From Pseudorhodoplanes sinuspersici (GTDB lineage: Bacteria; Pseudomonadota; Alphaproteobacteria; Rhizobiales; Xanthobacteraceae), in contig NZ_CP021112.1 of assembly GCF_002119765.1 (NCBI RefSeq), forward strand, positions 4,644,501-4,708,500: a stretch of DNA of 64,000 bases, in the 5' to 3' direction. Of this stretch, positions 1 to 64,000 are shown one piece after another. The position numbers were made by a program, and so were the translations under genes. How positions within the stretch are numbered: the stretch's first letter is position 1; every line of letters starts with the position of its first letter. Under the pieces are notes generated by a model. It was given only the letters and a program-made list of their open reading frames with translations. It was not told the DNA's origin and did no database searches.

Positions 1-517
1 TCGCATTCTTTCGCGGTACATTGCGGGTGAGGGCAACCATCGGGGTCGAACAGAACAGCCCGATATCGACGCCGGGAGTCGCAAATCGTGCGTCGGCCGA
101 CGCGATGGCGAGATCGCAGGTCGCGACCAGCTGGCACCCCGCGGCCGTCGCTACGCCGGAAACGACAGCGATCACCGGCTGCGGCAATGCAACGATCTTC
201 TGCATCATCGCGCTGCAGATTGTCATGATGTGCTTGAAGTAAGCCTTGCCACCATCGGCATCCGCCCGGCGCGCCGTCAGCTCCTTGAGATCGTGTCCCG
301 CACTGAAAGCAGGTCCATTCGCCGCGATGACCACCACGCGAATGGCGCCGTCCTGCGCGATGGAATCGAAAGCGTCGCTCAGCGCCTTGATCAGATTCTC
401 GGAAAGACTGTTGCGTGCCGCCGGCCGGTTGAGGGTCAGCACGGCGATGTTGTCCCGATCCTCGCGCAGCAGGATGTCAGCCGCTGATGGCGTGTCGGGT
501 TTGGCGTGAACATTCAT
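1..517 (-). CDS. Enoyl-CoA hydratase/isomerase family protein, partial (runs off the left edge)
   Basis: The first 172 residues are visible; the 3' end lies outside the window. The crotonase fold is shown by the segment AFSAGHDLKEL near residue 73, which forms the first half of the oxyanion hole, and by GVATAAGCQLVATCDLAIAS, the second half with the usual run into the active site. The GHDLKE form is typical of ECHDC3-like members rather than classical fatty-acid enoyl-CoA hydratases, so the substrate is uncertain. The start is ATG at 515-517 (MNVHAKPDT), preceded in frame by a GTG. It is divergent from the thioesterase gene at 608, which would fit shared acyl-CoA metabolism, but that is inference. 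Confidence 0.88.
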   Translation of the reverse strand, partial: MNVHAKPDTPSAADILLREDRDNIAVLTLNRPAARNSLSENLIKALSDAFDSIAQDGAIRVVVIAANGPAFSAGHDLKELTARRADADGGKAYFKHIMTICSAMMQKIVALPQPVIAVVSGVATAAGCQLVATCDLAIASADARFATPGVDIGLFCSTPMVALTRNVPRKNA

Positions 518-607
518 CACGAATGCGCCTTTGCACCTTTGCATCATTTCATCCGCATTGTATCCGTCCATCGCCGGCATGCGAAGGGCGGGGGGCAGGT
601 AACACCC

Positions 608-1057
608 ATGACAAAACCCATCACGGTACTGCAAATGACCAAGGAGGATCTGGAAGGATTCCTTGCAAAAGAGTTTCCGCAAGCCTTCCATGCTGGCAGC
701 GGGCTCTCTATCGAGCGCGTCGATTACGGCGATTGTCGTGTGCGGCTCGCCTATAGCGACAGGTATATAAGGCCTGGTGGCACCATTTCCGGCCCGACGA
801 TGATGATGCTCGCCGATTTCGCGCTTTACGTAGCAATCCTGTCGGCGATCGGTCCGGTGGCACTGGCTGTTACTACCAATTTCAACATCAACTTTCTCCG
901 CCGGCCGGAACAGCGAGACATTCTGGCTGACGCGCGGATCATGAAACTCGGCAAACGGCTGGCGGTGATGGAGGTGACACTCTATTCGGACGGGGTGGAT
1001 GAGCCCATCGCCCATGTCACCTCGACTTACTCAATTCCCCCGATTTCCGCCACTTAA
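608..1057 (+). CDS. PaaI-family hotdog-fold thioesterase
   Basis: A 149-residue protein with the layout of a small hotdog thioesterase: a first strand pair around residues 35-50, then PGGTISGPTMMMLADFALYVAIL (about 58-80), the long central helix with its Gly-Pro and Asp that forms the catalytic and dimer region, then NFNINFLRRPE, the usual beta segment, and a C-terminal THVTSTYS-like strand. Such enzymes hydrolyse acyl- or aryl-CoA thioesters in the cytoplasm. The start ATG at 608 follows GGCAGGT; an in-frame upstream ATG at 506 would add a segment unlike the family. It is divergent from the enoyl-CoA hydratase gene. The exact substrate cannot be read from sequence. Confidence 0.85.
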   Translation: MTKPITVLQMTKEDLEGFLAKEFPQAFHAGSGLSIERVDYGDCRVRLAYSDRYIRPGGTISGPTMMMLADFALYVAILSAIGPVALAVTTNFNINFLRRPEQRDILADARIMKLGKRLAVMEVTLYSDGVDEPIAHVTSTYSIPPISAT

Positions 1058-1124
1058 ATGAAGGTAATATAAAACCTATTTTATAAGATGCTGTTTCTAT
1101 TGGGCTATTTCTCCTTCAAGTGCA

Positions 1125-1153
1125 TTGACCAAAAATAGGTGCTCCTTTAGAAG
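1125..1153 (+). promoter_or_regulatory. Candidate sigma-70 promoter of rplM-rpsI
   Basis: TTGACC at 1125-1130 and TAGAAG at 1148-1153 are separated by 17 bases and lie 32 bases before the rplM start codon. The match is four of six at the -10 box, so this is only a reasonable candidate. Confidence 0.35.
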
Positions 1154-1184
1154 CGCGCCAACGCAACTCTCCGGACAATTCGTC

Positions 1185-1646
1185 ATGAGCACCTTCTCGG
1201 CGACACCCGCCGACATCGAAAAGAAATGGATCGTCATTGACGCCACCGGCCTCGTGGTCGGGCGTCTGGCCACGATCGTCGCGATGCGCCTGCGCGGCAA
1301 GCACAAGCCGACCTTCACCCCGCACATGGACGACGGCGACAACGTCATCGTCATCAATGCGGCGAAGGTCGTGTTCACCGGCCGCAAGCGCGATCAGAAA
1401 ATGTATTACCACCACACCGGTTTCATCGGCGGCATCAAGGAACGCTCGGCGAAGTCGATTTTCGAAGGCCGCTTTCCGGAGCGCATCGTCGAGAAGGCGG
1501 TTGAGCGCATGATCCCGCGTGGCCCGCTTGGCCGCCAGCAGATGAGCAATCTGCGCGTCTATCCGGGTGCGGAACATCCGCATGAAGCCCAGAAGCCCGA
1601 GGCGCTCGATGTCGGCGCTATGAACCGCAAGAACAAGGCAGCCTGA
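1185..1646 (+). CDS. rplM: 50S ribosomal protein L13
   Basis: A 153-residue protein matching L13 along its whole length: [19 protein letters not shown] at the N-terminus, [18 protein letters not shown], then [14 protein letters not shown] and the signature [28 protein letters not shown]. It is an early assembly protein of the large ribosomal subunit. The start at 1185 ([15 protein letters not shown]) is chosen because alphaproteobacterial L13 usually begins with this short extension; an upstream in-frame TTG at 1125 would overlap the putative promoter. The rpsI gene starts 2 bases after the stop codon, the classical L13-S9 operon. Confidence 0.97.
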
Positions 1647-1648
1647 TC

Positions 1649-2128
1649 ATGGCCGAATCCGTTCAATCCCTCGAAGGCTTGTCCTCGCTCAAGGCGCAGG
1701 CGGTTGCCGAACAGCCCAAGCACGTTCAGAAGCTCGATGCCCAGGGCCGTGCTTATGCCACTGGCAAGCGCAAGAACGCCGTGGCGCGCGTATGGATCAA
1801 GCCGGGCTCCGGCAAGATCGTCGTCAACACGCGTCCGGTGGAAGTATTCTTCGCTCGTCCGGTTCTGCGCATGCTGATCCAGCAGCCAATCGTCGCCGCC
1901 AATCGCAGCGGACAATATGACGTCATCTGCACTGTTTCCGGCGGCGGTCTGTCGGGGCAGGCGGGTGCCGTTCGTCACGGTATCTCGAAGGCACTGACCT
2001 ATTTCGAACCGGATCTGCGTTCGCCGCTGAAGCGCGGCGGCTTCCTTACACGCGATCCGCGCGTCGTCGAGCGTAAGAAATACGGCCGCGCAAAAGCCCG
2101 TCGTTCGTTCCAGTTCTCGAAGCGCTAA
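1649..2128 (+). CDS. rpsI: 30S ribosomal protein S9
   Basis: A 159-residue S9. The N-terminal 35 residues are the variable Ala/Gln-rich extension seen in alphaproteobacteria; the conserved core begins at [25 protein letters not shown] and ends with [24 protein letters not shown]. The basic C-terminal tail of this family, ending in K/R, reaches the P-site tRNA in the 30S subunit. It is cotranscribed with rplM and followed by a strong intrinsic terminator. Confidence 0.97.
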
Positions 2129-2177
2129 TCGCTCACATCGAGACGCTTTTCATTCAAAAGCGAACAAAAGTTGTTTT

Positions 2178-2206
2178 GAAAAAGGGGCCAAATGGCCCCT
2201 TTTTTA
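2178..2206 (+). terminator. Intrinsic terminator of rplM-rpsI
   Basis: GGGGCC at 2184-2189 pairs with GGCCCC at 2194-2199, extended by A/T pairs, and is followed by TTTTTT. It lies about 50 bases after the rpsI stop. Confidence 0.9.
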
Positions 2207-2323
2207 TTGGCGTTTTTCGAGAAAATGCCGGCGCCTCCAGAAACCATTCCACAACAGGCGCCGATCTATCCTTATGACCGTTCGGTAACACCCCCCGACA
2301 ACATGGAATAACACATTCTTGTA

Positions 2324-2341
2324 CCGCCGCTTTCGCGGCGG
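2324..2341 (+). promoter_or_regulatory. GC-rich hairpin in the leader of the diguanylate cyclase gene
   Basis: CCGCCGC (2324-2330), a TTTC loop and GCGGCGG (2335-2341) form a perfect 7-bp stem about 30 bases before the ATG of the GGDEF gene. It has no run of T long enough for a terminator; a role in translation or RNA stability is only possible. Confidence 0.4.
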
Positions 2342-2371
2342 CGGGTTTCTGCGCGCCTGTTGAGGAGCTCT

Positions 2372-3607
2372 ATGTCGATCGACATCCCGACCCTTTTTCT
2401 TGTTTCGACGTTTGTCACGAGCCTGCTTGGCATTTTCCTCCTCGTTTTGTGGCTTCAGGATCGCTCTGCGCGTGCGCTCGGTTATTGGGCGGCCGCATAT
2501 CTGCTCGGCGCTGTCGCCGTGGCTTTGTGGCTCGTGATGCCGAAACAATTGCCGGAACACCGCTTCGATATTGCGAGCGCCTTGCTGTTTCTATGCTGCG
2601 GTCTGATCTGGAGTGGCGCACGCACATTCCACGGTCAGACGATAATTCCGATCGCCGCAAGCGCGGGCGCTTTTATATGGCTGATGGTGAGCCAGATACC
2701 CGAGATCGTTGAATCAGACAGTGCCCGTGTAATTGTGGCGTCAATCATTATTGCGACTTACGCCGTCTTGACCGCAGGCGAACTTCAACGTGAACGCCGC
2801 AAACCAAAGTCGAATATTCGTGCGTTTGTCATTCCGGTTCTGCATGGCGTGATCTTCCTGTCGCCAATCCTCACGACCTCACTTTTTGTCGGCGATTCGT
2901 TGGCTCATGCCGGATGGTTTCCGTTGTTCACCCTTCTGATGCTGCTCTATGTCGTCGGCACTGCCTTTATGGTCATGGTGATGACAAAGGAGCACACCGT
3001 GCAGCTCCACAAGACGGCAGCCATGACCGATCCCATGACCGGCCTGTTCAACCGCCGCGGATTCTCTGAGGCTGCGGAAACGCTGATCGCGGCACAAAGG
3101 AAATCCAGCCAACCGGTCACCGTGATGATGTTCGATCTCGATCATTTCAAATCAATCAATGATCGCTTCGGTCATGATGTGGGCGACGACGCATTGAAAG
3201 TCTTTGCCGAAACAGCAAGCAGCAGCATGCGAACGAACGACGTGATCGGCCGACTGGGCGGCGAGGAGTTCGCTGCCATACTCGCAGGCGGTGGCGAGAC
3301 AGCGCTGATCGTCGGCGAACGCGTGCGCGCAGCGTTCCAGGCGAGGGGCATCGAAATTTCCGGTCATATTTTGAATGCGACGGTCAGCATCGGGGCGATT
3401 GAAGCGCCAGCTGAAAATGCCGATGTCTCGGCCATGCTGACGAGGGCCGATGAAGCGCTCTATGCAGCAAAGAAACTGGGACGCAATCGCGTTTGCACCG
3501 AAAAGGATATCGTCGAACAAGCGCCACAGGCACGGAAATTATTGCCGATCGCGTTGTTTAGACCGGCGCTGAAAATTCCGAATGCACCGATCCCCGCCAT
3601 GCCTTGA
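2372..3607 (+). CDS. Membrane-bound diguanylate cyclase (GGDEF)
   Basis: A 411-residue protein. The first 210 residues hold about seven hydrophobic helices, a membrane sensor module of unknown ligand. The C-terminal half is a GGDEF domain opening with TDPMTGLFNRRGF and carrying the active-site motif GGEEF at residues 296-300, so it should make cyclic di-GMP from two GTP. The inhibitory site RxxD is intact as RTND at 287-290, which suggests product feedback inhibition. No EAL domain is present. The ATG at 2372 is preceded by GAGGAG. The gene stands alone between rpsI and a small unknown gene. Confidence 0.93.
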   Translation: MSIDIPTLFLVSTFVTSLLGIFLLVLWLQDRSARALGYWAAAYLLGAVAVALWLVMPKQLPEHRFDIASALLFLCCGLIWSGARTFHGQTIIPIAASAGAFIWLMVSQIPEIVESDSARVIVASIIIATYAVLTAGELQRERRKPKSNIRAFVIPVLHGVIFLSPILTTSLFVGDSLAHAGWFPLFTLLMLLYVVGTAFMVMVMTKEHTVQLHKTAAMTDPMTGLFNRRGFSEAAETLIAAQRKSSQPVTVMMFDLDHFKSINDRFGHDVGDDALKVFAETASSSMRTNDVIGRLGGEEFAAILAGGGETALIVGERVRAAFQARGIEISGHILNATVSIGAIEAPAENADVSAMLTRADEALYAAKKLGRNRVCTEKDIVEQAPQARKLLPIALFRPALKIPNAPIPAMP

Positions 3608-3659
3608 TCGGGCAAAGCAGGGCAAACGAACGTTAACCGTCGGTCGCTATGGTTGCTGC

Positions 3660-3881
3660 ATGGTGCAGGAACGGACTCACCCAGGTTTGGATCATCTATC
3701 GCTCCAGGCTGAAATGGCCGGTGCCGCGCTTGGTTGCCATTTTTCATCCTCTGCTGAATACGAAGCCGCACTGATTGCGGAGCGTCGCAAAGCCGGCGCT
3801 TACAGGCTGCCCGTATGGCGTCGGGGGGAATTGTGGGTGTTGGTTGCTGTAGCGATCGTTTCCCTTGCGGCGGTTTGGTAG
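3660..3881 (+). CDS. Possible small membrane protein, unknown
   Basis: A 73-residue reading frame beginning MVQERTHPGLDHL, with a mostly polar, Ala/Glu-rich N-terminal part and one C-terminal hydrophobic helix (LWVLVAVAIVSLAAVW) that could anchor it in the membrane. I do not recognise a family. No good Shine-Dalgarno sequence precedes the ATG, so it may not be translated. It lies on the same strand as the diguanylate cyclase, 52 bases after its stop. Confidence 0.35.
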   Translation: MVQERTHPGLDHLSLQAEMAGAALGCHFSSSAEYEAALIAERRKAGAYRLPVWRRGELWVLVAVAIVSLAAVW

Positions 3882-4113
3882 CGAATTCAAAACCGAGGCA
3901 TCTTCGCCCGAACAGGCATCATTCCGCCCTCGCATTTCCACATCGAACCGTCGAAACAGAAAGCCTGAGGCGCTATCGGCGATGGCCGAGGCCGTCACAA
4001 CTCAGGTCAGCAAATACCCACCTCTAAGCCGTTTCGTTCGCTTGCGTTGGTGGGGCGCTTCGTATCACTTTGCGCCATTGCGCCGCTGTTGCGGCCCAAC
4101 TGGAGCAAAGGCT

Positions 4114-5085
4114 ATGTTGAGAATCGCTGTCGCCTGTCTGATGTCCATCGCATTCGCTGCCGGCGCGCAGGCGCAGGACTGGCCGTCCCGTCCGGTCACG
4201 ATGGTGGTGTCGGCTGCGGCTGGCGGTCCGATCGATGTCTTTGGCCGGGTCATGGCCGAGCGGATGGGGAAAGCGCTCGGGCAGCCGGTCGTGATCGAGA
4301 ATGTGCCGGGCGCTGGCGGCATGATGGGAGGCCAGCGCGTCGCTAAGGCAGCGCCCGATGGTTACACCGCCATCCTCGGGACGATCGCGACGCATGCACA
4401 TTCGCAACTGCTGTACAAAAATCCGCTCTACAATGCGGCGACGGATTTCACCCCGGTCAATCTGATCGCCGAAATCCCGCTCGTTCTGATCGTGCGCAAG
4501 GACCTGCCGGTAAACTCGCTGGAGGAATTCATCGCCTATGCCAAAGCCAACCAGGGCAAGATGAATTACGGCTCGGCCGGCGCCGGTTCTGCGACCCATC
4601 TCGGCTGCATCCTGCTGACCCAAGCCATCGGCACTAACATCCAGCATGTGCCTTACAAGGGCACCGGCCCGGCGATGCAGGATCTGCAGGCCGGGCGCAT
4701 CGACTTTCTGTGCGAGATCGTCGTGACGGCACTGCCGCAGATCAAGGGCGGTACGGTGAAGGCGCTGGCAACCCTGTCGCGCGATCGCTCGCCGGTGCTT
4801 CCCGATCTGCCGACGGCCTACGAGAAGGGCTTCAAGGATATCCAGGCCTACACCTGGACGGCGCTGCTGTTTCCGAAGGACACGCCTGCAACGATCGTGA
4901 CGAAAATGCACGATGCGGCTTTGCAGAGCATGGCCGATCCAGACATCCGCCGGCAATTGCAGACGCTCGGCGCGACCATCGTGTCGTCTGACAGAACAAG
5001 TCCGGATTATCTGCGCCAATTCGTCAAGGACGAGATCACTAAATGGACTGATCCGATCCGCAAGAGCGGAGCCGTGGTCGATTAG
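4114..5085 (+). CDS. TctC/Bug-family tripartite tricarboxylate transporter substrate-binding protein
   Basis: A 323-residue periplasmic binding protein. A signal peptide (MLRIAVACLMSIAFAAGAQAQ) precedes the family hallmark WPSRPVTMVVSAAAGGPIDVFGRVMAERM, followed by GQPVVIENVPGAGGMMGGQRVAKAAPDGYT and GSAGAGSATHLG, the segments that line the ligand cleft in Bug proteins. Such proteins bind small carboxylates, but the ligand cannot be inferred. No TctA/TctB membrane genes are nearby, so it is an orphan, as is common in this family. The ATG at 4114 follows GGAGCAAAGG; a longer in-frame reading from 3865 lacks support and would bury the signal peptide. Confidence 0.92.
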   Translation: MLRIAVACLMSIAFAAGAQAQDWPSRPVTMVVSAAAGGPIDVFGRVMAERMGKALGQPVVIENVPGAGGMMGGQRVAKAAPDGYTAILGTIATHAHSQLLYKNPLYNAATDFTPVNLIAEIPLVLIVRKDLPVNSLEEFIAYAKANQGKMNYGSAGAGSATHLGCILLTQAIGTNIQHVPYKGTGPAMQDLQAGRIDFLCEIVVTALPQIKGGTVKALATLSRDRSPVLPDLPTAYEKGFKDIQAYTWTALLFPKDTPATIVTKMHDAALQSMADPDIRRQLQTLGATIVSSDRTSPDYLRQFVKDEITKWTDPIRKSGAVVD

Positions 5086-5120
5086 TCGAAAGGCTCTTAC
5101 GGCACGGCATAAGATAGCAA

Positions 5121-5148
5121 ACAAAAGGGCGCCCTTGCGGGGCGCCCT
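5121..5148 (-). terminator. Intrinsic terminator of glnA
   Basis: AGGGCGCCC (5126-5134) pairs with GGGCGCCCT (5140-5148). On the minus strand the stem is followed by TTTTG, 40 bases after the glnA stop. Confidence 0.85.
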
Positions 5149-5190
5149 GATAGTTCGCATCGCTTGCGCGATGCCTGCGAGGAACACGTC

Positions 5191-6600
5191 TTATGCGGAA
5201 TAGTACATCTCGAATTCCACCGGATGCGGTGTGTGTTCGAAGCGGATGACTTCCGTCATCTTCAGTTCGATATAGGCGTCGATGAAGTCGTCATCGAACA
5301 CGCCGCCGGCCTTCAGGAACGCGCGATCCTTGTCAAGGCATTCGAGTGCTTCCCGCAGCGAGCCGCACACCGTCGGGATTTCCTTCAACTCCGCCGGAGG
5401 CAGATCGTAGAGGTCCTTGTCCATCGCCGGACCGGGGTCCATCTTGTTCTTGATGCCATCGAGACCCGCCATCAGCAGCGCAGCGAAGCCGAGATACGGA
5501 TTGGCGAGCGGGTCGGGGAAGCGAACCTCGACGCGCTTTGCCTTCGGGTTGGTCGTGTAGGGGATGCGGCACGAGGCCGATCGGTTACGCGCCGAATAGG
5601 CGAGCAGTACCGGCGCTTCGTAACCCGGCACCAGACGCTTGTAGGAGTTCGTCGTCGGGTTAGTGAAAGCGTTGATCGCCTTCGCATGTTTGATGACGCC
5701 AGCGATGTATTGCAGGCAGGTTTCCGATAGATCGGAATACTTGTTGCCGGCGAAGACAGGCTTGCCGTCTTTCCAGATCGACTGGTGACAATGCATGCCC
5801 GAACCGTTGTCGCCATAGACCGGCTTCGGCATGAAGGTCGCGGTCTTGCCGTAGATGTTGGCGACCTGATGGATGCAGTACTTATAGATCTGCAACTGAT
5901 CGGCCATGTAGGTCATCGGCGAGAATTTGAGGCCGAGCTCGTGCTGGGCCGATGCCACTTCGTGGTGATGCTTTTCAATCTTGGCACCCATCTTTGCCAT
6001 CGAAGCGAGCATCTCGCCGCGCATGTCCTGTGCGGAGTCCTGCGGCGGAACCGGGAAGTAGCCTTTCTTGGTACCAATGCGATGGCCGAGATTGCCGGCC
6101 TCATAATCGGCGTCCGAATTGGTCGGCAATTCAATCGAGTCGAGTTTGAATCCAGTATTGTAGGGGTCGGCGCGGAATTTGACGTCATCGAACACGAAGA
6201 ACTCGGCTTCCGGTCCGAAATAGACCGTGTCGCCGAGGCCCATCGACTTCACCATGGCCTCGGCCTTCTTGGCGATGCCGCGCGGATCGCGATTATACGG
6301 CTCGCCGGTTGTCGGCTCGAGCACGTCGCAGACGAGGACGAGAGTCGTTTCCGCGAAGAAGGGATCGATGCAGGCCGTTGCCGGATCCGGCATCAGGCAC
6401 ATGTCGGATTCGTTGATCGCCTTCCAGCCGGCGATCGATGATCCATCGAACATGACGCCTTCCGCAAAGGTGTCCTCTTCGATCATCGTAATATCGAAGG
6501 TTACGTGCTGCCATTTGCCGCGCGGATCTGTGAACCGGAAATCGACGTACTTCACGTCGTTTTCCTTGATCATCTTCATTACGTCTTTAGCGGTCGTCAT
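5191..6600 (-). CDS. glnA: Glutamine synthetase type I
   Basis: A 469-residue GSI that joins ammonium to glutamate with ATP hydrolysis in the cytoplasm. Seen motifs include [42 protein letters not shown], the metal and substrate region [12 protein letters not shown], and the ATP-binding segment [19 protein letters not shown]. Tyr398 in [11 protein letters not shown] corresponds to the adenylylation site used by GlnE, so control by reversible adenylylation is expected. The ATG at 6600 is preceded by AAGGGGAA. glnB lies 46 bases upstream on the same strand, the usual alphaproteobacterial glnB-glnA operon. Confidence 0.97.
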
Positions 6601-6646
6601 AAACGCGTTCCCCTTATTTGTACGGGTCGTGAAAACGATAGCGATA

Positions 6647-7009
<363 letters not shown>

Positions 7010-7229
7010 TCAGAATCTGATCGGCGGAGCCCGCCCTTCGTTAGCAGGTCTTATGCCAATCCGTATGAAAACAAAAAGCAGTTCCGCAGCAGCCGTTTGC
7101 CCGATTTCGCTTAATTAAGCGGCGAGTGCCAGAGTCATCTCAGATTATAAATTGTGCAATCTGCGCATTTCTTGTTCAGTTTAGGATTGTTCATTGTCCG
7201 CAAACGAGGTGCTGCCATAGCTGAAGGTC

Positions 7230-8735
7230 ATGCACGAACTCCTGACCACAAAAGAAATGGCCGAGGCCGATCGGCTGGCAGTCTTGCGCGGCACTCCGTC
7301 GATCGAGCTGATGGAGAATGCCGGCCGCGCCGTTGCAGACGCGGTCGGCGCGAATTTTGGCACGATCAGACCGGTTATCGTTATTGCCGGGCCCGGCAAT
7401 AACGGCGGCGACGGCTTCGTCGCAGCACGATTGCTGGGCGAGCGCGGCTATTCAGTCGATCTCAGGTTGCTGGGCGACATCAGCAAGTTGCGGGGGGGCG
7501 CAGCCACAGCAGCCAAACGCTACAGCGGGCCAGTCGGCCCCATGATCGCCGAAATACCGCCTGGAGCTATCGTCGTCGATGCGCTGTTCGGTGCCGGCCT
7601 CACACGCAATGTGGACGGGGAGGCCGCCGTAGCGGTTAGCGCGATCAATAATTCCGGTGCCCATGTCGTCGCGGTCGACCTGCCGAGCGGCATCAACGGC
7701 GATACCGGAGCGGTTCAGGGCACAGCGATCCGGGCCGCCGAAACGGTGACCTTTTTTCGTAAGAAGCCAGGCCATGTGCTTCTACCCGGGCGGATTTTTT
7801 GCGGCATGACGACCATTGCCGATATCGGCATTCCGTCATCGGTTCTGCAGGACATCCGACCGCGGTTAGCACTAAACCAGCCGAGCCGGTGGGCTCATCT
7901 TTTCCCGGTGCCTCGGGTGGAAGGTCACAAATATTCGCGCGGGCATACGCTGGTCGTCTCCGGCGGCCTGAGCAGTACCGGTGCAGCCCGGCTGTCCGCG
8001 CGCGGCGCATTGCGGGCCGGGGCAGGGCTGGTCACAATCGCAAGCCCGAGAGACGCCTTGGCGGTCAATGCGGCCAGCAATCTGGCGGTCATGGTGCGGG
8101 AGGCGGAAGGCGCGGAAGGGCTCTTATCGCTGCTGTCAGATCGGCGGATCAATACCGTTATCCTCGGCCCTGGAGGTGGCATAGGACCGCAAATGCGGGC
8201 CACGGTTATGGCTGCCGTCCGCCAGGACCGCACCATGATACTAGATGCTGACGCGCTGACCAGCTTTGGGGAAAAGCCGAATGAACTCTTTACAGAGCTG
8301 AAGAATCACCCGGAATCCACAGCGATTCTTACGCCGCATGAGGGGGAATTTTCTAGAATATTCAGTAGAATGTCGAAGATTCCTTCAGTTAAACAAAAAC
8401 TTGAGGCGACTCAGGCTGCTTCACATGAAACAGGTTCTGTCATCCTCTTAAAAGGCGCTGACAGCATTATTTTTTCGCCTGATGGAAGAGGCGTGATCAG
8501 CGAAAACGCGCCACCGTACCTTGCTACCGCCGGCGCGGGTGATGTTCTGGCCGGTATCATCGCTGGTCTCTGTGCACAGGGGATGCCGGCCTTCGAGGCA
8601 ACTGCCGCCGGTGTCTGGCTGCACGGCGAGGCCGCCAGCGAGGTGGGGCCGGGCTTGATTGCAGAAGACCTTCCCGAGGCACTCCGGCCGGTCTACCGGC
8701 GGCTGTATGCGGAACTCGGGGCGGTTCTCAGCTAG
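7230..8735 (+). CDS. nnr: Bifunctional NAD(P)H-hydrate epimerase / ADP-dependent NAD(P)H-hydrate dehydratase
   Basis: A 501-residue fusion that repairs hydrated NADH and NADPH. The N-terminal YjeF_N domain shows GPGNNGGDGFVAARLL (54-69) and VDALFGAGL and VDLPSGINGDTG, the epimerase signatures. The C-terminal carbohydrate-kinase-like domain starts near residue 225 (VEGHKYSRGHTLVVSGG), with GAARLSARGALRAGAGLVT, ILTPHEGEF and the catalytic GAGD at 435-438. The ATG at 7230 follows GAAGG. Its TAG stop overlaps that of the convergent multicopper-oxidase-like gene in a shared CTAG. Confidence 0.96.
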   Translation: MHELLTTKEMAEADRLAVLRGTPSIELMENAGRAVADAVGANFGTIRPVIVIAGPGNNGGDGFVAARLLGERGYSVDLRLLGDISKLRGGAATAAKRYSGPVGPMIAEIPPGAIVVDALFGAGLTRNVDGEAAVAVSAINNSGAHVVAVDLPSGINGDTGAVQGTAIRAAETVTFFRKKPGHVLLPGRIFCGMTTIADIGIPSSVLQDIRPRLALNQPSRWAHLFPVPRVEGHKYSRGHTLVVSGGLSSTGAARLSARGALRAGAGLVTIASPRDALAVNAASNLAVMVREAEGAEGLLSLLSDRRINTVILGPGGGIGPQMRATVMAAVRQDRTMILDADALTSFGEKPNELFTELKNHPESTAILTPHEGEFSRIFSRMSKIPSVKQKLEATQAASHETGSVILLKGADSIIFSPDGRGVISENAPPYLATAGAGDVLAGIIAGLCAQGMPAFEATAAGVWLHGEAASEVGPGLIAEDLPEALRPVYRRLYAELGAVLS

Positions 8736-10153
8736 GATACCTCGAACCAGGTCAGTGATTCACGGGATGGTTCCGATAAGGACCGGCGTTCGATAGCCCA
8801 TTTACCGGTGAGGTCGGCGACGAACGCGATCCGCGCCGTCTGCTGCGGACCCACCAAAAGTGTGTCGAGCCAGAACGGTTTCCAGCCGTCGTCCAGATTA
8901 TCGAGCAATCGGAACGTGTGCCCGTGCACGTGGATCACGTAGGCTTGGTCACCTGGATTGGCGAAGGTCAGTACCACGGGTTGATCTTTCCTGACCGAAA
9001 ATAGAGGTGCTCCAAGAGAGCTGGAGAGCTGATCCATCGGCATCCAGGAAACGTTGGTTCCTTGGTTGTTCGTCTTTGGGTTTGAGATTTTTTTCCTCTC
9101 CACGGAGGGCTTCGCTGGCAGCGGAGCCGCACCGAGCGCAAGCTGGACGCGAAGTGCATTTCGAAGATCGATGCGCGAGGGAAGCGGGTTCTGTGGCAAG
9201 GACTTAGGGGCGCCGCGTGATCCATTGCGAGAGGCGCCGCCCTCGATCGCGAACCGTGCAATCTGAACGCTTTGTCCGCCGCCGCTGTCGATCACGATCG
9301 GCACGGTGTCGCCTACGTCCTCAGCGATATCAACAAACAGGTCGATCCGATTGCCTGGTGCAATCACGACCTGGCTGTCGCGCGCGATGAAGGGCTCGGC
9401 CGGCTGGCCGTCGATTGCCACCACCCAGGCCGTCTGGTTCGACAAACTGACCGGGAGGAGACGGTTCACGGTAGCGTTGATCAGACGAAGGCGTATTCGC
9501 TCACCTCGCCGCGCCGGAATGGCAAGGTCACGCAGACCATTGGCGGTGAAGAGGAAGTGCTGTCCTGAGGCTGCAGAACCGCCGATATCACGCAACGATC
9601 CATTGTCATCAAGATTCCAGTCGTCGAGCACCAGCAGCACGTCATGGTCGACATCGACCGGTTCGCTCTCATCGACGATCACCGGCCCGTACAAGCCGCG
9701 CGCAAGCTGGCCTGCCAGCGCCGCATGATACCAGAAGGTTCCGGCATCCTTCGCGACGAAGCGATAGTCGAAGGATTGAACGGGTGCGACGGGCAGTTGG
9801 GTCAGATAGGGCGTCCCATCCATGGCATTCGGCACGCGCAGGCCGTGCCAATGGATCGTGGTCGGTTCAGCTCCATCGTTGATCAGCCGCGCCGTGAACT
9901 CCTGGCCGCGTCTGAGGCGTACCGTCGGCCCCGGGACAGTGCCACCATAGCCCATGATATTGGTCGCAGGCTGCTGCGGTCCACGGAGTCTGACTGATCC
10001 TGCTTTCGCCCGCAATTCGGCGATAGCCTCGGCTTGGGCCATGGCCTGACTCACGGCGCGTGATCCGCCGAGGATCGTCACCGTGGCCGATAGACTGGCG
10101 GCGGACACGAACGCACGGCGGGTGAGAGATTTCTGAAAAAAGGGGACTTTCAT
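8732..10153 (-). CDS. Tat-exported multicopper-oxidase-like cupredoxin protein with degraded copper sites
   Basis: A 473-residue, three-cupredoxin protein. The Tat signal LTRRAFVSAASLSATVTILGG (10-30) shows export in folded form. The first ligand motif HWHG (101-104) is intact. The second is WYHAA (141-145), where WYHSH/WYHPH is usual. The C-terminal HPxHxHGH motif is reduced to YVIHVHGH (405-412), and the last HCHxxxH region reads AIERRSLSEPS, so the type 1 copper Cys and its His neighbours are absent. It therefore probably cannot act as a blue copper oxidase, and resembles FtsP/SufI, a structural relative without copper. The ATG at 10153 follows AGGAG; upstream in-frame starts lack one. Confidence 0.85.
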   Translation of the reverse strand: MKVPFFQKSLTRRAFVSAASLSATVTILGGSRAVSQAMAQAEAIAELRAKAGSVRLRGPQQPATNIMGYGGTVPGPTVRLRRGQEFTARLINDGAEPTTIHWHGLRVPNAMDGTPYLTQLPVAPVQSFDYRFVAKDAGTFWYHAALAGQLARGLYGPVIVDESEPVDVDHDVLLVLDDWNLDDNGSLRDIGGSAASGQHFLFTANGLRDLAIPARRGERIRLRLINATVNRLLPVSLSNQTAWVVAIDGQPAEPFIARDSQVVIAPGNRIDLFVDIAEDVGDTVPIVIDSGGGQSVQIARFAIEGGASRNGSRGAPKSLPQNPLPSRIDLRNALRVQLALGAAPLPAKPSVERKKISNPKTNNQGTNVSWMPMDQLSSSLGAPLFSVRKDQPVVLTFANPGDQAYVIHVHGHTFRLLDNLDDGWKPFWLDTLLVGPQQTARIAFVADLTGKWAIERRSLSEPSRESLTWFEVS

Positions 10154-10284
10154 CGCCGCTCCTGGATCAACATTGCGAGGGCGGGCATGACCACCCATTT
10201 TTCTAGTGCTTGTTTCGACGCACATGTTATAAGCCGCGCCGCTCGGCCCAAACATGACCTGCAGTGCCGCGCGATGCCCTGCGC

Positions 10285-10369
<85 letters not shown>

Positions 10370-10437
10370 AAGCTGGGAACGGCCGAATTCAACAACATAT
10401 GCCGCTCCTGCGGCAACGAGGAACGAAGGCGATTACC

Positions 10438-11793
10438 ATGCAAGTGACCGAAACATTGTCCGACGGCTTGCGCCGCGAATTCAGCGTGGTGATTCCCGCC
10501 GGCGAGCTCGATAGCAAGGTCAGTGAGCGCCTGGATGCGATGAAGGACAAGGTCCGTATCAACGGCTTTCGTCCGGGCAAAGTGCCGACGGCACATCTGC
10601 GCCGCATGTACGGCCGCTCCGCAATGGCGGAGGCGATCGACGCAGCGATGCGCGATGTGAATTCGAAGATTGTTGCCGACAACAATTTCCGTCTGGCGAT
10701 GCAGCCGAAGGTGAACCTGCCCGAAGACGAGAAGGCGGTCGAGGACGTCATCAACGGCAAATCCGATCTCGCCTACACGGTCGAGATGGAAATTCTCGCG
10801 CCGATCGAATTGACGGATTTCAAGTCAATCGATGTTACGCGCCTCGTCACCGCAGTGAACGACGAGGAAGTCGACGAAGGCCTGAAGCGAATCGCAGATC
10901 AGAATCGTCCGTTTGCCGCGAAGGCTGAGGGTGCGAAGGCCGAGAAGGATGATCGCGTTACGATCTCGTTCGTGGGATCAATCGATGGCGTGCCGTTCGA
11001 CGGCGGTTCGGCCGACGATGTTGCCGTGAATATCGGATCGAATACCTTCATCCCAGGCTTCGAAGATCAGCTCGTCGGCATCACGGTTGGCGAGAATCGC
11101 AAGATCAACGTGACGTTCCCCGAAAACTATCCAGCCGCTCAATTGGCCGGAAAGGCGGCAGAGTTCGACGTCACTGCAAAGACGCTCGAGGCGCCGAGTG
11201 AGGTCAAGATCGACGACGAATTCGCCAAATCCTTAGGGATGGAGTCGCTCGACAAGCTGAAGGATGCCGTGCGCGAACGGATTCAGCGCGAGCACGATTC
11301 CGTGTCGAAGCAGCGCGTGAAGCGGGTGTTGTTCGACGCGCTCGACGAGCGTCACAAATTCCCGCTGCCGCCGGCTTTGGTCGAGCAGGAATTCAACAAT
11401 CTGTGGACAACGGCGACCGAAGAGCTGAAGCAGCAGGGCAGGACCTTCGAAGACGAGAACACGACCGAAGAGAAGGAGCGCGCCGAATATCAGCGCATTG
11501 CCGACCGTCGCGTTCGTCTCGGACTGCTCCTTGACGAAATCGCCCGCAGGAACAACATCAACGTGACGGACGAAGAGACGACACGCGCCATCGTGGAGCA
11601 TGTGCGGCAATATCCGGGGCGCGAGAAAGAACTTTGGGACATGTTCCGCAATAACCCGGAAGCAGTCGCCAGCATTCGTGCGCCGCTGATCGAGAACAAG
11701 GTGACGGACTTTATCCTCGCTCTTGCCAAGGTGAGCGACAAGACAGTGTCGCGCGAGGAATTGTACCGCAACGACGAAGAAGCGGCTGCTTGA
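10438..11793 (+). CDS. tig: Trigger factor
   Basis: A 451-residue ribosome-associated chaperone and peptidyl-prolyl isomerase. The N-terminal ribosome-binding domain has the signature NGFRPGKVP; the FKBP-type PPIase domain spans about 155-245 (DDRVTISFVGSIDGVPFDGG ... FIPGFEDQLVGITVGENRKINVTFPENY); the rest is the helical chaperone domain. The C-terminus is acidic (RNDEEAAA). The start ATG at 10438 (MQVTETLSDGL) is the family start; the longer in-frame reading would run through the tRNA gene. It is followed by clpP, clpX and lon on the same strand. Confidence 0.96.
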   Translation: MQVTETLSDGLRREFSVVIPAGELDSKVSERLDAMKDKVRINGFRPGKVPTAHLRRMYGRSAMAEAIDAAMRDVNSKIVADNNFRLAMQPKVNLPEDEKAVEDVINGKSDLAYTVEMEILAPIELTDFKSIDVTRLVTAVNDEEVDEGLKRIADQNRPFAAKAEGAKAEKDDRVTISFVGSIDGVPFDGGSADDVAVNIGSNTFIPGFEDQLVGITVGENRKINVTFPENYPAAQLAGKAAEFDVTAKTLEAPSEVKIDDEFAKSLGMESLDKLKDAVRERIQREHDSVSKQRVKRVLFDALDERHKFPLPPALVEQEFNNLWTTATEELKQQGRTFEDENTTEEKERAEYQRIADRRVRLGLLLDEIARRNNINVTDEETTRAIVEHVRQYPGREKELWDMFRNNPEAVASIRAPLIENKVTDFILALAKVSDKTVSREELYRNDEEAAA

Positions 11794-11881
11794 GTTACGA
11801 TTGATTAAGTGGGGACGTGCCCTACCTGTTGGGCGAACGTGATCGGAAGATGCGCCGCGATTCGCGGCGCTGGAGATGAAG

Positions 11882-12526
11882 ATGAGAGATCCAGTCAACA
11901 CTTACATGAACTATCTCGTGCCCATGGTGGTCGAGCAGACCAACCGTGGTGAGCGCTCGTACGACATTTATTCGCGGCTGCTGAAGGAACGCATCATCTT
12001 CGTGACCGGTCCGGTTGAAGACGGGATGGCGACGGTGATCGTCGCGCAATTGCTGTTCCTCGAAGCCGAGAATCCGAAGAAGGAAATCTCGATGTACATC
12101 AACTCGCCCGGCGGCGTAGTGACATCGGGCATGGCGATCTACGATACGATGCAATTCATCCGCCCGGCTGTCTCGACGCTTTGCATCGGGCAGGCGGCAT
12201 CGATGGGTTCGCTGTTGCTGGCGGCAGGTGAGAAGGACCTGCGCTTCGCTCTGCCGAATGCACGCATCATGGTTCACCAGCCGTCCGGCGGCTTCCAGGG
12301 CCAGGCGACCGACATCATGCTGCACGCTCAGGAGATTCTGAATCTCAAGAAGCGGCTGAACGAGATCTATATGAAGCATACCGGCCAGCCGCTGAAGAAG
12401 ATCGAGGATGCGCTGGAGCGCGATTACTTCCTGACGGCCGAGGCCTCCAAGGACTTCGGTCTGGTCGACAAGGTCATCGACAAGCGCATCGAGGACCCGC
12501 TGGCTGCCCCGGCTCCTAAAAGCTGA
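11882..12526 (+). CDS. clpP: ATP-dependent Clp protease proteolytic subunit
   Basis: A 214-residue ClpP with catalytic triad Ser107 (GQAASMGS), His132 (MVHQPSGG) and Asp181 (ERDYFLTA). It forms the tetradecameric protease chamber that pairs with ClpX or ClpA. The start is taken as ATG 11882 ([10 protein letters not shown]) because GGAG lies six bases before it; the ATG at 11876 directly abuts that GGAG. The gene sits between tig and clpX. Confidence 0.96.
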
Positions 12527-12911
12527 GCCGCTGATTTTCCAGGGTTGATCGTTCAGGGTTGAATGACCCGATTAAGCGAATATTTGAGACAGCAGTCCTA
12601 GCTTTCAAGCTAAGGCTGGCTTTTGGGACAGTTTCAACACGACAATGGGTTCGGGAGGCGGATCGCGGCTTCCCGAATCGGACCGAAGAGGCCCATCATT
12701 TGGCCTCGGAACCGGTTCAAGGGCTCATTATCGTTAATGAATTCTTGATTATCGTGTCGCTAGCATGCTTCGCTAGACTGTCACAGAGGTTCAGGCCGGG
12801 GAGGAAGTTTGGGGCGGACTGTGCCCAGGGTGCCACGCTTTGGCCGCCTGACAGGTGTTAGGAAATGTGGGCGCCCGGTCGGTCGTTCACGCGGATGATA
12901 CGGAGATTGGA
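12527..12911 (+). other. Intergenic region between clpP and clpX (385 bases)
   Basis: No convincing gene is seen. A 100-codon open frame at 12559-12861 has no Shine-Dalgarno and no recognisable protein. The region contains an imperfect hairpin (TAGCTT-TC-AAGCTA at its core, near 12599-12612) and a perfect GAGGCC/GGCCTC dyad near 12688-12707. It is long enough to hold a separate clpX promoter, but I see no strong consensus. Confidence 0.5.
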
Positions 12912-14186
12912 ATGAGCAAGGTCGGCGGCAGCGATTCCAAGAACACGCTTTACTGTTCGTTCTGCGGGAAGAGCCAGCACGAAGTCCGCAAGTTGATCGC
13001 GGGACCGACCGTTTTCATCTGCGACGAGTGCGTTGAACTCTGCATGGATATCATCCGTGAAGAGAACAAATCCTCGCTGGTGAAATCGCGGGACGGCATC
13101 CCGACGCCAAAAGAAATCCGCAAGGTTTTGGACGATTACGTGATCGGCCAGGATCACGCGAAAAAGGTGCTCTCGGTCGCAGTCCATAATCACTACAAGC
13201 GGCTGAACCATCAGACCAAGCACAACGATGTTGAGCTGGCGAAATCGAACATCCTGCTGATCGGCCCGACTGGTTCGGGCAAGACACTGCTGGCGCAGAC
13301 GCTGGCGCGCATCCTGGATGTGCCGTTCACAATGGCCGATGCGACGACGCTGACCGAAGCCGGTTATGTCGGCGAGGATGTCGAGAACATCATCCTGAAG
13401 CTGTTGCAAGCGGCCGACTACAATGTCGAGCGCGCGCAGCGCGGCATCGTCTATATCGACGAAATCGACAAGATCTCGCGCAAGTCCGACAATCCTTCCA
13501 TCACGCGCGATGTGTCGGGTGAGGGCGTGCAGCAGGCCTTGCTCAAGATCATGGAAGGCACCGTGGCATCGGTGCCGCCGCAGGGCGGTCGCAAGCATCC
13601 GCAGCAGGAATTCCTGCAGGTCGACACCACCAACATCCTGTTCGTGTGCGGCGGCGCCTTTGCCGGCCTCGACAAGATCATCTCGGCGCGCGGCCGTTCG
13701 ACCTCGATCGGCTTCGGTGCGACCGTGCGCGCTCCGGAAGACCGCCGGGCCGGTGAGATCTTCCGCGAGGTCGAGCCGGAAGACTTGCTGAAATACGGTC
13801 TTATCCCCGAGTTCGTCGGCCGCCTGCCGGTTGTGGCGACGCTGGAAGATCTCGACGAAGCGTCATTGAAGAAGATCCTGGTCGAGCCGAAGAATGCGCT
13901 GGTGAAACAATACCAGCGTCTGTTCGAGATGGAGAACATCGATCTGACCTTCGCGGAGGAGGCGCTGGGCGCCATCTCCCGCAAGGCGATCGAGCGAAAA
14001 ACCGGGGCACGCGGCCTGCGGTCGATCATGGAAGGTATCCTGCTGGATACCATGTTCGATCTACCCAGCCTCGAAGGTGTGGAAGAGGTCGTCATTTCCC
14101 GCGAAGTGGTGGAGGGCACAGCGCGCCCACTCTACATCTACGCTGACCGCTCCGATCGAGCGGTGGATACGCCAGCGACGGCCTGA
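12912..14186 (+). CDS. clpX: ATP-dependent Clp protease ATP-binding subunit ClpX
   Basis: A 424-residue AAA+ unfoldase. The N-terminal zinc-binding domain has Cys15, Cys18, Cys37 and Cys40 (YCSFC ... ICDEC). Walker A is GPTGSGKT (118-125), Walker B is [10 protein letters not shown], and the pore loop GYVGEDVE and sensor region [12 protein letters not shown] are present, as is the C-terminal [15 protein letters not shown] segment with the [11 protein letters not shown] sensor 2. It feeds tagged substrates to ClpP. The ATG at 12912 follows GGAG; a longer frame from 12855 lacks support. Confidence 0.97.
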
Positions 14187-14517
14187 TTGTTCCAGCCTCG
14201 CTGTTGCGATATCCCTTTCAGAATCGCTTAGGCTTGCCGCACGATTGCGACAAGCTGGCGTCTTTCTTGCAAAGTCCGGTGGACGGAGCCGGAACAGCCG
14301 CTTCACTTGACACTCCCGCACCGCAGCGCCACCTAATGGAGGCGAACGGATAGCGTACGAAGAGTTCAGACTTTCATTCCGGGCGGGGTTCGTACCCACC
14401 CTCGTGTATGGCCAACGTGCCTTGACGGCCATGCTACCCTCCCGGCTCCTCGGCACTCTGGATGGTTGCGCCATGGCGGGCCGTTTGGAGGGGCACAAGA
14501 ACAAGGAATGACGGGCC
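14187..14517 (+). promoter_or_regulatory. Intergenic region before lon with a candidate promoter
   Basis: No gene is seen in these 331 bases. TTGACA at 14307-14312 is followed after 19 bases by CCTAAT at 14332-14337; the preceding C gives CTTGAC, as in alphaproteobacterial heat-shock promoters, but the spacing does not fit a sigma-32 site well. lon is translated from AAGGA a few bases before its ATG. Confidence 0.3.
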
Positions 14518-16947
14518 ATGACGACATCCAACAACAAGCCGCGCCCACCCCTGATCGCCGGAGAGACACGGGCTTATCCCGTGCTGCCTCTGCGTGATAT
14601 CGTCGTATTTCCGCACATGATCGTTCCGCTCTTCGTCGGCCGTGAAAAGTCGATCAAGGCGCTGGAAGAGGTCATGCGCTCCGACACGTTTATTCTTCTG
14701 GCGACGCAGAAGAATGCATCCGATGACGAGCCGGCAACCGACTCGATTTACGAGATCGGGACGCTCGCAAGCGTGCTGCAATTGCTGAAGCTGCCCGACG
14801 GCACCGTGAAGGTCCTGGTCGAAGGCGCACAGCGTGCGAAGGTTCTCAAATACACCGACCGCAGCGAATATTTCGAGGCGGACGCGGTCGTGCTCGATGA
14901 CAACCTCGGCGAGCGCGTGGAAGCCGAAGCGATGGCGCGCTCGGTCGTCACCGAGTTTGAGAATTACGTGAAGCTGAACAAAAAGGTGTCGCCGGAAGTG
15001 GTTGGCGTCGTTCAGCAGATCGAGGATCACGCCAAGCTCGCCGATACAATCGCGTCGCATCTGCAGGTGAAGATCGCCGACAAGCAGACGGTCCTCGAAA
15101 TCATGAGCGTGCCTGAGCGGCTCGAAAAGGTTCTGGGCCTGATGGAGAGCGAAATCTCCGTGCTGCAGGTCGAGAAGCGGATTCGTACGCGCGTGAAGCG
15201 TCAAATGGAGAAGACGCAGCGCGAGTATTATCTGAACGAGCAGATGAAGGCGATCCAGAAGGAGCTGGGCGACGAGGACGGCAAGGACGAACTCGCCGAA
15301 CTCGAAGACAAGATCAAGAAGACCAAGCTCTCGAAGGAAGCCCGAGAGAAGGCACAGCACGAATTGAAGAAGCTGCGGCAGATGTCTCCGATGTCAGCCG
15401 AAGCAACGGTCGTGCGCAACTATCTCGACTGGATGCTGTCGATCCCGTGGCAGAAGAAGACCAAGGTCAAGAAGGACCTCAAGGCCGCGCAGGAGATCCT
15501 CGATGCCGATCACTATGGCCTGGAGAAGGTCAAGGATCGCATCGTCGAGTATCTTGCCGTGCAGCAGCGGGCCAACAAGCTGACCGGTCCGATCCTGTGC
15601 CTCGTCGGGCCTCCCGGTGTCGGCAAGACCTCGCTCGGCAAGTCGATCGCGAAAGCGACGGGTCGCGAATTCGTGCGCGTCTCGCTCGGTGGCGTGCGCG
15701 ACGAAGCGGAGATCCGCGGTCACCGTCGCACGTATATCGGCTCGATGCCTGGCAAGATCATTCAGTCGATGCGCAAGGCCAAGTCGTCAAATCCGCTGTT
15801 CCTCTTGGACGAGATCGACAAGATGGGCGCCGATTTCCGCGGCGATCCGTCATCGGCTTTGCTCGAGGTGCTGGATCCTGAGCAGAACACGACCTTCAAC
15901 GACCATTACCTCGAGGTCGATTACGATCTCTCGGGTGTGATGTTCGTGACGACGGCCAATACGCTGAATATCCCTGCGCCTCTGATGGACCGCATGGAGC
16001 TGATCCGTATTGCCGGCTACACGGAGGAAGAGAAGCTCGAGATCTCGCGCAAGCACTTGATCCCGGCCGCGATTGCCAAGCATGGTCTGACCGCCAAGGA
16101 GTGGACGATCGACGATGAAGCTTTGCTTACCGTCATCCGCCGCTACACGCGGGAAGCCGGCGTGCGTAATCTCGAACGCGAGATTTCGACCCTGATCCGC
16201 AAGGCTGTGAAGGAACTGACTCTTTCGAAGAAGAAGTCGGTCGCCGTCACCGCCAAGGAGCTGGACGAATATCTCGGCGTGCCGAAGTATCGCTATGGCG
16301 AAGTCGAGGACGTGGACCAGATCGGTGTCGTCACCGGCTTGGCCTGGACCGACGTCGGCGGCGAGCTCTTGACCATCGAAGGCGCGATGATGCCCGGCAA
16401 GGGCAAGATGACCGTCACCGGCAACCTGCGCGATGTGATGAAGGAATCGATCTCGGCTGCCGCGTCCTACGTGCGGTCGCGGTCCATTGCCTTCGGCATC
16501 GAGCCGCCGCTGTTCGACAGGCGTGACATCCACGTGCACGTGCCGGAAGGTGCGACGCCCAAGGATGGCCCCTCAGCGGGCGTCGCAATGGTCACGGCGA
16601 TCGTTTCGGTGATGACCGGTATCCCGGTTCGCAAGGATGTCGCCATGACCGGCGAGATCACGCTGCGCGGTCGTGTACTGCCGATCGGCGGCCTCAAGGA
16701 GAAGCTGTTGGCCGCCTTGCGTGGCGGCATCAAGACGGTGCTGATCCCGGAGGAAAACGCTAAGGACCTCGCGGATATCTCGCAGAACGTGAAGAGCGGA
16801 CTCGAGATCGTTCCGGTGTCCCGTATGGACGAAGTTCTGGCCCGCGCCCTGGTGCGCAAGCCCGAACCCATCCAGTGGGAAGAGCCCGTGACCAAGCCGG
16901 CCGACAAGGTCTCCGAAGACGAAGCTGCGGCCCTCCGAGCTCACTAA
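14518..16947 (+). CDS. lon: ATP-dependent Lon protease
   Basis: An 809-residue LonA. The N-terminal substrate domain starts at [26 protein letters not shown]; a coiled-coil helix around 215-280 ([17 protein letters not shown]) precedes the AAA+ domain with Walker A GPPGVGKT (364-371) and [11 protein letters not shown]. The C-terminal protease domain has the Ser-Lys dyad Ser686 (DGPSAGVAM) and Lys729 (GGLKEKLL). It degrades misfolded proteins and, in Alphaproteobacteria, regulators such as DnaA and CcrM (family knowledge). It ends the tig-clpP-clpX-lon cluster and is followed by a strong terminator. Confidence 0.98.
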
Positions 16948-16971
16948 CTTCGGTTAGCAGGATTTGAGCTA

Positions 16972-17008
16972 CAAACGGCGGCGCCCAAAGCGCCGCCGTT
17001 TGATTTTT
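16972..17008 (+). terminator. Intrinsic terminator of lon
   Basis: A perfect 13-bp stem, CAAACGGCGGCGC (16972-16984) with GCGCCGCCGTTTG (16990-17002), loop CCAAA, followed by ATTTTT. Confidence 0.93.
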
Positions 17009-17070
17009 CTGATCATGCAGCGTATTCAGCCGCTGCGCTGCGCCGGCGAGCCGCCGGACGATAGCTGCCA

Positions 17071-17146
17071 GGGCGGTTAGCTCAGCTGGCAGAGCATCTC
17101 GTTTACACCGAGAGGGTCGGCGGTTCGATCCCGTCACCGCCCACCA
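17071..17146 (+). tRNA. tRNA-Val(UAC)
   Basis: Acceptor GGGCGGT pairs with ACCGCCC; the anticodon stem TCTCG/CGAGA holds the loop TTTACAC with anticodon TAC at 17104-17106; the T-loop GGTTCGATCCC and encoded CCA are present. It lies between lon and the iron-uptake block. Confidence 0.97.
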
Positions 17147-17301
17147 TTTCCGTTTCACCTCAAAATCTGAACGGCGCTTTTGAGCGGCCTTCCGTCCGAA
17201 GGGAATGGCACGCCTGCAACGTAGGGGCCATGCATCTCATATTTGCAACTTTAAATATATGGTGTTAAGGTTTTAACACGCAACAGTTGTGGAGGGATCA
17301 A

Positions 17302-18111
17302 ATGACAATTGGCGTTCGTCCAGACCTCGTTACGTCGCTCAGCGTTATCAGGGGCGATGTTGTCCATCACTTAGTGGGAATCAGCCGCTATCGCGCCCTG
17401 CGAAGCATTGAACAAACGATGGCGGATATCGCCGAATTTCAGGATCTGGTGACGCCGCTTCGCGACGTCCGGGAAGAGATCGAGCGGCAATTGCAGGAGA
17501 CCAGGGAATATCGCGCGCTCTGTGCCATCGACAATATCGTCCCCCAACTGGCCGATGTGCTGGCTTTTCTCGATGAAAACTCAAATGTCGACATGCCATC
17601 ACCCGGCACCGAACAGGTTGTGGCGGAGCCAGATCCCGTAACGTCTTCCGATATACAAATCGTTGCTGCAGACGCGCGCGCTGATGAGTTGGCAGTGGCG
17701 GAAGAGATTGTGGAGCTTGTCGATAGCGGACACGTGGTTTCAGAGCCTCAAGGCGTCACCATTAATCCTGTGAGTCGCAATACAGAGCCGTCGGCTGTTC
17801 CGCCTGAGGACGTTTCTGAACTGCTGGATGCTCCGTTCCCAATCGCGCGCGACGACATGTCTGAGGATGTCGTGTCTGGGCCGCAGCATGTTCCGGCAAC
17901 GGCAGACGCCAGCCCGCCAGCTTCGGATCACTCTGCCGAAGAAACGGCATCACCGCCGGTCGCAACGCTCGCCTACAACCTTGCCAATATGCTGGTTCAA
18001 TCGCTGCCGCCCGCCACAAGCGATGCGAAAACCGCACCGGTTGATACGCAAGCCGGTTTGGCAGCGACAACACATGCCGATCACGCGGTGCAGGAAGGCA
18101 GGGCGGCATAA
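17302..18111 (+). CDS. Unknown protein with a duplicated YRAL motif; stop codon followed by more in-frame coding sequence
   Basis: A 269-residue protein I do not recognise. The N-terminal 95 residues are helical and contain two related units, SRYRALRSIEQTMADIAEF and REYRALCAIDNIVPQLADV (YRAL-x-x-I repeats about 45 residues apart). The remainder is acidic, Pro/Ala-rich and likely disordered. Nothing suggests export. The ATG at 17302 follows GGAGGGA, so translation initiation looks real. The TAA at 18109-18111 lies in the four-base loop (ATAA) of a perfect 9-bp hairpin (18099-18120), and the frame stays open for 57 more codons beyond it; see the next entry. It stands alone between tRNA-Val and the convergent tonB gene. 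Confidence 0.7.
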   Translation: MTIGVRPDLVTSLSVIRGDVVHHLVGISRYRALRSIEQTMADIAEFQDLVTPLRDVREEIERQLQETREYRALCAIDNIVPQLADVLAFLDENSNVDMPSPGTEQVVAEPDPVTSSDIQIVAADARADELAVAEEIVELVDSGHVVSEPQGVTINPVSRNTEPSAVPPEDVSELLDAPFPIARDDMSEDVVSGPQHVPATADASPPASDHSAEETASPPVATLAYNLANMLVQSLPPATSDAKTAPVDTQAGLAATTHADHAVQEGRAA

Positions 18112-18285
18112 GCCGCCCTGCAGCGCTCGATTGCGTCCGAGTTCACGGATATCAAGAATCGAATTCATGACCTGAAAGCACCGCCAGCGCAGCATGAGTT
18201 CAACGAGCCGGCTCCGGCCCCCGACAACGATCGGAATCTGGAGCCGAAATGGCTTGGCGGAATTTTCGGAAACGGGAAGGCTTGA
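18112..18285 (+). pseudogene. In-frame continuation of the unknown gene beyond its stop codon
   Basis: Directly after the TAA the same frame reads AALQRSIASEFTDIKNRIHDL and ends 57 codons later with ...KWLGGIFGNGKA and TGA at 18283-18285. The first part resembles an amphipathic helix (IASEFTDIKNRIHDLKAP) and the last part a conserved-looking Gly/Trp tail, so this is probably the original C-terminus, cut off by a nonsense change, or reached by readthrough, or split by a sequencing error. No start codon or ribosome site of its own is evident. Confidence 0.55.
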
Positions 18286-18342
18286 TCCTAAGCGATCAAG
18301 CAATTGTTGAATGCATCCCGCCGATAGTCGTGGCCTCGCGTA

Positions 18343-19134
18343 TCAATTGAAGCGAATGGCCTGCATGAAGGCGAGGCGTGACTGCGTCACCGCAGCGGGG
18401 AAAGCCGGCATGGGCGCTGCACGTGCGATGGTGGCCATCGCTTCGGCATCCACCGCCGAATTGCCGGACGATCGCGCGAGGCTGCGGGAGACCACGCGGC
18501 CACTGCGATCGACAACAAAACTGACGACAGCCGTTCCTGAACCAGAAGCAGGGCGCTTGAAGCGGTTGATATGCGCGCTGATCATGCTCTTGTAGGACGG
18601 CAAGGCGTTAACCGAGCCGGCATTTCCGGAATTGGGAGCGACAATCTTGCGGGATCGCCGTTGCGTCTTGGGAGCCGCTTGTTGTTTTTTGACTGACTTC
18701 TCACTTCGTTCAACCGGCTTCTTCTCGACCGGTTTCGGCTGTGGGGGCGTCGGCTCTTCCTGTTTCTCGACAACTTCTTCTTTCTTCGGCGGGATTACGA
18801 TCTCCGGCTCGGGCGTTTCCGTCTGTGGAACCTCAATGACCGGCTCCTCTTCGACCTGCTGTTTGACTTCCGGAACCGGTTGCTCCTCGGATTCTCTCGC
18901 GTCTTCGCCGGGCGGGAGTTCGTCTTCGGATTCAGGAGCGGCCGCTTCCGGCGCGAAATCGACCAGGATCGGCGGCGTTGTGGCACCGGCCAGTTCGTCC
19001 TGCGGCACCACATACAGATAGGCGGCGACAAGGCCGGCATGGGCCGCCACAACGATAGCGCCGGCTGCGATCCAGCGGCGAAGATGCCAATCCTCATCGT
19101 GGTCCACGATGCCGGTCCAGGCCGTCACGCTCAT
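18343..19134 (-). CDS. tonB: Energy transducer TonB
   Basis: A 263-residue TonB. One membrane helix at about 22-43 (WIAAGAIVVAAHAGLVAAYLYVV) anchors it in the inner membrane; residues 60-170 form the periplasm-spanning stretch rich in Pro, Glu and Lys (EVPQTETPEPEIVIPPKKEEV ...); the C-terminal domain (YKSMISAHINRFKRP ... SFVVDRSGRVVSRSLARSSGN) contacts the TonB box of outer-membrane receptors. Its ATG overlaps the exbD stop (ATGA), so it is translationally coupled to exbD. It likely energises the siderophore receptor encoded divergently at 20831. Confidence 0.93.
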   Translation of the reverse strand: MSVTAWTGIVDHDEDWHLRRWIAAGAIVVAAHAGLVAAYLYVVPQDELAGATTPPILVDFAPEAAAPESEDELPPGEDARESEEQPVPEVKQQVEEEPVIEVPQTETPEPEIVIPPKKEEVVEKQEEPTPPQPKPVEKKPVERSEKSVKKQQAAPKTQRRSRKIVAPNSGNAGSVNALPSYKSMISAHINRFKRPASGSGTAVVSFVVDRSGRVVSRSLARSSGNSAVDAEAMATIARAAPMPAFPAAVTQSRLAFMQAIRFN

Positions 19135-19556
19135 TTTTTCTCTTCTCGGGCTTCGAGGCCGACGAGACCAAGCTTGAGATATCCGGCCGAACGAAGGCTA
19201 TTCATCACTTCCATCACGTCGCCATAGCTGACGGCACGATCGGCCCGCACGAAGATCCGCTCGTCCTTGTTATGGTTTGTTGCGATGTCCAATTTAGAGG
19301 CAAAGCCGTCGCGTGACACCATGTCCTCGCCAATTGCAACCTGCATGTCGGCTTTTACGGTCACAAACACGGGCTTGTCGGGCCTGCGCGTTTGCTGGGC
19401 GGTTGAAGTCGGCAGATCGACGGGAATATCCACCGTCGCAAGCGGCGCCGCGACCATGAAGATGATCAGCAGAACCAGAATGACGTCGATGAATGGGGTG
19501 ACATTGATGTCATGGTTCTCGACATCCTCATCGTCTTTGCCGAAGTGGACAGCCAT
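19131..19556 (-). CDS. exbD: Biopolymer transport protein ExbD
   Basis: A 141-residue ExbD/TolR protein. The single membrane helix contains the essential Asp at residue 24 (INVTPFIDVILVLLIIFMVAAPL), the proton-carrying residue of the family, followed by a periplasmic domain (DERIFVRADRAVSYGDVMEVMNSLRSAGYLKLGLV). With ExbB it forms the proton-driven motor of the TonB system. It starts four bases after the exbB stop and overlaps tonB by four bases. Confidence 0.95.
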   Translation of the reverse strand: MAVHFGKDDEDVENHDINVTPFIDVILVLLIIFMVAAPLATVDIPVDLPTSTAQQTRRPDKPVFVTVKADMQVAIGEDMVSRDGFASKLDIATNHNKDERIFVRADRAVSYGDVMEVMNSLRSAGYLKLGLVGLEAREEKK

Positions 19557-19560
19557 GATC

Positions 19561-20544
19561 TCACTCCGCTGCTTGCCGCGCGGTATGCTGCAACTTCATG
19601 TCGCCACGATCGAGATCGCGCGAGGCCAGCCGCAGAACATTGGCTGATGCGTTGCCGAGAATAAGACGGTACCCACCGATCGAACGCGTAAACATGTTGT
19701 AGATGACGACGGCCGGTATCGCGGCCACAAGACCGATGGCCGTTGCAAGCAGCGCTTCGGCGATGCCAGGGGCCACGACAGCAAGACTCGTCGTATGCGC
19801 CTTCGAAATTCCGATGAAGCTGTTCATGATACCCCACACGGTGCCGAACAGACCGACGAACGGTGACGTCGCGCCGATGGTTGCCAGGATACCCATGCCG
19901 TTGCTGATGCGGCGGCTGGCGCTCGCTTCGACCCGCTCCAATTGCAGAATGATACGCTCTTTCACGCCTTCCGCGGGGAGCGCCTGGGAGAGCTCGACTT
20001 CATGCGCGGCGGCGCGCACGAGACGCGCAACCGGGTCCTTCTCCTTGGCGAATGCACGCTCTGCTTCGTCCAATGATTTGGCTGTTTCAAGCCAACGATT
20101 TTTCTTCCGGGCGCGGCTCTTTTCAAATCGAATTTCGAAGCTCTTTGCGAGCCAAACCGTCCATGTGACGAGTGACGCAAAAGCAAGTCCAACCATCACC
20201 GCCTTCACGACGATGTCCGCCTGCATGAACATGCCCCACGGCGTCAGATCGTGCGGCAGCATGCTTGCGGGGATCGAGCCCGCTTGCTGCGCGACGTCGG
20301 GCATGGCTGTCGATGAAGCAGGATCCGGCAGCACGCCGGATGATGGAACCACATCGGAGGGGGTGGCTGCCGGCGCTGCGGAGTCTGCTGACGCCGCGGG
20401 TGCGGCGGATTCTGCCGGCGCAGTGCTTGGCGCTTGCTCGGTTGCTGTTTGCGCAAATGCCGTCTGCGTGGACACGAAAACCGATAACGTCAGCGTGGAG
20501 AATAGGCCGGATATCGCAGCGAGCGATTTTGAAAGCGAGATCAT
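19561..20544 (-). CDS. exbB: TonB-system energizer ExbB
   Basis: A 327-residue MotA/TolQ/ExbB protein. It has an N-terminal signal-like helix and an Ala/Pro-rich linker (33-90), as in ExbB type 2 proteins of Alphaproteobacteria and Pseudomonas, then three membrane helices; the last two include ATIGATSPFVGLFGTVWGIMNSF and APGIAEALLATAIGLVAAIPAVVIYN, the conserved TolQ/ExbB core. The start MISLSKSL at 20544 follows AAGGAT and is preferred over the upstream frame from 20616. It is the first gene of exbB-exbD-tonB, and its control region faces the receptor gene, suggesting co-regulation by iron. Confidence 0.94.
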   Translation of the reverse strand: MISLSKSLAAISGLFSTLTLSVFVSTQTAFAQTATEQAPSTAPAESAAPAASADSAAPAATPSDVVPSSGVLPDPASSTAMPDVAQQAGSIPASMLPHDLTPWGMFMQADIVVKAVMVGLAFASLVTWTVWLAKSFEIRFEKSRARKKNRWLETAKSLDEAERAFAKEKDPVARLVRAAAHEVELSQALPAEGVKERIILQLERVEASASRRISNGMGILATIGATSPFVGLFGTVWGIMNSFIGISKAHTTSLAVVAPGIAEALLATAIGLVAAIPAVVIYNMFTRSIGGYRLILGNASANVLRLASRDLDRGDMKLQHTARQAAE

Positions 20545-20670
20545 GGTTCGATCCTTCGCGCGATGCTGCTTCGAAACGCGCGCTTGATGTGAGGCGGCGA
20601 CAGGCCATCGCCGCAAGAAGAGTCGTGATCGCTTTCAATCGCAAACCACACAGATAAATCAACCGCCATA

Positions 20671-20803
20671 CTTTGGAAATTGTCCAAAGCTTAGCCCGGA
20701 CTCATTCCAATTCGTGAATTGGCAGCCATGCGGTGACGTAATTGCTCATCGCGCAAGTATTCGAGTAGCTAAGGCACTGAAACACAACAAGTTTTTACTT
20801 GTT
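20671..20803. promoter_or_regulatory. Three dyad symmetries in the exbB / receptor control region
   Basis: Within the 286-base divergent region there are three perfect inverted repeats: CTTTGGA-N5-TCCAAAG at 20671-20689, CCAATTC-N2-GAATTGG at 20707-20722, and AACAAGT-TTTT-ACTTGTT at 20786-20803. They are plausible regulator sites for the divergent iron-uptake genes. None matches the Irr ICE motif well, and no RirA or Fur consensus is clear, so the regulator is not assigned. Confidence 0.5.
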
Positions 20804-20830
20804 CTAAGGAATGGGACTTCGGGGGCTGAA

Positions 20831-23203
20831 ATGGTGATTGGTGCAACGGGTGACGTGCGTCTGCGTGAGACTTGTGACGATTTAATCGAGCAAAAATCAG
20901 GCGGCCGTATCGGCGTTCGCTCAAGCGCGCGCAAACCGTTGGTGCATGCTGCGATCGGTCTTGCTTCTGTCGCCATGGCAGGCGGTACAGCGGCTCAGGA
21001 GGCACTTCCGACCATCGACGTTTCGGGACAGGGGGGGCAGGCCGAAGATACTGGTTATCGCGCGACGTCCACAGGTGTTTCGCGCATTCCTACTCCGTTG
21101 CGCGATACGCCACAGACGATCAACGTGGTGACACAGGAAGTCATCCGCGATCAGGGCGCACGCACGATGGAAGATGCGTTGCGCAACGTCCCCGGCATTA
21201 CATTCTCCGCCGGCGAAGGTGGCACGCAGGGCGATGCGCCGCTTATCCGCGGCTTCAGCGCACGGACCGATATCTTCCGCGACGGCATCCGCGATCCTGG
21301 CTGGTATACGCGCGATGTATTCGCCACGGATTCTGTGGAGGTGTTCAAAGGGCCGTCGGCTTTCGCTTTCGGCCGCGGCTCGACCGGCGGCGCCATCAAC
21401 CTGACCTCCAAGCAGGCCACGGGCGCCAAGTATTTCGAAGGCACTTTGACGGGCTCCACGCCAAAAGGCGTTCGGGCTGAAATCGATGCCAGCGGTCAGA
21501 TCAATCCCAACATCGATGCCCGTATTGCCGCGCTCTGGCAGGATGTCGATACCCCTGATCGCGACAATATCTGGACCAAGCGCTGGGGTGTCGCGCCGTC
21601 GCTGAATGTCCGACTGAACGAACAGGCTCGGGTCAAGCTTGGTTATATCTACCAGGGTGAAGAGGGCGTGCCTGATTATGGACACCCATATTTGCCGCAA
21701 CCGGCACGTTCCAATGTCACCGGTAATTTGACCAACCCAGGCTATTACGGAAACGGTCAACCGGTTGGACCGGTGCCCGTCAATCGCAGCAATTTTTACG
21801 GCGTGACCGGAGGCCCGCTGGCCGATCGCACGACGACGGAAACCCATATTCTGACCGGGCGGTTCGAGTACGATATCACCAATCAGCTGAAGTTCGCGAA
21901 TACCACGCGCTATTTCGCTGTAGATCGTTCGTCGCGGCCAACCGCGCCGCGTAGTCTGGGGCGAGCTGACAACACGCCCTTTGCGGCTCCAACGCCGTTT
22001 GATCAACCCGACTACAACTATCCCGTCGGCGACATGACGGTCGGGCGGCAGCATTTCTGGACCGAGACCAACAACAACCTGCTGGTCAATCAGAGTGAGA
22101 TCACAGGCAAGATCGACACCGGTCCGCTCCAGCATACAGTCGTGGTGGGCACGGAATACGACAAGGAAAACCGTTGGCAGCATCGCGCGATTGGCATGGG
22201 TAATTCCAGTAATCTCTGCAACCCGGCGCTTCCGGAATGTCGTACCGATCTAAACAACCCTCAACAAACGGGCTTTGGTGGAGAATTCCTCGGCTGGAAC
22301 AAACCCCAGACAACGGTGGCCGACACCTACGCCGTGTACGCATCGGATTCGATCAAGCTCAATCGATACTGGGATATCTTGGGCGCGATCAGGTATGACA
22401 TGTTCAAAACGAGCTACACCGATTTAACGCAAACCAACCCGGCGAACCGTTTCAGTCAGCGCACAGATAACATGTTGAGCTATCGCTTTGGTGCAGTGTT
22501 CCATCCGACGACGAATTCGAGCATCTACGGTGCTTATGGTGTTTCCTATAACCCGTCGGCCGAGGCCGGAACACTGTCATCGAATCCCAACGCAACCAAT
22601 GGTGTGTTGCTCGCACCGGAGAAGAACACTGTCTGGGAGGTCGGCGCAAAGGTTGACGTGCTCGACAACCGGGTGACGCTGAGTGCCGCCTACTTCAATA
22701 TTGAGAAGACGAATTTGCGAATTCCGACCGATCCAAACGACTCAACATTGCCACTTATCCTTGATGGCTTGGCTGTATCGAAGGGCGTGGAGTTTGGCCT
22801 CGTCGGTCGTATCACCGACAAGTGGCAGATGACGGCAGGTTATTCGTACAACGAGACCGAAATCGTCGAGACGACAAATTTAGGCGAACTCGGTCGGCGT
22901 CTGCCCAATACGCCGCTCAACAGCTTTACCTTGTGGACGACCTACGACATCACACCGCAATTGACTGTCGGCGGTGGCGCCCTCTGGCAGTCGGAAGCTT
23001 ACGTCAACACGGCCAACACCGCATTCGTGCCCGACTTCTGGAAGTTCGACGCGATGATGGCCTACAAGGTCGACAAGAACTGGACGCTGCAGCTCAACGT
23101 CTACAACCTGACCAACGAACTTTATTATTCGCAGTATTACGGGGGACATGCCGTGCCGGCGGCCGGCCGCTACGCATCGCTCTCCGTTCGCGCCCGCTGG
23201 TAA
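20831..23203 (+). CDS. TonB-dependent siderophore receptor (Fiu/PiuA-like)
   Basis: A 790-residue outer-membrane receptor. A signal peptide lies around residues 32-56 ([24 protein letters not shown]). The plug domain starts [21 protein letters not shown], then [27 protein letters not shown] and [27 protein letters not shown], which fit catecholate siderophore receptors. The barrel ends in the usual aromatic C-terminus ([10 protein letters not shown]). The start at 20831 is preferred over 20714 because of a G-rich site just upstream and because the longer form would begin inside the control dyads. It is followed by piuC and divergent from exbBD-tonB. Confidence 0.93.
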
Positions 23204-23224
23204 TGCTTCGCGCCAAGCAAACAG

Positions 23225-23258
23225 ATCCCGCCGCAGCGATGCGGCGGGATATTCTTTT
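23225..23258 (+). terminator. Intrinsic terminator between the receptor gene and piuC
   Basis: ATCCCGCCGC (23225-23234) pairs perfectly with GCGGCGGGAT (23241-23250), loop AGCGAT, followed by ATTCTTTT. The piuC ribosome site (GGAG) begins right after the T-rich run, so the hairpin could limit piuC expression relative to the receptor. Confidence 0.8.
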
Positions 23259-23270
23259 GGAGTGCTGCCA

Positions 23271-23957
23271 ATGATGGTTCACATCCCGGGCATCCTTTCG
23301 GCAAAGGAAGTCGCCGAATGCCGCCAGATCCTGGAATCATCTGAGTGGGTCGACGGGAAGGATACAGCCGGCGACCAAGCGGCAAAGGCAAAGTACAATC
23401 TGCAAATTCCAGAAGGATCGCCGACCGCTATTGAAGCCGGGAGCATCATTCTTCACGCGTTAGGCCGCAGCCCTCTTTTCAGTTCTGCTGCGCTTCCACA
23501 TCTGGTGTTGCCGCCGTTATTCAATCGCTATGACGCCGGCATGCAGTTCAGTGCCCATGTCGACGGGGCGATCCGCATGGTGCCTGGTTCTGGAGGCGTG
23601 CGGATGCGTGCGGACGTTTCGTCGACGTTATTTTTGACCGATCCGGCGGACTATGATGGCGGTGAACTCGTCGTCGAGGACACGTATGGGTCCCATCATG
23701 TCAAGCTGCCGGCCGGCGACATGATTCTCTATCCGGCGACCAGCTTGCATCACGTGACACCGATCACTCGCGGCAGTCGCTGGTCGTCGTTCTTCTGGAC
23801 TCAATCGATGATCAGGGACGATGGCCGGCGAACCATGCTCTACGATCTCGACATGGCGATCATGGAGGTTCGTCGTAGGCTGGGTGATGACGAACGCGCG
23901 TCAGTGGCTTTGGTCAGCCACTATCACAATCTTCTGCGTCACTGGGCTGAGCTATGA
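23271..23957 (+). CDS. piuC: Fe(II)/2-oxoglutarate-dependent PKHD-type hydroxylase (PiuC/YbiX)
   Basis: A 228-residue dioxygenase of the prolyl 4-hydroxylase superfamily. Iron ligands are His96 and Asp98 (FSAHVDGAI) and His160 in SLHHVTP; Arg167/Arg170 in TRGSRW would hold 2-oxoglutarate. YbiX/PiuC genes commonly accompany Fiu/PiuA siderophore receptors; their substrate is not known with certainty. The start MMVHIPGIL at 23271 follows GGAG at eight bases; the longer in-frame reading would extend into the receptor gene. Its stop overlaps the start of the Sel1-repeat gene by four bases (ATGA). Confidence 0.94.
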
Positions 23958-24898
23958 GGCATGGCCGGATTTCCGATGTGAGGACAGAGCCGGTCTATTA
24001 CACGTCGCTCCTGAAGCTCTCTGCGGAGGATATCGGCGACAGGCTCGCGGCAGGCGCGGAAGAGGCGGCACGCATTGCCTATGCTGCAGCTGTCGGGGGA
24101 AGCAAGGTCGCCCAGGTCGTGTACGGACAAATGCTGCTCGACGGGCATGGTGTCGCACGTGATCTGCAGGCCGCGTGTCGCTGGTTTGGCATCGCCGCCA
24201 AGGCGGGCGATATTGATGGGATCAATATGCTGGGCCGCTGCCATGAACTCGGCTGGGGCACGGTGATCGACCTCGATGCAGCAAGAACGTGTTATCAGCG
24301 TGCCGCTGCGAAAAACCATCACTGGGCGCAGTTCAATCTCGCGACGCTAATGCTGCGGGACGAGGGGACGCCCGGCGCTGTTGCCACGGCGCTGACATTA
24401 CTGGTTCGGTCCGCCCGGCAAGGCAACGCCAAGGCCATGAACATGATCGGCCGTTACCGGGAGTTTGGTTGGAGCGGGCCCGTCAATATTCCATCGGCCA
24501 TTCGCTGGTATCGCCGCGCCGCCGAGCGAGGATGCTTCCGTGGCGCCGCTCATTTTGCGCGCTTCATGCTGGAGCAGAATCGAATCGACGACGCTGTTTC
24601 CTGGTATCGCCGGTCAGCTGAATGCGCTCCCGTCGATTTTTGCCGCGACCTCGCGGCTCACTTGTTCAAAAATCGGCGCTCCGACCTGCACGCTGTTGCG
24701 CGCCTTGCGCTCAGGCGTGCGGCGGAAGGCGATGCGGCCGAGGATCTGTTCGCTTATGGCCATGCGCTCGCCTGCGGGCGGGGAGGGCCTGCAAACGTCA
24801 GCGAAGCTGCGATCTGGCTAGCCCGCGCACAGGCCAAGGGATTTCCGGGTGCGCTCGCGTTGCTTGATGATATCAGCCGACAACATGCCCTATTGTAA
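23954..24898 (+). CDS. Sel1/TPR-like repeat protein of the piuC operon
   Basis: A 314-residue protein made of Sel1-type helical repeats, e.g. [70 protein letters not shown], and again at [33 protein letters not shown] and [31 protein letters not shown]. No signal peptide is present, so it is probably a cytoplasmic scaffold for protein interaction. It overlaps piuC by four bases and should be co-translated. A Sel1/TPR gene beside piuA-piuC is also known from Pseudomonas gene order (recalled, not checked). It ends at a bidirectional terminator. Confidence 0.88.
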
Positions 24899-24930
24899 TC
24901 GCTTATCAAAAAGAACAGGTGATCCAAACG

Positions 24931-24963
24931 AAAAACGCGCCGGTCATGGCCGGCGCGCTTTTC
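24931..24963. terminator. Bidirectional intrinsic terminator
   Basis: CGCGCCGG (24936-24943) pairs with CCGGCGCG (24950-24957). TTTTCTT follows on the plus strand, and AAAAA precedes it, giving a T-run on the minus strand. It would end both the piuC/Sel1 operon and the convergent HU gene. Confidence 0.85.
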
Positions 24964-24999
24964 TTACGCAAGAACAGGGCTGATCGCGCCAAAGCGCGA

Positions 25000-25302
25000 T
25001 CAGATCGCGTCCTTCAATTCCTTGGCCGGACGAAAGGCGACCTTCTTCGATGCCTTGATCTGAATCTCTTCGCCGGTCGCGGGATTGCGGCCGGTACGGG
25101 CCGCGCGCGAGCGGACCTGCAGGATACCGAGACCGCCGATGCGGATCCGATCGCCTTTCTTGAGGTGATCCGTGATCTTGGTCACGAGGTCCCCGAGCAT
25201 CGCTTCGCTCTGTTTCTTCGACAACTGATGATCCTCGGCCAAACCAGCCGCGAGATGCTTCAGGGTAATGGTGGGAGCTGTCGCCGGCTTTGCATCAGCC
25301 AT
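25000..25302 (-). CDS. hup: HU-family DNA-binding protein
   Basis: A 100-residue nucleoid protein with the HU/IHF fold: two N-terminal helices (ITLKHLAAGLAEDHQLSKKQSEAMLGDLVTKITDHLKKG), then GLGILQVRSRAARTGRNPATGEEIQIKASKKVAFRPAKELKDA with the DNA-binding arm signature (RTGRNPATGE) and the Pro that wedges into DNA. The ATG at 25302 is chosen because AGGAGG lies about nine bases upstream; in-frame ATGs at 25323 and 25344 would start at or before this site. In many relatives an HU gene follows lon directly; here it is about 8 kb away. Confidence 0.93.
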   Translation of the reverse strand: MADAKPATAPTITLKHLAAGLAEDHQLSKKQSEAMLGDLVTKITDHLKKGDRIRIGGLGILQVRSRAARTGRNPATGEEIQIKASKKVAFRPAKELKDAI

Positions 25303-25493
25303 AAGGGGGGCCCTCCTTTTCATCAGGCGCCGTAACGGAACCACAGACTGTGGCGTTTAGACGATTCGGCCCAGGCCGAAAACGCATTGAATATGAGGCT
25401 CAAGAGCATTTTTGCGGGCATGACGCAACGGGAAAGGCGGACCGCGCTTGACTTGCCTCCGGCTGAGATTTAAGTCCGCGTCATTCCCTGCAT

Positions 25494-25570
<77 letters not shown>

Positions 25571-25735
25571 CGCAAGTGGTTGATTTTACTTTGAAAATCC
25601 GCAGGTTTGGTGTTTTTGCGCCGCATTCTCACAGCTTTGATCGTCTCTCGAAATTTCAAATCGTCCGATTCCGAAGTCGTTAAGCTTTGCGAGGGCTATT
25701 CGCCGCACGGCCATGTCGCGCGTGTGCAGCGGTGG

Positions 25736-25760
25736 GCAAAAAGCCGCCGGGTGGGCGGCT
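25736..25760 (-). terminator. Intrinsic terminator of the 66-residue coiled-coil gene
   Basis: AGCCGCC (25742-25748) pairs with GGCGGCT (25754-25760); on the minus strand the stem is followed by TTTTT. It lies 18 bases after the stop. Confidence 0.8.
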
Positions 25761-25777
25761 GATCAACTCCCATTGAC

Positions 25778-25978
25778 CTAATCGATTTTGGCTGCAAGCG
25801 CATCACGCTCCTTCTTCAGCCGCTCAAGTTCCTCGGTCTGCTGCGCAATCCGGTCGGACGCCAGCGCTTCGTCTGCCGCCCCTGATTGAGCGGCTGCCTG
25901 CTCCATCAGTTGCGTCAGATTGGCTCGGACGATGGCAATACGCCGATCGAGTTCCGCAATTGAATTTGATCCAGCCAT
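25778..25978 (-). CDS. Small conserved coiled-coil protein, unknown function
   Basis: A 66-residue protein (MAGSNSIAELDRRIAIVRANL ...) made almost wholly of heptad-like helix, with QQTEELERLKKERDALAAKID at its C-terminus. I recall similar short proteins in other Rhizobiales, but no function. The ATG at 25978 follows GGAGA; the longer frame starting at 26008 lacks a site. A terminator directly downstream supports it being a real, single-gene transcript. Confidence 0.75.
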   Translation of the reverse strand: MAGSNSIAELDRRIAIVRANLTQLMEQAAAQSGAADEALASDRIAQQTEELERLKKERDALAAKID

Positions 25979-26205
25979 TGACCGTCTCCAAATTTTGTCG
26001 GCGCGCACGATACTCTGCCGCTAATATAGAAATCATCATAACTCCGGTAATCGGCAAGATCGATCCGTCTGATCTTTTGAAAATACGCAACAGAACAGAA
26101 TGGTGCGCTTAATCAATTCGGAGCCTCCACCCACATAATTTCTGCATTTCTGCGCAAAATTTCAGATGCGGGTCGAACACCTGCCCACGTTGGACCGAGG
26201 CAAGA

Positions 26206-26424
26206 ATGGATGACGTCCAAACCATTCATTACAAGGGGCGTAACCTTCGCCTCGTTTACGACGATGGCTTTCGAGTCGTGGTTTTCCACAACGATAAGGA
26301 AATCTACTCGACCTCCGCCAAGTTCGAACATCGCGACGATGCCATTCGCTCGGCGAAAGACCTTGTGGACGTCGAGTTGGACGGTCGAATGGTTACGCCA
26401 CCCACCGGCGACCGGCTGGGATAG
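26206..26424 (+). CDS. Small hypothetical protein
   Basis: A 72-residue acidic protein (MDDVQTIHYKGRNLRLVYDDGF ...) with a composition and beta/alpha pattern like a small single-domain protein (strands to about 42, then HRDDAIRSAKDLVDVELDG as a helix). I do not recognise the family. GAGG lies nine bases before the ATG. A second frame in the same strand (26210-26428) is open too but reads like a shadow, with many Arg/Ser/Thr codons. It is divergent from the coiled-coil gene and convergent with the LCCL gene. Confidence 0.55.
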   Translation: MDDVQTIHYKGRNLRLVYDDGFRVVVFHNDKEIYSTSAKFEHRDDAIRSAKDLVDVELDGRMVTPPTGDRLG

Positions 26425-26468
26425 GTAAGAAGGCGCGCTCGGGCAGGTGGCCTTTTGTCGTTCTCAGG

Positions 26469-26855
26469 TTAGATCGCCGACAACCGATAGGCACTGCCAT
26501 AGCGCCCGAAATCATGGCTCGTCACGCCGTTTCTGACGCAGCCTTGATATTCCGGCAGGGGTGCCACGGTCGTCACTTTCAGCACGGCCGTTTGTCCGAC
26601 TTTCAGCAAGCCAGCATGCACGGCAGCGGCTGAAAGTGTCGAATCCCCCGTGTAGATATCGGTACCCCAGAGCGGGCCCTCGGATTCGCCACGCACACGG
26701 AAATAATAGGTCGCGCCCACAGTACCGGCCAGTTCGAGCATGTTTGCCGGCGCGTCGGACGCGAGATAACCCTTGTCAAGCAATTGCCGCACCTGCCGCT
26801 TCGACAATTGTCCGCGCCGGTCGAAATAGGCAACCAGTTCCTGCACGACTTTCAT
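26469..26855 (-). CDS. LCCL-domain protein, third gene of the MoxR operon
   Basis: A 128-residue protein. Residues 10-40 form a short helical segment (FDRRGQLSKRQVRQLLDKGYL); residues 62-126 match the LCCL fold, with WGTDIYTGDSTLSAAAVHAGLL, then YQGCVRNGVTSHDFGRYGSAYRL, the conserved YxGxxRNGV part. In animals LCCL domains occur in secreted proteins and carry disulphides; here only one Cys is left and no signal peptide is seen, so it is probably cytoplasmic. Its ATG overlaps the stop of the VWA gene upstream (ATGA), which implies coupled translation and a joint role. Its own function is unknown. Confidence 0.85.
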   Translation of the reverse strand: MKVVQELVAYFDRRGQLSKRQVRQLLDKGYLASDAPANMLELAGTVGATYYFRVRGESEGPLWGTDIYTGDSTLSAAAVHAGLLKVGQTAVLKVTTVAPLPEYQGCVRNGVTSHDFGRYGSAYRLSAI

Positions 26856-28129
26856 GGCCGGCTCCCATCCATCGCAATGACACGCCCGTAAGGCGGGTTG
26901 AAACGACCGGCTTGGCGCACGGGCAGAACCCACAGCACGCCATAGGGCATTGGATCGGACGGAAACGCGATCTCTCCGTCGGTCACGATCACGGCGGCGG
27001 TGACTTGCGGGTCTTCGGCAAGCGCGGCCATCGCAGGCGAAAGATCGCTGCCGCCGAATCCGCTCACGGAAAATACTGCCAGCTCTTCGGGAGAAACGGT
27101 CTCGTCAGACGTCACGGCCGTATCGCATTGGATGATGCGGATCTGATCGACACCGGCCGCGTCGCAAAAATCGGCGATTGCGCCAAGGGCCAAAGGTATT
27201 TCGTCTGTCATCGAGCCACTGGTATCGAGCACGACATTCAGCATCCATGATTCCCGCTTGCGTCCCGGCAACACGATCTCGCTGCATTCAGCGCCGCGCC
27301 GCGATAGCCGCGTGAATGTGCGTTCGCCCGGCGACGATGACTCGATCCATTTCTGCAAGGCGCTTTGCCACGCTGGGCGGAGTTCGCCGCGCAACGCAGT
27401 GATCGTGGCATTCATCGTGCCGCCATTGTCACCGCGACCTCTGAACGCTTTCATTGCCTCTGCGAGAGATAGGCCCCGTGCGGTGACCTCATCGATCTTT
27501 GCTTTTTGCTGGGCCTGATCTTGCGCGTCTGCGGGAAACATGTCGCGTTCTTTTTTGTCCGCGAGCACGTCGCCGGCATCGTCATCCGGCTGTCTGCTTT
27601 CATTACCAGGTTGACCGCCGCCAAAAATCTGGCGAATGGATGCCTGCGCACCTTCGAACACTTGCGTGCGCGATGGCATCAGATCGGCATTGCGCCGCAT
27701 CTCGATGACGATGTCTTCTGCCGACCGTTCGCGCGCGCCGGGCATGTCGAGACCGCCAGCCGGGATCGACGCAAAGCCCAGTTCGGCCCGCAAGATGTCG
27801 TTGATGATGTAATCGTGCGCGTAATTGAACTCGAGGCGGCTGCTGCCCCGCGCGCGATCATGCGTCCGCAAAGCCAGATGCAACAATTCATGGGCCAACA
27901 CGAAGACGAGTTCGTTGTCTTTCAGACGAGCAGCAAAGCCGGGATTCACCAACAGCCGCCCCGACGCAAAAATGCCCATCGTTGGCACGCGCCAGTCGAG
28001 ATTGGTCCGCACGGCCGCAGCGAGTCCGGCAAGATGCGGCAATGGCACCGTCACCATGCGCAGACCGTTTTCGATGCGCTTCAATGTCGCGCGGTCGCTG
28101 TTCGCCTCATTGGCAACGGCAACGCTCAT
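26852..28129 (-). CDS. DUF2201-type putative metallopeptidase with VWA-like domain
   Basis: A 425-residue two-domain protein. The N-terminal zincin-like domain has HELLH at 80-84 (HEXXH zinc motif) with further His at 90 and 108 as possible ligands. A polar linker (about 165-235) leads to a von Willebrand A-type domain with the metal-site motif DTSGSMTD at 302-309 and VIVTDGEI later. Proteins of this type usually form pairs with MoxR AAA ATPases. The start at 28129 (MSVAVANEANSD) is chosen over 28189 because it overlaps the stop of the MoxR gene (ATGA). Whether the HEXXH site cleaves anything is unknown. Confidence 0.9.
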   Translation of the reverse strand: MSVAVANEANSDRATLKRIENGLRMVTVPLPHLAGLAAAVRTNLDWRVPTMGIFASGRLLVNPGFAARLKDNELVFVLAHELLHLALRTHDRARGSSRLEFNYAHDYIINDILRAELGFASIPAGGLDMPGARERSAEDIVIEMRRNADLMPSRTQVFEGAQASIRQIFGGGQPGNESRQPDDDAGDVLADKKERDMFPADAQDQAQQKAKIDEVTARGLSLAEAMKAFRGRGDNGGTMNATITALRGELRPAWQSALQKWIESSSPGERTFTRLSRRGAECSEIVLPGRKRESWMLNVVLDTSGSMTDEIPLALGAIADFCDAAGVDQIRIIQCDTAVTSDETVSPEELAVFSVSGFGGSDLSPAMAALAEDPQVTAAVIVTDGEIAFPSDPMPYGVLWVLPVRQAGRFNPPYGRVIAMDGSRP

Positions 28130-29163
28130 GATTTCGTCACCGTCTTGAGCAGTTCGAGCATCGCCTTGTCGGCGCCGAGTGCACCCCATTGCTCGACAAG
28201 ATCGGTTAAGAGTGTGAGTGCGCTTTCCGGCGGCAGGCTGCGCAGGAAGCGATTGACGGCGTGTGGCTTCACGGTCGTCAATCGGCCGGCCTGCACTCTC
28301 TGCCGGATGCAGTTGAGGATGAACCAGCGTGCCGTTTCGCCCTTCGGCAAGGTACCCGGTTTTTCGACATAGCTTTCGATCGGCGCCATTGCGCCAAGGG
28401 ATTCCTCGGCCAGCGCGCAGAACACAGCCGCGTCTTCCGCCGACAACCGGCCAAAGGCGAGGGCACGGCGTGTTTCGCGGCTCAGGATGCCGGCGCTTTC
28501 CGCCATGTCGAGCGATTGGGAGAACAATGACCAGGCCCGCGGCGTCGAGAACGGGGTCGGTTCGTTCGGCACATCGCGCATCAGCGCGTCCGGCATGAAG
28601 GAGATGTAGCTGCGGATGTCAGCGCGAATGCCGTTGCGGCGAGCCCAGTCCTGCCATTCGTCGGCATCGACCCGCAGATTGAGGATGGTGACACGATTGA
28701 CGAGAGCCGAACTCATCGCCCGCACAAGCGCACGGTCCTGCTGGCGATTGCCGGCGGCGACGACCCAGGTGCCGGCGGGCAGGGCGTGCTCACCCAGACG
28801 GCGCTCCAGCAGTAAGGAGTAAAAGGCTTTCTGCACGTCGGGTGCGCAGGCCGGCAGTTCATCCAGAAACAGACAGAACGTCTGCGCAATTTCGGGCAGA
28901 AGAATCCGGGGCGGGCAGAACACCGACCGCTCACCAACGATTTTAGGCACGCCGCTGACGTCTTCCGGGGCGATCTGCGTGCCGAGCAGCGAGCGGCAGG
29001 GCAAACCGGCCTCAGCCGCCGCCTGCATTACCATCTCGGATTTGCCGACGCCGGGCGGCGACAATAACAGGAAGCTCTGTTCGTGCGCCATGCACTGAAC
29101 CAGCTTCTTGGCCTGTTTGAGGGTGATGGTTGGCTGAAGAGCGCTTTGCGCTGCGGCGTCCAT
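28126..29163 (-). CDS. MoxR-family AAA+ ATPase
   Basis: A 345-residue AAA+ protein. Walker A is PPGVGKS (36-42), Walker B FLDE (99-102), and VAAGNRQQDRALVRAMSSALVNRV holds sensor 1 and the arginine finger. The lid domain follows (TPRAWSLFSQSLDM). MoxR ATPases act as chaperones in maturing metal enzymes or complexes, together with a VWA partner; here the partner is the overlapping downstream gene. It is the first gene of the three-gene operon, and divergent from the phosphotransferase at 29390 across 226 bases without another gene. Confidence 0.93.
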   Translation of the reverse strand: MDAAAQSALQPTITLKQAKKLVQCMAHEQSFLLLSPPGVGKSEMVMQAAAEAGLPCRSLLGTQIAPEDVSGVPKIVGERSVFCPPRILLPEIAQTFCLFLDELPACAPDVQKAFYSLLLERRLGEHALPAGTWVVAAGNRQQDRALVRAMSSALVNRVTILNLRVDADEWQDWARRNGIRADIRSYISFMPDALMRDVPNEPTPFSTPRAWSLFSQSLDMAESAGILSRETRRALAFGRLSAEDAAVFCALAEESLGAMAPIESYVEKPGTLPKGETARWFILNCIRQRVQAGRLTTVKPHAVNRFLRSLPPESALTLLTDLVEQWGALGADKAMLELLKTVTKS

Positions 29164-29389
29164 GGACGGCTCCTGGGTGAAGAACGCTGCGTTCCCTCAC
29201 CAGGAACAAGCTCAATGTAGGCCCGTCGCGGGCGCTATTCCACCGGCGCCACAAAGAAAATTTTCATGGGCGCCCGCAACGGGGTCCCGCCCTGCGGCAA
29301 CGACCGCTCTTGCAGTGACGCTTTTATTACAGAATGATGACAACTTGAGGGACGCCGGGTTCCGGCGTGAAAAAGCGGCCTAACCGGCT

Positions 29390-31105
29390 ATGTTGATTAC
29401 AGATTTTCTACGTTCGTCCCGCCGGTTTTCGGGCCTGCATGCAGCATCCGGAGGGTTCTGGCCGACTGCCATTCTGACGGCGACCTTCCACCTCATCGCC
29501 CTTGCCCGCATAGCCCAGACCGAAACCAACCTTTTCGCGATCAGCCTCTCACTGCTGACCTGGATTTTCCTGAATTGTCTCTGGCTGTTGATCCTGCGCC
29601 GGCCGGCGGTCGCAGCGGCTCTGTCGCTGGGAATGGTCGAGCTTTTGATCCTTGTTTCTCAATTCAAGTTCAAGATCACCTGGATGACGGCGACCTTTCT
29701 CGACATCATGGTGATCGATCCCGACAGCGTCGCTTTTCTGTTGTCGGTGATGCCAGGTCTGCGTCTTGCGGTCGGTGCCTCTGTGTTGGCCGGCCTTGTT
29801 CTGCTGGTTCTGCTCTGGAAATTTGACCGGTTCCGGATCAACCGCCTCGTGTCGGCGATCGCCGGCATTGTGGTCCTCGGCGGTATTGTCGGCCTGTCGA
29901 ATGCCGTGCCCGAACAGCCGTGGGAGCCGTTCCAGGGCGTCAATCATGTGTCCAGTTTCACGCGCTCGACTGTCGTATCGCTCGCCGAATTCACCAATGG
30001 CGGATGGCTGGAGATTGATCGCGCCGTCGCCAGCAAGCTGAAAGCCGTGCCGGCGGACGACACCTGCACACCAGCAGGACGACGACCTCACATCATCATG
30101 GTGCTGGACGAATCGAGTTTCGATATCCGCAAGGCGCCCGGCATCAACGTGCCTGACAATTACGGCCGTCATTTCGAATCCATTGACGGCAAGTCTCGCA
30201 CGCTGATCACGGAAGCGGCGGGCGGACCGACCTGGTACACCGAGTACAATGTGCTGACCGGCCTATCGGCGCGATCCTATGGCCGCATGATGTTCCATGT
30301 CACGCGGCTCGCCGCCGGACGTGTAGAGCGCGGCCTGCCGCAGGCCTTGCGGCGCTGCGGCTACAAGACCTTCACGCTTTATCCGGCCTATGGCGCTTTC
30401 CTCAGTGCCCGCCGCTTCCAGAAAACCGCCGGCATCGATCGCATGATCGACTCACACGAGATGAAGGCGGGCGATGTCGAGCCGGACAGCTTCTATTATG
30501 GCAAAGCCGTAAAGCTGATCGAGAAGGAGCGCGGCAGGGATCCGCTATTCCTGTTCGTCTATACCGCCGCCAATCACTTTCCCTGGGACAAACGCTACCG
30601 GCCCGATCTCACGCCGCGATGGAAGCCGCTCAACGTCAATGCCGAAGTGGATGAATATATCCGCCGGCAAAGTATGAGCGCACGCGATTATGAGGCCTTT
30701 GTCGCGCGCCTGAAACGCAATTATCCGGACGATGCTTTTCTGATCGTGCGGTTCGGCGATCATCCGCCAGCGATTGCACCGCGCCTGCTCGAACCGAAAT
30801 GGACCGATGAACAGATCGCCGAGCGGATCATGAACCAGGATCCGCGCTTCTTCTCTGCGTATTACGCGATCGACAGCATCAACTTCAAACCGGTCGATCT
30901 GTCGTCGGCCCGCAATAGGCTCGATGCGCCGTATCTGCCGCTCGTGGTGCAGGAGGCGGCGGGCCTGCCGCTCGATTCATCCTTTATCGAACAGAAGAAC
31001 ATCCTGCAGCGGTGCGATGGCATGTTCTATCGCTGCAAGGATGGCGCCGAAGCGCGCCGCTTCAACCGGCTGCTTGTGGATTCCGGCGCGATCAAGGGTT
31101 TCTGA
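29390..31105 (+). CDS. LTA synthase/sulfatase-family membrane phosphotransferase
   Basis: A 571-residue inner-membrane enzyme. Residues 25-175 contain five or six membrane helices; the rest is an alkaline-phosphatase-fold domain facing the periplasm, starting PHIIMVLDESSFD, with the likely nucleophile Thr in AGGPTWYTEYNVLTG, and the metal-binding RFGDHPPAI. The fold and layout match LtaS/MdoB-like enzymes that move phosphoglycerol or phosphoethanolamine from lipid to a glycan or lipid A. The acceptor cannot be inferred; a Gram-negative cell has no LTA, so glucan or lipid modification is more likely. No glycosyltransferase is adjacent. Confidence 0.87.
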   Translation: MLITDFLRSSRRFSGLHAASGGFWPTAILTATFHLIALARIAQTETNLFAISLSLLTWIFLNCLWLLILRRPAVAAALSLGMVELLILVSQFKFKITWMTATFLDIMVIDPDSVAFLLSVMPGLRLAVGASVLAGLVLLVLLWKFDRFRINRLVSAIAGIVVLGGIVGLSNAVPEQPWEPFQGVNHVSSFTRSTVVSLAEFTNGGWLEIDRAVASKLKAVPADDTCTPAGRRPHIIMVLDESSFDIRKAPGINVPDNYGRHFESIDGKSRTLITEAAGGPTWYTEYNVLTGLSARSYGRMMFHVTRLAAGRVERGLPQALRRCGYKTFTLYPAYGAFLSARRFQKTAGIDRMIDSHEMKAGDVEPDSFYYGKAVKLIEKERGRDPLFLFVYTAANHFPWDKRYRPDLTPRWKPLNVNAEVDEYIRRQSMSARDYEAFVARLKRNYPDDAFLIVRFGDHPPAIAPRLLEPKWTDEQIAERIMNQDPRFFSAYYAIDSINFKPVDLSSARNRLDAPYLPLVVQEAAGLPLDSSFIEQKNILQRCDGMFYRCKDGAEARRFNRLLVDSGAIKGF

Positions 31106-31111
31106 CGCCAC

Positions 31112-32488
31112 TCACTCTTTCAGGATTGGCTTCAGTATCCGGTCAAATGACCAGATGACAATGCCGGCGAAAGTGGCGATGGCCGCGATCATCATGAAGA
31201 AGAGGCTCTTGTCCATCGCGCTCCAGAAGCTGCCGAGCCATCCGCTGATGAAATTGCCGACGAAGCTGGTTGCGAGCCATATCCCCATCAGCATCGAGAC
31301 CAGCCGCCCTGGCGCGATCTTGGTGACAAGCGACAATCCTATGGGCGAAATGTAAAGCTCGCCAATCGTGATGACCGCAAAGAAGGCGAGCAACCACAAC
31401 CAACTCGCCTTGTCGGCGCCGGAGTGCCACGCGGCCAGCACCAGGATAAGATTAGCCAGCGCAACACCGAAACAGCCGAGCGCCATCTTCACGATCGTCG
31501 ACGGCTCGCTGTTGCGTTTCGCCTGCCACGACCACAACGCCACGATGAGCGGCGTGAAAGCAAAGATCATGAAGGGATTGAACGCCTGAAACCATGTGGT
31601 CGGGATCTCGCCGCGCCAGACCAGCAGATTGATCGAGCGATCGGTATTGACGTTGGCCCACAGCGCGATCGTGTTGCCCTGCTGCTCATAGGTGGCCCAG
31701 AACAGCGTGACCGGCAGGAACAGCATCGCCAGCGCCATGATCGCGCGCCATTCGTCGCGATCGAGCGGCTTTCTTGGCTCATCGCAGCGTAACCGCACGC
31801 GGTCATGTGGCAAATTCGGCAAACCAATGAGATAGATGGCGAGTCCGAGCATCATGCCGACGCCAGCGGCGGTGAAGCCGTAATGCCAGCCATAGTTTTC
31901 GCCGAGCGTGCCGCAGACGAGCGGTGCCAGGAACGCGCCGAGATTGATGCCGACATAGAAGATCGAAAAGGCGCGGTCGCGCCGGCGATCGCCCGGCGCA
32001 TAAAGCCCGCCAACTTGCGTCGAGATGTTCGGCTTGAATGCGCCGCTGCCTAGAATGAGAACGACAAGCGCCAGCAGGAACAGCGTTTCGAACGCCATCA
32101 TGAAATGGCCGATGGCCATCAAGGCAGCACCAAGGATCACGGTCCGCCTTTGGCCGAGCCAGCGATCGGCAATCAGCCCGCCGAGGATTGGCGTCAGATA
32201 AACGAAGGCGGAATAGAGCCCGTAAATATGCGAGGAAAACGGCTGCACGCCGAGCGGGCCGAATAATCCTTCCAAAACGCTTTTCAGCGTGGTGTAGCCG
32301 ACGACGTTCTGCGACCGGTCTTCCAACAAAAGGTAATGGACCATGTAGAGGACGAGCAGCGAGCGCATTCCGTAATAGGAAAAGCGCTCCCACATCTCGG
32401 TCGCGAACAGGAATGCAAGTCCCTTGGGATGACCAAGGACGGCTTGTTGTTGGGTAGGGGCCGTTGCACCGGCCGGCGCTGATCTCAT
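31112..32488 (-). CDS. POT-family proton-dependent oligopeptide transporter
   Basis: A 458-residue transporter with 12-14 hydrophobic helices. The family signature ExxERFxYYG is present as EMWERFSYYGMRSLLVLY near residue 30, followed by GGLIADRWLGQRRTVILGAALMAIGH and the second POT signature around FSIFYVGINLGAFLAPLV. It takes up di- and tripeptides with protons across the inner membrane. It is convergent with the phosphotransferase gene, their stop codons six bases apart, and no terminator is seen between them. Confidence 0.94.
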   Translation of the reverse strand: MRSAPAGATAPTQQQAVLGHPKGLAFLFATEMWERFSYYGMRSLLVLYMVHYLLLEDRSQNVVGYTTLKSVLEGLFGPLGVQPFSSHIYGLYSAFVYLTPILGGLIADRWLGQRRTVILGAALMAIGHFMMAFETLFLLALVVLILGSGAFKPNISTQVGGLYAPGDRRRDRAFSIFYVGINLGAFLAPLVCGTLGENYGWHYGFTAAGVGMMLGLAIYLIGLPNLPHDRVRLRCDEPRKPLDRDEWRAIMALAMLFLPVTLFWATYEQQGNTIALWANVNTDRSINLLVWRGEIPTTWFQAFNPFMIFAFTPLIVALWSWQAKRNSEPSTIVKMALGCFGVALANLILVLAAWHSGADKASWLWLLAFFAVITIGELYISPIGLSLVTKIAPGRLVSMLMGIWLATSFVGNFISGWLGSFWSAMDKSLFFMMIAAIATFAGIVIWSFDRILKPILKE

Positions 32489-32594
32489 GTCGAAATCTCG
32501 CGAGATGCGAGAAGTCTAGAACATGATCGGGCAAAGAGGAGACCGGTTTTCCGGCAAGTGCACGGTCCACCGGCGCGCAGATAGGCAGCCGGAC

Positions 32595-33617
32595 TTATGC
32601 CTTGTTCTTTTCGGCCTGTTCGGCGCTGCGGATGATGCCGCCAGCAACTTCCGTCAAGGTCGGCCGCGGAAGCGCTGCAAAGGGCAGGGGCCGGGTCACC
32701 TCGATCGCGGCGATGCCAAGCCGGGCCGTCAGCAAGCCGTTCAAAACACCTTCGCCCAGCCGCGCCGACAGCTTGGCCGCAAGACCATGGCCGATCACCT
32801 GCTGGATCAGGCTGTCGCCCGCCGCCATGCCGCCGGTAATGGTGAGATGCGCAATCACGTGGCGCATCAGCCGGAACAGGCCAAGCGTTCCCGGCCGGCC
32901 GCCATACAGCAGTGCAAGCTGCCGGCAGAGCCCCAAGGCGGTGATCAAAACGAAGAAGATATCGATCGCCGCACGCGGCGATACCGCCGTGACGATCGAA
33001 ACCCGCTTGGCCGCATTGCTGACGAGCTGACGCGCCTCGCGATCGAGCGGTGTCATCAATTCACGTTCGGCAAGGCGGATCAGATCGGCGCCGTCGATGA
33101 TCTCGCCGAGATGGGCCTGGAGTTTCGTGCGGCTTCGCGCCAGATGCGGCGCCTTGCTCTCGATGGCCAAAAGGTCGCGCATGATCGCCTGACCTTCGGT
33201 GCGATTGTCGTTGAGCAGCGTTTGCGTCGCGCGCTCGCGCAGTTTCTCGATGGTCGCGAGGCGCGACAGGCCGGCGAGTTCGCGGATGATGATGGCGAGC
33301 AAGGCCAATAATCCAAGCCCGGCCAGCACCAGCGCGACCCAACCCAGCAGTTCGAAACGTGCAAATAGGTCTTCGATCAGCCGGGTGACGGCCAGTCCTA
33401 TCCCAAGCGAGATCAGGCCGCCGACCGCACCGAACAGGATCTTGCGCCATGGCACCCGACGTTTCGACTTCGTCGCAGATGCCAGCGCCGGCAGTTGCTG
33501 ATCTGCCTCGGTCCCCGACGCGATATCCAGCAACGGATCGTCCTTCGGCGCTGTCATCACCACATTGGGATCGTCCGGCGAGAAGATGGCTGGCTTGCGC
33601 GGGCGTGGTGAACTCAT
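32595..33617 (-). CDS. UPF0283 (YcjF-like) membrane protein
   Basis: A 340-residue protein with a polar N-terminus (about 1-55), two membrane helices (ILFGAVGGLISLGIGLAVTRL and LLGWVALVLAGLGLLALLAIII), and a C-terminal DUF697-like region (VSNAAKRVSIVTAVSPRAAIDIFFVLITALGLCRQLALLYGG ... VIAHLTITGG). It overlaps the YcjX gene by four bases (ATGA) and is therefore its co-translated partner. In E. coli ycjX-ycjF belong to the phage-shock regulon; here no psp genes are nearby. The molecular role is unknown. Confidence 0.9.
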   Translation of the reverse strand: MSSPRPRKPAIFSPDDPNVVMTAPKDDPLLDIASGTEADQQLPALASATKSKRRVPWRKILFGAVGGLISLGIGLAVTRLIEDLFARFELLGWVALVLAGLGLLALLAIIIRELAGLSRLATIEKLRERATQTLLNDNRTEGQAIMRDLLAIESKAPHLARSRTKLQAHLGEIIDGADLIRLAERELMTPLDREARQLVSNAAKRVSIVTAVSPRAAIDIFFVLITALGLCRQLALLYGGRPGTLGLFRLMRHVIAHLTITGGMAAGDSLIQQVIGHGLAAKLSARLGEGVLNGLLTARLGIAAIEVTRPLPFAALPRPTLTEVAGGIIRSAEQAEKNKA

Positions 33618-35074
33618 CGCAGACGATCTCCGATCAGGAATTCCAGCGCGCGATCGAGACGGATATGCGGCAGGGCCGGAATGCCAGCTTCGGTGCGTTC
33701 CAAGAGCGGCGGGCGAAAGCGCAGGAAACGATAATCGGCATCGTCGGACGAGGCGGATGCAAGGCCGCGGAAGCCGCCATCGCCGCCGTTGAAGATCCTC
33801 TCGGGATCGTCCGGCAGGTCGCCCGGATGGATCACAATCTCCGACTGCCCGTCAAACACACGCCCGCCCGCCTGTTCGCCGGCGAGAGGCGTGCCGACAA
33901 TCGCCTGCAAAGACCCGCCGACATTGGCTTCGCGGGTTGCGCGCACCGAAGCCATGGCGATGGCATCGATCTTTGCGCCGGTAAAATCAGCTCGCTTTGC
34001 AGCATCGCTCACCAGCCGCTCCAGAATACGCTCGAGTTTGTCATGCGAGGTGTGATGGAGGAGGTCCGCTTTGGTTGCAGCAAACAGGATCCTGTCAATG
34101 CGCGGCGAGAACAGGGCGGACAGGATGCTGTTGCGGCCGATATTGAAGCTGTCGAGAATGGCAATCAATGCGCGTTCGAGATCGTGCACGGCATCCGGCC
34201 CGGCATTGAGCGCGGTCAGCGCGTCGACCAGCACCACCTGGCGATCGAGGCGGGCGATGTGATCGCGATAGAATGGACGCACGACGGCGTCCTTGTAGGA
34301 TTCATAGCGCCGCCGCATCATCGCCCAGAGCGAGCCGGACGGCGCGCTGCCGTCCAGCCGGTCGAGCGGCGCGAAGGTGAGGGCCGGCGAATCCGCCAGC
34401 TCACCCGGCATCAGGAAGCGGCCTGGCGGCAGCAAGCTCAATGCGAACCGCTCGTCGCGACAAGATCTAAGATACTGGGTGAAATGCTGCGCCGCAACTT
34501 GTGCAGCCAGCTCGTTTTCGGGCGCCAACGGGTCGAGGATGGCGAGATCGCGATGCCAGTCGGCGGCAAGGTGCGCGCGATCCTTTTGCTGCGACAGGTG
34601 GATCGTCTGCCGCGACCAGTCCTCGTAGCTCAAATTCAACAGCGGCAGATCGAGCAGCCATTCACCGGGATAGTCGACAATGTCGAGCGTTAGTTCGCGC
34701 ATCGATCCGCTTTGCGACTGATAATCGATCACAAGGCGCAGTTCGCTGATTTGCTTGGTCGATTCCGGCCACTCACGGCCCTTCAGGAGCGCATCGAGAT
34801 GCGCCTCATAGGCAAAGCGGGGAATGGTATCATCCGGCTGTGGCGACAATCGCGCGCCGGCGATCCGTCCGGATGCCAGAGCCTCGAAAACGGGAAACCG
34901 TCCGCCGCGCAGCAATCCATGCACAAGGGCGGTTATGAAAACCGTCTTGCCCGCGCGGGACAGGCCGGTGACGCCGAGCCGCACCGTCGGCTCGAACAGG
35001 TTGTTGCCGTATTCAAGCAAGGCCTGCGAGGTCAGGCGAGCCTGTTCGAGAAAATTGGAAAAAACGTTTGCCAT
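33614..35074 (-). CDS. YcjX-family P-loop protein (DUF463)
   Basis: A 486-residue predicted NTPase with Walker A GLSRAGKT (37-44) near the N-terminus, then VIDYQSQSGSMRELTLDIVDYPGEWLLDLPLLN, the DUF463 core with a DxxG-like DYPGE, and VVLVDALTALNAG further on. The start MANVFSNFLEQ at 35074 is chosen over a GTG at 35107. It is the first gene of the ycjX-ycjF pair. The roughly 190 bases between it and the next upstream gene hold no further reading frame I can support. Confidence 0.92.
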   Translation of the reverse strand: MANVFSNFLEQARLTSQALLEYGNNLFEPTVRLGVTGLSRAGKTVFITALVHGLLRGGRFPVFEALASGRIAGARLSPQPDDTIPRFAYEAHLDALLKGREWPESTKQISELRLVIDYQSQSGSMRELTLDIVDYPGEWLLDLPLLNLSYEDWSRQTIHLSQQKDRAHLAADWHRDLAILDPLAPENELAAQVAAQHFTQYLRSCRDERFALSLLPPGRFLMPGELADSPALTFAPLDRLDGSAPSGSLWAMMRRRYESYKDAVVRPFYRDHIARLDRQVVLVDALTALNAGPDAVHDLERALIAILDSFNIGRNSILSALFSPRIDRILFAATKADLLHHTSHDKLERILERLVSDAAKRADFTGAKIDAIAMASVRATREANVGGSLQAIVGTPLAGEQAGGRVFDGQSEIVIHPGDLPDDPERIFNGGDGGFRGLASASSDDADYRFLRFRPPLLERTEAGIPALPHIRLDRALEFLIGDRLR

Positions 35075-35268
35075 CTGAAGCGCGCCGGCCGCATCCGCAA
35101 AGGCCACGCGGCAAAAGCCGCGCGGGCATAACCGGTTACAGATAAGCCGGATTGGCGTCTATGCCAGCATTGCGCTGAGAATCTAGTTTAACTGAAAAAC
35201 CTTAGATGCCGTCCCTAAGCTGCTGTTCTGCATAGAATCCAGACCATCGGCATGGATTTCGTTGCTAA

Positions 35269-35652
35269 CTAGCTGCCGCGACGCTCCGCCTGCCATATGC
35301 CTGAGCATTCGCCCTTGGAGGACTTCCAGCGTCCGGCGCCGACATTGCGGTTGATCCGGCCGCTGCCATTGGCGCTCTGATCGCCCCGCGCGACACTGAC
35401 CCGCGTGGCGCCGTTGCCGCTGACGCGGCCGTTGATGCGAAAACTGGAATTGGCTGGATCCGCGTGCGTGACTTTGCCGCCCTTGATGCGTATGGCGTAT
35501 CGATAGCCACGGTCACAGGTGCCTTGTTCGGTAATGATCAACACGCTCCACAGTCCGTCATAGGCGGCTTGTGCTTTCACAGGGGTTGCGATGCCGCTCG
35601 ACAGAGCGGCGGCCAGCAAAACGCCGGCAAGCCCAGTCTTCACCTTCGTCAT
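35269..35652 (-). CDS. Small secreted protein, unknown function
   Basis: A 127-residue protein with a signal peptide (MTKVKTGLAGVLLAAALSSG..., cleavage probably after VKAQA), then a compact domain YDGLWSVLIITEQGTCDRGYRYAIRIKGGKV ... GRVSGNGATRVSVARGDQSANGSGRINRNVGAGRWKSSKGECSGIWQAERRG. Two Cys in the mature part could form a disulphide in the periplasm. Similar short proteins occur in other Rhizobiales, to my recollection, without known role. GGGAA precedes the ATG. Confidence 0.8.
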   Translation of the reverse strand: MTKVKTGLAGVLLAAALSSGIATPVKAQAAYDGLWSVLIITEQGTCDRGYRYAIRIKGGKVTHADPANSSFRINGRVSGNGATRVSVARGDQSANGSGRINRNVGAGRWKSSKGECSGIWQAERRGS

Positions 35653-35679
35653 AATACCACATTCCCTTCCGGGCCCGGT

Positions 35680-36954
35680 TCACCGGGCTGCCTTCCTTGG
35701 TTGATCCGAGAAGTCCGGCGGTTCACGTAAAAATGGATCGGGGCCGCTGCCTTTGGCAAAACCGGCCTCATAAAGGGTTTTCATATAATCGGTATCGAAT
35801 GGCCCCCGCGCAGGAGCCGAAAAGCTCTGATCGACGAAGGCGAGATAAAATCCAATGTTGTTGCGCTTCGCTGTCTCGTAGACGCGATCGATGGCGTTGC
35901 GGATAACAATCCTGATCGCCGTAGCGACGGTGCGGCCAAGAATGCCGAGTGTGTTGCGCTCGGTGATCTCGAAATCGGAGCCCAGCTTCATGTTGGCAAT
36001 GACATAGATGTCGCTCGCGCGCAGGCTGGCCGTGCTGGTGCTGACGAGCATGGAATCAGGCGCGACATAGAACTGGGCGCCCAGACCACCATCGACATGC
36101 ATTTCCTGAAATTTGCGTCCATTCGCCTCGACATCGATGAGCACGGGCGGGAAGGCACCGGGAATGCTGATCGAGGCGAGCATGACCTTGCGGACAAGCG
36201 CCACAGCCCGATCGCCACCGTCAGCCGCGATGGCACCGATATCCCAGACCACCGGCCGTCCGGCATCGAGATTGGTGGTCGTGATGAAGAGCTTGCGCCC
36301 GCGCGCATGCTCGGCGGCAATGGCCTGGATCAGGTCGGGAGTGACGCGCTTGGCGATCAGGTCTCGCAGCGGCCAGGTATCGAGGAAGCTTTCCCCCTTG
36401 CCGCCCACCTCGAAAATGTCGATGGCGCCGATGGTGGTGTAGGCGTCGTGCAACGCGTCGTCATACTTTGGGCCAAGGAAGGCAAATGGTGCAATCAGGG
36501 CGCCGGTGCTCGTTCCAGTCACCAATGTAAACTCAGGACGTGTGCCGGCCTTGGTCCAGCCGTTCAGCAGGCCAGCGCCGAAAGCCCCGTCGGACCCGCC
36601 GGTGGAGAGAATGAGCCACGGACCACGCGCCTGCGGCAGAGCGCGCAGATATTCCTTTTCGGAATCGGCCCAGAACCGCGCGTCGGGAATGTTCGGGATC
36701 GCCGCGGCGTCCTGATCGGTGGCTGTGAAGGGAATGCGGGCTGGCAATCCTTCCGGTTTGGCGGATTTGGCCGGCCTCGCTTTCTTCTTGGCGGCCTTTT
36801 TTTTCTTCGACTGGCTGGAGACCGACACGGAATGATCGGCCGCCGCTGGCAACCGTGCCGCTTCGATGATGCCGGAGGATAAAAAAAAGAGAGCCAGCGC
36901 AATCGCGCCGGCGAATCGAATCCGGTTTTTTGCGTTTGGATTCATCGCTGTCAT
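35680..36954 (-). CDS. Patatin-like phospholipase family protein
   Basis: A protein of about 424 residues. An N-terminal hydrophobic segment (FAGAIALALFFLSSGIIEA) is followed by a Lys-rich linker (SKKKKAAKKKARPAKSAK) and the patatin domain: oxyanion loop STGGSDGAFGAG, nucleophile Ser in GTSTG, and the catalytic Asp in HVDGGLG, all intact, so it is probably an active lipid acyl hydrolase in the envelope. ATG at 36954 (MTAMNPN) or 36945 (MNPN) are both possible, as neither has a good ribosome site. It is divergent from nuoA across a long region. Confidence 0.88.
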   Translation of the reverse strand: MTAMNPNAKNRIRFAGAIALALFFLSSGIIEAARLPAAADHSVSVSSQSKKKKAAKKKARPAKSAKPEGLPARIPFTATDQDAAAIPNIPDARFWADSEKEYLRALPQARGPWLILSTGGSDGAFGAGLLNGWTKAGTRPEFTLVTGTSTGALIAPFAFLGPKYDDALHDAYTTIGAIDIFEVGGKGESFLDTWPLRDLIAKRVTPDLIQAIAAEHARGRKLFITTTNLDAGRPVVWDIGAIAADGGDRAVALVRKVMLASISIPGAFPPVLIDVEANGRKFQEMHVDGGLGAQFYVAPDSMLVSTSTASLRASDIYVIANMKLGSDFEITERNTLGILGRTVATAIRIVIRNAIDRVYETAKRNNIGFYLAFVDQSFSAPARGPFDTDYMKTLYEAGFAKGSGPDPFLREPPDFSDQPRKAAR

Positions 36955-37426
36955 TTTGTCGTAGGCCCGGGGTGGTGGCAATTCACAGGCCGGCCGCGAT
37001 CAATTTGATTCACATAGGAAATTTATGTGACGCGGGTTTCACGCCGATACTGTGCTCAATTCGTGCGCATCCAATCATCGCGTGGGACTCCGGGTTTATG
37101 GCTCATGCCCTCCAAATGCGTGTTTGGCACGGCTCACGCGCGAAATTGCGGCAATCGTCCTTATCTGTTCCGTGTCGCGCGGGCGTCGCACAAACCCCAG
37201 ATATCTCCTTGAGACCGCGATCCCGGGGAGAGTAGAAGGTCTTGTGTTTTCCGACGCTTGCGGGCGCGGAATCCCTGCGCTAAGGCTCCCCGAACTTCTT
37301 TCTTGGAACGAATCCGAGCTAGTTTGGGGGCTTGCGGAGGGCATCGGGTGGCGATCACGCCATCAGATGGTCGGGGGACAGGGTTTGACCGGTTCCAACC
37401 GGTTCCTTGCCCCGCATGAGGATATG
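36955..37426. promoter_or_regulatory. Control region between the patatin gene and nuoA
   Basis: No gene is seen in these 470 bases. A perfect dyad TCACATA-N7-TATGTGA lies at 37010-37030 and may be a regulator site. A direct repeat of ACCGGTTCC (37388-37396 and 37398-37406, period 10) lies just before the nuoA ribosome site. No clear -35/-10 pair stands out, and no FixK/FNR box (TTGAT-N4-ATCAA) was found. Confidence 0.45.
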
Positions 37427-37792
37427 ATGAGCGATCTGCTGCAGGACTATCTTCCGCTCGCCGTGTTCATTGCCGTGGCCCTCGGCCTGAGCGCGGTGCT
37501 GCTGATCGTGCCCTTCATCGTTGCCTACCAGCAGCCGGATCCGGAGAAGATGTCGGCCTATGAATGCGGCTTCAATGCGTTCGACGATGCGCGCATGAAA
37601 TTCGACGTCCGCTTTTATCTGGTAGCCATCCTTTTCATTATCTTCGATCTCGAAGTGGCCTTTCTGTTCCCTTGGGCCGTGGCATTCGGCCAGCTCGGCG
37701 TCTTCGGCTTCTGGTCGATGATGGTTTTCCTTGCTGTTCTGACCATCGGCTTTATCTACGAGTGGAAGAAGGGGGCGCTCGAATGGGATTAG
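37427..37792 (+). CDS. nuoA: NADH-quinone oxidoreductase subunit A
   Basis: A 121-residue membrane subunit of complex I with three helices; the conserved loop [47 protein letters not shown], with the key Glu/Asp and Cys of the quinone-side loop, is intact. Two adjacent ATG codons (37424, 37427) are possible; the second has the better distance to AGG. It is the first gene of the nuo operon, and long in-frame sequence upstream of it is not protein-like. Confidence 0.95.
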
Positions 37793-37802
37793 CGAGCGAA
37801 CC

Positions 37803-38366
37803 ATGACCGCTGTTACATCACCAGCCGCCACCGGCATTCTCGATCCGCGCACCGGCAAGCCGATCGGTTCGGACGATGCGTTCTATACCGGCCTGAATGC
37901 CGAGCTCGCTGACAAGGGCTTCCTCGTCACGACGGCGGACGATCTCATTACCTGGGCGCGCACCGGCTCGCTGATGTGGATGACCTTTGGTCTCGCCTGT
38001 TGTGCGGTCGAGATGATGCAGATGTCGATGCCGCGATATGACGCGGAGCGGTTCGGCTTTGCGCCGCGCGCGTCTCCGCGCCAGTCGGATGTGATGATCG
38101 TCGCCGGCACGCTGACGAACAAGATGGCGCCCGCGCTCCGCAAGGTCTACGACCAGATGCCGGAGCCGCGTTACGTGATCTCGATGGGTAGCTGCGCCAA
38201 TGGCGGCGGCTATTATCATTATTCGTATTCTGTGGTGCGCGGCTGCGACCGCATCGTGCCGGTCGACATCTACGTGCCGGGCTGCCCGCCGACAGCGGAA
38301 GCGCTGCTCTATGGCGTGATGCTGCTGCAGAAAAAGATCCGCCGCGTTGGAACGATCGAGCGCTGA
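37803..38366 (+). CDS. nuoB: NADH-quinone oxidoreductase subunit B
   Basis: A 187-residue peripheral subunit carrying cluster N2, the last iron-sulphur cluster before quinone. Its four Cys ligands are Cys66 and Cys67 ([11 protein letters not shown]), Cys131 ([10 protein letters not shown]) and Cys161 (PGCPP). It starts ten bases after the nuoA stop and is followed by nuoC after two bases. Confidence 0.97.
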
Positions 38367-38368
38367 GC

Positions 38369-38971
38369 ATGAGTGAGAAGCTTCAGGCGATCGGTGAGGC
38401 GATCTTGGGCGGGCTGCCGGGCAGCGTCACCGGCTTCGACATCGCTTATGGCGAGTTGAATGTCGCGGGACAGGCCGCAGACATCGTCAAGATCGCGCGT
38501 TTCCTGCGTGACGATCCGCGCTGCCAGTTCTGGAATTTCATCGATGTCACCGCGGTCGACTGGCCGCAGCGCGAACAGCGCTTCGACGTCGTTTATCACT
38601 TCCTGTCGCCCAAACAGAATGCACGCGTGCGGGTGAAGGTTATGACCGACGAGGCGACGCCGGTGCCCTCGATCATTTCCGAATTTCCAGGCGCCGACTG
38701 GTTCGAGCGCGAGACCTATGATCTCTACGGCGTGCTGTTTACGGGCCATCCGGACATGCGCCGTCTGCTGACCGATTACGGTTTCGAGGGCCATCCGCTG
38801 CGCAAGGATTTCCCGCTCACCGGTTTTGTCGAAGTGCGCTGGGACGATCAGCAGAAGCGCGTGGTCTATGAACCGGTGCGGCTCAATCAGGAATTCCGCA
38901 ACTTCGATTTTCTGTCGCCGTGGGAAGGCACCGACTACACGCTGCCCGGCGACGAGAAAGCGAAAGGGTGA
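38369..38971 (+). CDS. nuoC: NADH-quinone oxidoreductase subunit C
   Basis: A 200-residue, cofactor-free subunit of the Q module with the 30-kDa signature [38 protein letters not shown]. NuoC and NuoD are separate here, unlike in E. coli. The next gene is not nuoD but a GFA-family gene. Confidence 0.96.
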
Positions 38972-38981
38972 GGAGCCGCGT

Positions 38982-39431
38982 ATGGGCCAAGCATCCTCGA
39001 CCGGCATTGCGGGCGGCTGTCTCTGTGGCGCCGTGCGTTTTACAGCTGCCCCACGCGACAAGAACTTCGGTGTCTGTCACTGCAGCATGTGCCGCCGCTG
39101 GACGGCCGGCCCATTCCTTGCGTTGGAGTGCGGCGCGACCGTTGAGATCGACAACACCTCGAACCTTGGCATCTACCGGTCGTCGGAATGGGCGGAGCGC
39201 GGCTTCTGCAAGGCTTGCGGCACGCCGCTGTTCTATCGGCTGATCGACAGGGATTTTTACGCCGTTTCGGTGGAAGCCTTTGACGATCGCGGCGGCTTCT
39301 CGATGAACAGTCAGATCTTCATCGACGAGCAGCCAAATTATTACGAGTTCGCCAACGATACCAAGATGATGACGGGCGCAGAGGTGTTTGCAGCCTTTGC
39401 TCCGCCCGATGCCGGCCAGGCAAAAGAGTGA
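38982..39431 (+). CDS. GFA-family (glutathione-dependent formaldehyde-activating enzyme-like) zinc protein inside the nuo operon
   Basis: A 149-residue protein with the zinc Cys pattern of the GFA/CENP-V fold: Cys13 and Cys15 (GGCLCG), Cys32, Cys34 and Cys37 (VCHCSMC), and Cys76/Cys79 ([10 protein letters not shown]). The ATG at 38982 is preceded by GAGGAG, ten bases after the nuoC stop, and its stop overlaps the area just before nuoD. It is thus fully embedded in the complex I operon. No link to complex I is known to me. Members of the family bind zinc, and some act on formaldehyde-glutathione adducts; the substrate here is unknown. Confidence 0.9.
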
Positions 39432-39433
39432 TC

Positions 39434-40624
39434 ATGTCTGACACCGCCGAACGTAATTTTACGATCAATTTTGGGCCGCAGCACCCGGCGGCGCATGGCG
39501 TGCTGCGCCTCGTGCTCGAGCTGGATGGCGAAATCGTCGAGCGCGTCGATCCGCATATCGGCTTGCTCCATCGCGGCACCGAAAAGCTGATCGAGCAGAA
39601 GACCTATCTGCAGGCGATCCCGTATTTCGATCGGCTCGACTATGTCGCGCCGATGAATCAGGAGCACGCTTTCTGTCTTGCCGCGGAAAAGCTGCTCGGC
39701 CTCGAAGTGCCGCGGCGCGCGCAACTCATTCGCGTGCTGTATTCCGAGATCGGCCGCATCCTGTCGCATCTCTTGAACGTGACGACGCAGGCAATGGACG
39801 TCGGCGCGCTGACTCCGCCGCTCTGGGGATTCGAGCCGCGCGAACAGCTCATGGTGTTCTATGAGCGCGCGTCCGGCTCGCGCATGCATGCGGCGTATTT
39901 CCGCGTCGGCGGCGTGCATCAGGATCTGCCGCAGAAGCTGATCGACGATATCGACAATTGGTGCGACCCGTTCCTGAAGACCGTCGACGACATCGACAAG
40001 CTGCTCACCGGCAACCGCATCTTCAAGCAGCGCAACGTCGATATCGGCGTCGTTTCGCTGGAAGATGCCTGGAAATGGGGTTTTTCCGGCGTGATGGTGC
40101 GCGGCTCCGGCGCTGTCTGGGATTTGCGCAAGAGCCAGCCCTACGAATGCTATGCCGAGATGGATTTCGACATTCCGATCGGCAAGAACGGCGATTGCTA
40201 CGACCGTTATCTGATCCGCATGGAAGAGATGCGCCAGTCGGTGCGGATCATGAAGCAATGCATCGACAAGTTGAATGCGCCGGACGGCAAGGGCCGTGTC
40301 AGCGTCGACGACCAGAAGATCGTGCCGCCCAAGCGCGGCGAGATGAAGCGTTCGATGGAGGCACTGATCCATCACTTCAAGCTCTACACCGAAGGTTTCC
40401 ACGTGCCGGCGGGTGAAGTCTATGCCGCCGTCGAAGCGCCGAAGGGCGAGTTCGGTGTCTATCTCGTCGCCGACGGCAGCAACAAACCCTACAAATGCAA
40501 AATTCGCGCACCCGGTTTCGCGCACCTTCAGGCCATGGATTTCCTCTGCAAGGGCCACATGCTGGCTGACGTCTCCGCCGTGCTCGGCTCGCTCGATATC
40601 GTATTCGGGGAGGTCGATCGCTAA
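39434..40624 (+). CDS. nuoD: NADH-quinone oxidoreductase subunit D
   Basis: A 396-residue subunit of the Q module that lines the quinone site with NuoB. Signature segments are [22 protein letters not shown] (with the quinone-site His), [14 protein letters not shown], and near the end the tail [18 protein letters not shown]. The start ATG at 39434 is preferred to a GTG six bases earlier, because AAGAG lies at a good distance. Its TAA overlaps the nuoE ATG by one base. Confidence 0.97.
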
Positions 40625-41370
40625 TGGCCGTCCGTCGTCTTGCTCCGAAAGAGCTGCAGCCGAAGGAATTCTCCTTCACGCCCGAGAACCTCGCATGGGC
40701 GAGGGGGCAGCTCGAAAAATACCCCGACGGCCGTCAGGCCTCGGCGGTGATCCCGCTGCTGTGGAAGGCGCAGGAACAGGCTGGCGGCTGGGTGCCGGAA
40801 GCGGCGATCCGTTATGTCGCCGAATTCCTGAGCATGGCGAATATCCGCGTGATGGAGATCGCCACCTTCTACACCATGTTTAATCTCGCGCCGGTCGGCC
40901 GCCATCACGTGCAGCTCTGCGGCACGACGCCGTGCCGGCTGCGCGGCGCGGGCGACCTGATCGATGTCTGCGAAAAACGCATCGGCCATCAGTTCGATGT
41001 GACGCCCGACGGCGCACTGTCATGGGTGGAAGTCGAATGCCTCGGCGCCTGCGTGAATGCGCCGATGGCGCAGATCAATTACGATTATTATGAGGACCTG
41101 ACGCCTGAGAGCTTCGCGCGCATTCTTGATGACCTTGCCGCCGGCAAGGAGGTCAAACCGGGCCCGCAGGTGGAGCGTCCATTCTCAGGCCCGGAAGGCG
41201 GCTTGACGGCGCTGCGCGAACCGCCGGTGCGCGGGACCCGCGCGCCGAAGGCCGCAGGTCCGGCGCTGACCGACAGCGACGCCAAAAAGCCCGGCGCGGC
41301 GGCGAATGTCCGCGAAGCGGCGGTGCCGAAGGCTCCGATTGCCGATTCCTCAGACAAGAGGACAAAGTGA
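40624..41370 (+). CDS. nuoE: NADH-quinone oxidoreductase subunit E with a C-terminal extension
   Basis: A 248-residue 24-kDa subunit holding the [2Fe-2S] cluster N1a. The ligands are in [12 protein letters not shown] and [10 protein letters not shown]. The conserved core ends near residue 175; about 70 more residues are Ala/Pro/Arg-rich ([20 protein letters not shown] ...) and likely flexible. Such a tail also occurs in other alphaproteobacterial NuoE proteins. The stop overlaps the ATG of nuoF by one base. Confidence 0.96.
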
Positions 41371-42674
41371 TGCTGGCTGACAAGGACCGCATCTTTCAAA
41401 ACCTCTACGGCCAGCACGACTGGGGCCTGAAAGGCGCGATGGCCCGTGGTGCATGGGATGGCACCAAAGCGATACTGGAACGCGGCCGCGACGGTATCAT
41501 CAATGAGATGAAGTCATCGGGCCTGCGGGGCCGTGGCGGCGCCGGCTTTCCGACCGGTATGAAATGGTCGTTCATGCCGAAGGAGAGCAAGGACGGACGG
41601 CCGAGCTATCTTGTCGTCAATGCCGACGAGTCAGAGCCCGGCACCTGCAAGGACCGCGAGATCATGCGGCACGATCCGCATCTGCTTGTGGAGGGCTGCC
41701 TGATCGCCGGTTTCGCGATGGGCGCGGTCGCAGCCTACATCTATGTGCGCGGCGAATTCATCCGTGAGCGCGAACGTCTGCAGGCCGCCGTCGATCAGGC
41801 TTACGAAGCCCGGCTGATCGGCAAGAACAACGTCAATGGCTACGACTTCGACATTTACGTGCATCACGGCGCTGGCGCTTACATCTGCGGTGAAGAAACC
41901 GCTTTGCTCGAAAGCCTTGAAGGCAAGAAGGGCATGCCGCGGCTGAAGCCGCCATTCCCGGCCAATGTCGGTCTCTATGGTTGCCCGACAACCGTGAACA
42001 ACGTGGAATCGATTGCGGTTGCACCCGACATCATGCGGCGCGGCGCAGCCTGGTTCTCGTCCTTCGGTGCGCCGAACAATGCCGGCACCAAGCTGTTCTG
42101 CATTTCCGGGCACGTGAACCGGCCCTGCAATGTCGAAGAGGCGATGAGCATCCCGTTCCGGGAGCTGATCGAAAAACACGCCGGCGGCATTCGCGGCGGC
42201 TGGGACAATCTGAAGGCGGTGATCCCGGGCGGCTCGTCCGTGCGTATGGTGCCGGCCGAGCAGATCATGGACTGCCCGATGGATTTTGACTCTCTATCGA
42301 AGTTGCGCTCCGGTCTCGGCACCGCGGCGGTGATCGTGATGGACAAGTCCACCGATCTGATCCGCGCGATCGCGCGTCTGTCCTATTTCTATAAGCACGA
42401 AAGCTGCGGCCAGTGCACGCCGTGCCGCGAAGGGACCGGGTGGATGTGGCGGGTCATGACCCGCATGGCTGAAGGGAGAGCGCAGAAGCGCGAGATCGAC
42501 CAGCTGCTTGAAGTCACCAAGCAGGTCGAAGGTCACACCATCTGCGCGCTTGGCGATGCAGCAGCCTGGCCGATCCAGGGCCTGATCGCGCATTTCCGCC
42601 ACGAGATCGAAGAGCGGATCGATCAATACGCGGCCAATCCGCATCCCGATCCTGTGCTGGTGGCGGCGGAGTGA
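41370..42674 (+). CDS. nuoF: NADH-quinone oxidoreductase subunit F
   Basis: A 434-residue subunit that binds NADH and FMN and carries the [4Fe-4S] cluster N3. Seen are the FMN/NADH segment [53 protein letters not shown], and the cluster motif [15 protein letters not shown]. The ATG at 41370 is preferred over the GTG at 41367. This is the entry point of electrons from NADH. Confidence 0.97.
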
Positions 42675-42711
42675 TGATGACAGGACAAACGATTTTGCAG
42701 GAGTGCGCGCG

Positions 42712-44790
42712 GTGAGCAAAATCATCGTCGACGGCATCGAGGTCGACGTCCCCGCAGAATACACGCTGCTGCAGGCCTGCGAGGCCGCGGGCGCCGAGAT
42801 TCCGCGTTTCTGTTTCCACGAGCGGCTGTCGATTGCCGGCAATTGCCGCATGTGTCTTGTCGAGTTGAAAGGCTCGCCCAAGCCAGTCGCATCTTGTGCC
42901 TGGGCTGTGCGCGACTGCCGTCCGGGCCCCAATGGTGAACCGCCGGTCGTCAATACGCGCACGCCGATGGTGCGCAAGGCGCGCGAAGGCGTGATGGAAT
43001 TCCTTCTGGTCAACCACCCGCTCGATTGCCCGATCTGCGATCAGGGCGGCGAATGCGACCTGCAGGATCAGGCGATGGCCTATGGCGCCGACACGTCGCG
43101 CTATATCGAGAACAAGCGTGCGGTCGAGGACAAGTATATCGGCGCGCTGGTCAAGACCTCGATGAACCGCTGCATTCATTGCACGCGCTGCGTTCGCTTT
43201 TCGACCGAAGTGGCCGGCGTGCCGGAGCTTGGCGCGATCGGCCGCGGCGAGGATATGGAGATCACCACCTATCTCGAACAGGCGATGACGTCTGAGCTGC
43301 AAAGCAATGTCGTCGATCTCTGTCCGGTCGGCGCGCTCACATCAAAGCCGTATGCATTTGCCGCCCGGCCATGGGAATTGAACAAGACCGAATCCATCGA
43401 TGTGATGGATGCTGTCGGCTCGGCCATCCGCATCGATACGCGCGGCCGCGAAGTCATGCGCATCCTGCCGCGCACCAATGAAGACGTGAACGAGGAATGG
43501 ATTTCCGACAAGACGCGCCATGTCGTCGACGGCTTGCGCGCGCAGCGGCTTGATACGCCCTATATCCGCGAAGGTGGACGTCTGCGTCCGGCGAGCTGGA
43601 ATGAGGCTTTCGCCTTGGTCGCGCAGAAGGTGAAGACGACGTCGCCTGATCGCATCGGCGCCATTGCCGGTGATCTTTGTGCTGTCGAGGACATGTATGC
43701 GCTGAAGGACCTGCTGACGCGACTGGGTTCTAAGAACGTCGATGCACGTCAGCGCGGTTCGATGATCGATCCGCGCTGGGGACGGGCGGCCTATCTGTTC
43801 AACGCGACCATCCCCGGTATCGAGCAAGCCGATGCGCTGCTGATCATCGGCGCCAACCCGCGCAAGGAAGCTGCGATCATCAATGCGCGCATTCGCAAGC
43901 GCTGGCGCGCCGGGCATTTCCCGATCGCGCTGATCGGCGACCACGTCGATCTGACCTATCCGTATCATTATCTCGGCGCCGGCCCGGAGTCGCTGGCTGA
44001 ACTCGCGGCCGGAAAGGGCGACTATGCCGAGATCCTGCGCAAGGCCGAGCGTCCGCTGGTCTTGGTTGGCGCATCGATCTTTACGCGCAACGACGGCGCA
44101 CGTGTCGCGGCGCTGGCGGCGCGTGTGGCGATGGAAATCGGCGCTGTGAAAGACGGCTGGAACGGCTTTTCGGTTTTGCATTATGCGGCCTCGCGCGTTG
44201 GGGCGCTCGATATCGGCTTCGTGCCGGGCGAGGGCGGGCGCACCGCGCTGCAGATGGCCGCTGGCGATATCGACGTGCTGTTCTCGCTTGGTGCCGACGA
44301 GATCGATGTCGAACGCGGGCCTTTCGTCGTTTACATCGGCACGCATGGTGATGCCGGCGCGCACCGTGCCGACGTGATCCTACCGGGCGCGGCCTATCCG
44401 GAAAAATCCGGCATCTACGTCAACACCGAAGGCCGCGTGCAGATGGCGGCCCGTGCGTCCTTCCCGCCCGGCGATGCCCGCGAAGACTGGGCGATCATGC
44501 GTGCATTGTCGGACGTCTTGGGTGCGCGTCTGCCTTACGACTCTCTGGCGCAATTGCGGCAGGCGTTGTTCGCGGCCTATCCGCATCTGCAGCGGATCGG
44601 CGAAATCACGCCAGCCGATCCGTCAGATTTGAGGCGGCTCGCGCAATTGTCCGGCACGCCGGACAAAGCGCCGTTCACATCGGTGATCGATGACTTCTAT
44701 CTGACAAACCCGATCGCGCGCGCCAGCGCGGTGATGGCGGAATGTTCGGCACTGGCCGAGCAGCGTGCCATCATGACAGCGGCGGAGTAA
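42712..44790 (+). CDS. nuoG: NADH-quinone oxidoreductase subunit G
   Basis: A 692-residue iron-sulphur subunit. The N-terminal [2Fe-2S] site (FCFHERLSIAGNCRMCLVEL) is followed by the N5 and N4 cluster motifs (HPLDCPICDQGGECDLQDQ; NRCIHCTRCVRFSTEV ... VDLCPVGALTSKPY), then a molybdopterin-oxidoreductase-like domain without cofactor. The start is GTG 42712, with AGGAG at a normal distance; a GTG at 42703 in the same frame lies too close to that site. Confidence 0.96.
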   Translation: MSKIIVDGIEVDVPAEYTLLQACEAAGAEIPRFCFHERLSIAGNCRMCLVELKGSPKPVASCAWAVRDCRPGPNGEPPVVNTRTPMVRKAREGVMEFLLVNHPLDCPICDQGGECDLQDQAMAYGADTSRYIENKRAVEDKYIGALVKTSMNRCIHCTRCVRFSTEVAGVPELGAIGRGEDMEITTYLEQAMTSELQSNVVDLCPVGALTSKPYAFAARPWELNKTESIDVMDAVGSAIRIDTRGREVMRILPRTNEDVNEEWISDKTRHVVDGLRAQRLDTPYIREGGRLRPASWNEAFALVAQKVKTTSPDRIGAIAGDLCAVEDMYALKDLLTRLGSKNVDARQRGSMIDPRWGRAAYLFNATIPGIEQADALLIIGANPRKEAAIINARIRKRWRAGHFPIALIGDHVDLTYPYHYLGAGPESLAELAAGKGDYAEILRKAERPLVLVGASIFTRNDGARVAALAARVAMEIGAVKDGWNGFSVLHYAASRVGALDIGFVPGEGGRTALQMAAGDIDVLFSLGADEIDVERGPFVVYIGTHGDAGAHRADVILPGAAYPEKSGIYVNTEGRVQMAARASFPPGDAREDWAIMRALSDVLGARLPYDSLAQLRQALFAAYPHLQRIGEITPADPSDLRRLAQLSGTPDKAPFTSVIDDFYLTNPIARASAVMAECSALAEQRAIMTAAE

Positions 44791-44796
44791 GGCGTA

Positions 44797-45822
44797 ATGG
44801 TCGAGTTTTTCTGGAGCTGGATTTGGCCGTTGATCATCATGGTGGCGCAGAGCCTCCTGCTGATGGTGATCCTGCTCGTTGCTATCGCCTATGTGCTCTA
44901 TGCCGACCGCAAGATCTGGGCGGCGGTGCAAATCCGGCGTGGTCCAAACGTCGTTGGTCCTTACGGCCTCCTTCAATCCTTCGCGGACCTGCTCAAATTT
45001 GCATTGAAAGAGCCGGTGATCCCGGCCGGCTCGAACAAGGGGATCTTCCTGCTGGCGCCGCTGGTGACTTGCGTGCTCTCGCTCGCAGCCTGGGCGGTGA
45101 TCCCGGTCAATGCCGGATGGGTGATCGCCGACATCAATGTCGGCATCCTCTATATCTTCGCGATCTCCTCGCTCAGCGTCTATGGCATCATCATGGGCGG
45201 CTGGGCCTCGAACTCGAAATATCCGTTCCTTGCTGCGCTTCGCTCCGCCGCGCAGATGGTGTCCTACGAAGTCTCGATCGGCTTCGTGATCATCACCGTG
45301 CTGCTTTGCGTCGGTTCGCTGAATCTGACCGACATCGTCGATGCGCAGAATGGCAAATACGGCTTCCTCAACTGGTTCTGGTTGCCGCTCTTGCCGATGT
45401 TCGTTGTGTTCTTCGTGTCGGCGCTGGCGGAAACCAACCGCCCGCCGTTCGATCTGGTCGAAGCGGAATCGGAACTCGTCGCCGGCTTCATGGTGGAATA
45501 CGGTTCAACGCCGTACATGATGTTCATGCTGGGCGAATATGTCGCCATCGCCACCATGTGTGCGATGGGCACGATCCTGTTCCTCGGCGGTTGGCTGCCG
45601 CCGGTGAATGTCGCGCCCTTTACCTGGGTGCCGGGCGTGATCTGGTTCACGCTCAAGTGCCTGTTCATGTTCTTCCTGTTCGCAATGGTCAAGGCGATCG
45701 TCCCGCGCTATCGCTACGACCAACTGATGCGGCTCGGCTGGAAAGTGTTCCTGCCGATCTCGCTGGCGATGGTCGTGATCGTCGCCGCCGTTCTCCAATT
45801 CGGGGGGCTGGCGCCACAATGA
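44797..45822 (+). CDS. nuoH: NADH-quinone oxidoreductase subunit H
   Basis: A 341-residue membrane subunit with eight helices, joining the Q module to the membrane arm. Conserved segments are [37 protein letters not shown] and, later, [35 protein letters not shown], with the acidic residues of the quinone cavity. It is followed by nuoI after 16 bases. Confidence 0.97.
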
Positions 45823-45838
45823 GATATGTGAGGCCGCT

Positions 45839-46327
45839 ATGAGACTCGATCAGGCCGCACGGTCGGTTTTCCTCGCCGAATTCGTTCAGGCGTTCTTCCT
45901 TGGCATGCGCTATTTCTTCAAGCCCAAGCCGACCATCAACTATCCTTTCGAGAAGAATCCGATCTCGCCGCGCTTCCGTGGCGAGCACGCGCTACGCCGC
46001 TATCCCAATGGGGAAGAGCGCTGCATCGCCTGCAAGCTCTGCGAGGCCATCTGCCCGGCCCAGGCGATCACCATCGAGGCCGGCCCGCGCCGCAACGATG
46101 GTACACGCCGCACCACGCGTTATGACATCGACATGGTGAAGTGCATCTATTGCGGCCTGTGCCAGGAAGCCTGTCCGGTGGATGCGATCGTCGAGGGACC
46201 GAATTTCGAATTCGCCACCGAGACCCGCGAAGAATTGTATTACGACAAGGAGCGGCTGCTCGCGAACGGCGATCGCTGGGAGCGGGAAATCGCCCAGAAC
46301 ATCCGGCTGGACGCCCCTTACCGGTAA
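45839..46327 (+). CDS. nuoI: NADH-quinone oxidoreductase subunit I
   Basis: A 162-residue ferredoxin-like subunit with two [4Fe-4S] motifs, [13 protein letters not shown] and [13 protein letters not shown], the clusters N6a and N6b of the Q module. An amphipathic N-terminus ([17 protein letters not shown]) lies on the membrane surface. Confidence 0.97.
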
Positions 46328-46332
46328 CACCC

Positions 46333-46947
46333 ATGATCCTGCCTGCGCTCTTCTTCTATCTCTTTGCGGCGGTGTGTATCGCCTCGGCGCTGATGGTGAT
46401 TGCGTCGCGCAATCCCGTGCATTCGGTGCTGTACCTGATCCTGGCCTTCGTCAATGCGGCCGGCCTGTTCCTTTTGCTCGGCGCCGAGTTCCTGGCGATG
46501 ATCCTCGTCGTCGTCTATGTCGGCGCGGTCGCGGTCCTGTTCCTGTTCGTGGTCATGATGCTGGACGTCGACTTCGCCGAATTGCGCGAGGGCTTTCTGC
46601 AATATCTTCCGGTCGGCGCGCTGATCGGGGTGATCCTGCTGGCGGAAATCCTGATGGTGGTCGGCGCCTGGACCATCGGCGGCGGCACGCCGCGCGTCAT
46701 CGCCGCGCCGACACCGACCGACATCTCGAACACCGAAGCCATCGGCCTCGTGCTCTATACGAAGTATCTCTACTTCTTCCAGGCGGCGGGGCTCGTGCTG
46801 CTGGTGGCGATGATCGGCGCGATCGTCCTGACGCTGCGGCACAAGGAAGGCGTCAAGCGCCAGAACATTTCCGATCAGGTTGCGCGCACGCCGGCGACCG
46901 CCATCGAAATCCGCAAAGTGAAATCGGGGCAGGGGCTCGAAGTATGA
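46333..46947 (+). CDS. nuoJ: NADH-quinone oxidoreductase subunit J
   Basis: A 204-residue membrane subunit with five helices. The conserved helix [44 protein letters not shown] includes the pi-bulge region that changes shape during turnover. Start ATG 46333. It overlaps nuoK by four bases (ATGA). Confidence 0.95.
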
Positions 46948-47252
46948 TCATTGGGCTGGGCCATTACCTCTCGGTCGCTGCGATCCTGTTCACGCTCGGG
47001 ATCTTCGGCATCTTCCTCAACAGGAAGAACGTCATCATCATCCTGATGTCGATCGAACTCATTCTGCTGGCGGTCAACATCAACCTGGTCGCATTTTCCA
47101 GCTTCCTCGGCGACATTTCTGGGCAAATCTTCGCGCTGTTCGTGTTGACTGTGGCCGCAGCGGAAGCCGCCATCGGCCTTGCCATCCTCGTTGTCTATTT
47201 CCGCAACCGTGGCTCGATCGCGGTCGAAGACGTCAATCTGATGAAGGGCTGA
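46944..47252 (+). CDS. nuoK: NADH-quinone oxidoreductase subunit K
   Basis: A 102-residue, three-helix subunit with the conserved membrane Glu residues in [17 protein letters not shown] and [17 protein letters not shown], part of the proton path. The Start ATG 46944 is set by the overlap with nuoJ. A palindromic repeat follows at once. Confidence 0.96.
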
Positions 47253-47300
47253 CGCATGATTCCGAAAAGTGGCATCCGGTTTTCGGATCAGATCATGCGT
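47252..47300. repeat. Palindromic repeat between nuoK and nuoL
   Basis: ACGCATGAT (47252-47260) pairs with ATCATGCGT (47292-47300), and inside it CCGAAAA (47262-47268) pairs with TTTTCGG (47280-47286), around a core with GTGG and CCGGTT. This form, with a CATGAT...ATCATG frame and an AAAAGTGG...CCGGTTTTC core, is a dispersed intergenic palindrome I know from many rhizobial genomes. It sits inside the nuo transcript and could form an RNA hairpin between nuoK and nuoL. Confidence 0.8.
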
Positions 47301-47315
47301 TGGAAGAGATAACCA

Positions 47316-49244
47316 ATGTATCAGGCCATCGTCTTCCTTCCGCTCATTGGCTGTCTGATCGCCGGCCTGTTCGGCCGCATCATCGGCGCGCGCCCGGCCG
47401 AGCTCGTCACCACGCTGCTGCTGTTCGCGTCGGCGGCGTTGTCCTGGTACGCCTTCGCCCGCGTCGGCTTCGGCCATATCGACGAACGCATCGTGCTGTT
47501 CCCCTGGATCCAGTCCGGTGACTTCAAGGTCGACTGGGTGATCCGGGTCGACACGCTGACCGCCGTGATGCTGGTCGTGGTGACGACGGTGTCGTCGCTC
47601 GTGCATCTCTATTCGATCGGTTACATGCACGAGGATCCGCACCGCCAGCGGTTCTTCGCCTATCTGTCGCTGTTCACCTTCGCGATGCTGGCGCTGGTCA
47701 CCGCCGACAATCTCGCTCAGCTCTTCTTCGGCTGGGAGGGCGTCGGTCTCGCCAGTTATCTCCTGATCGGCTTCTGGTACCAGAAGCCGGAAGCCAATGC
47801 TGCCGCCATCAAGGCCTTCGTCGTCAACCGCGTTGGCGATTTCGGCTTCGCGCTCGGCATCTTCGCGCTATTCATGATGACCGGCGCGATCGATTTCGAC
47901 ACCATCTTCGCGCAGGCGCCCGCCCTGACCGGCAAGACCATCGATTTCTTCGGCTGGCATGCCGATGCGCTGACGCTGATCTGCCTGATGCTGTTCATGG
48001 GCGCGATGGGCAAGTCGGCGCAATTCCTGCTGCACACCTGGCTGCCCGATGCGATGGAGGGCCCGACCCCGGTCTCCGCGCTGATCCATGCCGCGACCAT
48101 GGTGACCGCCGGCGTGTTCATGGTGGCGCGCCTGTCGCCGCTGTTCGAATTGGCGCCGGTGGCGCTGATGGTGGTGACGCTGATCGGCGCGACGACGGCG
48201 ATGTTCGCCGCCACCGTAGGTCTCGTCCAGAACGACATCAAACGCATCATTGCTTACTCGACCTGCTCGCAGCTCGGCTACATGTTCGTCGCCATGGGTG
48301 TCGGCGCCTGGTCGGTCGGCATGTACCACCTGTTCACGCATGCCTTCTTCAAGGCGCTGCTATTCCTTGGCTCAGGCTCGGTGATCCATGCCATGCACCA
48401 TGAGCAGGACATCCGGCATATGGGCGGGCTGAAAAACAAGATTCCGCTGACCTATTGGCTGATGATCATCGGCACCCTGGCCTTGACCGGCTTTCCGTTT
48501 ACCGCCGGCTATTTCTCCAAGGACGCCATCATCGAGGCCGCCTATGCCGGGAAAAATCCATTCGCCGTCTATGGCTTTGCCTGCACCGTGCTCGCGGCCG
48601 CGCTGACGTCCTTCTATTCATGGCGCCTGATCTTCAAGACCTTCCATGGCGAGCCGCACGACCGCCATCATTACGAAGAGGCGCATGAAAGCCCCATGGT
48701 GATGCTGGTGCCGCTGATGGTGCTTGCGGCGGGCTCGATCCTCGCTGGCTATCCGTTCTATGAGTATTTTGCCGGCCATCACGTCGAGGAATTTTTCCGC
48801 AATTCGCTGGCTTTCTCCAAGACCAACACCATCCTCGAAGACATGCATCACGTGCCGGCGCTGGTCGTCTGGACCCCGACCGTCATGATGGTGCTCGGCT
48901 TTGCGATTGCCTACCTGTTCTATATTCGCGATCCGCGCATTCCGGTCGAGATGGCGCGCAACCATCAGCTCCTGTACCGCTTCCTGCTCAACAAGTGGTA
49001 TTTCGACGAGCTGTATGACCTGATCTTCGTGCGTCCGGCCAAGTGGCTCGGCACGACGCTGTGGAAGCGCGGCGACGGCTGGCTGATCGACGGCTTCGGG
49101 CCTGACGGGGTCTCAGCCCGCGTGCTCGATGTGACGCGCAATGTCGTCCGCTTGCAGACCGGTTATCTCTATCACTATGCGTTCGCCATGCTGATCGGCG
49201 CCGCCGCGCTCATCACCTGGTTCATGTTCGCAGGGGCGCACTGA
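47316..49244 (+). CDS. nuoL: NADH-quinone oxidoreductase subunit L
   Basis: A 642-residue antiporter-like subunit with about 16 helices and the long lateral helix at its C-terminus. Conserved features are [42 protein letters not shown] with its key Glu, [32 protein letters not shown] with Lys/His sites, and [17 protein letters not shown]. It pumps protons at the distal end of complex I. Confidence 0.97.
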
Positions 49245-49246
49245 AC

Positions 49247-50791
49247 ATGACCACCTGGCCCATCCTGTCCGTCACGACGTTCCTGCCGCTGGTCGGCGCG
49301 CTGTTCATCATGCTGCTGCGCGGCGACAACGATGCCGTGAAGCGCAATGCCCGCTGGGTGGCGCTGTGGACCACGCTCGTCACCTTTGCGGTGTCTCTGG
49401 TCCTCGTCTGGCGCTTCGATGCCTCGACGGCGGATTTCCAGTTCGTCGAGAAGATGCGCTGGCTGTCAGGCTATGCCTCCTATTCAATGGGTGTCGACGG
49501 CATTTCGCTGCCGCTGGTGATCCTGACGACCGCGATCATGCCGATCTGCATCATCGCGAGCTGGGATTCGATCCAGAACCGCGTGAAGGAATACATGATC
49601 GCCTTCCTCGTCCTCGAGACGATGATGGTCGGCACCTTCTGCGCGCTCGATCTCGTGGTGTTCTATCTGTTCTTCGAGGCCGGCCTGATCCCGATGTTCC
49701 TGATCATCGGCATCTGGGGAGGCCCGCGCCGGGTCTATGCCAGCTTCAAGTTCTTCCTCTACACGCTGCTCGGCTCGGTGCTGATGCTGCTGGCCATCAT
49801 GGCGATGTACTGGAGCGCCGGCACAACCGACATCCCGACGCTGCTCAAGCATTCTTTCCCGCGCGAATTGCAGACCTGGGCCTGGTTGGCCTTCTTCGCA
49901 TCCTTCGCCGTGAAGATGCCGATGTGGCCGGTCCATACCTGGCTGCCCGACGCGCACGTGGAAGCGCCGACGGCCGGCTCCGTCGTGCTGGCGGCGATCC
50001 TTCTGAAGATGGGCGGCTACGGGTTCCTGCGGTTCTCCATCCCGATGTTCCCGCTGGCTTCGGCCGATTTTGCGCCGCTCATCTTCGCGCTGTCGGTCAT
50101 CGCGATCGTCTATACGTCGCTGGTCGCGATGATGCAGGAGGACGTGAAGAAACTGATCGCCTATTCGTCGGTCGCCCATATGGGCTTCGTGACCATGGGC
50201 ATCTTCGCCATGACCGCGCAGGGTGTCGGCGGCGCCGTGTTCCAGATGATCTCGCACGGCATCGTCTCCGGCGCGCTGTTCCTTTGCGTCGGCGTCGTCT
50301 ACGACCGCATTCATACCCGCGAGATCAAGGCGTATGGCGGCTTGGTCGAGCGAATGCCGCTCTATGCAGCGATCTTCATGCTGTTCACGATGGCCAATGT
50401 CGGCTTGCCCGGCACGTCCGGATTCGTGGGTGAATTCCTGACGCTGCTCGGCACCTTCAAGGTCAATGTGGCGGTGGCGACGCTGGCGACGCTCGGCGTC
50501 ATCCTGTCGGCCTGTTATGCGCTGTGGCTCTACCGGAAAATGATCTTCGGCAAGTTGGACAAGCCGAAGCTGCAATCGATTCAGGACGTCAACTATCGCG
50601 AAATCCTGATTTTCACGCCGCTGGTGATCCTGACGCTGTTGTTCGGCTTCTATCCAAAGCCCGTGCTCGATATGTCGTCGACATCGGTCAACGCGCTGGT
50701 GTCGCAGTATCAGCAGGCTGTGAACGATAAAAATCCCGGCGCGAAAAAGGCTGCCTCGATCGATCAGCGCATGACGGGCGAAAGCAAATGA
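49247..50791 (+). CDS. nuoM: NADH-quinone oxidoreductase subunit M
   Basis: A 514-residue antiporter-like membrane subunit with about 14 helices; the conserved parts are [65 protein letters not shown] and [15 protein letters not shown]. It starts two bases after nuoL and overlaps nuoN by four bases (ATGA). Confidence 0.97.
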
Positions 50792-52218
50792 CAATTCCGA
50801 TGCCCGATCTCATTCCGGCGATCCCTGAACTCATCCTTGCCACGGGCGCGCTGGCGCTGCTGATGGTCGGCGCCTATGGCGGCGAGCGCTCGAATTTCAT
50901 CGTCAGCGTGCTGTCGATCATCCTGCTGGTCGCGGCCAGCGCTGCGGTCGTGTTGTTGCCGGCCGGCAGGCTGTCGACTTTTAACGGCAGTTTCGTCGTC
51001 GACGATTTCGCGCGCTTTGTGAAAGTGCTGGCGTTTGGCGGCACGGCAGCCGCGATCCTGATGTCGTTCGACTATGTCAAACGCGCCGGGATGCGGAAAT
51101 TCGAATATCCGGTGCTGATGCTGCTGTCGGCCGTCGGCATGGGCATGCTGATCTCGGCGACAGATCTGATCGCGCTGTATCTCGGCCTCGAACTGATGAG
51201 CCTGTCGCTCTACGTGATCGCGGCGATCGACCGCGATTCCGCGAAGTCGACGGAAGCGGGCCTGAAATATTTCGTCCTCGGTGCGCTGTCGTCCGGCATG
51301 CTGCTCTACGGCGCCTCGCTGATCTATGGCGCGACCGGGCAGATCAGCTTCGCCGGCATCGCCCAGGCGGCGCCGCAGGGCGGCCTGCCGCTGACCTTCG
51401 GTCTCGTCTTCCTGCTCGCAGGCCTTTGCTTCAAGGTTTCGGCGGTGCCGTTCCACATGTGGACGCCGGACGTCTATGAAGGATCGCCGACGCCGGTGAC
51501 AGCGTTCTTTGCCGGTGCCGCGAAGGTTGCCGCGATGGCCATCTTTGTGCGCGCGACCATGACGGCGTTCCCGACCATCGTGCTGCAATGGCAGCAGATC
51601 CTCGTCTTCGTCGCCATCGCCTCGATGGCGCTCGGCTCCTTCGCGGCGATCGGCCAGACCAACATCAAGCGCCTGTTGGCCTATTCGTCGATCGGTCACA
51701 TGGGTTTTGCGCTGGTCGGTCTCGCCGCTGGAACGGAAGAGGGCGTGCAGGGCGTCCTCATCTATGTCGCCATCTATATCGCGATGACACTCGGCACCTT
51801 CGCTTGCGTCCTGTCGATGAAGCGCGACGGCCGCTTTGTGGAGTCGATCTCCGACCTCGCCGGGCTGGCGCGGACCTCGCCGATGATGGCCTTCCTGTTC
51901 GCGATGCTGCTGTTCTCGCTTGCCGGCATTCCGCCGCTCGCCGGGTTCTTTGCGAAGTTCTATGTGTTCCTGGCGGCCATCAAGGCCGGGCTCTATGCGC
52001 TGGCGGTGATCGGCGTTCTCACCAGCGTGATCGGCGCCTATTACTATCTCGCCATCGTCAAGACGATGTATTTCGACGAACCGCACAAGAGCTTCGAGCC
52101 GATGTCCGGTGAGCAGGTCCTGGTGCTGGGCCTTGCGGGCTTGTTCAACCTGTTGTTCTTCGTCTATCCCGCGCCGCTGCTCGATGCTGCGACGGTCGCG
52201 GCCAAGTCGCTGTTCTGA
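50788..52218 (+). CDS. nuoN: NADH-quinone oxidoreductase subunit N
   Basis: A 476-residue antiporter-like subunit. Conserved segments are [57 protein letters not shown] and [21 protein letters not shown]. It is the last complex I gene. Its TGA overlaps the birA ATG by one base, so birA is read in the same transcript. Confidence 0.97.
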
Positions 52219-53069
52219 TGGTGTTTGCGGTCGGGCCGCGGGCGAAAGAGGCTGGCTATCGCGTTCGCAGCTTCGACCGGCTCGATTCCACCAATAGCGA
52301 AGCCATGCGCCTGGCCCAGAACGGCGAGCGCGGCCCGTTGTGGGTCGTTACGGAAGAACAAACTGCGGGGCGAGGTCGGCAGGGCCGCGAATGGCAATCG
52401 TTTATCGGCAACCTTGCGGCCAGCCTGCTGATTACCAACGATCTCAAGCTGTCCGATGCCGCCACGCTCGGCTTCGTCGCGGGCCTTGCCGCGCATGAGG
52501 CCTGCGCCGTCGCGGCGCCGGGCCTGTCGCTCTCGTTGAAATGGCCAAACGATCTTCTCGCCAATGGAGCGTTTTCAAGCGACGTGGATTCCGGTTCGCG
52601 TGAGGAAAACGCGCCAAGGCGAAAAAAGACCGGCAAGCTCGCCGGATTGCTTCTGGAGTCGCAGAACCTCGGCGATCGGCTCGCATTGGTGGTTGGGATT
52701 GGCGTCAATGTCGCTGCAGCGCCAGAGGGGATGGGCTATCCGGCGGTATCGCTGGCGGGTCTTGGCTACCCGGTACAGGCGTCCAACTTGTTCGCCAGCT
52801 TGACCGAGGCCTTCGTCAAATACGATAGCCTATGGAACAGGGGGCGCGGATTCGCCGATATCCGGCGGCTCTGGCTCGAACGGGCGCATGGCGTCGGAAA
52901 GTCTGTCTCGGTTCATATGGGCGATCGCATCGAACACGGAATTTTTGAAACCCTGGACGAGCACGGGTGCCTCATCCTGCGCAAGCCGGACGGCACAGCG
53001 TGCACGATCGCAGCCGGCGATGTCTATTTCGGCGATGCCCGGACGGTGCAGGCAGGAGTTTCGAAATAG
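52218..53069 (+). CDS. birA: Biotin-[acetyl-CoA-carboxylase] ligase
   Basis: A 283-residue BirA without the N-terminal DNA-binding domain, so it is only an enzyme: it makes biotinyl-AMP and attaches biotin to the carboxylase carrier protein. The biotinyl-AMP loop is GRGRQGREW; KWPNDLLANG and GKLAGLLLE flank the active site, followed by VVGIGVNV. About 20 residues (AFSSDVDSGSREENAPRRKK) sit between ANG and TGKLAG where other BirA proteins have a tight turn; the DNA coding for them is a palindromic repeat (next entry). A C-terminal SH3-like domain follows. It overlaps nuoN and rnj by one base each. Confidence 0.95.
   Translation: MVFAVGPRAKEAGYRVRSFDRLDSTNSEAMRLAQNGERGPLWVVTEEQTAGRGRQGREWQSFIGNLAASLLITNDLKLSDAATLGFVAGLAAHEACAVAAPGLSLSLKWPNDLLANGAFSSDVDSGSREENAPRRKKTGKLAGLLLESQNLGDRLALVVGIGVNVAAAPEGMGYPAVSLAGLGYPVQASNLFASLTEAFVKYDSLWNRGRGFADIRRLWLERAHGVGKSVSVHMGDRIEHGIFETLDEHGCLILRKPDGTACTIAAGDVYFGDARTVQAGVSK
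52566..52615. repeat. Palindromic repeat lying in frame inside birA
   Basis: GGAGCGTTTTC (52566-52576) pairs with GAAAACGCGCC (52605-52615) with one mismatch; the core holds GTGGATTCCGGTT. This closely resembles a palindromic element found in Bradyrhizobium-group intergenic DNA (recalled form: GTTTTC, AAGCGA, GTGG, CCGGTTCGCGT, GAAAACGC). It shares its GTGG-N3-CCGGTT core with the repeat after nuoK. It codes in frame for residues 118-133 of BirA. Confidence 0.75.
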
Positions 53070-54754
53070 TGGCTTTGCAAGAACAATCGGCGCCAGGGCA
53101 ACTCGTATTCGGACCACTCGGCGGCATCGGCGAGATCGGCATGAACCTGTCGATTTATGGCCTCGGTGATCAGCGCCGCCGGCAATGGCTGATCGTCGAT
53201 GTCGGCGTGTCGTTCGCGGCGGAAGAGCATCTGCCTGGCGTCGATCTGATTTTCCCGGACATCCGCTATCTGGTCGAAGAACGAAAGAACCTCGTCGGCA
53301 TCGTCTTGACGCACGCACACGAAGATCATTTCGGTGCGCTGTTCGACCTGTGGCCGAAACTGAAAGTGCCGGTCTATGCGACGCCGTTCACGGCGGCGCT
53401 GATCGAAGCCAAGCGGGCCAGCGAGCCGGGCGCGCCTGAGATCGACGTCAAGATCATCCCGCTTGGCAGCCGCTTCAATGTCGGCCCATTCGACATCGAG
53501 CTGGTGTCGATGGCGCATTCGATCCCGGAATCGAATGCGCTGATCCTGCGCACGCCGCACGGCAATGTTGTGCATACCGGCGATTGGAAAATCGATCCAA
53601 CGCCAGTTGTTGGTTTGCCAACCGATGAAGCCAAGCTCCGCCGGCTGGGCGAGGAGGGCGTTCTCGCCGTCATCGGCGATTCCACCAATGCGGTGCGCGA
53701 TGGCCGCTCGCCATCGGAAACCGACGTGGCGCGCACGCTTGCGCAATTGATCGCCGCCGCACCGGCGCGCGTTGCGGTGACGACCTTCGCCTCCAACGTG
53801 GCGCGCATTCGCGCCGTGGCGGATGCCGCGAGGGCCGTAGGACGCGAGGTCGTGGTGGTTGGGCGCGCCATGGACCGGATGGTCCAGGTGGCGCGCGAGA
53901 CCGGTTATCTCGACGGGGTGCAGGATTTTCGCGGGCCGGACATGTATGGCTATCTGCCGCCCGACAAGGTGGTGGCGCTTTGTACCGGCAGCCAGGGCGA
54001 GCCGCGGGCCGCGCTGTCGCGCATCGCCAATGACGATCATCCCGACATTACTCTTAGTCCGGGAGATCAGGTGATCTTCTCCTCGCGGACTATTCCCGGC
54101 AATGAGAAGGCGGTTTCTACGATCATTAACGGGCTGATTGATCAGGGCATCGAGGTCATTACCGACCGCCATCACCTCGTTCATGTGTCCGGCCATCCGC
54201 GCGTCGCCGAAGTCGAAGAACTGCTGAATTGGCTGAAACCTCAGATACTTGTGCCGGCCCATGGCGAAGCTATGCACCTGCATGACCACGCTGCGATCGG
54301 CCGGCGGCTCGGCATCAAGACCATCGTCAGATGCCGCGATGGCGATCTCGTCCAGCTTGCCCCCGGAGCCCCTGGAATCATTGACGAATTGCCCCACGGC
54401 CGCGTCTACAAGGACGGTATTGTCATGGTCGGCGCCGACAGCCGCACCATTGCTGATCGCCGCCGCCTGAGCTTTGTCGGGATGGTGACGGTGGCGCTGG
54501 CGGTGACTGAGAAGGGTGCGCTGGCCGCCGATCCCGAGGTCGAATTGTTGGGCATTCCGGAGCTCGGCCGGGACGGAAAATCCCTTGCGGACCACGCCGA
54601 GGACGCAGTCCTTGACACGTTCGAAAACCTGCCGCGTCCGAAGCGGCGTGATCCTGACAGCATCGCGGAGTCGGTGAGGCGAGCGGTGCGCAGCGCAATT
54701 GCCGCGCAATGGGGCAAGAAACCCATCTGTTACGTCCACGTTCTCACGGTATAG
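53069..54754 (+). CDS. rnj: Ribonuclease J
   Basis: A 561-residue metallo-beta-lactamase/beta-CASP nuclease, which cuts and degrades RNA from the 5' end. The zinc motif HAHEDH is at 82-87; other motifs are MAHSIPESNALILRT, GDWKIDPTP, GDSTNA, FSSRTIPGNEKAVSTIINGL and HVSGHP, with PAHGE nearer the C-terminus. The start is GTG 53069, overlapping the birA stop, with AGGAG upstream. Alphaproteobacteria often have both RNase J and RNase E, with RNase J acting on rRNA ends (family knowledge). Confidence 0.95.
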   Translation: MALQEQSAPGQLVFGPLGGIGEIGMNLSIYGLGDQRRRQWLIVDVGVSFAAEEHLPGVDLIFPDIRYLVEERKNLVGIVLTHAHEDHFGALFDLWPKLKVPVYATPFTAALIEAKRASEPGAPEIDVKIIPLGSRFNVGPFDIELVSMAHSIPESNALILRTPHGNVVHTGDWKIDPTPVVGLPTDEAKLRRLGEEGVLAVIGDSTNAVRDGRSPSETDVARTLAQLIAAAPARVAVTTFASNVARIRAVADAARAVGREVVVVGRAMDRMVQVARETGYLDGVQDFRGPDMYGYLPPDKVVALCTGSQGEPRAALSRIANDDHPDITLSPGDQVIFSSRTIPGNEKAVSTIINGLIDQGIEVITDRHHLVHVSGHPRVAEVEELLNWLKPQILVPAHGEAMHLHDHAAIGRRLGIKTIVRCRDGDLVQLAPGAPGIIDELPHGRVYKDGIVMVGADSRTIADRRRLSFVGMVTVALAVTEKGALAADPEVELLGIPELGRDGKSLADHAEDAVLDTFENLPRPKRRDPDSIAESVRRAVRSAIAAQWGKKPICYVHVLTV

Positions 54755-54761
54755 TCGCTCC

Positions 54762-55166
54762 ATGATCGGACGATTGAACCATGTGGCGATCGCCGTTCGC
54801 GATATCGCGAAGGCATCGGAAACCTATCGTGCAACGCTTGGCGCGGAAGTATCGGACGCCGTTCCGCAACACGCGCATGGCGTCACGACGGTGTTCATCA
54901 CGCTGCCCAATACCAAGATCGAATTGCTCGAACCGCTCGGCGCGGATTCTCCGATCGAGAAATTTCTTCAGAAGAATCCCGACGGTGGCATCCATCACAT
55001 CTGCTATGAGGTGGATGACATCATTGCCGCACGCGATGCTTTGAAAGGGAAGGGCGCCCGCATTCTTGGTGACGGTGAGCCGAAGATCGGCGCCCATGGA
55101 AAGCCGGTGCTTTTTCTGCATCCCAAGGACTTCAACGGCACGCTGGTCGAGCTCGAGCAGGCGTGA
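54762..55166 (+). CDS. mce: Methylmalonyl-CoA epimerase
   Basis: A 134-residue glyoxalase-fold enzyme: RLNHVAIAVRDIAKASETYRATLGA, then GVTTVFITLPNTKIELLEPLG, PDGGIHHICYEVDDI with the metal His, and LFLHPKDFNGTLVELEQ with the Glu ligand. It interconverts R- and S-methylmalonyl-CoA in propionate breakdown. It starts seven bases after rnj and is followed by a DUF1467 gene. Confidence 0.94.
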   Translation: MIGRLNHVAIAVRDIAKASETYRATLGAEVSDAVPQHAHGVTTVFITLPNTKIELLEPLGADSPIEKFLQKNPDGGIHHICYEVDDIIAARDALKGKGARILGDGEPKIGAHGKPVLFLHPKDFNGTLVELEQA

Positions 55167-55175
55167 GGTGAGTTT

Positions 55176-55439
55176 GTGACTCTCACGACCGCGCTTGCGA
55201 TCTATTTCCTCGTCTGGTGGCTGACACTGTTTGCTGTGTTGCCTTTCGGTATCCGGTCACAGCACGAGGAAGAAACAACCCCCGGAACTGATCCCGGTGC
55301 CCCGGTTCTGCCGCGAATTGCCTCCAAGCTGATTTGGACGACGCTCGTTTCCGCCGCAATCTTCGCGGTCATGTATGTCGCATACGTGTATCGGCTGGTC
55401 GATCTGGACACCATTCCAGGCCTGCCGAAGCCCACCTGA
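55176..55439 (+). CDS. DUF1467-family membrane protein
   Basis: An 87-residue protein with two membrane helices (TTALAIYFLVWWLTLFAVLPFGIRS at the N-terminus, and LIWTTLVSAAIFAVMYVAYVYRLVDL) joined by an acidic loop. This fits the DUF1467 family, which follows mce or rnj in many Rhizobiales; the function is unknown. The start is GTG 55176 with GAGG upstream. It is the last gene of the nuo-birA-rnj-mce run. Confidence 0.87.
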   Translation: MTLTTALAIYFLVWWLTLFAVLPFGIRSQHEEETTPGTDPGAPVLPRIASKLIWTTLVSAAIFAVMYVAYVYRLVDLDTIPGLPKPT

Positions 55440-55571
55440 GAGCGGTTGTTGGTGTGCCTCTGACCTAGCGTATCTGGCGTATCTTTTTACCTGAAACTGG
55501 GGAACTTTGGTGGCGGGTCACCGTTAGTCCGCCGCCTATCGGGAACTTAGGCAAAGACTGGGGAACATAAC

Positions 55572-55805
55572 ATGCCGAATTCACGCTATTTCATCGTTCA
55601 AAAAGACGACGGCTGGGTGATCCAGTTTGGCGGCGATGATTTCGGACCTTACCAGACGCGCCGAGAGGCCATGCTTTTCGCGGTGGATGCCGCCCAGAAG
55701 CTCGGTGAAAAGGGTGAAAACGCGGAAGTTTGTCTGCTTGGTGAAAATGGCCACTTCCTGCCGCAATGGACTTTTGGGCGTGATGCTTACCCACCCCGGC
55801 TTTAG
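55572..55805 (+). CDS. Small DUF2188-like hypothetical protein
   Basis: A 77-residue protein (MPNSRYFIVQKDDGWVIQFG ...) with GPYQTRREAMLFAVDAAQKLGEKGENAEVCLLGENGHFLPQWTFG, the strand-helix-strand pattern of DUF2188-type proteins that carry a W-x-V/I start and an A-rich helix. GGGGA lies before the ATG. The role is unknown. Confidence 0.72.
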   Translation: MPNSRYFIVQKDDGWVIQFGGDDFGPYQTRREAMLFAVDAAQKLGEKGENAEVCLLGENGHFLPQWTFGRDAYPPRL

Positions 55806-55953
55806 GTCAGCAACAAAGCTAAACCCGGATGGCCGCGAATTCTGGGCCGCCCCTGGTGGGGTGGATCGGAAGTCCGCTTCATTGTTGCGGCACTCTCGTC
55901 AAGCGGATTTCCGATCCAAACCACAGTAGAATCAATACGTTGCTAGTGTCCCT

Positions 55954-56007
55954 TGAATCCGAAATTCGCAAAAGAGGTGCGGCATAATCGTGCGAATTTC
56001 GGATTCA
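55954..56007 (+). repeat. Large palindrome 1 of the proS-flanking family
   Basis: A perfect 17-bp inverted repeat: TGAATCCGAAATTCGCA (55954-55970) and its complement (55991-56007), with a 20-base loop containing GCGGCA. It is preceded by CTAGTG. Arms and loop can be aligned with the two palindromes after proS, in the opposite orientation. Apart from this and the small RNA below, the stretch 55806-56433 shows no gene. Confidence 0.9.
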
Positions 56008-56108
56008 GGTTAATCGCTTGTACACCTCGTTTTATGCGGTGCTAGCGCCGGACAACTTACGGGCGTCAACAGATGGTCCACAGACGTGGCGTTTACGCTT
56101 GCGGAAAT

Positions 56109-56137
56109 AAAAAAGAGCAGGGTAACTGACCCTGCTC
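56109..56137 (-). terminator. Intrinsic terminator of the minus-strand small RNA
   Basis: GAGCAGGGT and ACCCTGCTC (56115-56123 with 56129-56137) form a perfect 9-bp stem with a 5-base loop; on the minus strand it is followed by TTTTTT. Confidence 0.9.
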
Positions 56138-56262
56138 AATATTGATGCAAAACGCTTCCGGCGTGCGTTGATCTTGCTTGTATGAAGCGTCGGCGACACC
56201 CTTCGGTGTTCGCCCAGTCCTCCCAAGACTTGGACCTGTCAGGCTCCTGCCCAACGTTGAGG
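56109..56262 (-). ncRNA. Candidate structured small RNA upstream of proS (unassigned, about 150 nt)
   Basis: A minus-strand transcript unit without an open frame. A promoter-like pair, TTGCCG (56290-56295) and TATAGC (56268-56273) with 16 bases between, would start RNA near 56262. The 5' end CTCAACGTTG (56252-56261) can pair with CAATATTGAG near the 3' end (56135-56144), closing the molecule. Inside it are a hairpin GGCGAACACC/GGTGTCGCC and a 7-bp ACGCTTC/GAAGCGT pairing. It ends at a strong terminator. Size and closed-stem shape would suit a 6S-like RNA, but I cannot confirm that; it lacks the SRP RNA signature. Confidence 0.6.
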
Positions 56263-56433
56263 CGGAGGCTATATCATCTCGCTGTCACACGGCAAGAGGT
56301 TGCGGAAAAAAGGTGACACACCTGCCCACACTTTGGGCTCCTTCTTGACCTCTCCTTGAAATTTCCTCGCCGATCCGGTTTCTCTCATGGTTGAGGCCTT
56401 TGCGCCCGATTCTCCTCAAAGAGCGATTACCCA

Positions 56434-57762
56434 ATGCGACTGTCGCGTTATTTCCTGCCGATCCTTCGCGAAACACCGAAGGAAGCGGAGATCATTTCTC
56501 ACAGATTGATGTTGCGCGCCGGCATGATGCGGCAGGAGGCGGCCGGCATTTATGCCTTTCTGCCGCTTGGCCTGCGCGTGCTCAACAAGATCAATACGAT
56601 CGTGCGTGAAGAGCAGAATCGCGCCGGCGCTATCGAACTGCTCATGCCGACCGTTCAGTCCGCCGAGCTATGGCGGGAAAGCGGACGCTACGATGCCTAT
56701 GGCAAGGAAATGCTGCGGATCAAGGACCGTCATGCTCGTGAAATGCTGTATGGTCCGACCAACGAGGAGATGATCACCGATATTTTCCGCGCTTATGTGC
56801 GCTCCTATCGCGATCTGCCGCTCAACCTCTATCATATCCAGTGGAAATTCCGCGACGAGGTACGGCCGCGTTTCGGCCTGATGCGCGGGCGCGAATTTCT
56901 GATGAAGGATGCCTATTCCTTCGACCTCGACCAGGCCGGCGCGCGGCATTCCTACAACAAGATGTTCGTCGCTTATCTGCGGACTTTCGCGCGCATGGGC
57001 CTGAAGGCGATCCCGATGGTCGCCGAGACGGGGCCGATCGGCGGCAATCTCTCGCATGAATTCATTATTCTCGCGTCGACCGGCGAAAGCGAGGTGTTCT
57101 GCCATCGCGATTACCTCGAATTCGACGTGCCGGGCGAGGATATCGATTTCGACAACGTCGATGCACTGCAGAGCACAGTCGACAAATGGACATCGCTCTA
57201 TGCGGCAACGTCCGAGATGCATGACGCAGCCGCCTTCGAAAAATTACCGCAAGGCTCACAGATGTCGGCGCGCGGCATCGAGGTCGGTCACATCTTCTAT
57301 TTCGGCACCAAATATTCGGAGCCGATGAAGGCTGTCGTGACCGGACCCGACGGCACCGAGAAGCCGGTCCACATGGGCTCGTACGGAATCGGCCCCTCGC
57401 GCCTTGTGGCTGCCATTATCGAGGCCTCGCATGACGATGCTGGCATCAAGTGGCCGGAGGCTGTGGCACCGTTCAAGGTCGCGATCCTCAACCTCAAGCA
57501 AGGTGATGGCGCAACCGACGCAGCCTCCGAAAAACTGTACGCTGCGCTGCAGGCAAAGGGGGTGGATGTGCTCTACCACGATCTCGACGAGCGGCCGGGC
57601 TCCAAATTCGCCACCGCGGATCTGATTGGCATTCCCTGGCAGGTCCTGATCGGTCCGAAAGGACTGGCGGCCGGGCAATTTGAGTTGAAGAAACGGGCCG
57701 ATGGGAGCCGGGAGATGCTCAGTCCGGATGACGTTTTGGCCCGACTAGTGCCGCGATTTTGA
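56434..57762 (+). CDS. proS: Prolyl-tRNA synthetase (short, editing-domain-free type)
   Basis: A 442-residue class II aminoacyl-tRNA synthetase. Motif 1 lies around [29 protein letters not shown]; motif 2 around [29 protein letters not shown]; motif 3 at [16 protein letters not shown]; and the anticodon-binding domain begins [11 protein letters not shown]. The INS editing domain found in E. coli ProRS is missing, as is usual in Alphaproteobacteria and mitochondria. Start ATG 56434. Its 3' end (last 18 bases) is part of palindrome 2. Confidence 0.96.
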
Positions 57763-57822
57763 AGGTCCTGAACTATTTGCAGCAACCTCTGTCAGGAACT
57801 TCAAAATCAAAAGCGGCACTAG
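57745..57822 (-). repeat. Large palindrome 2, overlapping the end of proS
   Basis: Arms 57745-57771 and 57792-57822 pair over about 27 positions: CTAGTGCCGC with GCGGCACTAG, and GATTTTGAAGGTCCTGA with TCAGGAACTTCAAAATC (one mismatch), with four unpaired A in one arm and a 20-base loop containing TTGCAGCA. The left arm includes the last codons and stop of proS, so the RNA hairpin could also end or protect its transcript. Confidence 0.88.
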
Positions 57823-57837
57823 AATCATAGACTTACC

Positions 57838-57909
57838 CGTGCACTTGGTTTCCGAAGTTCGTGTATGAGATTGCCGCAGATACCGCACGAACTTCGGAAA
57901 CGGTGCACG
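57838..57909 (-). repeat. Large palindrome 3, between proS and lolC
   Basis: A nested palindrome: GTTTCCGAAGTTCGTG (57848-57863) pairs perfectly with its complement at 57886-57901 around a 22-base loop containing TGCCGCA; outside it CGTGCAC (57838-57844) pairs with GTGCACG (57903-57909). Arms and loop align with palindromes 1 and 2. The rest of the 300 bases between proS and lolC holds no gene. Confidence 0.9.
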
Positions 57910-58062
57910 AGCGTAGCTTTATGCACCGGTTTTTGCGGAAAGCCGGTGCCATTTCCTCGAAATCCTGCTCAAAACGAAATTATGTGTGTCGTCACCCGCA
58001 CGGTAATCCGGGATGGCTTGAAATGGCCAGAATCGGGTGAAATCCGGGGCCCGGGAGATTAA

Positions 58063-59331
58063 ATGAGCGAATCAACCGCGACCCGCCCCTTTGCGCCGTT
58101 CGAATGGCTGCTTTCGCTGCGCTATCTGCGTGCGCGGCGGAAGGAAGGCTTCATCTCGATCATCGCCGGCTTCTCGTTCCTCGGCATCATGCTGGGCGTG
58201 GCAACGCTCATCATTGTCATGGCGGTGATGAATGGGTTCCGCAAAGAATTGCTCGACAAGATCCTCGGCTTGAACGGACACCTGTTGGTGCAGCCGCTGG
58301 AGTCCCCGCTCACGGACTGGGATGCGGTGACGCAGCGGATCAGCGGCATTCCCGGCATCCGTCTTGCGACACCGATTGTCGAAGGTCAGGCGCTGGCGTC
58401 GTCGCCGTTCCATTCGACCGGCGTCCTCGTGCGTGGCATTCGCGCCGCCGACCTCGAGAAACTGACGTCGATTTCACAGAACCTGAAGCAGGGCAATCTC
58501 GACGGCTTCGACGAGGGGCAGGGCATCGTCATCGGCCGCCGGCTTGCGGACGCTTTGTCGGTCAGGGCCGGCGACAACATCACACTCGTTGCGCCACGCG
58601 GCGCTGTGACACCGATGGGAACGACGCCGCGGATCAAGGCTTACAAAGTCGCGGCTGTGTTCGAGATCGGCATGTCCGAATATGACAGCGCGTTCGTCTT
58701 CATGCCGCTTGTCGAGGCGCAGGCCTATTTCAACCGTTCCGGGGACGTGACGGCGATCGAGGTCTACCTCAACTCCGCCGATAAATATCGCGAGTTCCGC
58801 AAGCTGGTCACCGATGCCGCGCAACGGCCGATCTTCATGGTCGACTGGACTCAGCGCAATGCGACCTTCTTCAATGCGCTGCAGGTCGAGCGCAACGTGA
58901 TGTTCCTGATCCTGACGATGATCGTATTGGTCGCAGCCCTGAATATCGTGTCAGGCCTGATCATGCTGGTGAAAGACAAGGGCAGGGACATCGCGATTTT
59001 GCGCACCATGGGCGCGACGCAAGGCGCGATCATGCGCGTGTTCCTGATCACGGGCGCATCGATCGGCGTTGTTGGGACGCTGCTTGGCTTTCTGGTCGGG
59101 CTGGTGGTCTGCGCAAATATCGAATCGATACGCCAGTTCGTTTCGTGGATCACCGCGACTGAATTGTTTTCACCCGAATTGTATTTTCTGTCCCGCCTAC
59201 CGGCCGAGATCGATCCCGGCGAGACCACAGCCGTCGTGGTGATGGCTCTGGCTCTGTCGCTGCTGGCAACACTCTATCCGTCATGGCGCGCTGCCCGTCT
59301 CGATCCGGTCGAGGCGCTTCGTTATGAGTGA
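58063..59331 (+). CDS. lolC: Lipoprotein-releasing ABC transporter permease (LolC/LolE family)
   Basis: A 422-residue inner-membrane permease with the LolC/E layout: one N-terminal helix ([31 protein letters not shown]), a large periplasmic domain (about 50-275), and three C-terminal helices ([46 protein letters not shown]; the last before [18 protein letters not shown]). It takes mature lipoproteins out of the inner membrane. The ATG follows GGGAG. It overlaps lolD by eight bases. Confidence 0.95.
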
Positions 59332-60070
59332 GCCCGCCATGAACGAGCATGTCAGGACGGACGATCAGATGGCCGCAGCGCAACCCGCGCCCGGACCTGC
59401 GCTCTATCTGAATGCGGTCGAGCGACGCTATCGGCAGGGTGACAATACGCTCGAAATCTTGCGCGGGGCCGAGCTTGGCTGCTGGCTTGGCCAGTCGATC
59501 GCCCTGATCGCGCCGTCAGGCGCCGGCAAATCGACCTTCCTGCATATTGCCGGATTGCTCGAACATCCCGATGGCGGGGAGGTTTATGTCGACGGCCAGC
59601 CGACATCCTCATTGTCGGACGCAGCGCGCACGCAGATCCGCCGCACCGAAATGGGGTTTGTCTACCAGGCGCATCATCTGCTGCCGGAATTCTCGGCGGT
59701 CGAGAATGTCATGCTGCCGCAGATGATACGCGGATTGTCGCGTTCGGAATCGCATAGACGCTCGGCGGAATTGCTGACTTATCTTGGTCTGAAGGCGCGG
59801 CTCGATCATCGGCCGTCGGAATTATCGGGCGGCGAACAGCAGCGTGTTGCGATTGCCCGGGCGGTCGCCAATGCGCCGCGCATCCTTCTGGCTGACGAGC
59901 CCACTGGCAACCTCGATCCGCACACCGCAGACCACGTATTCGACACGCTCAACCAGCTCGTACGTGCGTCGGGACTGGCAGCGATCATTGCCACTCACAA
60001 TCTTGATCTTGCACGCCGCATGGACCGCCGCGTCACCATTCGCGAGGGTGTGGTCGTCGAACTCGATTGA
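59324..60070 (+). CDS. lolD: Lipoprotein-releasing ABC transporter ATP-binding protein
   Basis: A 248-residue ATPase with Walker A PSGAGKST (64-71), Q-loop [26 protein letters not shown] with the LolD-type segment, signature [14 protein letters not shown], Walker [13 protein letters not shown] and the switch His in IIATHN. It powers LolC. The start at 59324 ([10 protein letters not shown]) has GAGG upstream and overlaps the end of lolC; ATG 59339 is an alternative. Confidence 0.95.
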
Positions 60071-60216
60071 TCTATTACTTTCGTACGCGGTGCCGTGTCG
60101 CAGGGCGCAATAAACTTGGTCGCAAAACTGCCATCGAATGCGGCTGAAAGCACGCCTGACTGCACGCGCGATCCTCAAGCCCCTTCCATTCCAACAGCAA
60201 CATCTGAAATCATCCC

Positions 60217-60789
60217 ATGACCGAGCCCACACCGTCTGTCGATATTGTCGGCAGAGAACTGCGTCCGCTTCCGGCACTGATCTTCGGGTCCCGCTGGCTG
60301 CAATTGCCACTTTATCTTGGGCTGATCGTCGCCCAGGGCGTTTATGTTGTCCTGTTTCTGAAAGAGCTATGGCACCTGATTTCTCACGCCACGGATTTTT
60401 CCGAGCAGCAGATCATGCTGGTGGTGCTGGGTCTGATCGACGTGGTGATGATTTCAAACCTGCTGGTGATGGTCATTGTCGGCGGCTACGAAACCTTTGT
60501 GTCGCGCCTGAAGCTGCAGGGCCATCCCGATCAGCCGGAATGGCTCAGCCACGTCAATGCCAGCGTGCTGAAGATCAAGCTGGCGATGGCGATTATCGGC
60601 ATTTCCTCCATCCATCTGCTGCGCACATTTATCGAGGCGGGCAATCTCGGCAGCGACAAGGCAAATTACACCGAGGCCGGCGTCATGTGGCAGACGATCA
60701 TCCACGTCGTTTTTATTCTGTCAGCGATCGGCATCGCCGCGGTCGACAAGATGGGCCAGAATCCGAGCGGACATTCCAAACAACATTAG
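60217..60789 (+). CDS. UPF0114 (YqhA-like) membrane protein
   Basis: A 190-residue protein with four membrane helices ([97 protein letters not shown]), matching UPF0114. The [10 protein letters not shown] and SSIHLLRTF stretches are the most conserved. The function is unknown. It lies 146 bases after lolD and is convergent with the Old Yellow Enzyme gene. Confidence 0.92.
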
Positions 60790-60807
60790 TCAGGTCCGCC
60801 CGGATGG

Positions 60808-61875
60808 TTACTCGGCGGCTTCAGCGAGCGCAGGATAATCGGTGTAGCCTTCCTGATCCGGCCCATAAAAAGTCGCGCTGTTCCACGCATTGAGCGGCGC
60901 GCGTAGTGCAAACCGGCGGGGAAGATCGGGATTGGCGATGAACAGCTTGCCAAAGGCCACCGCATCGGCTTCTCCGGTGGCAAGTATCTTCTCGGCGCTT
61001 TCAAACGTGAAGCCTTCATTGGCGATATAGACACCGCCGAACGCCGCTTTCAGTTTCGGGCCCAAACGCGGCTCGGCCAAGGATTCGCGTGCGCAGATAA
61101 AAGCGATCTTCCGCTTGCCGAGCTCGCGCGCGACATAGCCGAACGTCGCCGGCAGATCGCTGTCGCTCATGTCATGGGTGTCGGCCCGCGGGGCGAGATG
61201 CGCGCCAACGCGTCCCGGACCCCAGACCGAAACTGCAGCATCGATCACTTCAAGCAGAAGCCGCGCACGATTCTCGATCGAGCCGCCATAGCGATCGGTG
61301 CGCTTGTTGCTGCCATCCTGCAGGAACTGGTCGAGCAGATAGCCGTTGGCGCCATGCACTTCGACACCGTCGAAGCCTGCCGCCTTCGCATTCTCCGCTC
61401 CCTTGCGGAAGGCCGCGACGACGCCGGCGATCTCTTCGGTCTCCAGTGCGCGCGGGGTCACATAGGGGCGCTCGGGACGCAGCAGACTCACGCGGCCCTT
61501 CGGTGCGATCGCGCTTGGTGCCTCGGGGAGGGCACCATTCAGAAAACTCGGATCGGAAATGCGGCCGACATGCCAGAGCTGCGACAGTATCCGGCCGCCA
61601 GCCTTGTGTACGGCATCGGTGATCATGCGCCAGCCGTCGATCTGTTCCTGCGACCAGATCCCGGGCGTGTGCGGATAGCCGACGCCCATCGAGGTCACCG
61701 ATGTAGCTTCGCTAATGATCATGCCGGCCGATGAGCGCTGGACGTAGTAATCGCGCATCATCTCGTTCGGGACGCGGCCAGACCCGCTGGAGCGATTGCG
61801 AGTTAGCGGCGCCATGAGGATGCGATTGGGCAGCTTCAGATCGCCGATCGCGATCGGATCGAAGAGGGTGACCAT
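60808..61875 (-). CDS. Old Yellow Enzyme family alkene reductase (NemA-like)
   Basis: A 355-residue FMN-dependent flavoprotein. Family segments are PNRILMAPLTRNRS, SQLWHVGRISDPSF, GFDGVEVHGANGYLLDQFLQDGSNKRTDRYGGSIENRARLLLEV and GEADAVAFGKLFIANPDLPRR. It reduces activated C=C bonds, N-ethylmaleimide or nitro compounds with NAD(P)H. Its start lies about 140 bases from the SOS promoter at 62013, in divergent direction. It is normally found as a single gene with an adjacent TetR/HxlR regulator; none is seen here. Confidence 0.92.
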   Translation of the reverse strand: MVTLFDPIAIGDLKLPNRILMAPLTRNRSSGSGRVPNEMMRDYYVQRSSAGMIISEATSVTSMGVGYPHTPGIWSQEQIDGWRMITDAVHKAGGRILSQLWHVGRISDPSFLNGALPEAPSAIAPKGRVSLLRPERPYVTPRALETEEIAGVVAAFRKGAENAKAAGFDGVEVHGANGYLLDQFLQDGSNKRTDRYGGSIENRARLLLEVIDAAVSVWGPGRVGAHLAPRADTHDMSDSDLPATFGYVARELGKRKIAFICARESLAEPRLGPKLKAAFGGVYIANEGFTFESAEKILATGEADAVAFGKLFIANPDLPRRFALRAPLNAWNSATFYGPDQEGYTDYPALAEAAE

Positions 61876-62012
61876 AAAGCGAAGTCCGACTGTGATGATA
61901 ACGAGAACAGTGATTTAGGCGCTGGGTGCAGCGCAGCAAGCGCAGCCGCTGCATTGCTGGCACACGGCTTTAACCCTTTTTATCGCTCCCGCGCGTGCCC
62001 ATGTTCCGCCGC

Positions 62013-62053
62013 TTGACATAGAACGAATGCAGAACTATGTTCTCTGTACGTTC
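62013..62053 (+). promoter_or_regulatory. SOS promoter: consensus -35/-10 with two LexA boxes
   Basis: TTGACA (62013-62018) and TATGTT (62036-62041) are separated by 17 bases. GAAC-N7-GAAC (62021-62035) fills the spacer, and GTTC-N7-GTTC (62039-62053) covers the -10 and the start site. Both match exactly the alphaproteobacterial LexA operator, three bases apart. The next start codon is the 32-residue peptide at 62083. Confidence 0.88.
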
Positions 62054-62082
62054 TCCACTAGAGAAGACCAAGGGGGTCCGCC

Positions 62083-62181
62083 ATGCTACGCGCTGTTGTT
62101 GAAGAGGCCGCCGCCTTGGCTTCGTTATCGCTGTTTCTGGGAATGATCGCCATCTGGGCCCAGGTTCTGGGCGGTTTGTAA
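62083..62181 (+). CDS. SOS-controlled 32-residue membrane micro-protein (SidA-like candidate)
   Basis: A reading frame too short for usual gene finding: MLRAVVEEAAALASLSLFLG then a hydrophobic MIAIWAQVLGGL, then TAA. Residues 9-31 form one membrane helix; a short charged N-terminus precedes it. AAGGGGG lies at a good distance before the ATG. It follows directly the promoter with two LexA boxes, so it should be induced by DNA damage. Size, topology, SOS control and the place next to dnaE recall SidA, the 29-residue division inhibitor of Caulobacter that acts on FtsW/FtsI. Identity with SidA is inference. Confidence 0.75.
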   Translation: MLRAVVEEAAALASLSLFLGMIAIWAQVLGGL

Positions 62182-62459
62182 GTTGCGTCGGTTGCGTTAG
62201 CACGATGTCCATATCGTGTCCCAGTGAGTGTGCGTTTGTAGCGTCCGCGGGACGCAGTTTCGGCCGGGCCGCCGGAAAGTGTGAATGCGTTTCCTGCGCC
62301 CGGCTGCTTCTCTCTTGTTACAGAACCCAGCGGCGTGCGGTTGCTGGGGAAAACCGGTGCACATTGTAGGCTTGCCGGCTTAGGGGTAGACATCGGCAAG
62401 GGCGGTCCCCACCATCGCGTCTGACCAACAGATTTGCCGACAGATTCGCGAGGCCCTCG
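62182..62459 (+). other. Leader between the micro-protein and dnaE
   Basis: These 278 bases hold no gene I can support. Two short dyads, CACGAT/ATCGTG and GCGTCC/GGACGC, lie within the first 80 bases after the micro-protein stop and could weakly end its transcript; neither has a T-run. Whether dnaE has its own promoter here is unclear. Confidence 0.4.
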
Positions 62460-64000
62460 GTGTCGGATGCACCCTTTGTGCACCTGCATGTGCATTCTTC
62501 CTATTCGCTGCTTGAAGGCGCGCTGAAGATCGGGCGACTGGCCGATCTCGCCAAGGCCGACAAGCAGCCGGCGCTCGCCCTGACCGACACTGACAACATG
62601 TTCGGGGCGCTGGAGTTTTCCGAAAAAATGGCGTCGTCCGGCGTGCAGCCGATTGTCGGCACCTGTTTATCGATCGATTTTGGCGACCAACCCCGCGATC
62701 CCCGTAATCCCCTGCAAAACAAGACATTGCCGCGCATCGTGCTGCTTGCCGCCCGCCAGGACGGCTACCGCCGGCTGATGCGCCTGTCATCGCGAGCCTT
62801 TCTTGAGACACCGTCGAATGAGGCGCCGCATATCCATGTCTCATGGCTGGACCAGGAAACCGACGGCATCATTGCACTCACCGGAGGCGGCCTTGGCGTT
62901 CTCGACCAGGCGATTGTTGCGGGGCGTCTCGATCTGGCGCAGCAGCGCAGCGAGCAATTGCGCGTGCTGTTCGGCAACCGGCTTTATGTCGAAATCCAGC
63001 GTCACGGCCTGCCTGAGCAACGTCTGACCGAAGGCCATCTTCTGGACATTGCCTATGGACAATCGCTGCCGCTGGTCGCGACCAACGAGCCGTTCTTTGC
63101 GACACCCGACGATTACGAATCCCATGACGCGCTGATTTGCATCGCCGAAGGCCGCATCATCGCCGAGAACGAGCGGCGCAAGCTGACGCCCGAGCACTAT
63201 TTCAAAAGCCGCAAGGAGATGGCGAAGCTGTTCTCCGATCTGCCGGAGGCGATCGCCAATACCGCCGAGATCGCGCAGCGTTGCTCGTACCGTCCGCGCA
63301 AGATGAATCCGATCCTGCCGCGCTTTTCGACTGCCGAAGCCGTCGTTGCCGATGAAGCGACCGAACTGCGGCAACAGGCCGAACAGGGGCTGGAGCGGCG
63401 CATCGCCGCGCACGGGATGGCGCGCGGTTTTTCACGCGAGGATTACGCCCGCCGGCTCGACATCGAACTCGGCGTCATCGAGCGGATGAAATTCCCCGGC
63501 TACTTCCTAATCGTGTCGGACTTCATCAAATGGGCGAAGTCGCAGGACATTCCGGTTGGGCCGGGCCGCGGTTCAGGCGCTGGCTCGCTCGTTGCGTATT
63601 CGCTGACCATCACCGATCTCGATCCGATGCGGTTCGGCCTGCTGTTCGAGCGTTTCCTCAACGAGGAACGCATCTCGATGCCGGACTTCGATATCGACTT
63701 CTGCCAGGACCGCCGCGACGAGGTGATCCGCTATGTGCAGGAGCGTTACGGTCGCGATCAGGTCGCGCAGATCATCACCTTCGGTACGCTGCAGGCGCGC
63801 GGCGTGCTGCGCGACGTCGGCCGTGTGCTGGAAATGCCGTATGGCCAGGTCGACAAGCTGTGCAAGCTGGTGCCGCAGAATCCCGCCAATCCGGTCACGC
63901 TGGCGCGCGCGATCGATGACGAGCCAAAACTGCAGGCCGAACGCGACGCCAATCCTACCGTGCGTCGCGCCTTCGACATCGCCCGCAAGCTGGAAGGATT
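62460..64000 (+). CDS. dnaE: DNA polymerase III alpha subunit, partial (runs off the right edge)
   Basis: The first 513 residues of the replicative polymerase. The PHP domain opens with VHLHVHSSYSLLEGALKIGRL (His8, His10, His12) and ALTDTDNMFGALEF; the catalytic core shows GPGRGSGAGSLVAY and the metal-binding Asp409 and Asp411 in MPDFDIDF. The start is taken as GTG 62460, with GAGG seven bases upstream. The frame stays open before it back to a CTG at 62421 (encoding TNRFADRF after the first residue), which resembles some rhizobial N-termini, so an earlier non-standard start cannot be ruled out. Confidence 0.93.
   Translation, partial: MSDAPFVHLHVHSSYSLLEGALKIGRLADLAKADKQPALALTDTDNMFGALEFSEKMASSGVQPIVGTCLSIDFGDQPRDPRNPLQNKTLPRIVLLAARQDGYRRLMRLSSRAFLETPSNEAPHIHVSWLDQETDGIIALTGGGLGVLDQAIVAGRLDLAQQRSEQLRVLFGNRLYVEIQRHGLPEQRLTEGHLLDIAYGQSLPLVATNEPFFATPDDYESHDALICIAEGRIIAENERRKLTPEHYFKSRKEMAKLFSDLPEAIANTAEIAQRCSYRPRKMNPILPRFSTAEAVVADEATELRQQAEQGLERRIAAHGMARGFSREDYARRLDIELGVIERMKFPGYFLIVSDFIKWAKSQDIPVGPGRGSGAGSLVAYSLTITDLDPMRFGLLFERFLNEERISMPDFDIDFCQDRRDEVIRYVQERYGRDQVAQIITFGTLQARGVLRDVGRVLEMPYGQVDKLCKLVPQNPANPVTLARAIDDEPKLQAERDANPTVRRAFDIARKLEG

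What the first reader, a model, noticed from the sequence alone, without database searches (positions are those of the whole stretch)
62013..62181. Unannotated SOS-controlled 32-residue membrane peptide next to dnaE (SidA-like)
Seen: a near-perfect promoter (TTGACA-N17-TATGTT) with two exact LexA operators, GAAC-N7-GAAC in its spacer and GTTC-N7-GTTC over the -10 box, then a ribosome site and a 32-codon frame made of one membrane helix. Established: alphaproteobacterial LexA binds GTTC-N7-GTTC, and Caulobacter SidA is a 29-residue SOS-induced inner-membrane inhibitor of division. From memory, sidA also lies beside dnaE in Caulobacter; this needs checking. Inference: this is a DNA-damage division inhibitor of the Rhizobiales, missed because of its size.
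Basis: partly seen in the sequence, partly recalled or inferred. Interest (0 to 1): 0.88.

Follow-up and report, generated by a model that had tools for sequence, protein, structure and literature searches.

The report
SidA-type SOS division-inhibitor peptide beside dnaE
A 32-residue membrane peptide that DNA damage probably switches on, in the same chromosomal place as Caulobacter's division inhibitor SidA, is conserved in many alphaproteobacteria whose annotation models do not recognise it, which suggests that these bacteria share one old way of halting division while DNA is repaired.

Summary
Window 62083-62181 (+) encodes a 32-residue single-helix peptide. Its promoter carries two LexA boxes as one unit, GAAC-N7-GAAC-N3-GTTC-N7-GTTC, and dnaE follows 278 nt later. 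The frame is under purifying selection (pN/pS 0.30; 1.10 and 2.35 out of frame). The peptide has a match in 155 of 198 family genomes.

The recalled synteny holds: 33 of 33 fetched loci with SidA-model matches (31 above cut-off) have dnaE next. Of 77 named dnaE loci, 40 have a LexA box followed by a short hydrophobic frame; 0 of 1540 shuffles do. Intermediates chosen by that rule alone link the window family to SidA beyond 200 of 200 shuffles, but the direct link is borderline and the window peptide fails the SidA model.

Best reading: a LexA-repressed SidA orthologue that blocks septation after DNA damage. Homology, place and boxes are shown here; induction and function are inferred. A published, translated Sinorhizobium sORF before dnaE1 is probably the same gene; that text does not mention SOS.

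The parts
62013..62041 (+). sigma-70-type promoter TTGACA-N17-TATGTT
   Evidence: 10 of 12 matches, the only site in 61860-62520; shuffles mean 0.1
62021..62035 (-). LexA box 1 (GTTCTGCATTCGTTC on the minus strand, GAAC-N7-GAAC as read), inside the promoter spacer
   Evidence: conserved in relatives
62039..62053 (+). LexA box 2 (GTTCTCTGTACGTTC), starting inside the -10 box
   Evidence: tandem unit with box 1 in 26 of 29 loci found by the peptide alone
62070..62077 (+). probable ribosome-binding site (AAGGGGGT)
   Evidence: read; purine-rich sites precede the starts chosen in the relatives (where such a site was one of the criteria of choice)
62083..62181 (+). 32-codon gene for a single-helix membrane peptide, SidA-type; family-wide conserved positions: acidic 8, A11, S14, F18, W25
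62460..63998 (+). dnaE (DNA polymerase III alpha subunit), 5' part; common downstream neighbour

Best explanation
The gene is the counterpart of Caulobacter sidA in this bacterium (by peptide and dnaE similarity to L061 probably a Pseudorhodoplanes-like member of the Xanthobacteraceae; inferred). Shown here: a conserved, selected, single-helix peptide behind a promoter that carries two LexA boxes in one unit, at the same place as sidA (upstream of dnaE), with profile similarity to SidA through intermediates. Inferred from established SOS biology and published SidA work: LexA sits on both boxes and covers the promoter, so it is silent; DNA damage makes RecA-ssDNA, LexA cleaves itself, and the peptide is made in a burst. 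It inserts in the inner membrane, amino end inside, and holds the septal wall-synthesis complex FtsW/FtsI/FtsN inactive, so the cell does not divide until repair is done and LexA returns. The double operator would keep an otherwise lethal peptide tightly off.
For: Coding selection. A match in 155 of 198 family genomes at E<=10, 146 of them below 1e-3 by my count of the table. Any exact LexA box in 29 of 29, and the tandem unit in 26 of 29, loci found by the peptide alone that also hold dnaE. Own lexA and recA carry the same box; GTTC-N7-GTTC is the published Caulobacter LexA motif, and about 97% of Caulobacter SOS promoters have a single box (PMC12700426, passages). Box plus hydrophobic frame upstream of dnaE in 40 of 77 named loci against 0 of 1540 shuffles, 1 of 77 on the reverse strand, 0 of 74 further upstream and 0 of 76 inside dnaE. 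SidA-model matches directly before dnaE in 33 of 33 fetched loci. Profile chain: 26 intermediates chosen by the box-plus-frame rule alone match SidA at probability 91 and the window family at 96, each above 200 of 200 shuffles of both kinds (30 intermediates gave the same). Shared positions: F in 91% and D/E in 94% of 118 sequences, a set weighted towards the window family. FtsW is present in this genome. SidA as a 29-residue inner-membrane inhibitor acting on FtsW/FtsN: PMC4211646, passages.
Against: The window peptide scores nothing against NF033228 and only 4.6 bits against my own SidA profile, inside the shuffle range. The direct family-to-SidA comparison (probability 56-58) was reached by 15 of 300 shuffles that move hydrophobic columns only. 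Single-helix peptides of this size could look alike by convergence. Of the two FtsW positions whose changes gave robust suppression of SidA, F145 is kept but A246 is Ser here. Of 24 dnaE loci from 30 family genomes chosen mostly for lacking a match, 19 have neither box nor peptide; the family profile finds 51 of 150 order genomes and 13 of 385 class genomes. Nine of 33 loci with SidA-model matches show no exact box within 700 nt, two of them with under 350 nt held. No expression or phenotype data were available for this organism.
Confidence: 0.8

Rival explanations
1. Leader peptide or upstream ORF that tunes translation or transcription of dnaE, as the Sinorhizobium authors suggest in general for sORFs in 5'-UTRs.
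For: Sits 278 nt before dnaE on the same strand with no terminator-like site found between; PMC10117765 section 24 names sORF25 in the dnaE1 5'-UTR and says that at least some such sORFs could be uORFs.
Against: The module lives without dnaE: in 6 of 60 family loci no dnaE was found in the stretch held; all 6 keep peptide and tandem operator, with about 1.4-1.5 kb held downstream, and in 5 of these 6 (one genus) a NusG-like frame follows (named from recall of the sequence; a SecE-like frame is listed before it in 2). In L262 the peptide with a box follows a lolD-like gene and no dnaE follows in the stretch held. The amino-acid sequence itself is conserved. The distance from start codon to dnaE varies from 208 to 889 nt in 53 family loci.
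Confidence: 0.08
2. A LexA-controlled single-helix membrane peptide with another job, such as a TisB-like SOS toxin that lowers the membrane potential (recalled example), or a regulator of a membrane protease, unrelated in function to SidA.
For: Other SOS peptides are single helices (recalled); direct sequence similarity to SidA is modest.
Against: Shared place, size, LexA box and conserved positions with SidA, connected through intermediates. That the conserved residues form one interaction face is inference.
Confidence: 0.1
3. Chance frame in an intergenic region.
For: Short frames and single GTTC-N7-GTTC matches are common.
Against: pN/pS 0.30 against 1.10 and 2.35 out of frame; 155 of 198 genomes; 40 of 77 named loci against 0 of 1540 shuffles.
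Confidence: 0.01

Closest known systems
SidA of Caulobacter (NCBIfam NF033228, div_inhib_SidA)
   Same: Place directly upstream of dnaE, same strand; LexA-type box in 24 of 33 loci; about 30 residues with one helix; gapless 25-column profile alignment, stronger through intermediates.
   Different: Window peptide is not detected by NF033228; it lacks the FVWM motif of those SidA peptides and reads EEAAALASLSLFLGMIAIWAQ; it has two LexA boxes in one inverted unit, where the SidA loci with boxes show one box or two boxes of the same direction.
Sinorhizobium meliloti sORF25 in the dnaE1 5'-UTR (PMC10117765)
   Same: Short translated frame before dnaE1; the Sinorhizobium sp. 6-70 locus L087 has a 28-residue hydrophobic frame there, with a LexA box starting 47 nt before it.
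   Different: The paper's sequence was not seen (supplements not available), so identity is likely, not shown; the main text has no occurrence of LexA or SOS and offers a uORF role.
DidA of Caulobacter
   Same: Small membrane division inhibitor acting at FtsW/I/N (PMC4211646 passages).
   Different: DidA is induced by DriD, not LexA; no comparison of sequences was made here.
YneA, SosA and SulA
   Same: SOS-induced division inhibitors; YneA also interacts with FtsW according to the title of PMC13396833 (listing).
   Different: Other lineages; no sequence comparison made; SulA acts on FtsZ (recalled).

Membership tests
SidA (NCBIfam NF033228 equivalog) | score of at least 35 bits against the model | tested here: not met
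   no match for the window peptide; best of the relatives submitted outside the SidA group 13.2 bits (Ancylobacter) and 14.6 bits (Tardiphaga)
SidA-type checkpoint peptides (broad sense) | homology to SidA at profile level | tested here: met
   chain through 26 rule-chosen intermediates, each link above 200 of 200 shuffles of both kinds; the direct link is borderline: reached by 0 of 300 all-column but 15 of 300 hydrophobic-column shuffles
SidA-type checkpoint peptides (broad sense) | position directly upstream of dnaE | tested here: met
   window; 54 of 60 family loci have dnaE in the stretch; 33 of 33 loci with SidA-model matches
SidA-type checkpoint peptides (broad sense) | LexA box at the promoter | tested here: met
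   relatives; LexA binding itself not tested
SidA-type checkpoint peptides (broad sense) | single membrane helix, about 30 residues | tested here: met
   length and hydropathy by the rule (the close relative L061 scores 1.92); localisation not testable here
SidA-type checkpoint peptides (broad sense) | induction by DNA damage through RecA and LexA | not testable with these tools
   needs transcript or reporter data
SidA-type checkpoint peptides (broad sense) | blocks division through FtsW/FtsI/FtsN | not testable with these tools
   FtsW is encoded; F145 kept, A246 is Ser
dnaE leader peptide | always followed by dnaE | tested here: not met
   6 of 60 family loci and L262 carry the peptide with no dnaE in the stretch held

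The most novel reading that the evidence does not exclude
SidA is not a Caulobacter invention. It is one branch of an ancient SOS checkpoint peptide already present, near lolCD and dnaE, in the common ancestor of Caulobacterales and Hyphomicrobiales, lost in some genera since. In many alphaproteobacteria it would be the main SOS division brake, and in the window's family it has gained a tandem LexA operator for extra-tight control.
Probability: 0.6. Interest if true: 0.68.

Novelty: new member of a known kind. Interest (0 to 1): 0.58.

Why it matters
For Hyphomicrobiales (rhizobia, Bradyrhizobium, Methylobacterium and kin) the listings of my paper searches (open-access library, two of the lists capped) showed no named SOS division inhibitor. 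This gives many genera one candidate of about 30 residues at a predictable address, testable by deletion and overexpression. It would place SidA in a long history, and natural variants around a common core (acidic residue, A, S, F) offer a comparative handle on how one helix can hold the septal synthase inactive. It also shows the reach of the curated model: in the same 385 class genomes NF033228 passes its cut-off in 1, while a profile of the wider family finds 13, 12 of them beside dnaE.

Tried and rejected
Single LexA boxes as evidence: rejected, they are at chance frequency in the window and genome. Pfam and NCBIfam for the window peptide: nothing. A direct SidA profile against the window peptide: only 4.6 bits, so homology had to be argued through intermediates and synteny. 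My first bridge set of nine was hand-picked for likeness. The next, of 30, still held four added because of likeness (L084, L100, L111, L118). The last, of 26, holds only peptides chosen by the box-plus-frame rule, and gives the same result. A terminator between peptide and dnaE: none found by the scan, so read-through into dnaE stays open. Other LexA-like matches in the window (9057-9071, 10995-11009) lie inside long frames and were set aside. Profile matches away from dnaE: L245 lies in a 366-codon frame and L244 has no exact box; both taken as probable false matches. Papers: ten searches; no title or abstract start shown links SidA to Hyphomicrobiales or dnaE. One search listed 10 of 19 papers and 5 of 11,608. 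No paper in the library holds sidA, dnaE and Caulobacter together as whole words. The 2011 paper on SidA is not held, so its view of conservation was not seen.

Hand decisions and drops: the family set uses 54 of 60 loci; the 6 without dnaE in the stretch were dropped by the script and are treated. pN/pS uses the 49 distinct sequences of 32 residues out of 53. In the named set I corrected the start of L068 and added L084 and L100 by hand (whose scoring then failed), and L111 and L118 later. 3 of 80 named loci had too little upstream DNA. Loci L031-L060 were fetched by the tandem operator itself, so operator frequencies are quoted from L001-L030 only. The pattern used fixes the gap between the boxes at three; gap lengths were therefore counted again with a free gap. 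The 40 loci include the window's own genome (L235) and several genomes seen before.

Full report
WHAT IS THERE. The dnaE frame starts at 62460 (PHP and DNA_pol3_alpha domains). Upstream on the plus strand lie a LolC-like permease (58063-59331) and a LolD-like ATPase (59324-60070), both named by me from the sequence, then a membrane-protein frame (60217-60789), and on the minus strand an Oxidored_FMN protein (60808-61875).

IS IT MORE THAN CHANCE. Single GTTC-N7-GTTC matches are not: 4 in the window against 2.36 expected, 161 in the genome against 163 for the pattern read backwards. The compound unit GAAC-N7-GAAC-N(0-12)-GTTC-N7-GTTC occurs once in this 5.97-Mb genome and in 124 of 198 family genomes; read backwards it occurs in 5 of 198 by my reading of the table. 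The peptide has a match in 155 of 198 family genomes at E<=10; nine of these have E between 0.3 and 1.7, leaving 146 below 1e-3 (my count). Within the family, 1176 pairs of 49 sequences give pN/pS of 0.30 in frame and 1.10 and 2.35 in the two other frames, so the amino-acid sequence is under selection.

REGULATION. Of the 29 loci found by the peptide alone that also hold dnaE, 29 have an exact box in the 120 nt before the start and 26 have the tandem unit. With a free gap of 0-12, the gap between the boxes is three bases in 27 and eight in 3 of the 30 loci fetched by the operator, and three bases in 26 of the 30 loci fetched by the peptide, the other 4 showing no unit in the stretch scanned. 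Bases before the unit weakly resemble a -35 element. The genome's lexA has an exact box about 66 nt before its start, and recA has two upstream. GTTC-N7-GTTC is the published Caulobacter LexA motif, and about 97% of Caulobacter SOS promoters carry one box (PMC12700426, passages).

SYNTENY WITH dnaE AND SidA. In the 30 best loci of that search and 3 fetched (L141, L142, L146; L142 and L146 below the cut-off), 33 of 33 have dnaE directly downstream, start codon 115-356 nt before it. Of these, 24 of 33 have an exact LexA box within 700 nt (my count; two of the nine others hold under 350 nt). The two named Phenylobacterium dnaE loci agree: the peptide before dnaE in L119 scores 58 bits against NF033228, and that in L123 71.6 bits against my own SidA profile.

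Beyond that I used 80 named dnaE loci, 77 with enough upstream DNA: 42 have an exact box within 750 nt and 40 of these have a 24-45-residue hydrophobic frame starting within 110 nt after it. Controls under the same rule: 0 of 1540 dinucleotide shuffles, 1 of 77 reverse strands, 0 of 74 stretches 1.5-2.25 kb upstream, 0 of 76 stretches inside dnaE. Four more loci have a related peptide outside the rule (L084, L100, L111, L118), so 44 of 77. By record title the carriers include Bradyrhizobium, Ancylobacter, Methylobacterium, Stappia, Sinorhizobium, Rhizobium, Aureimonas, Devosia, Maricaulis, Phenylobacterium, Parvularculaceae and Sneathiella. The rule finds nothing in the Mesorhizobium, Azospirillum and Bartonella loci, in the two Hyphomicrobium loci with enough upstream DNA, or in Litoreibacter, Limimaricola, Celeribacter and Planktomarina.

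IS IT THE SAME FAMILY AS SidA. The window peptide has no NF033228 match; the best relatives submitted outside the SidA group reach 13.2 and 14.6 bits against a cut-off of 35. Direct profile comparison of 50 family peptides with 28 SidA peptides gives probability 56-58 over 25 gapless columns: 0 of 300 all-column shuffles reach it, but 15 of 300 shuffles restricted to hydrophobic columns do, so this link alone is borderline. Intermediates settle it better: 26 other named-locus peptides, chosen by the box-plus-frame rule alone, match SidA at probability 91 and the window family at 96, each above 200 of 200 shuffles of both kinds; with four more that I had added for their likeness the result is the same. 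Across 118 distinct peptides (weighted towards the window family) an acidic residue is kept in 94%, A in 81%, S in 82%, F in 91% and W in 64%.

A profile of 27 representatives (A1) finds 13 of 385 class genomes and 51 of 150 order genomes at E<=0.01; NF033228 passes its cut-off in 1 of the same 385. Twelve of the 13 class genomes have the match beside dnaE. Of the 40 loci examined, which include the window's own genome and several seen before, 37 have dnaE downstream and 34 of these an exact box within 800 nt.

AGAINST A dnaE LEADER. In 6 of 60 family loci no dnaE was found in the stretch held. All 6 keep the peptide with its tandem operator; in 5 of them, all of one genus, a NusG-like frame follows instead, with a SecE-like frame listed before it in 2 (names recalled). 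Other members of that genus keep dnaE there (L031, L035, L037). L262 carries the peptide behind a lolD-like gene with an exact box and no dnaE in the stretch. The module can therefore exist as its own unit.

WHERE IT IS MISSING. I took 30 family genomes, most of them without a match; 24 gave a dnaE locus. By my reading, 19 have neither box nor peptide within 1 kb, 2 have a diverged copy with boxes (L204, L205), 1 has the peptide without an exact box (L207), and 2 hold too little upstream DNA (L209, L227).

MECHANISM. [quoted passage not shown] The genome has an FtsW over its model's cut-off. In it F145 is kept and A246 is Ser, counted on an FtsW of genome G673 whose residues 145 and 246 are F and A as in the paper. 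LexA binding, induction and all later steps are inferred.

WHAT IS KNOWN. PMC10117765 (section 24 read) reports 48 translated novel sORFs in S. meliloti, among them sORF25 in the 5'-UTR of dnaE1, and says that sORFs in 5'-UTRs may be uORFs. A Sinorhizobium relative (L087) has a 28-residue hydrophobic frame with a LexA box there. In the listings of ten literature searches I saw no link of this gene to SidA or SOS (two lists capped); the library is open-access only.

VERDICT. The finding is sound: a new member of the SidA kind that curated models do not see, in a family wider than its curated model. Function remains to be shown.

Noticed in passing
window 62021-62053 and relatives: The two LexA boxes form one inverted unit, mostly with a three-base gap (27 of 30 operator-fetched loci), found about once per genome in the family. 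Rhizobiaceae and SidA-type loci mostly show GAAC-N7-GAAC boxes of one direction.
   Followed up: partly
L032, L033, L034, L036, L038 (genus g40): The operator-peptide module sits before a NusG-like frame instead of dnaE, while other genomes of the genus keep dnaE there, so it relocates as a unit.
   Followed up: partly
L204, L205 (genus g10): Tandem boxes are kept but the peptide is strongly diverged, a natural variant of interest for structure and function.
   Followed up: no
window 62182-62459: No terminator-like site was found between the peptide and dnaE, so SOS read-through into the replicative polymerase gene is possible.
   Followed up: partly
window 60217-60789 and 60808-61875: A membrane-protein frame (plus strand) and an Oxidored_FMN gene (minus strand) lie between the lolD-like gene and the peptide; in L262 the peptide follows the lolD-like gene directly, and in several loci without the peptide a LolC-like end lies within 1 kb before dnaE.
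   Followed up: no
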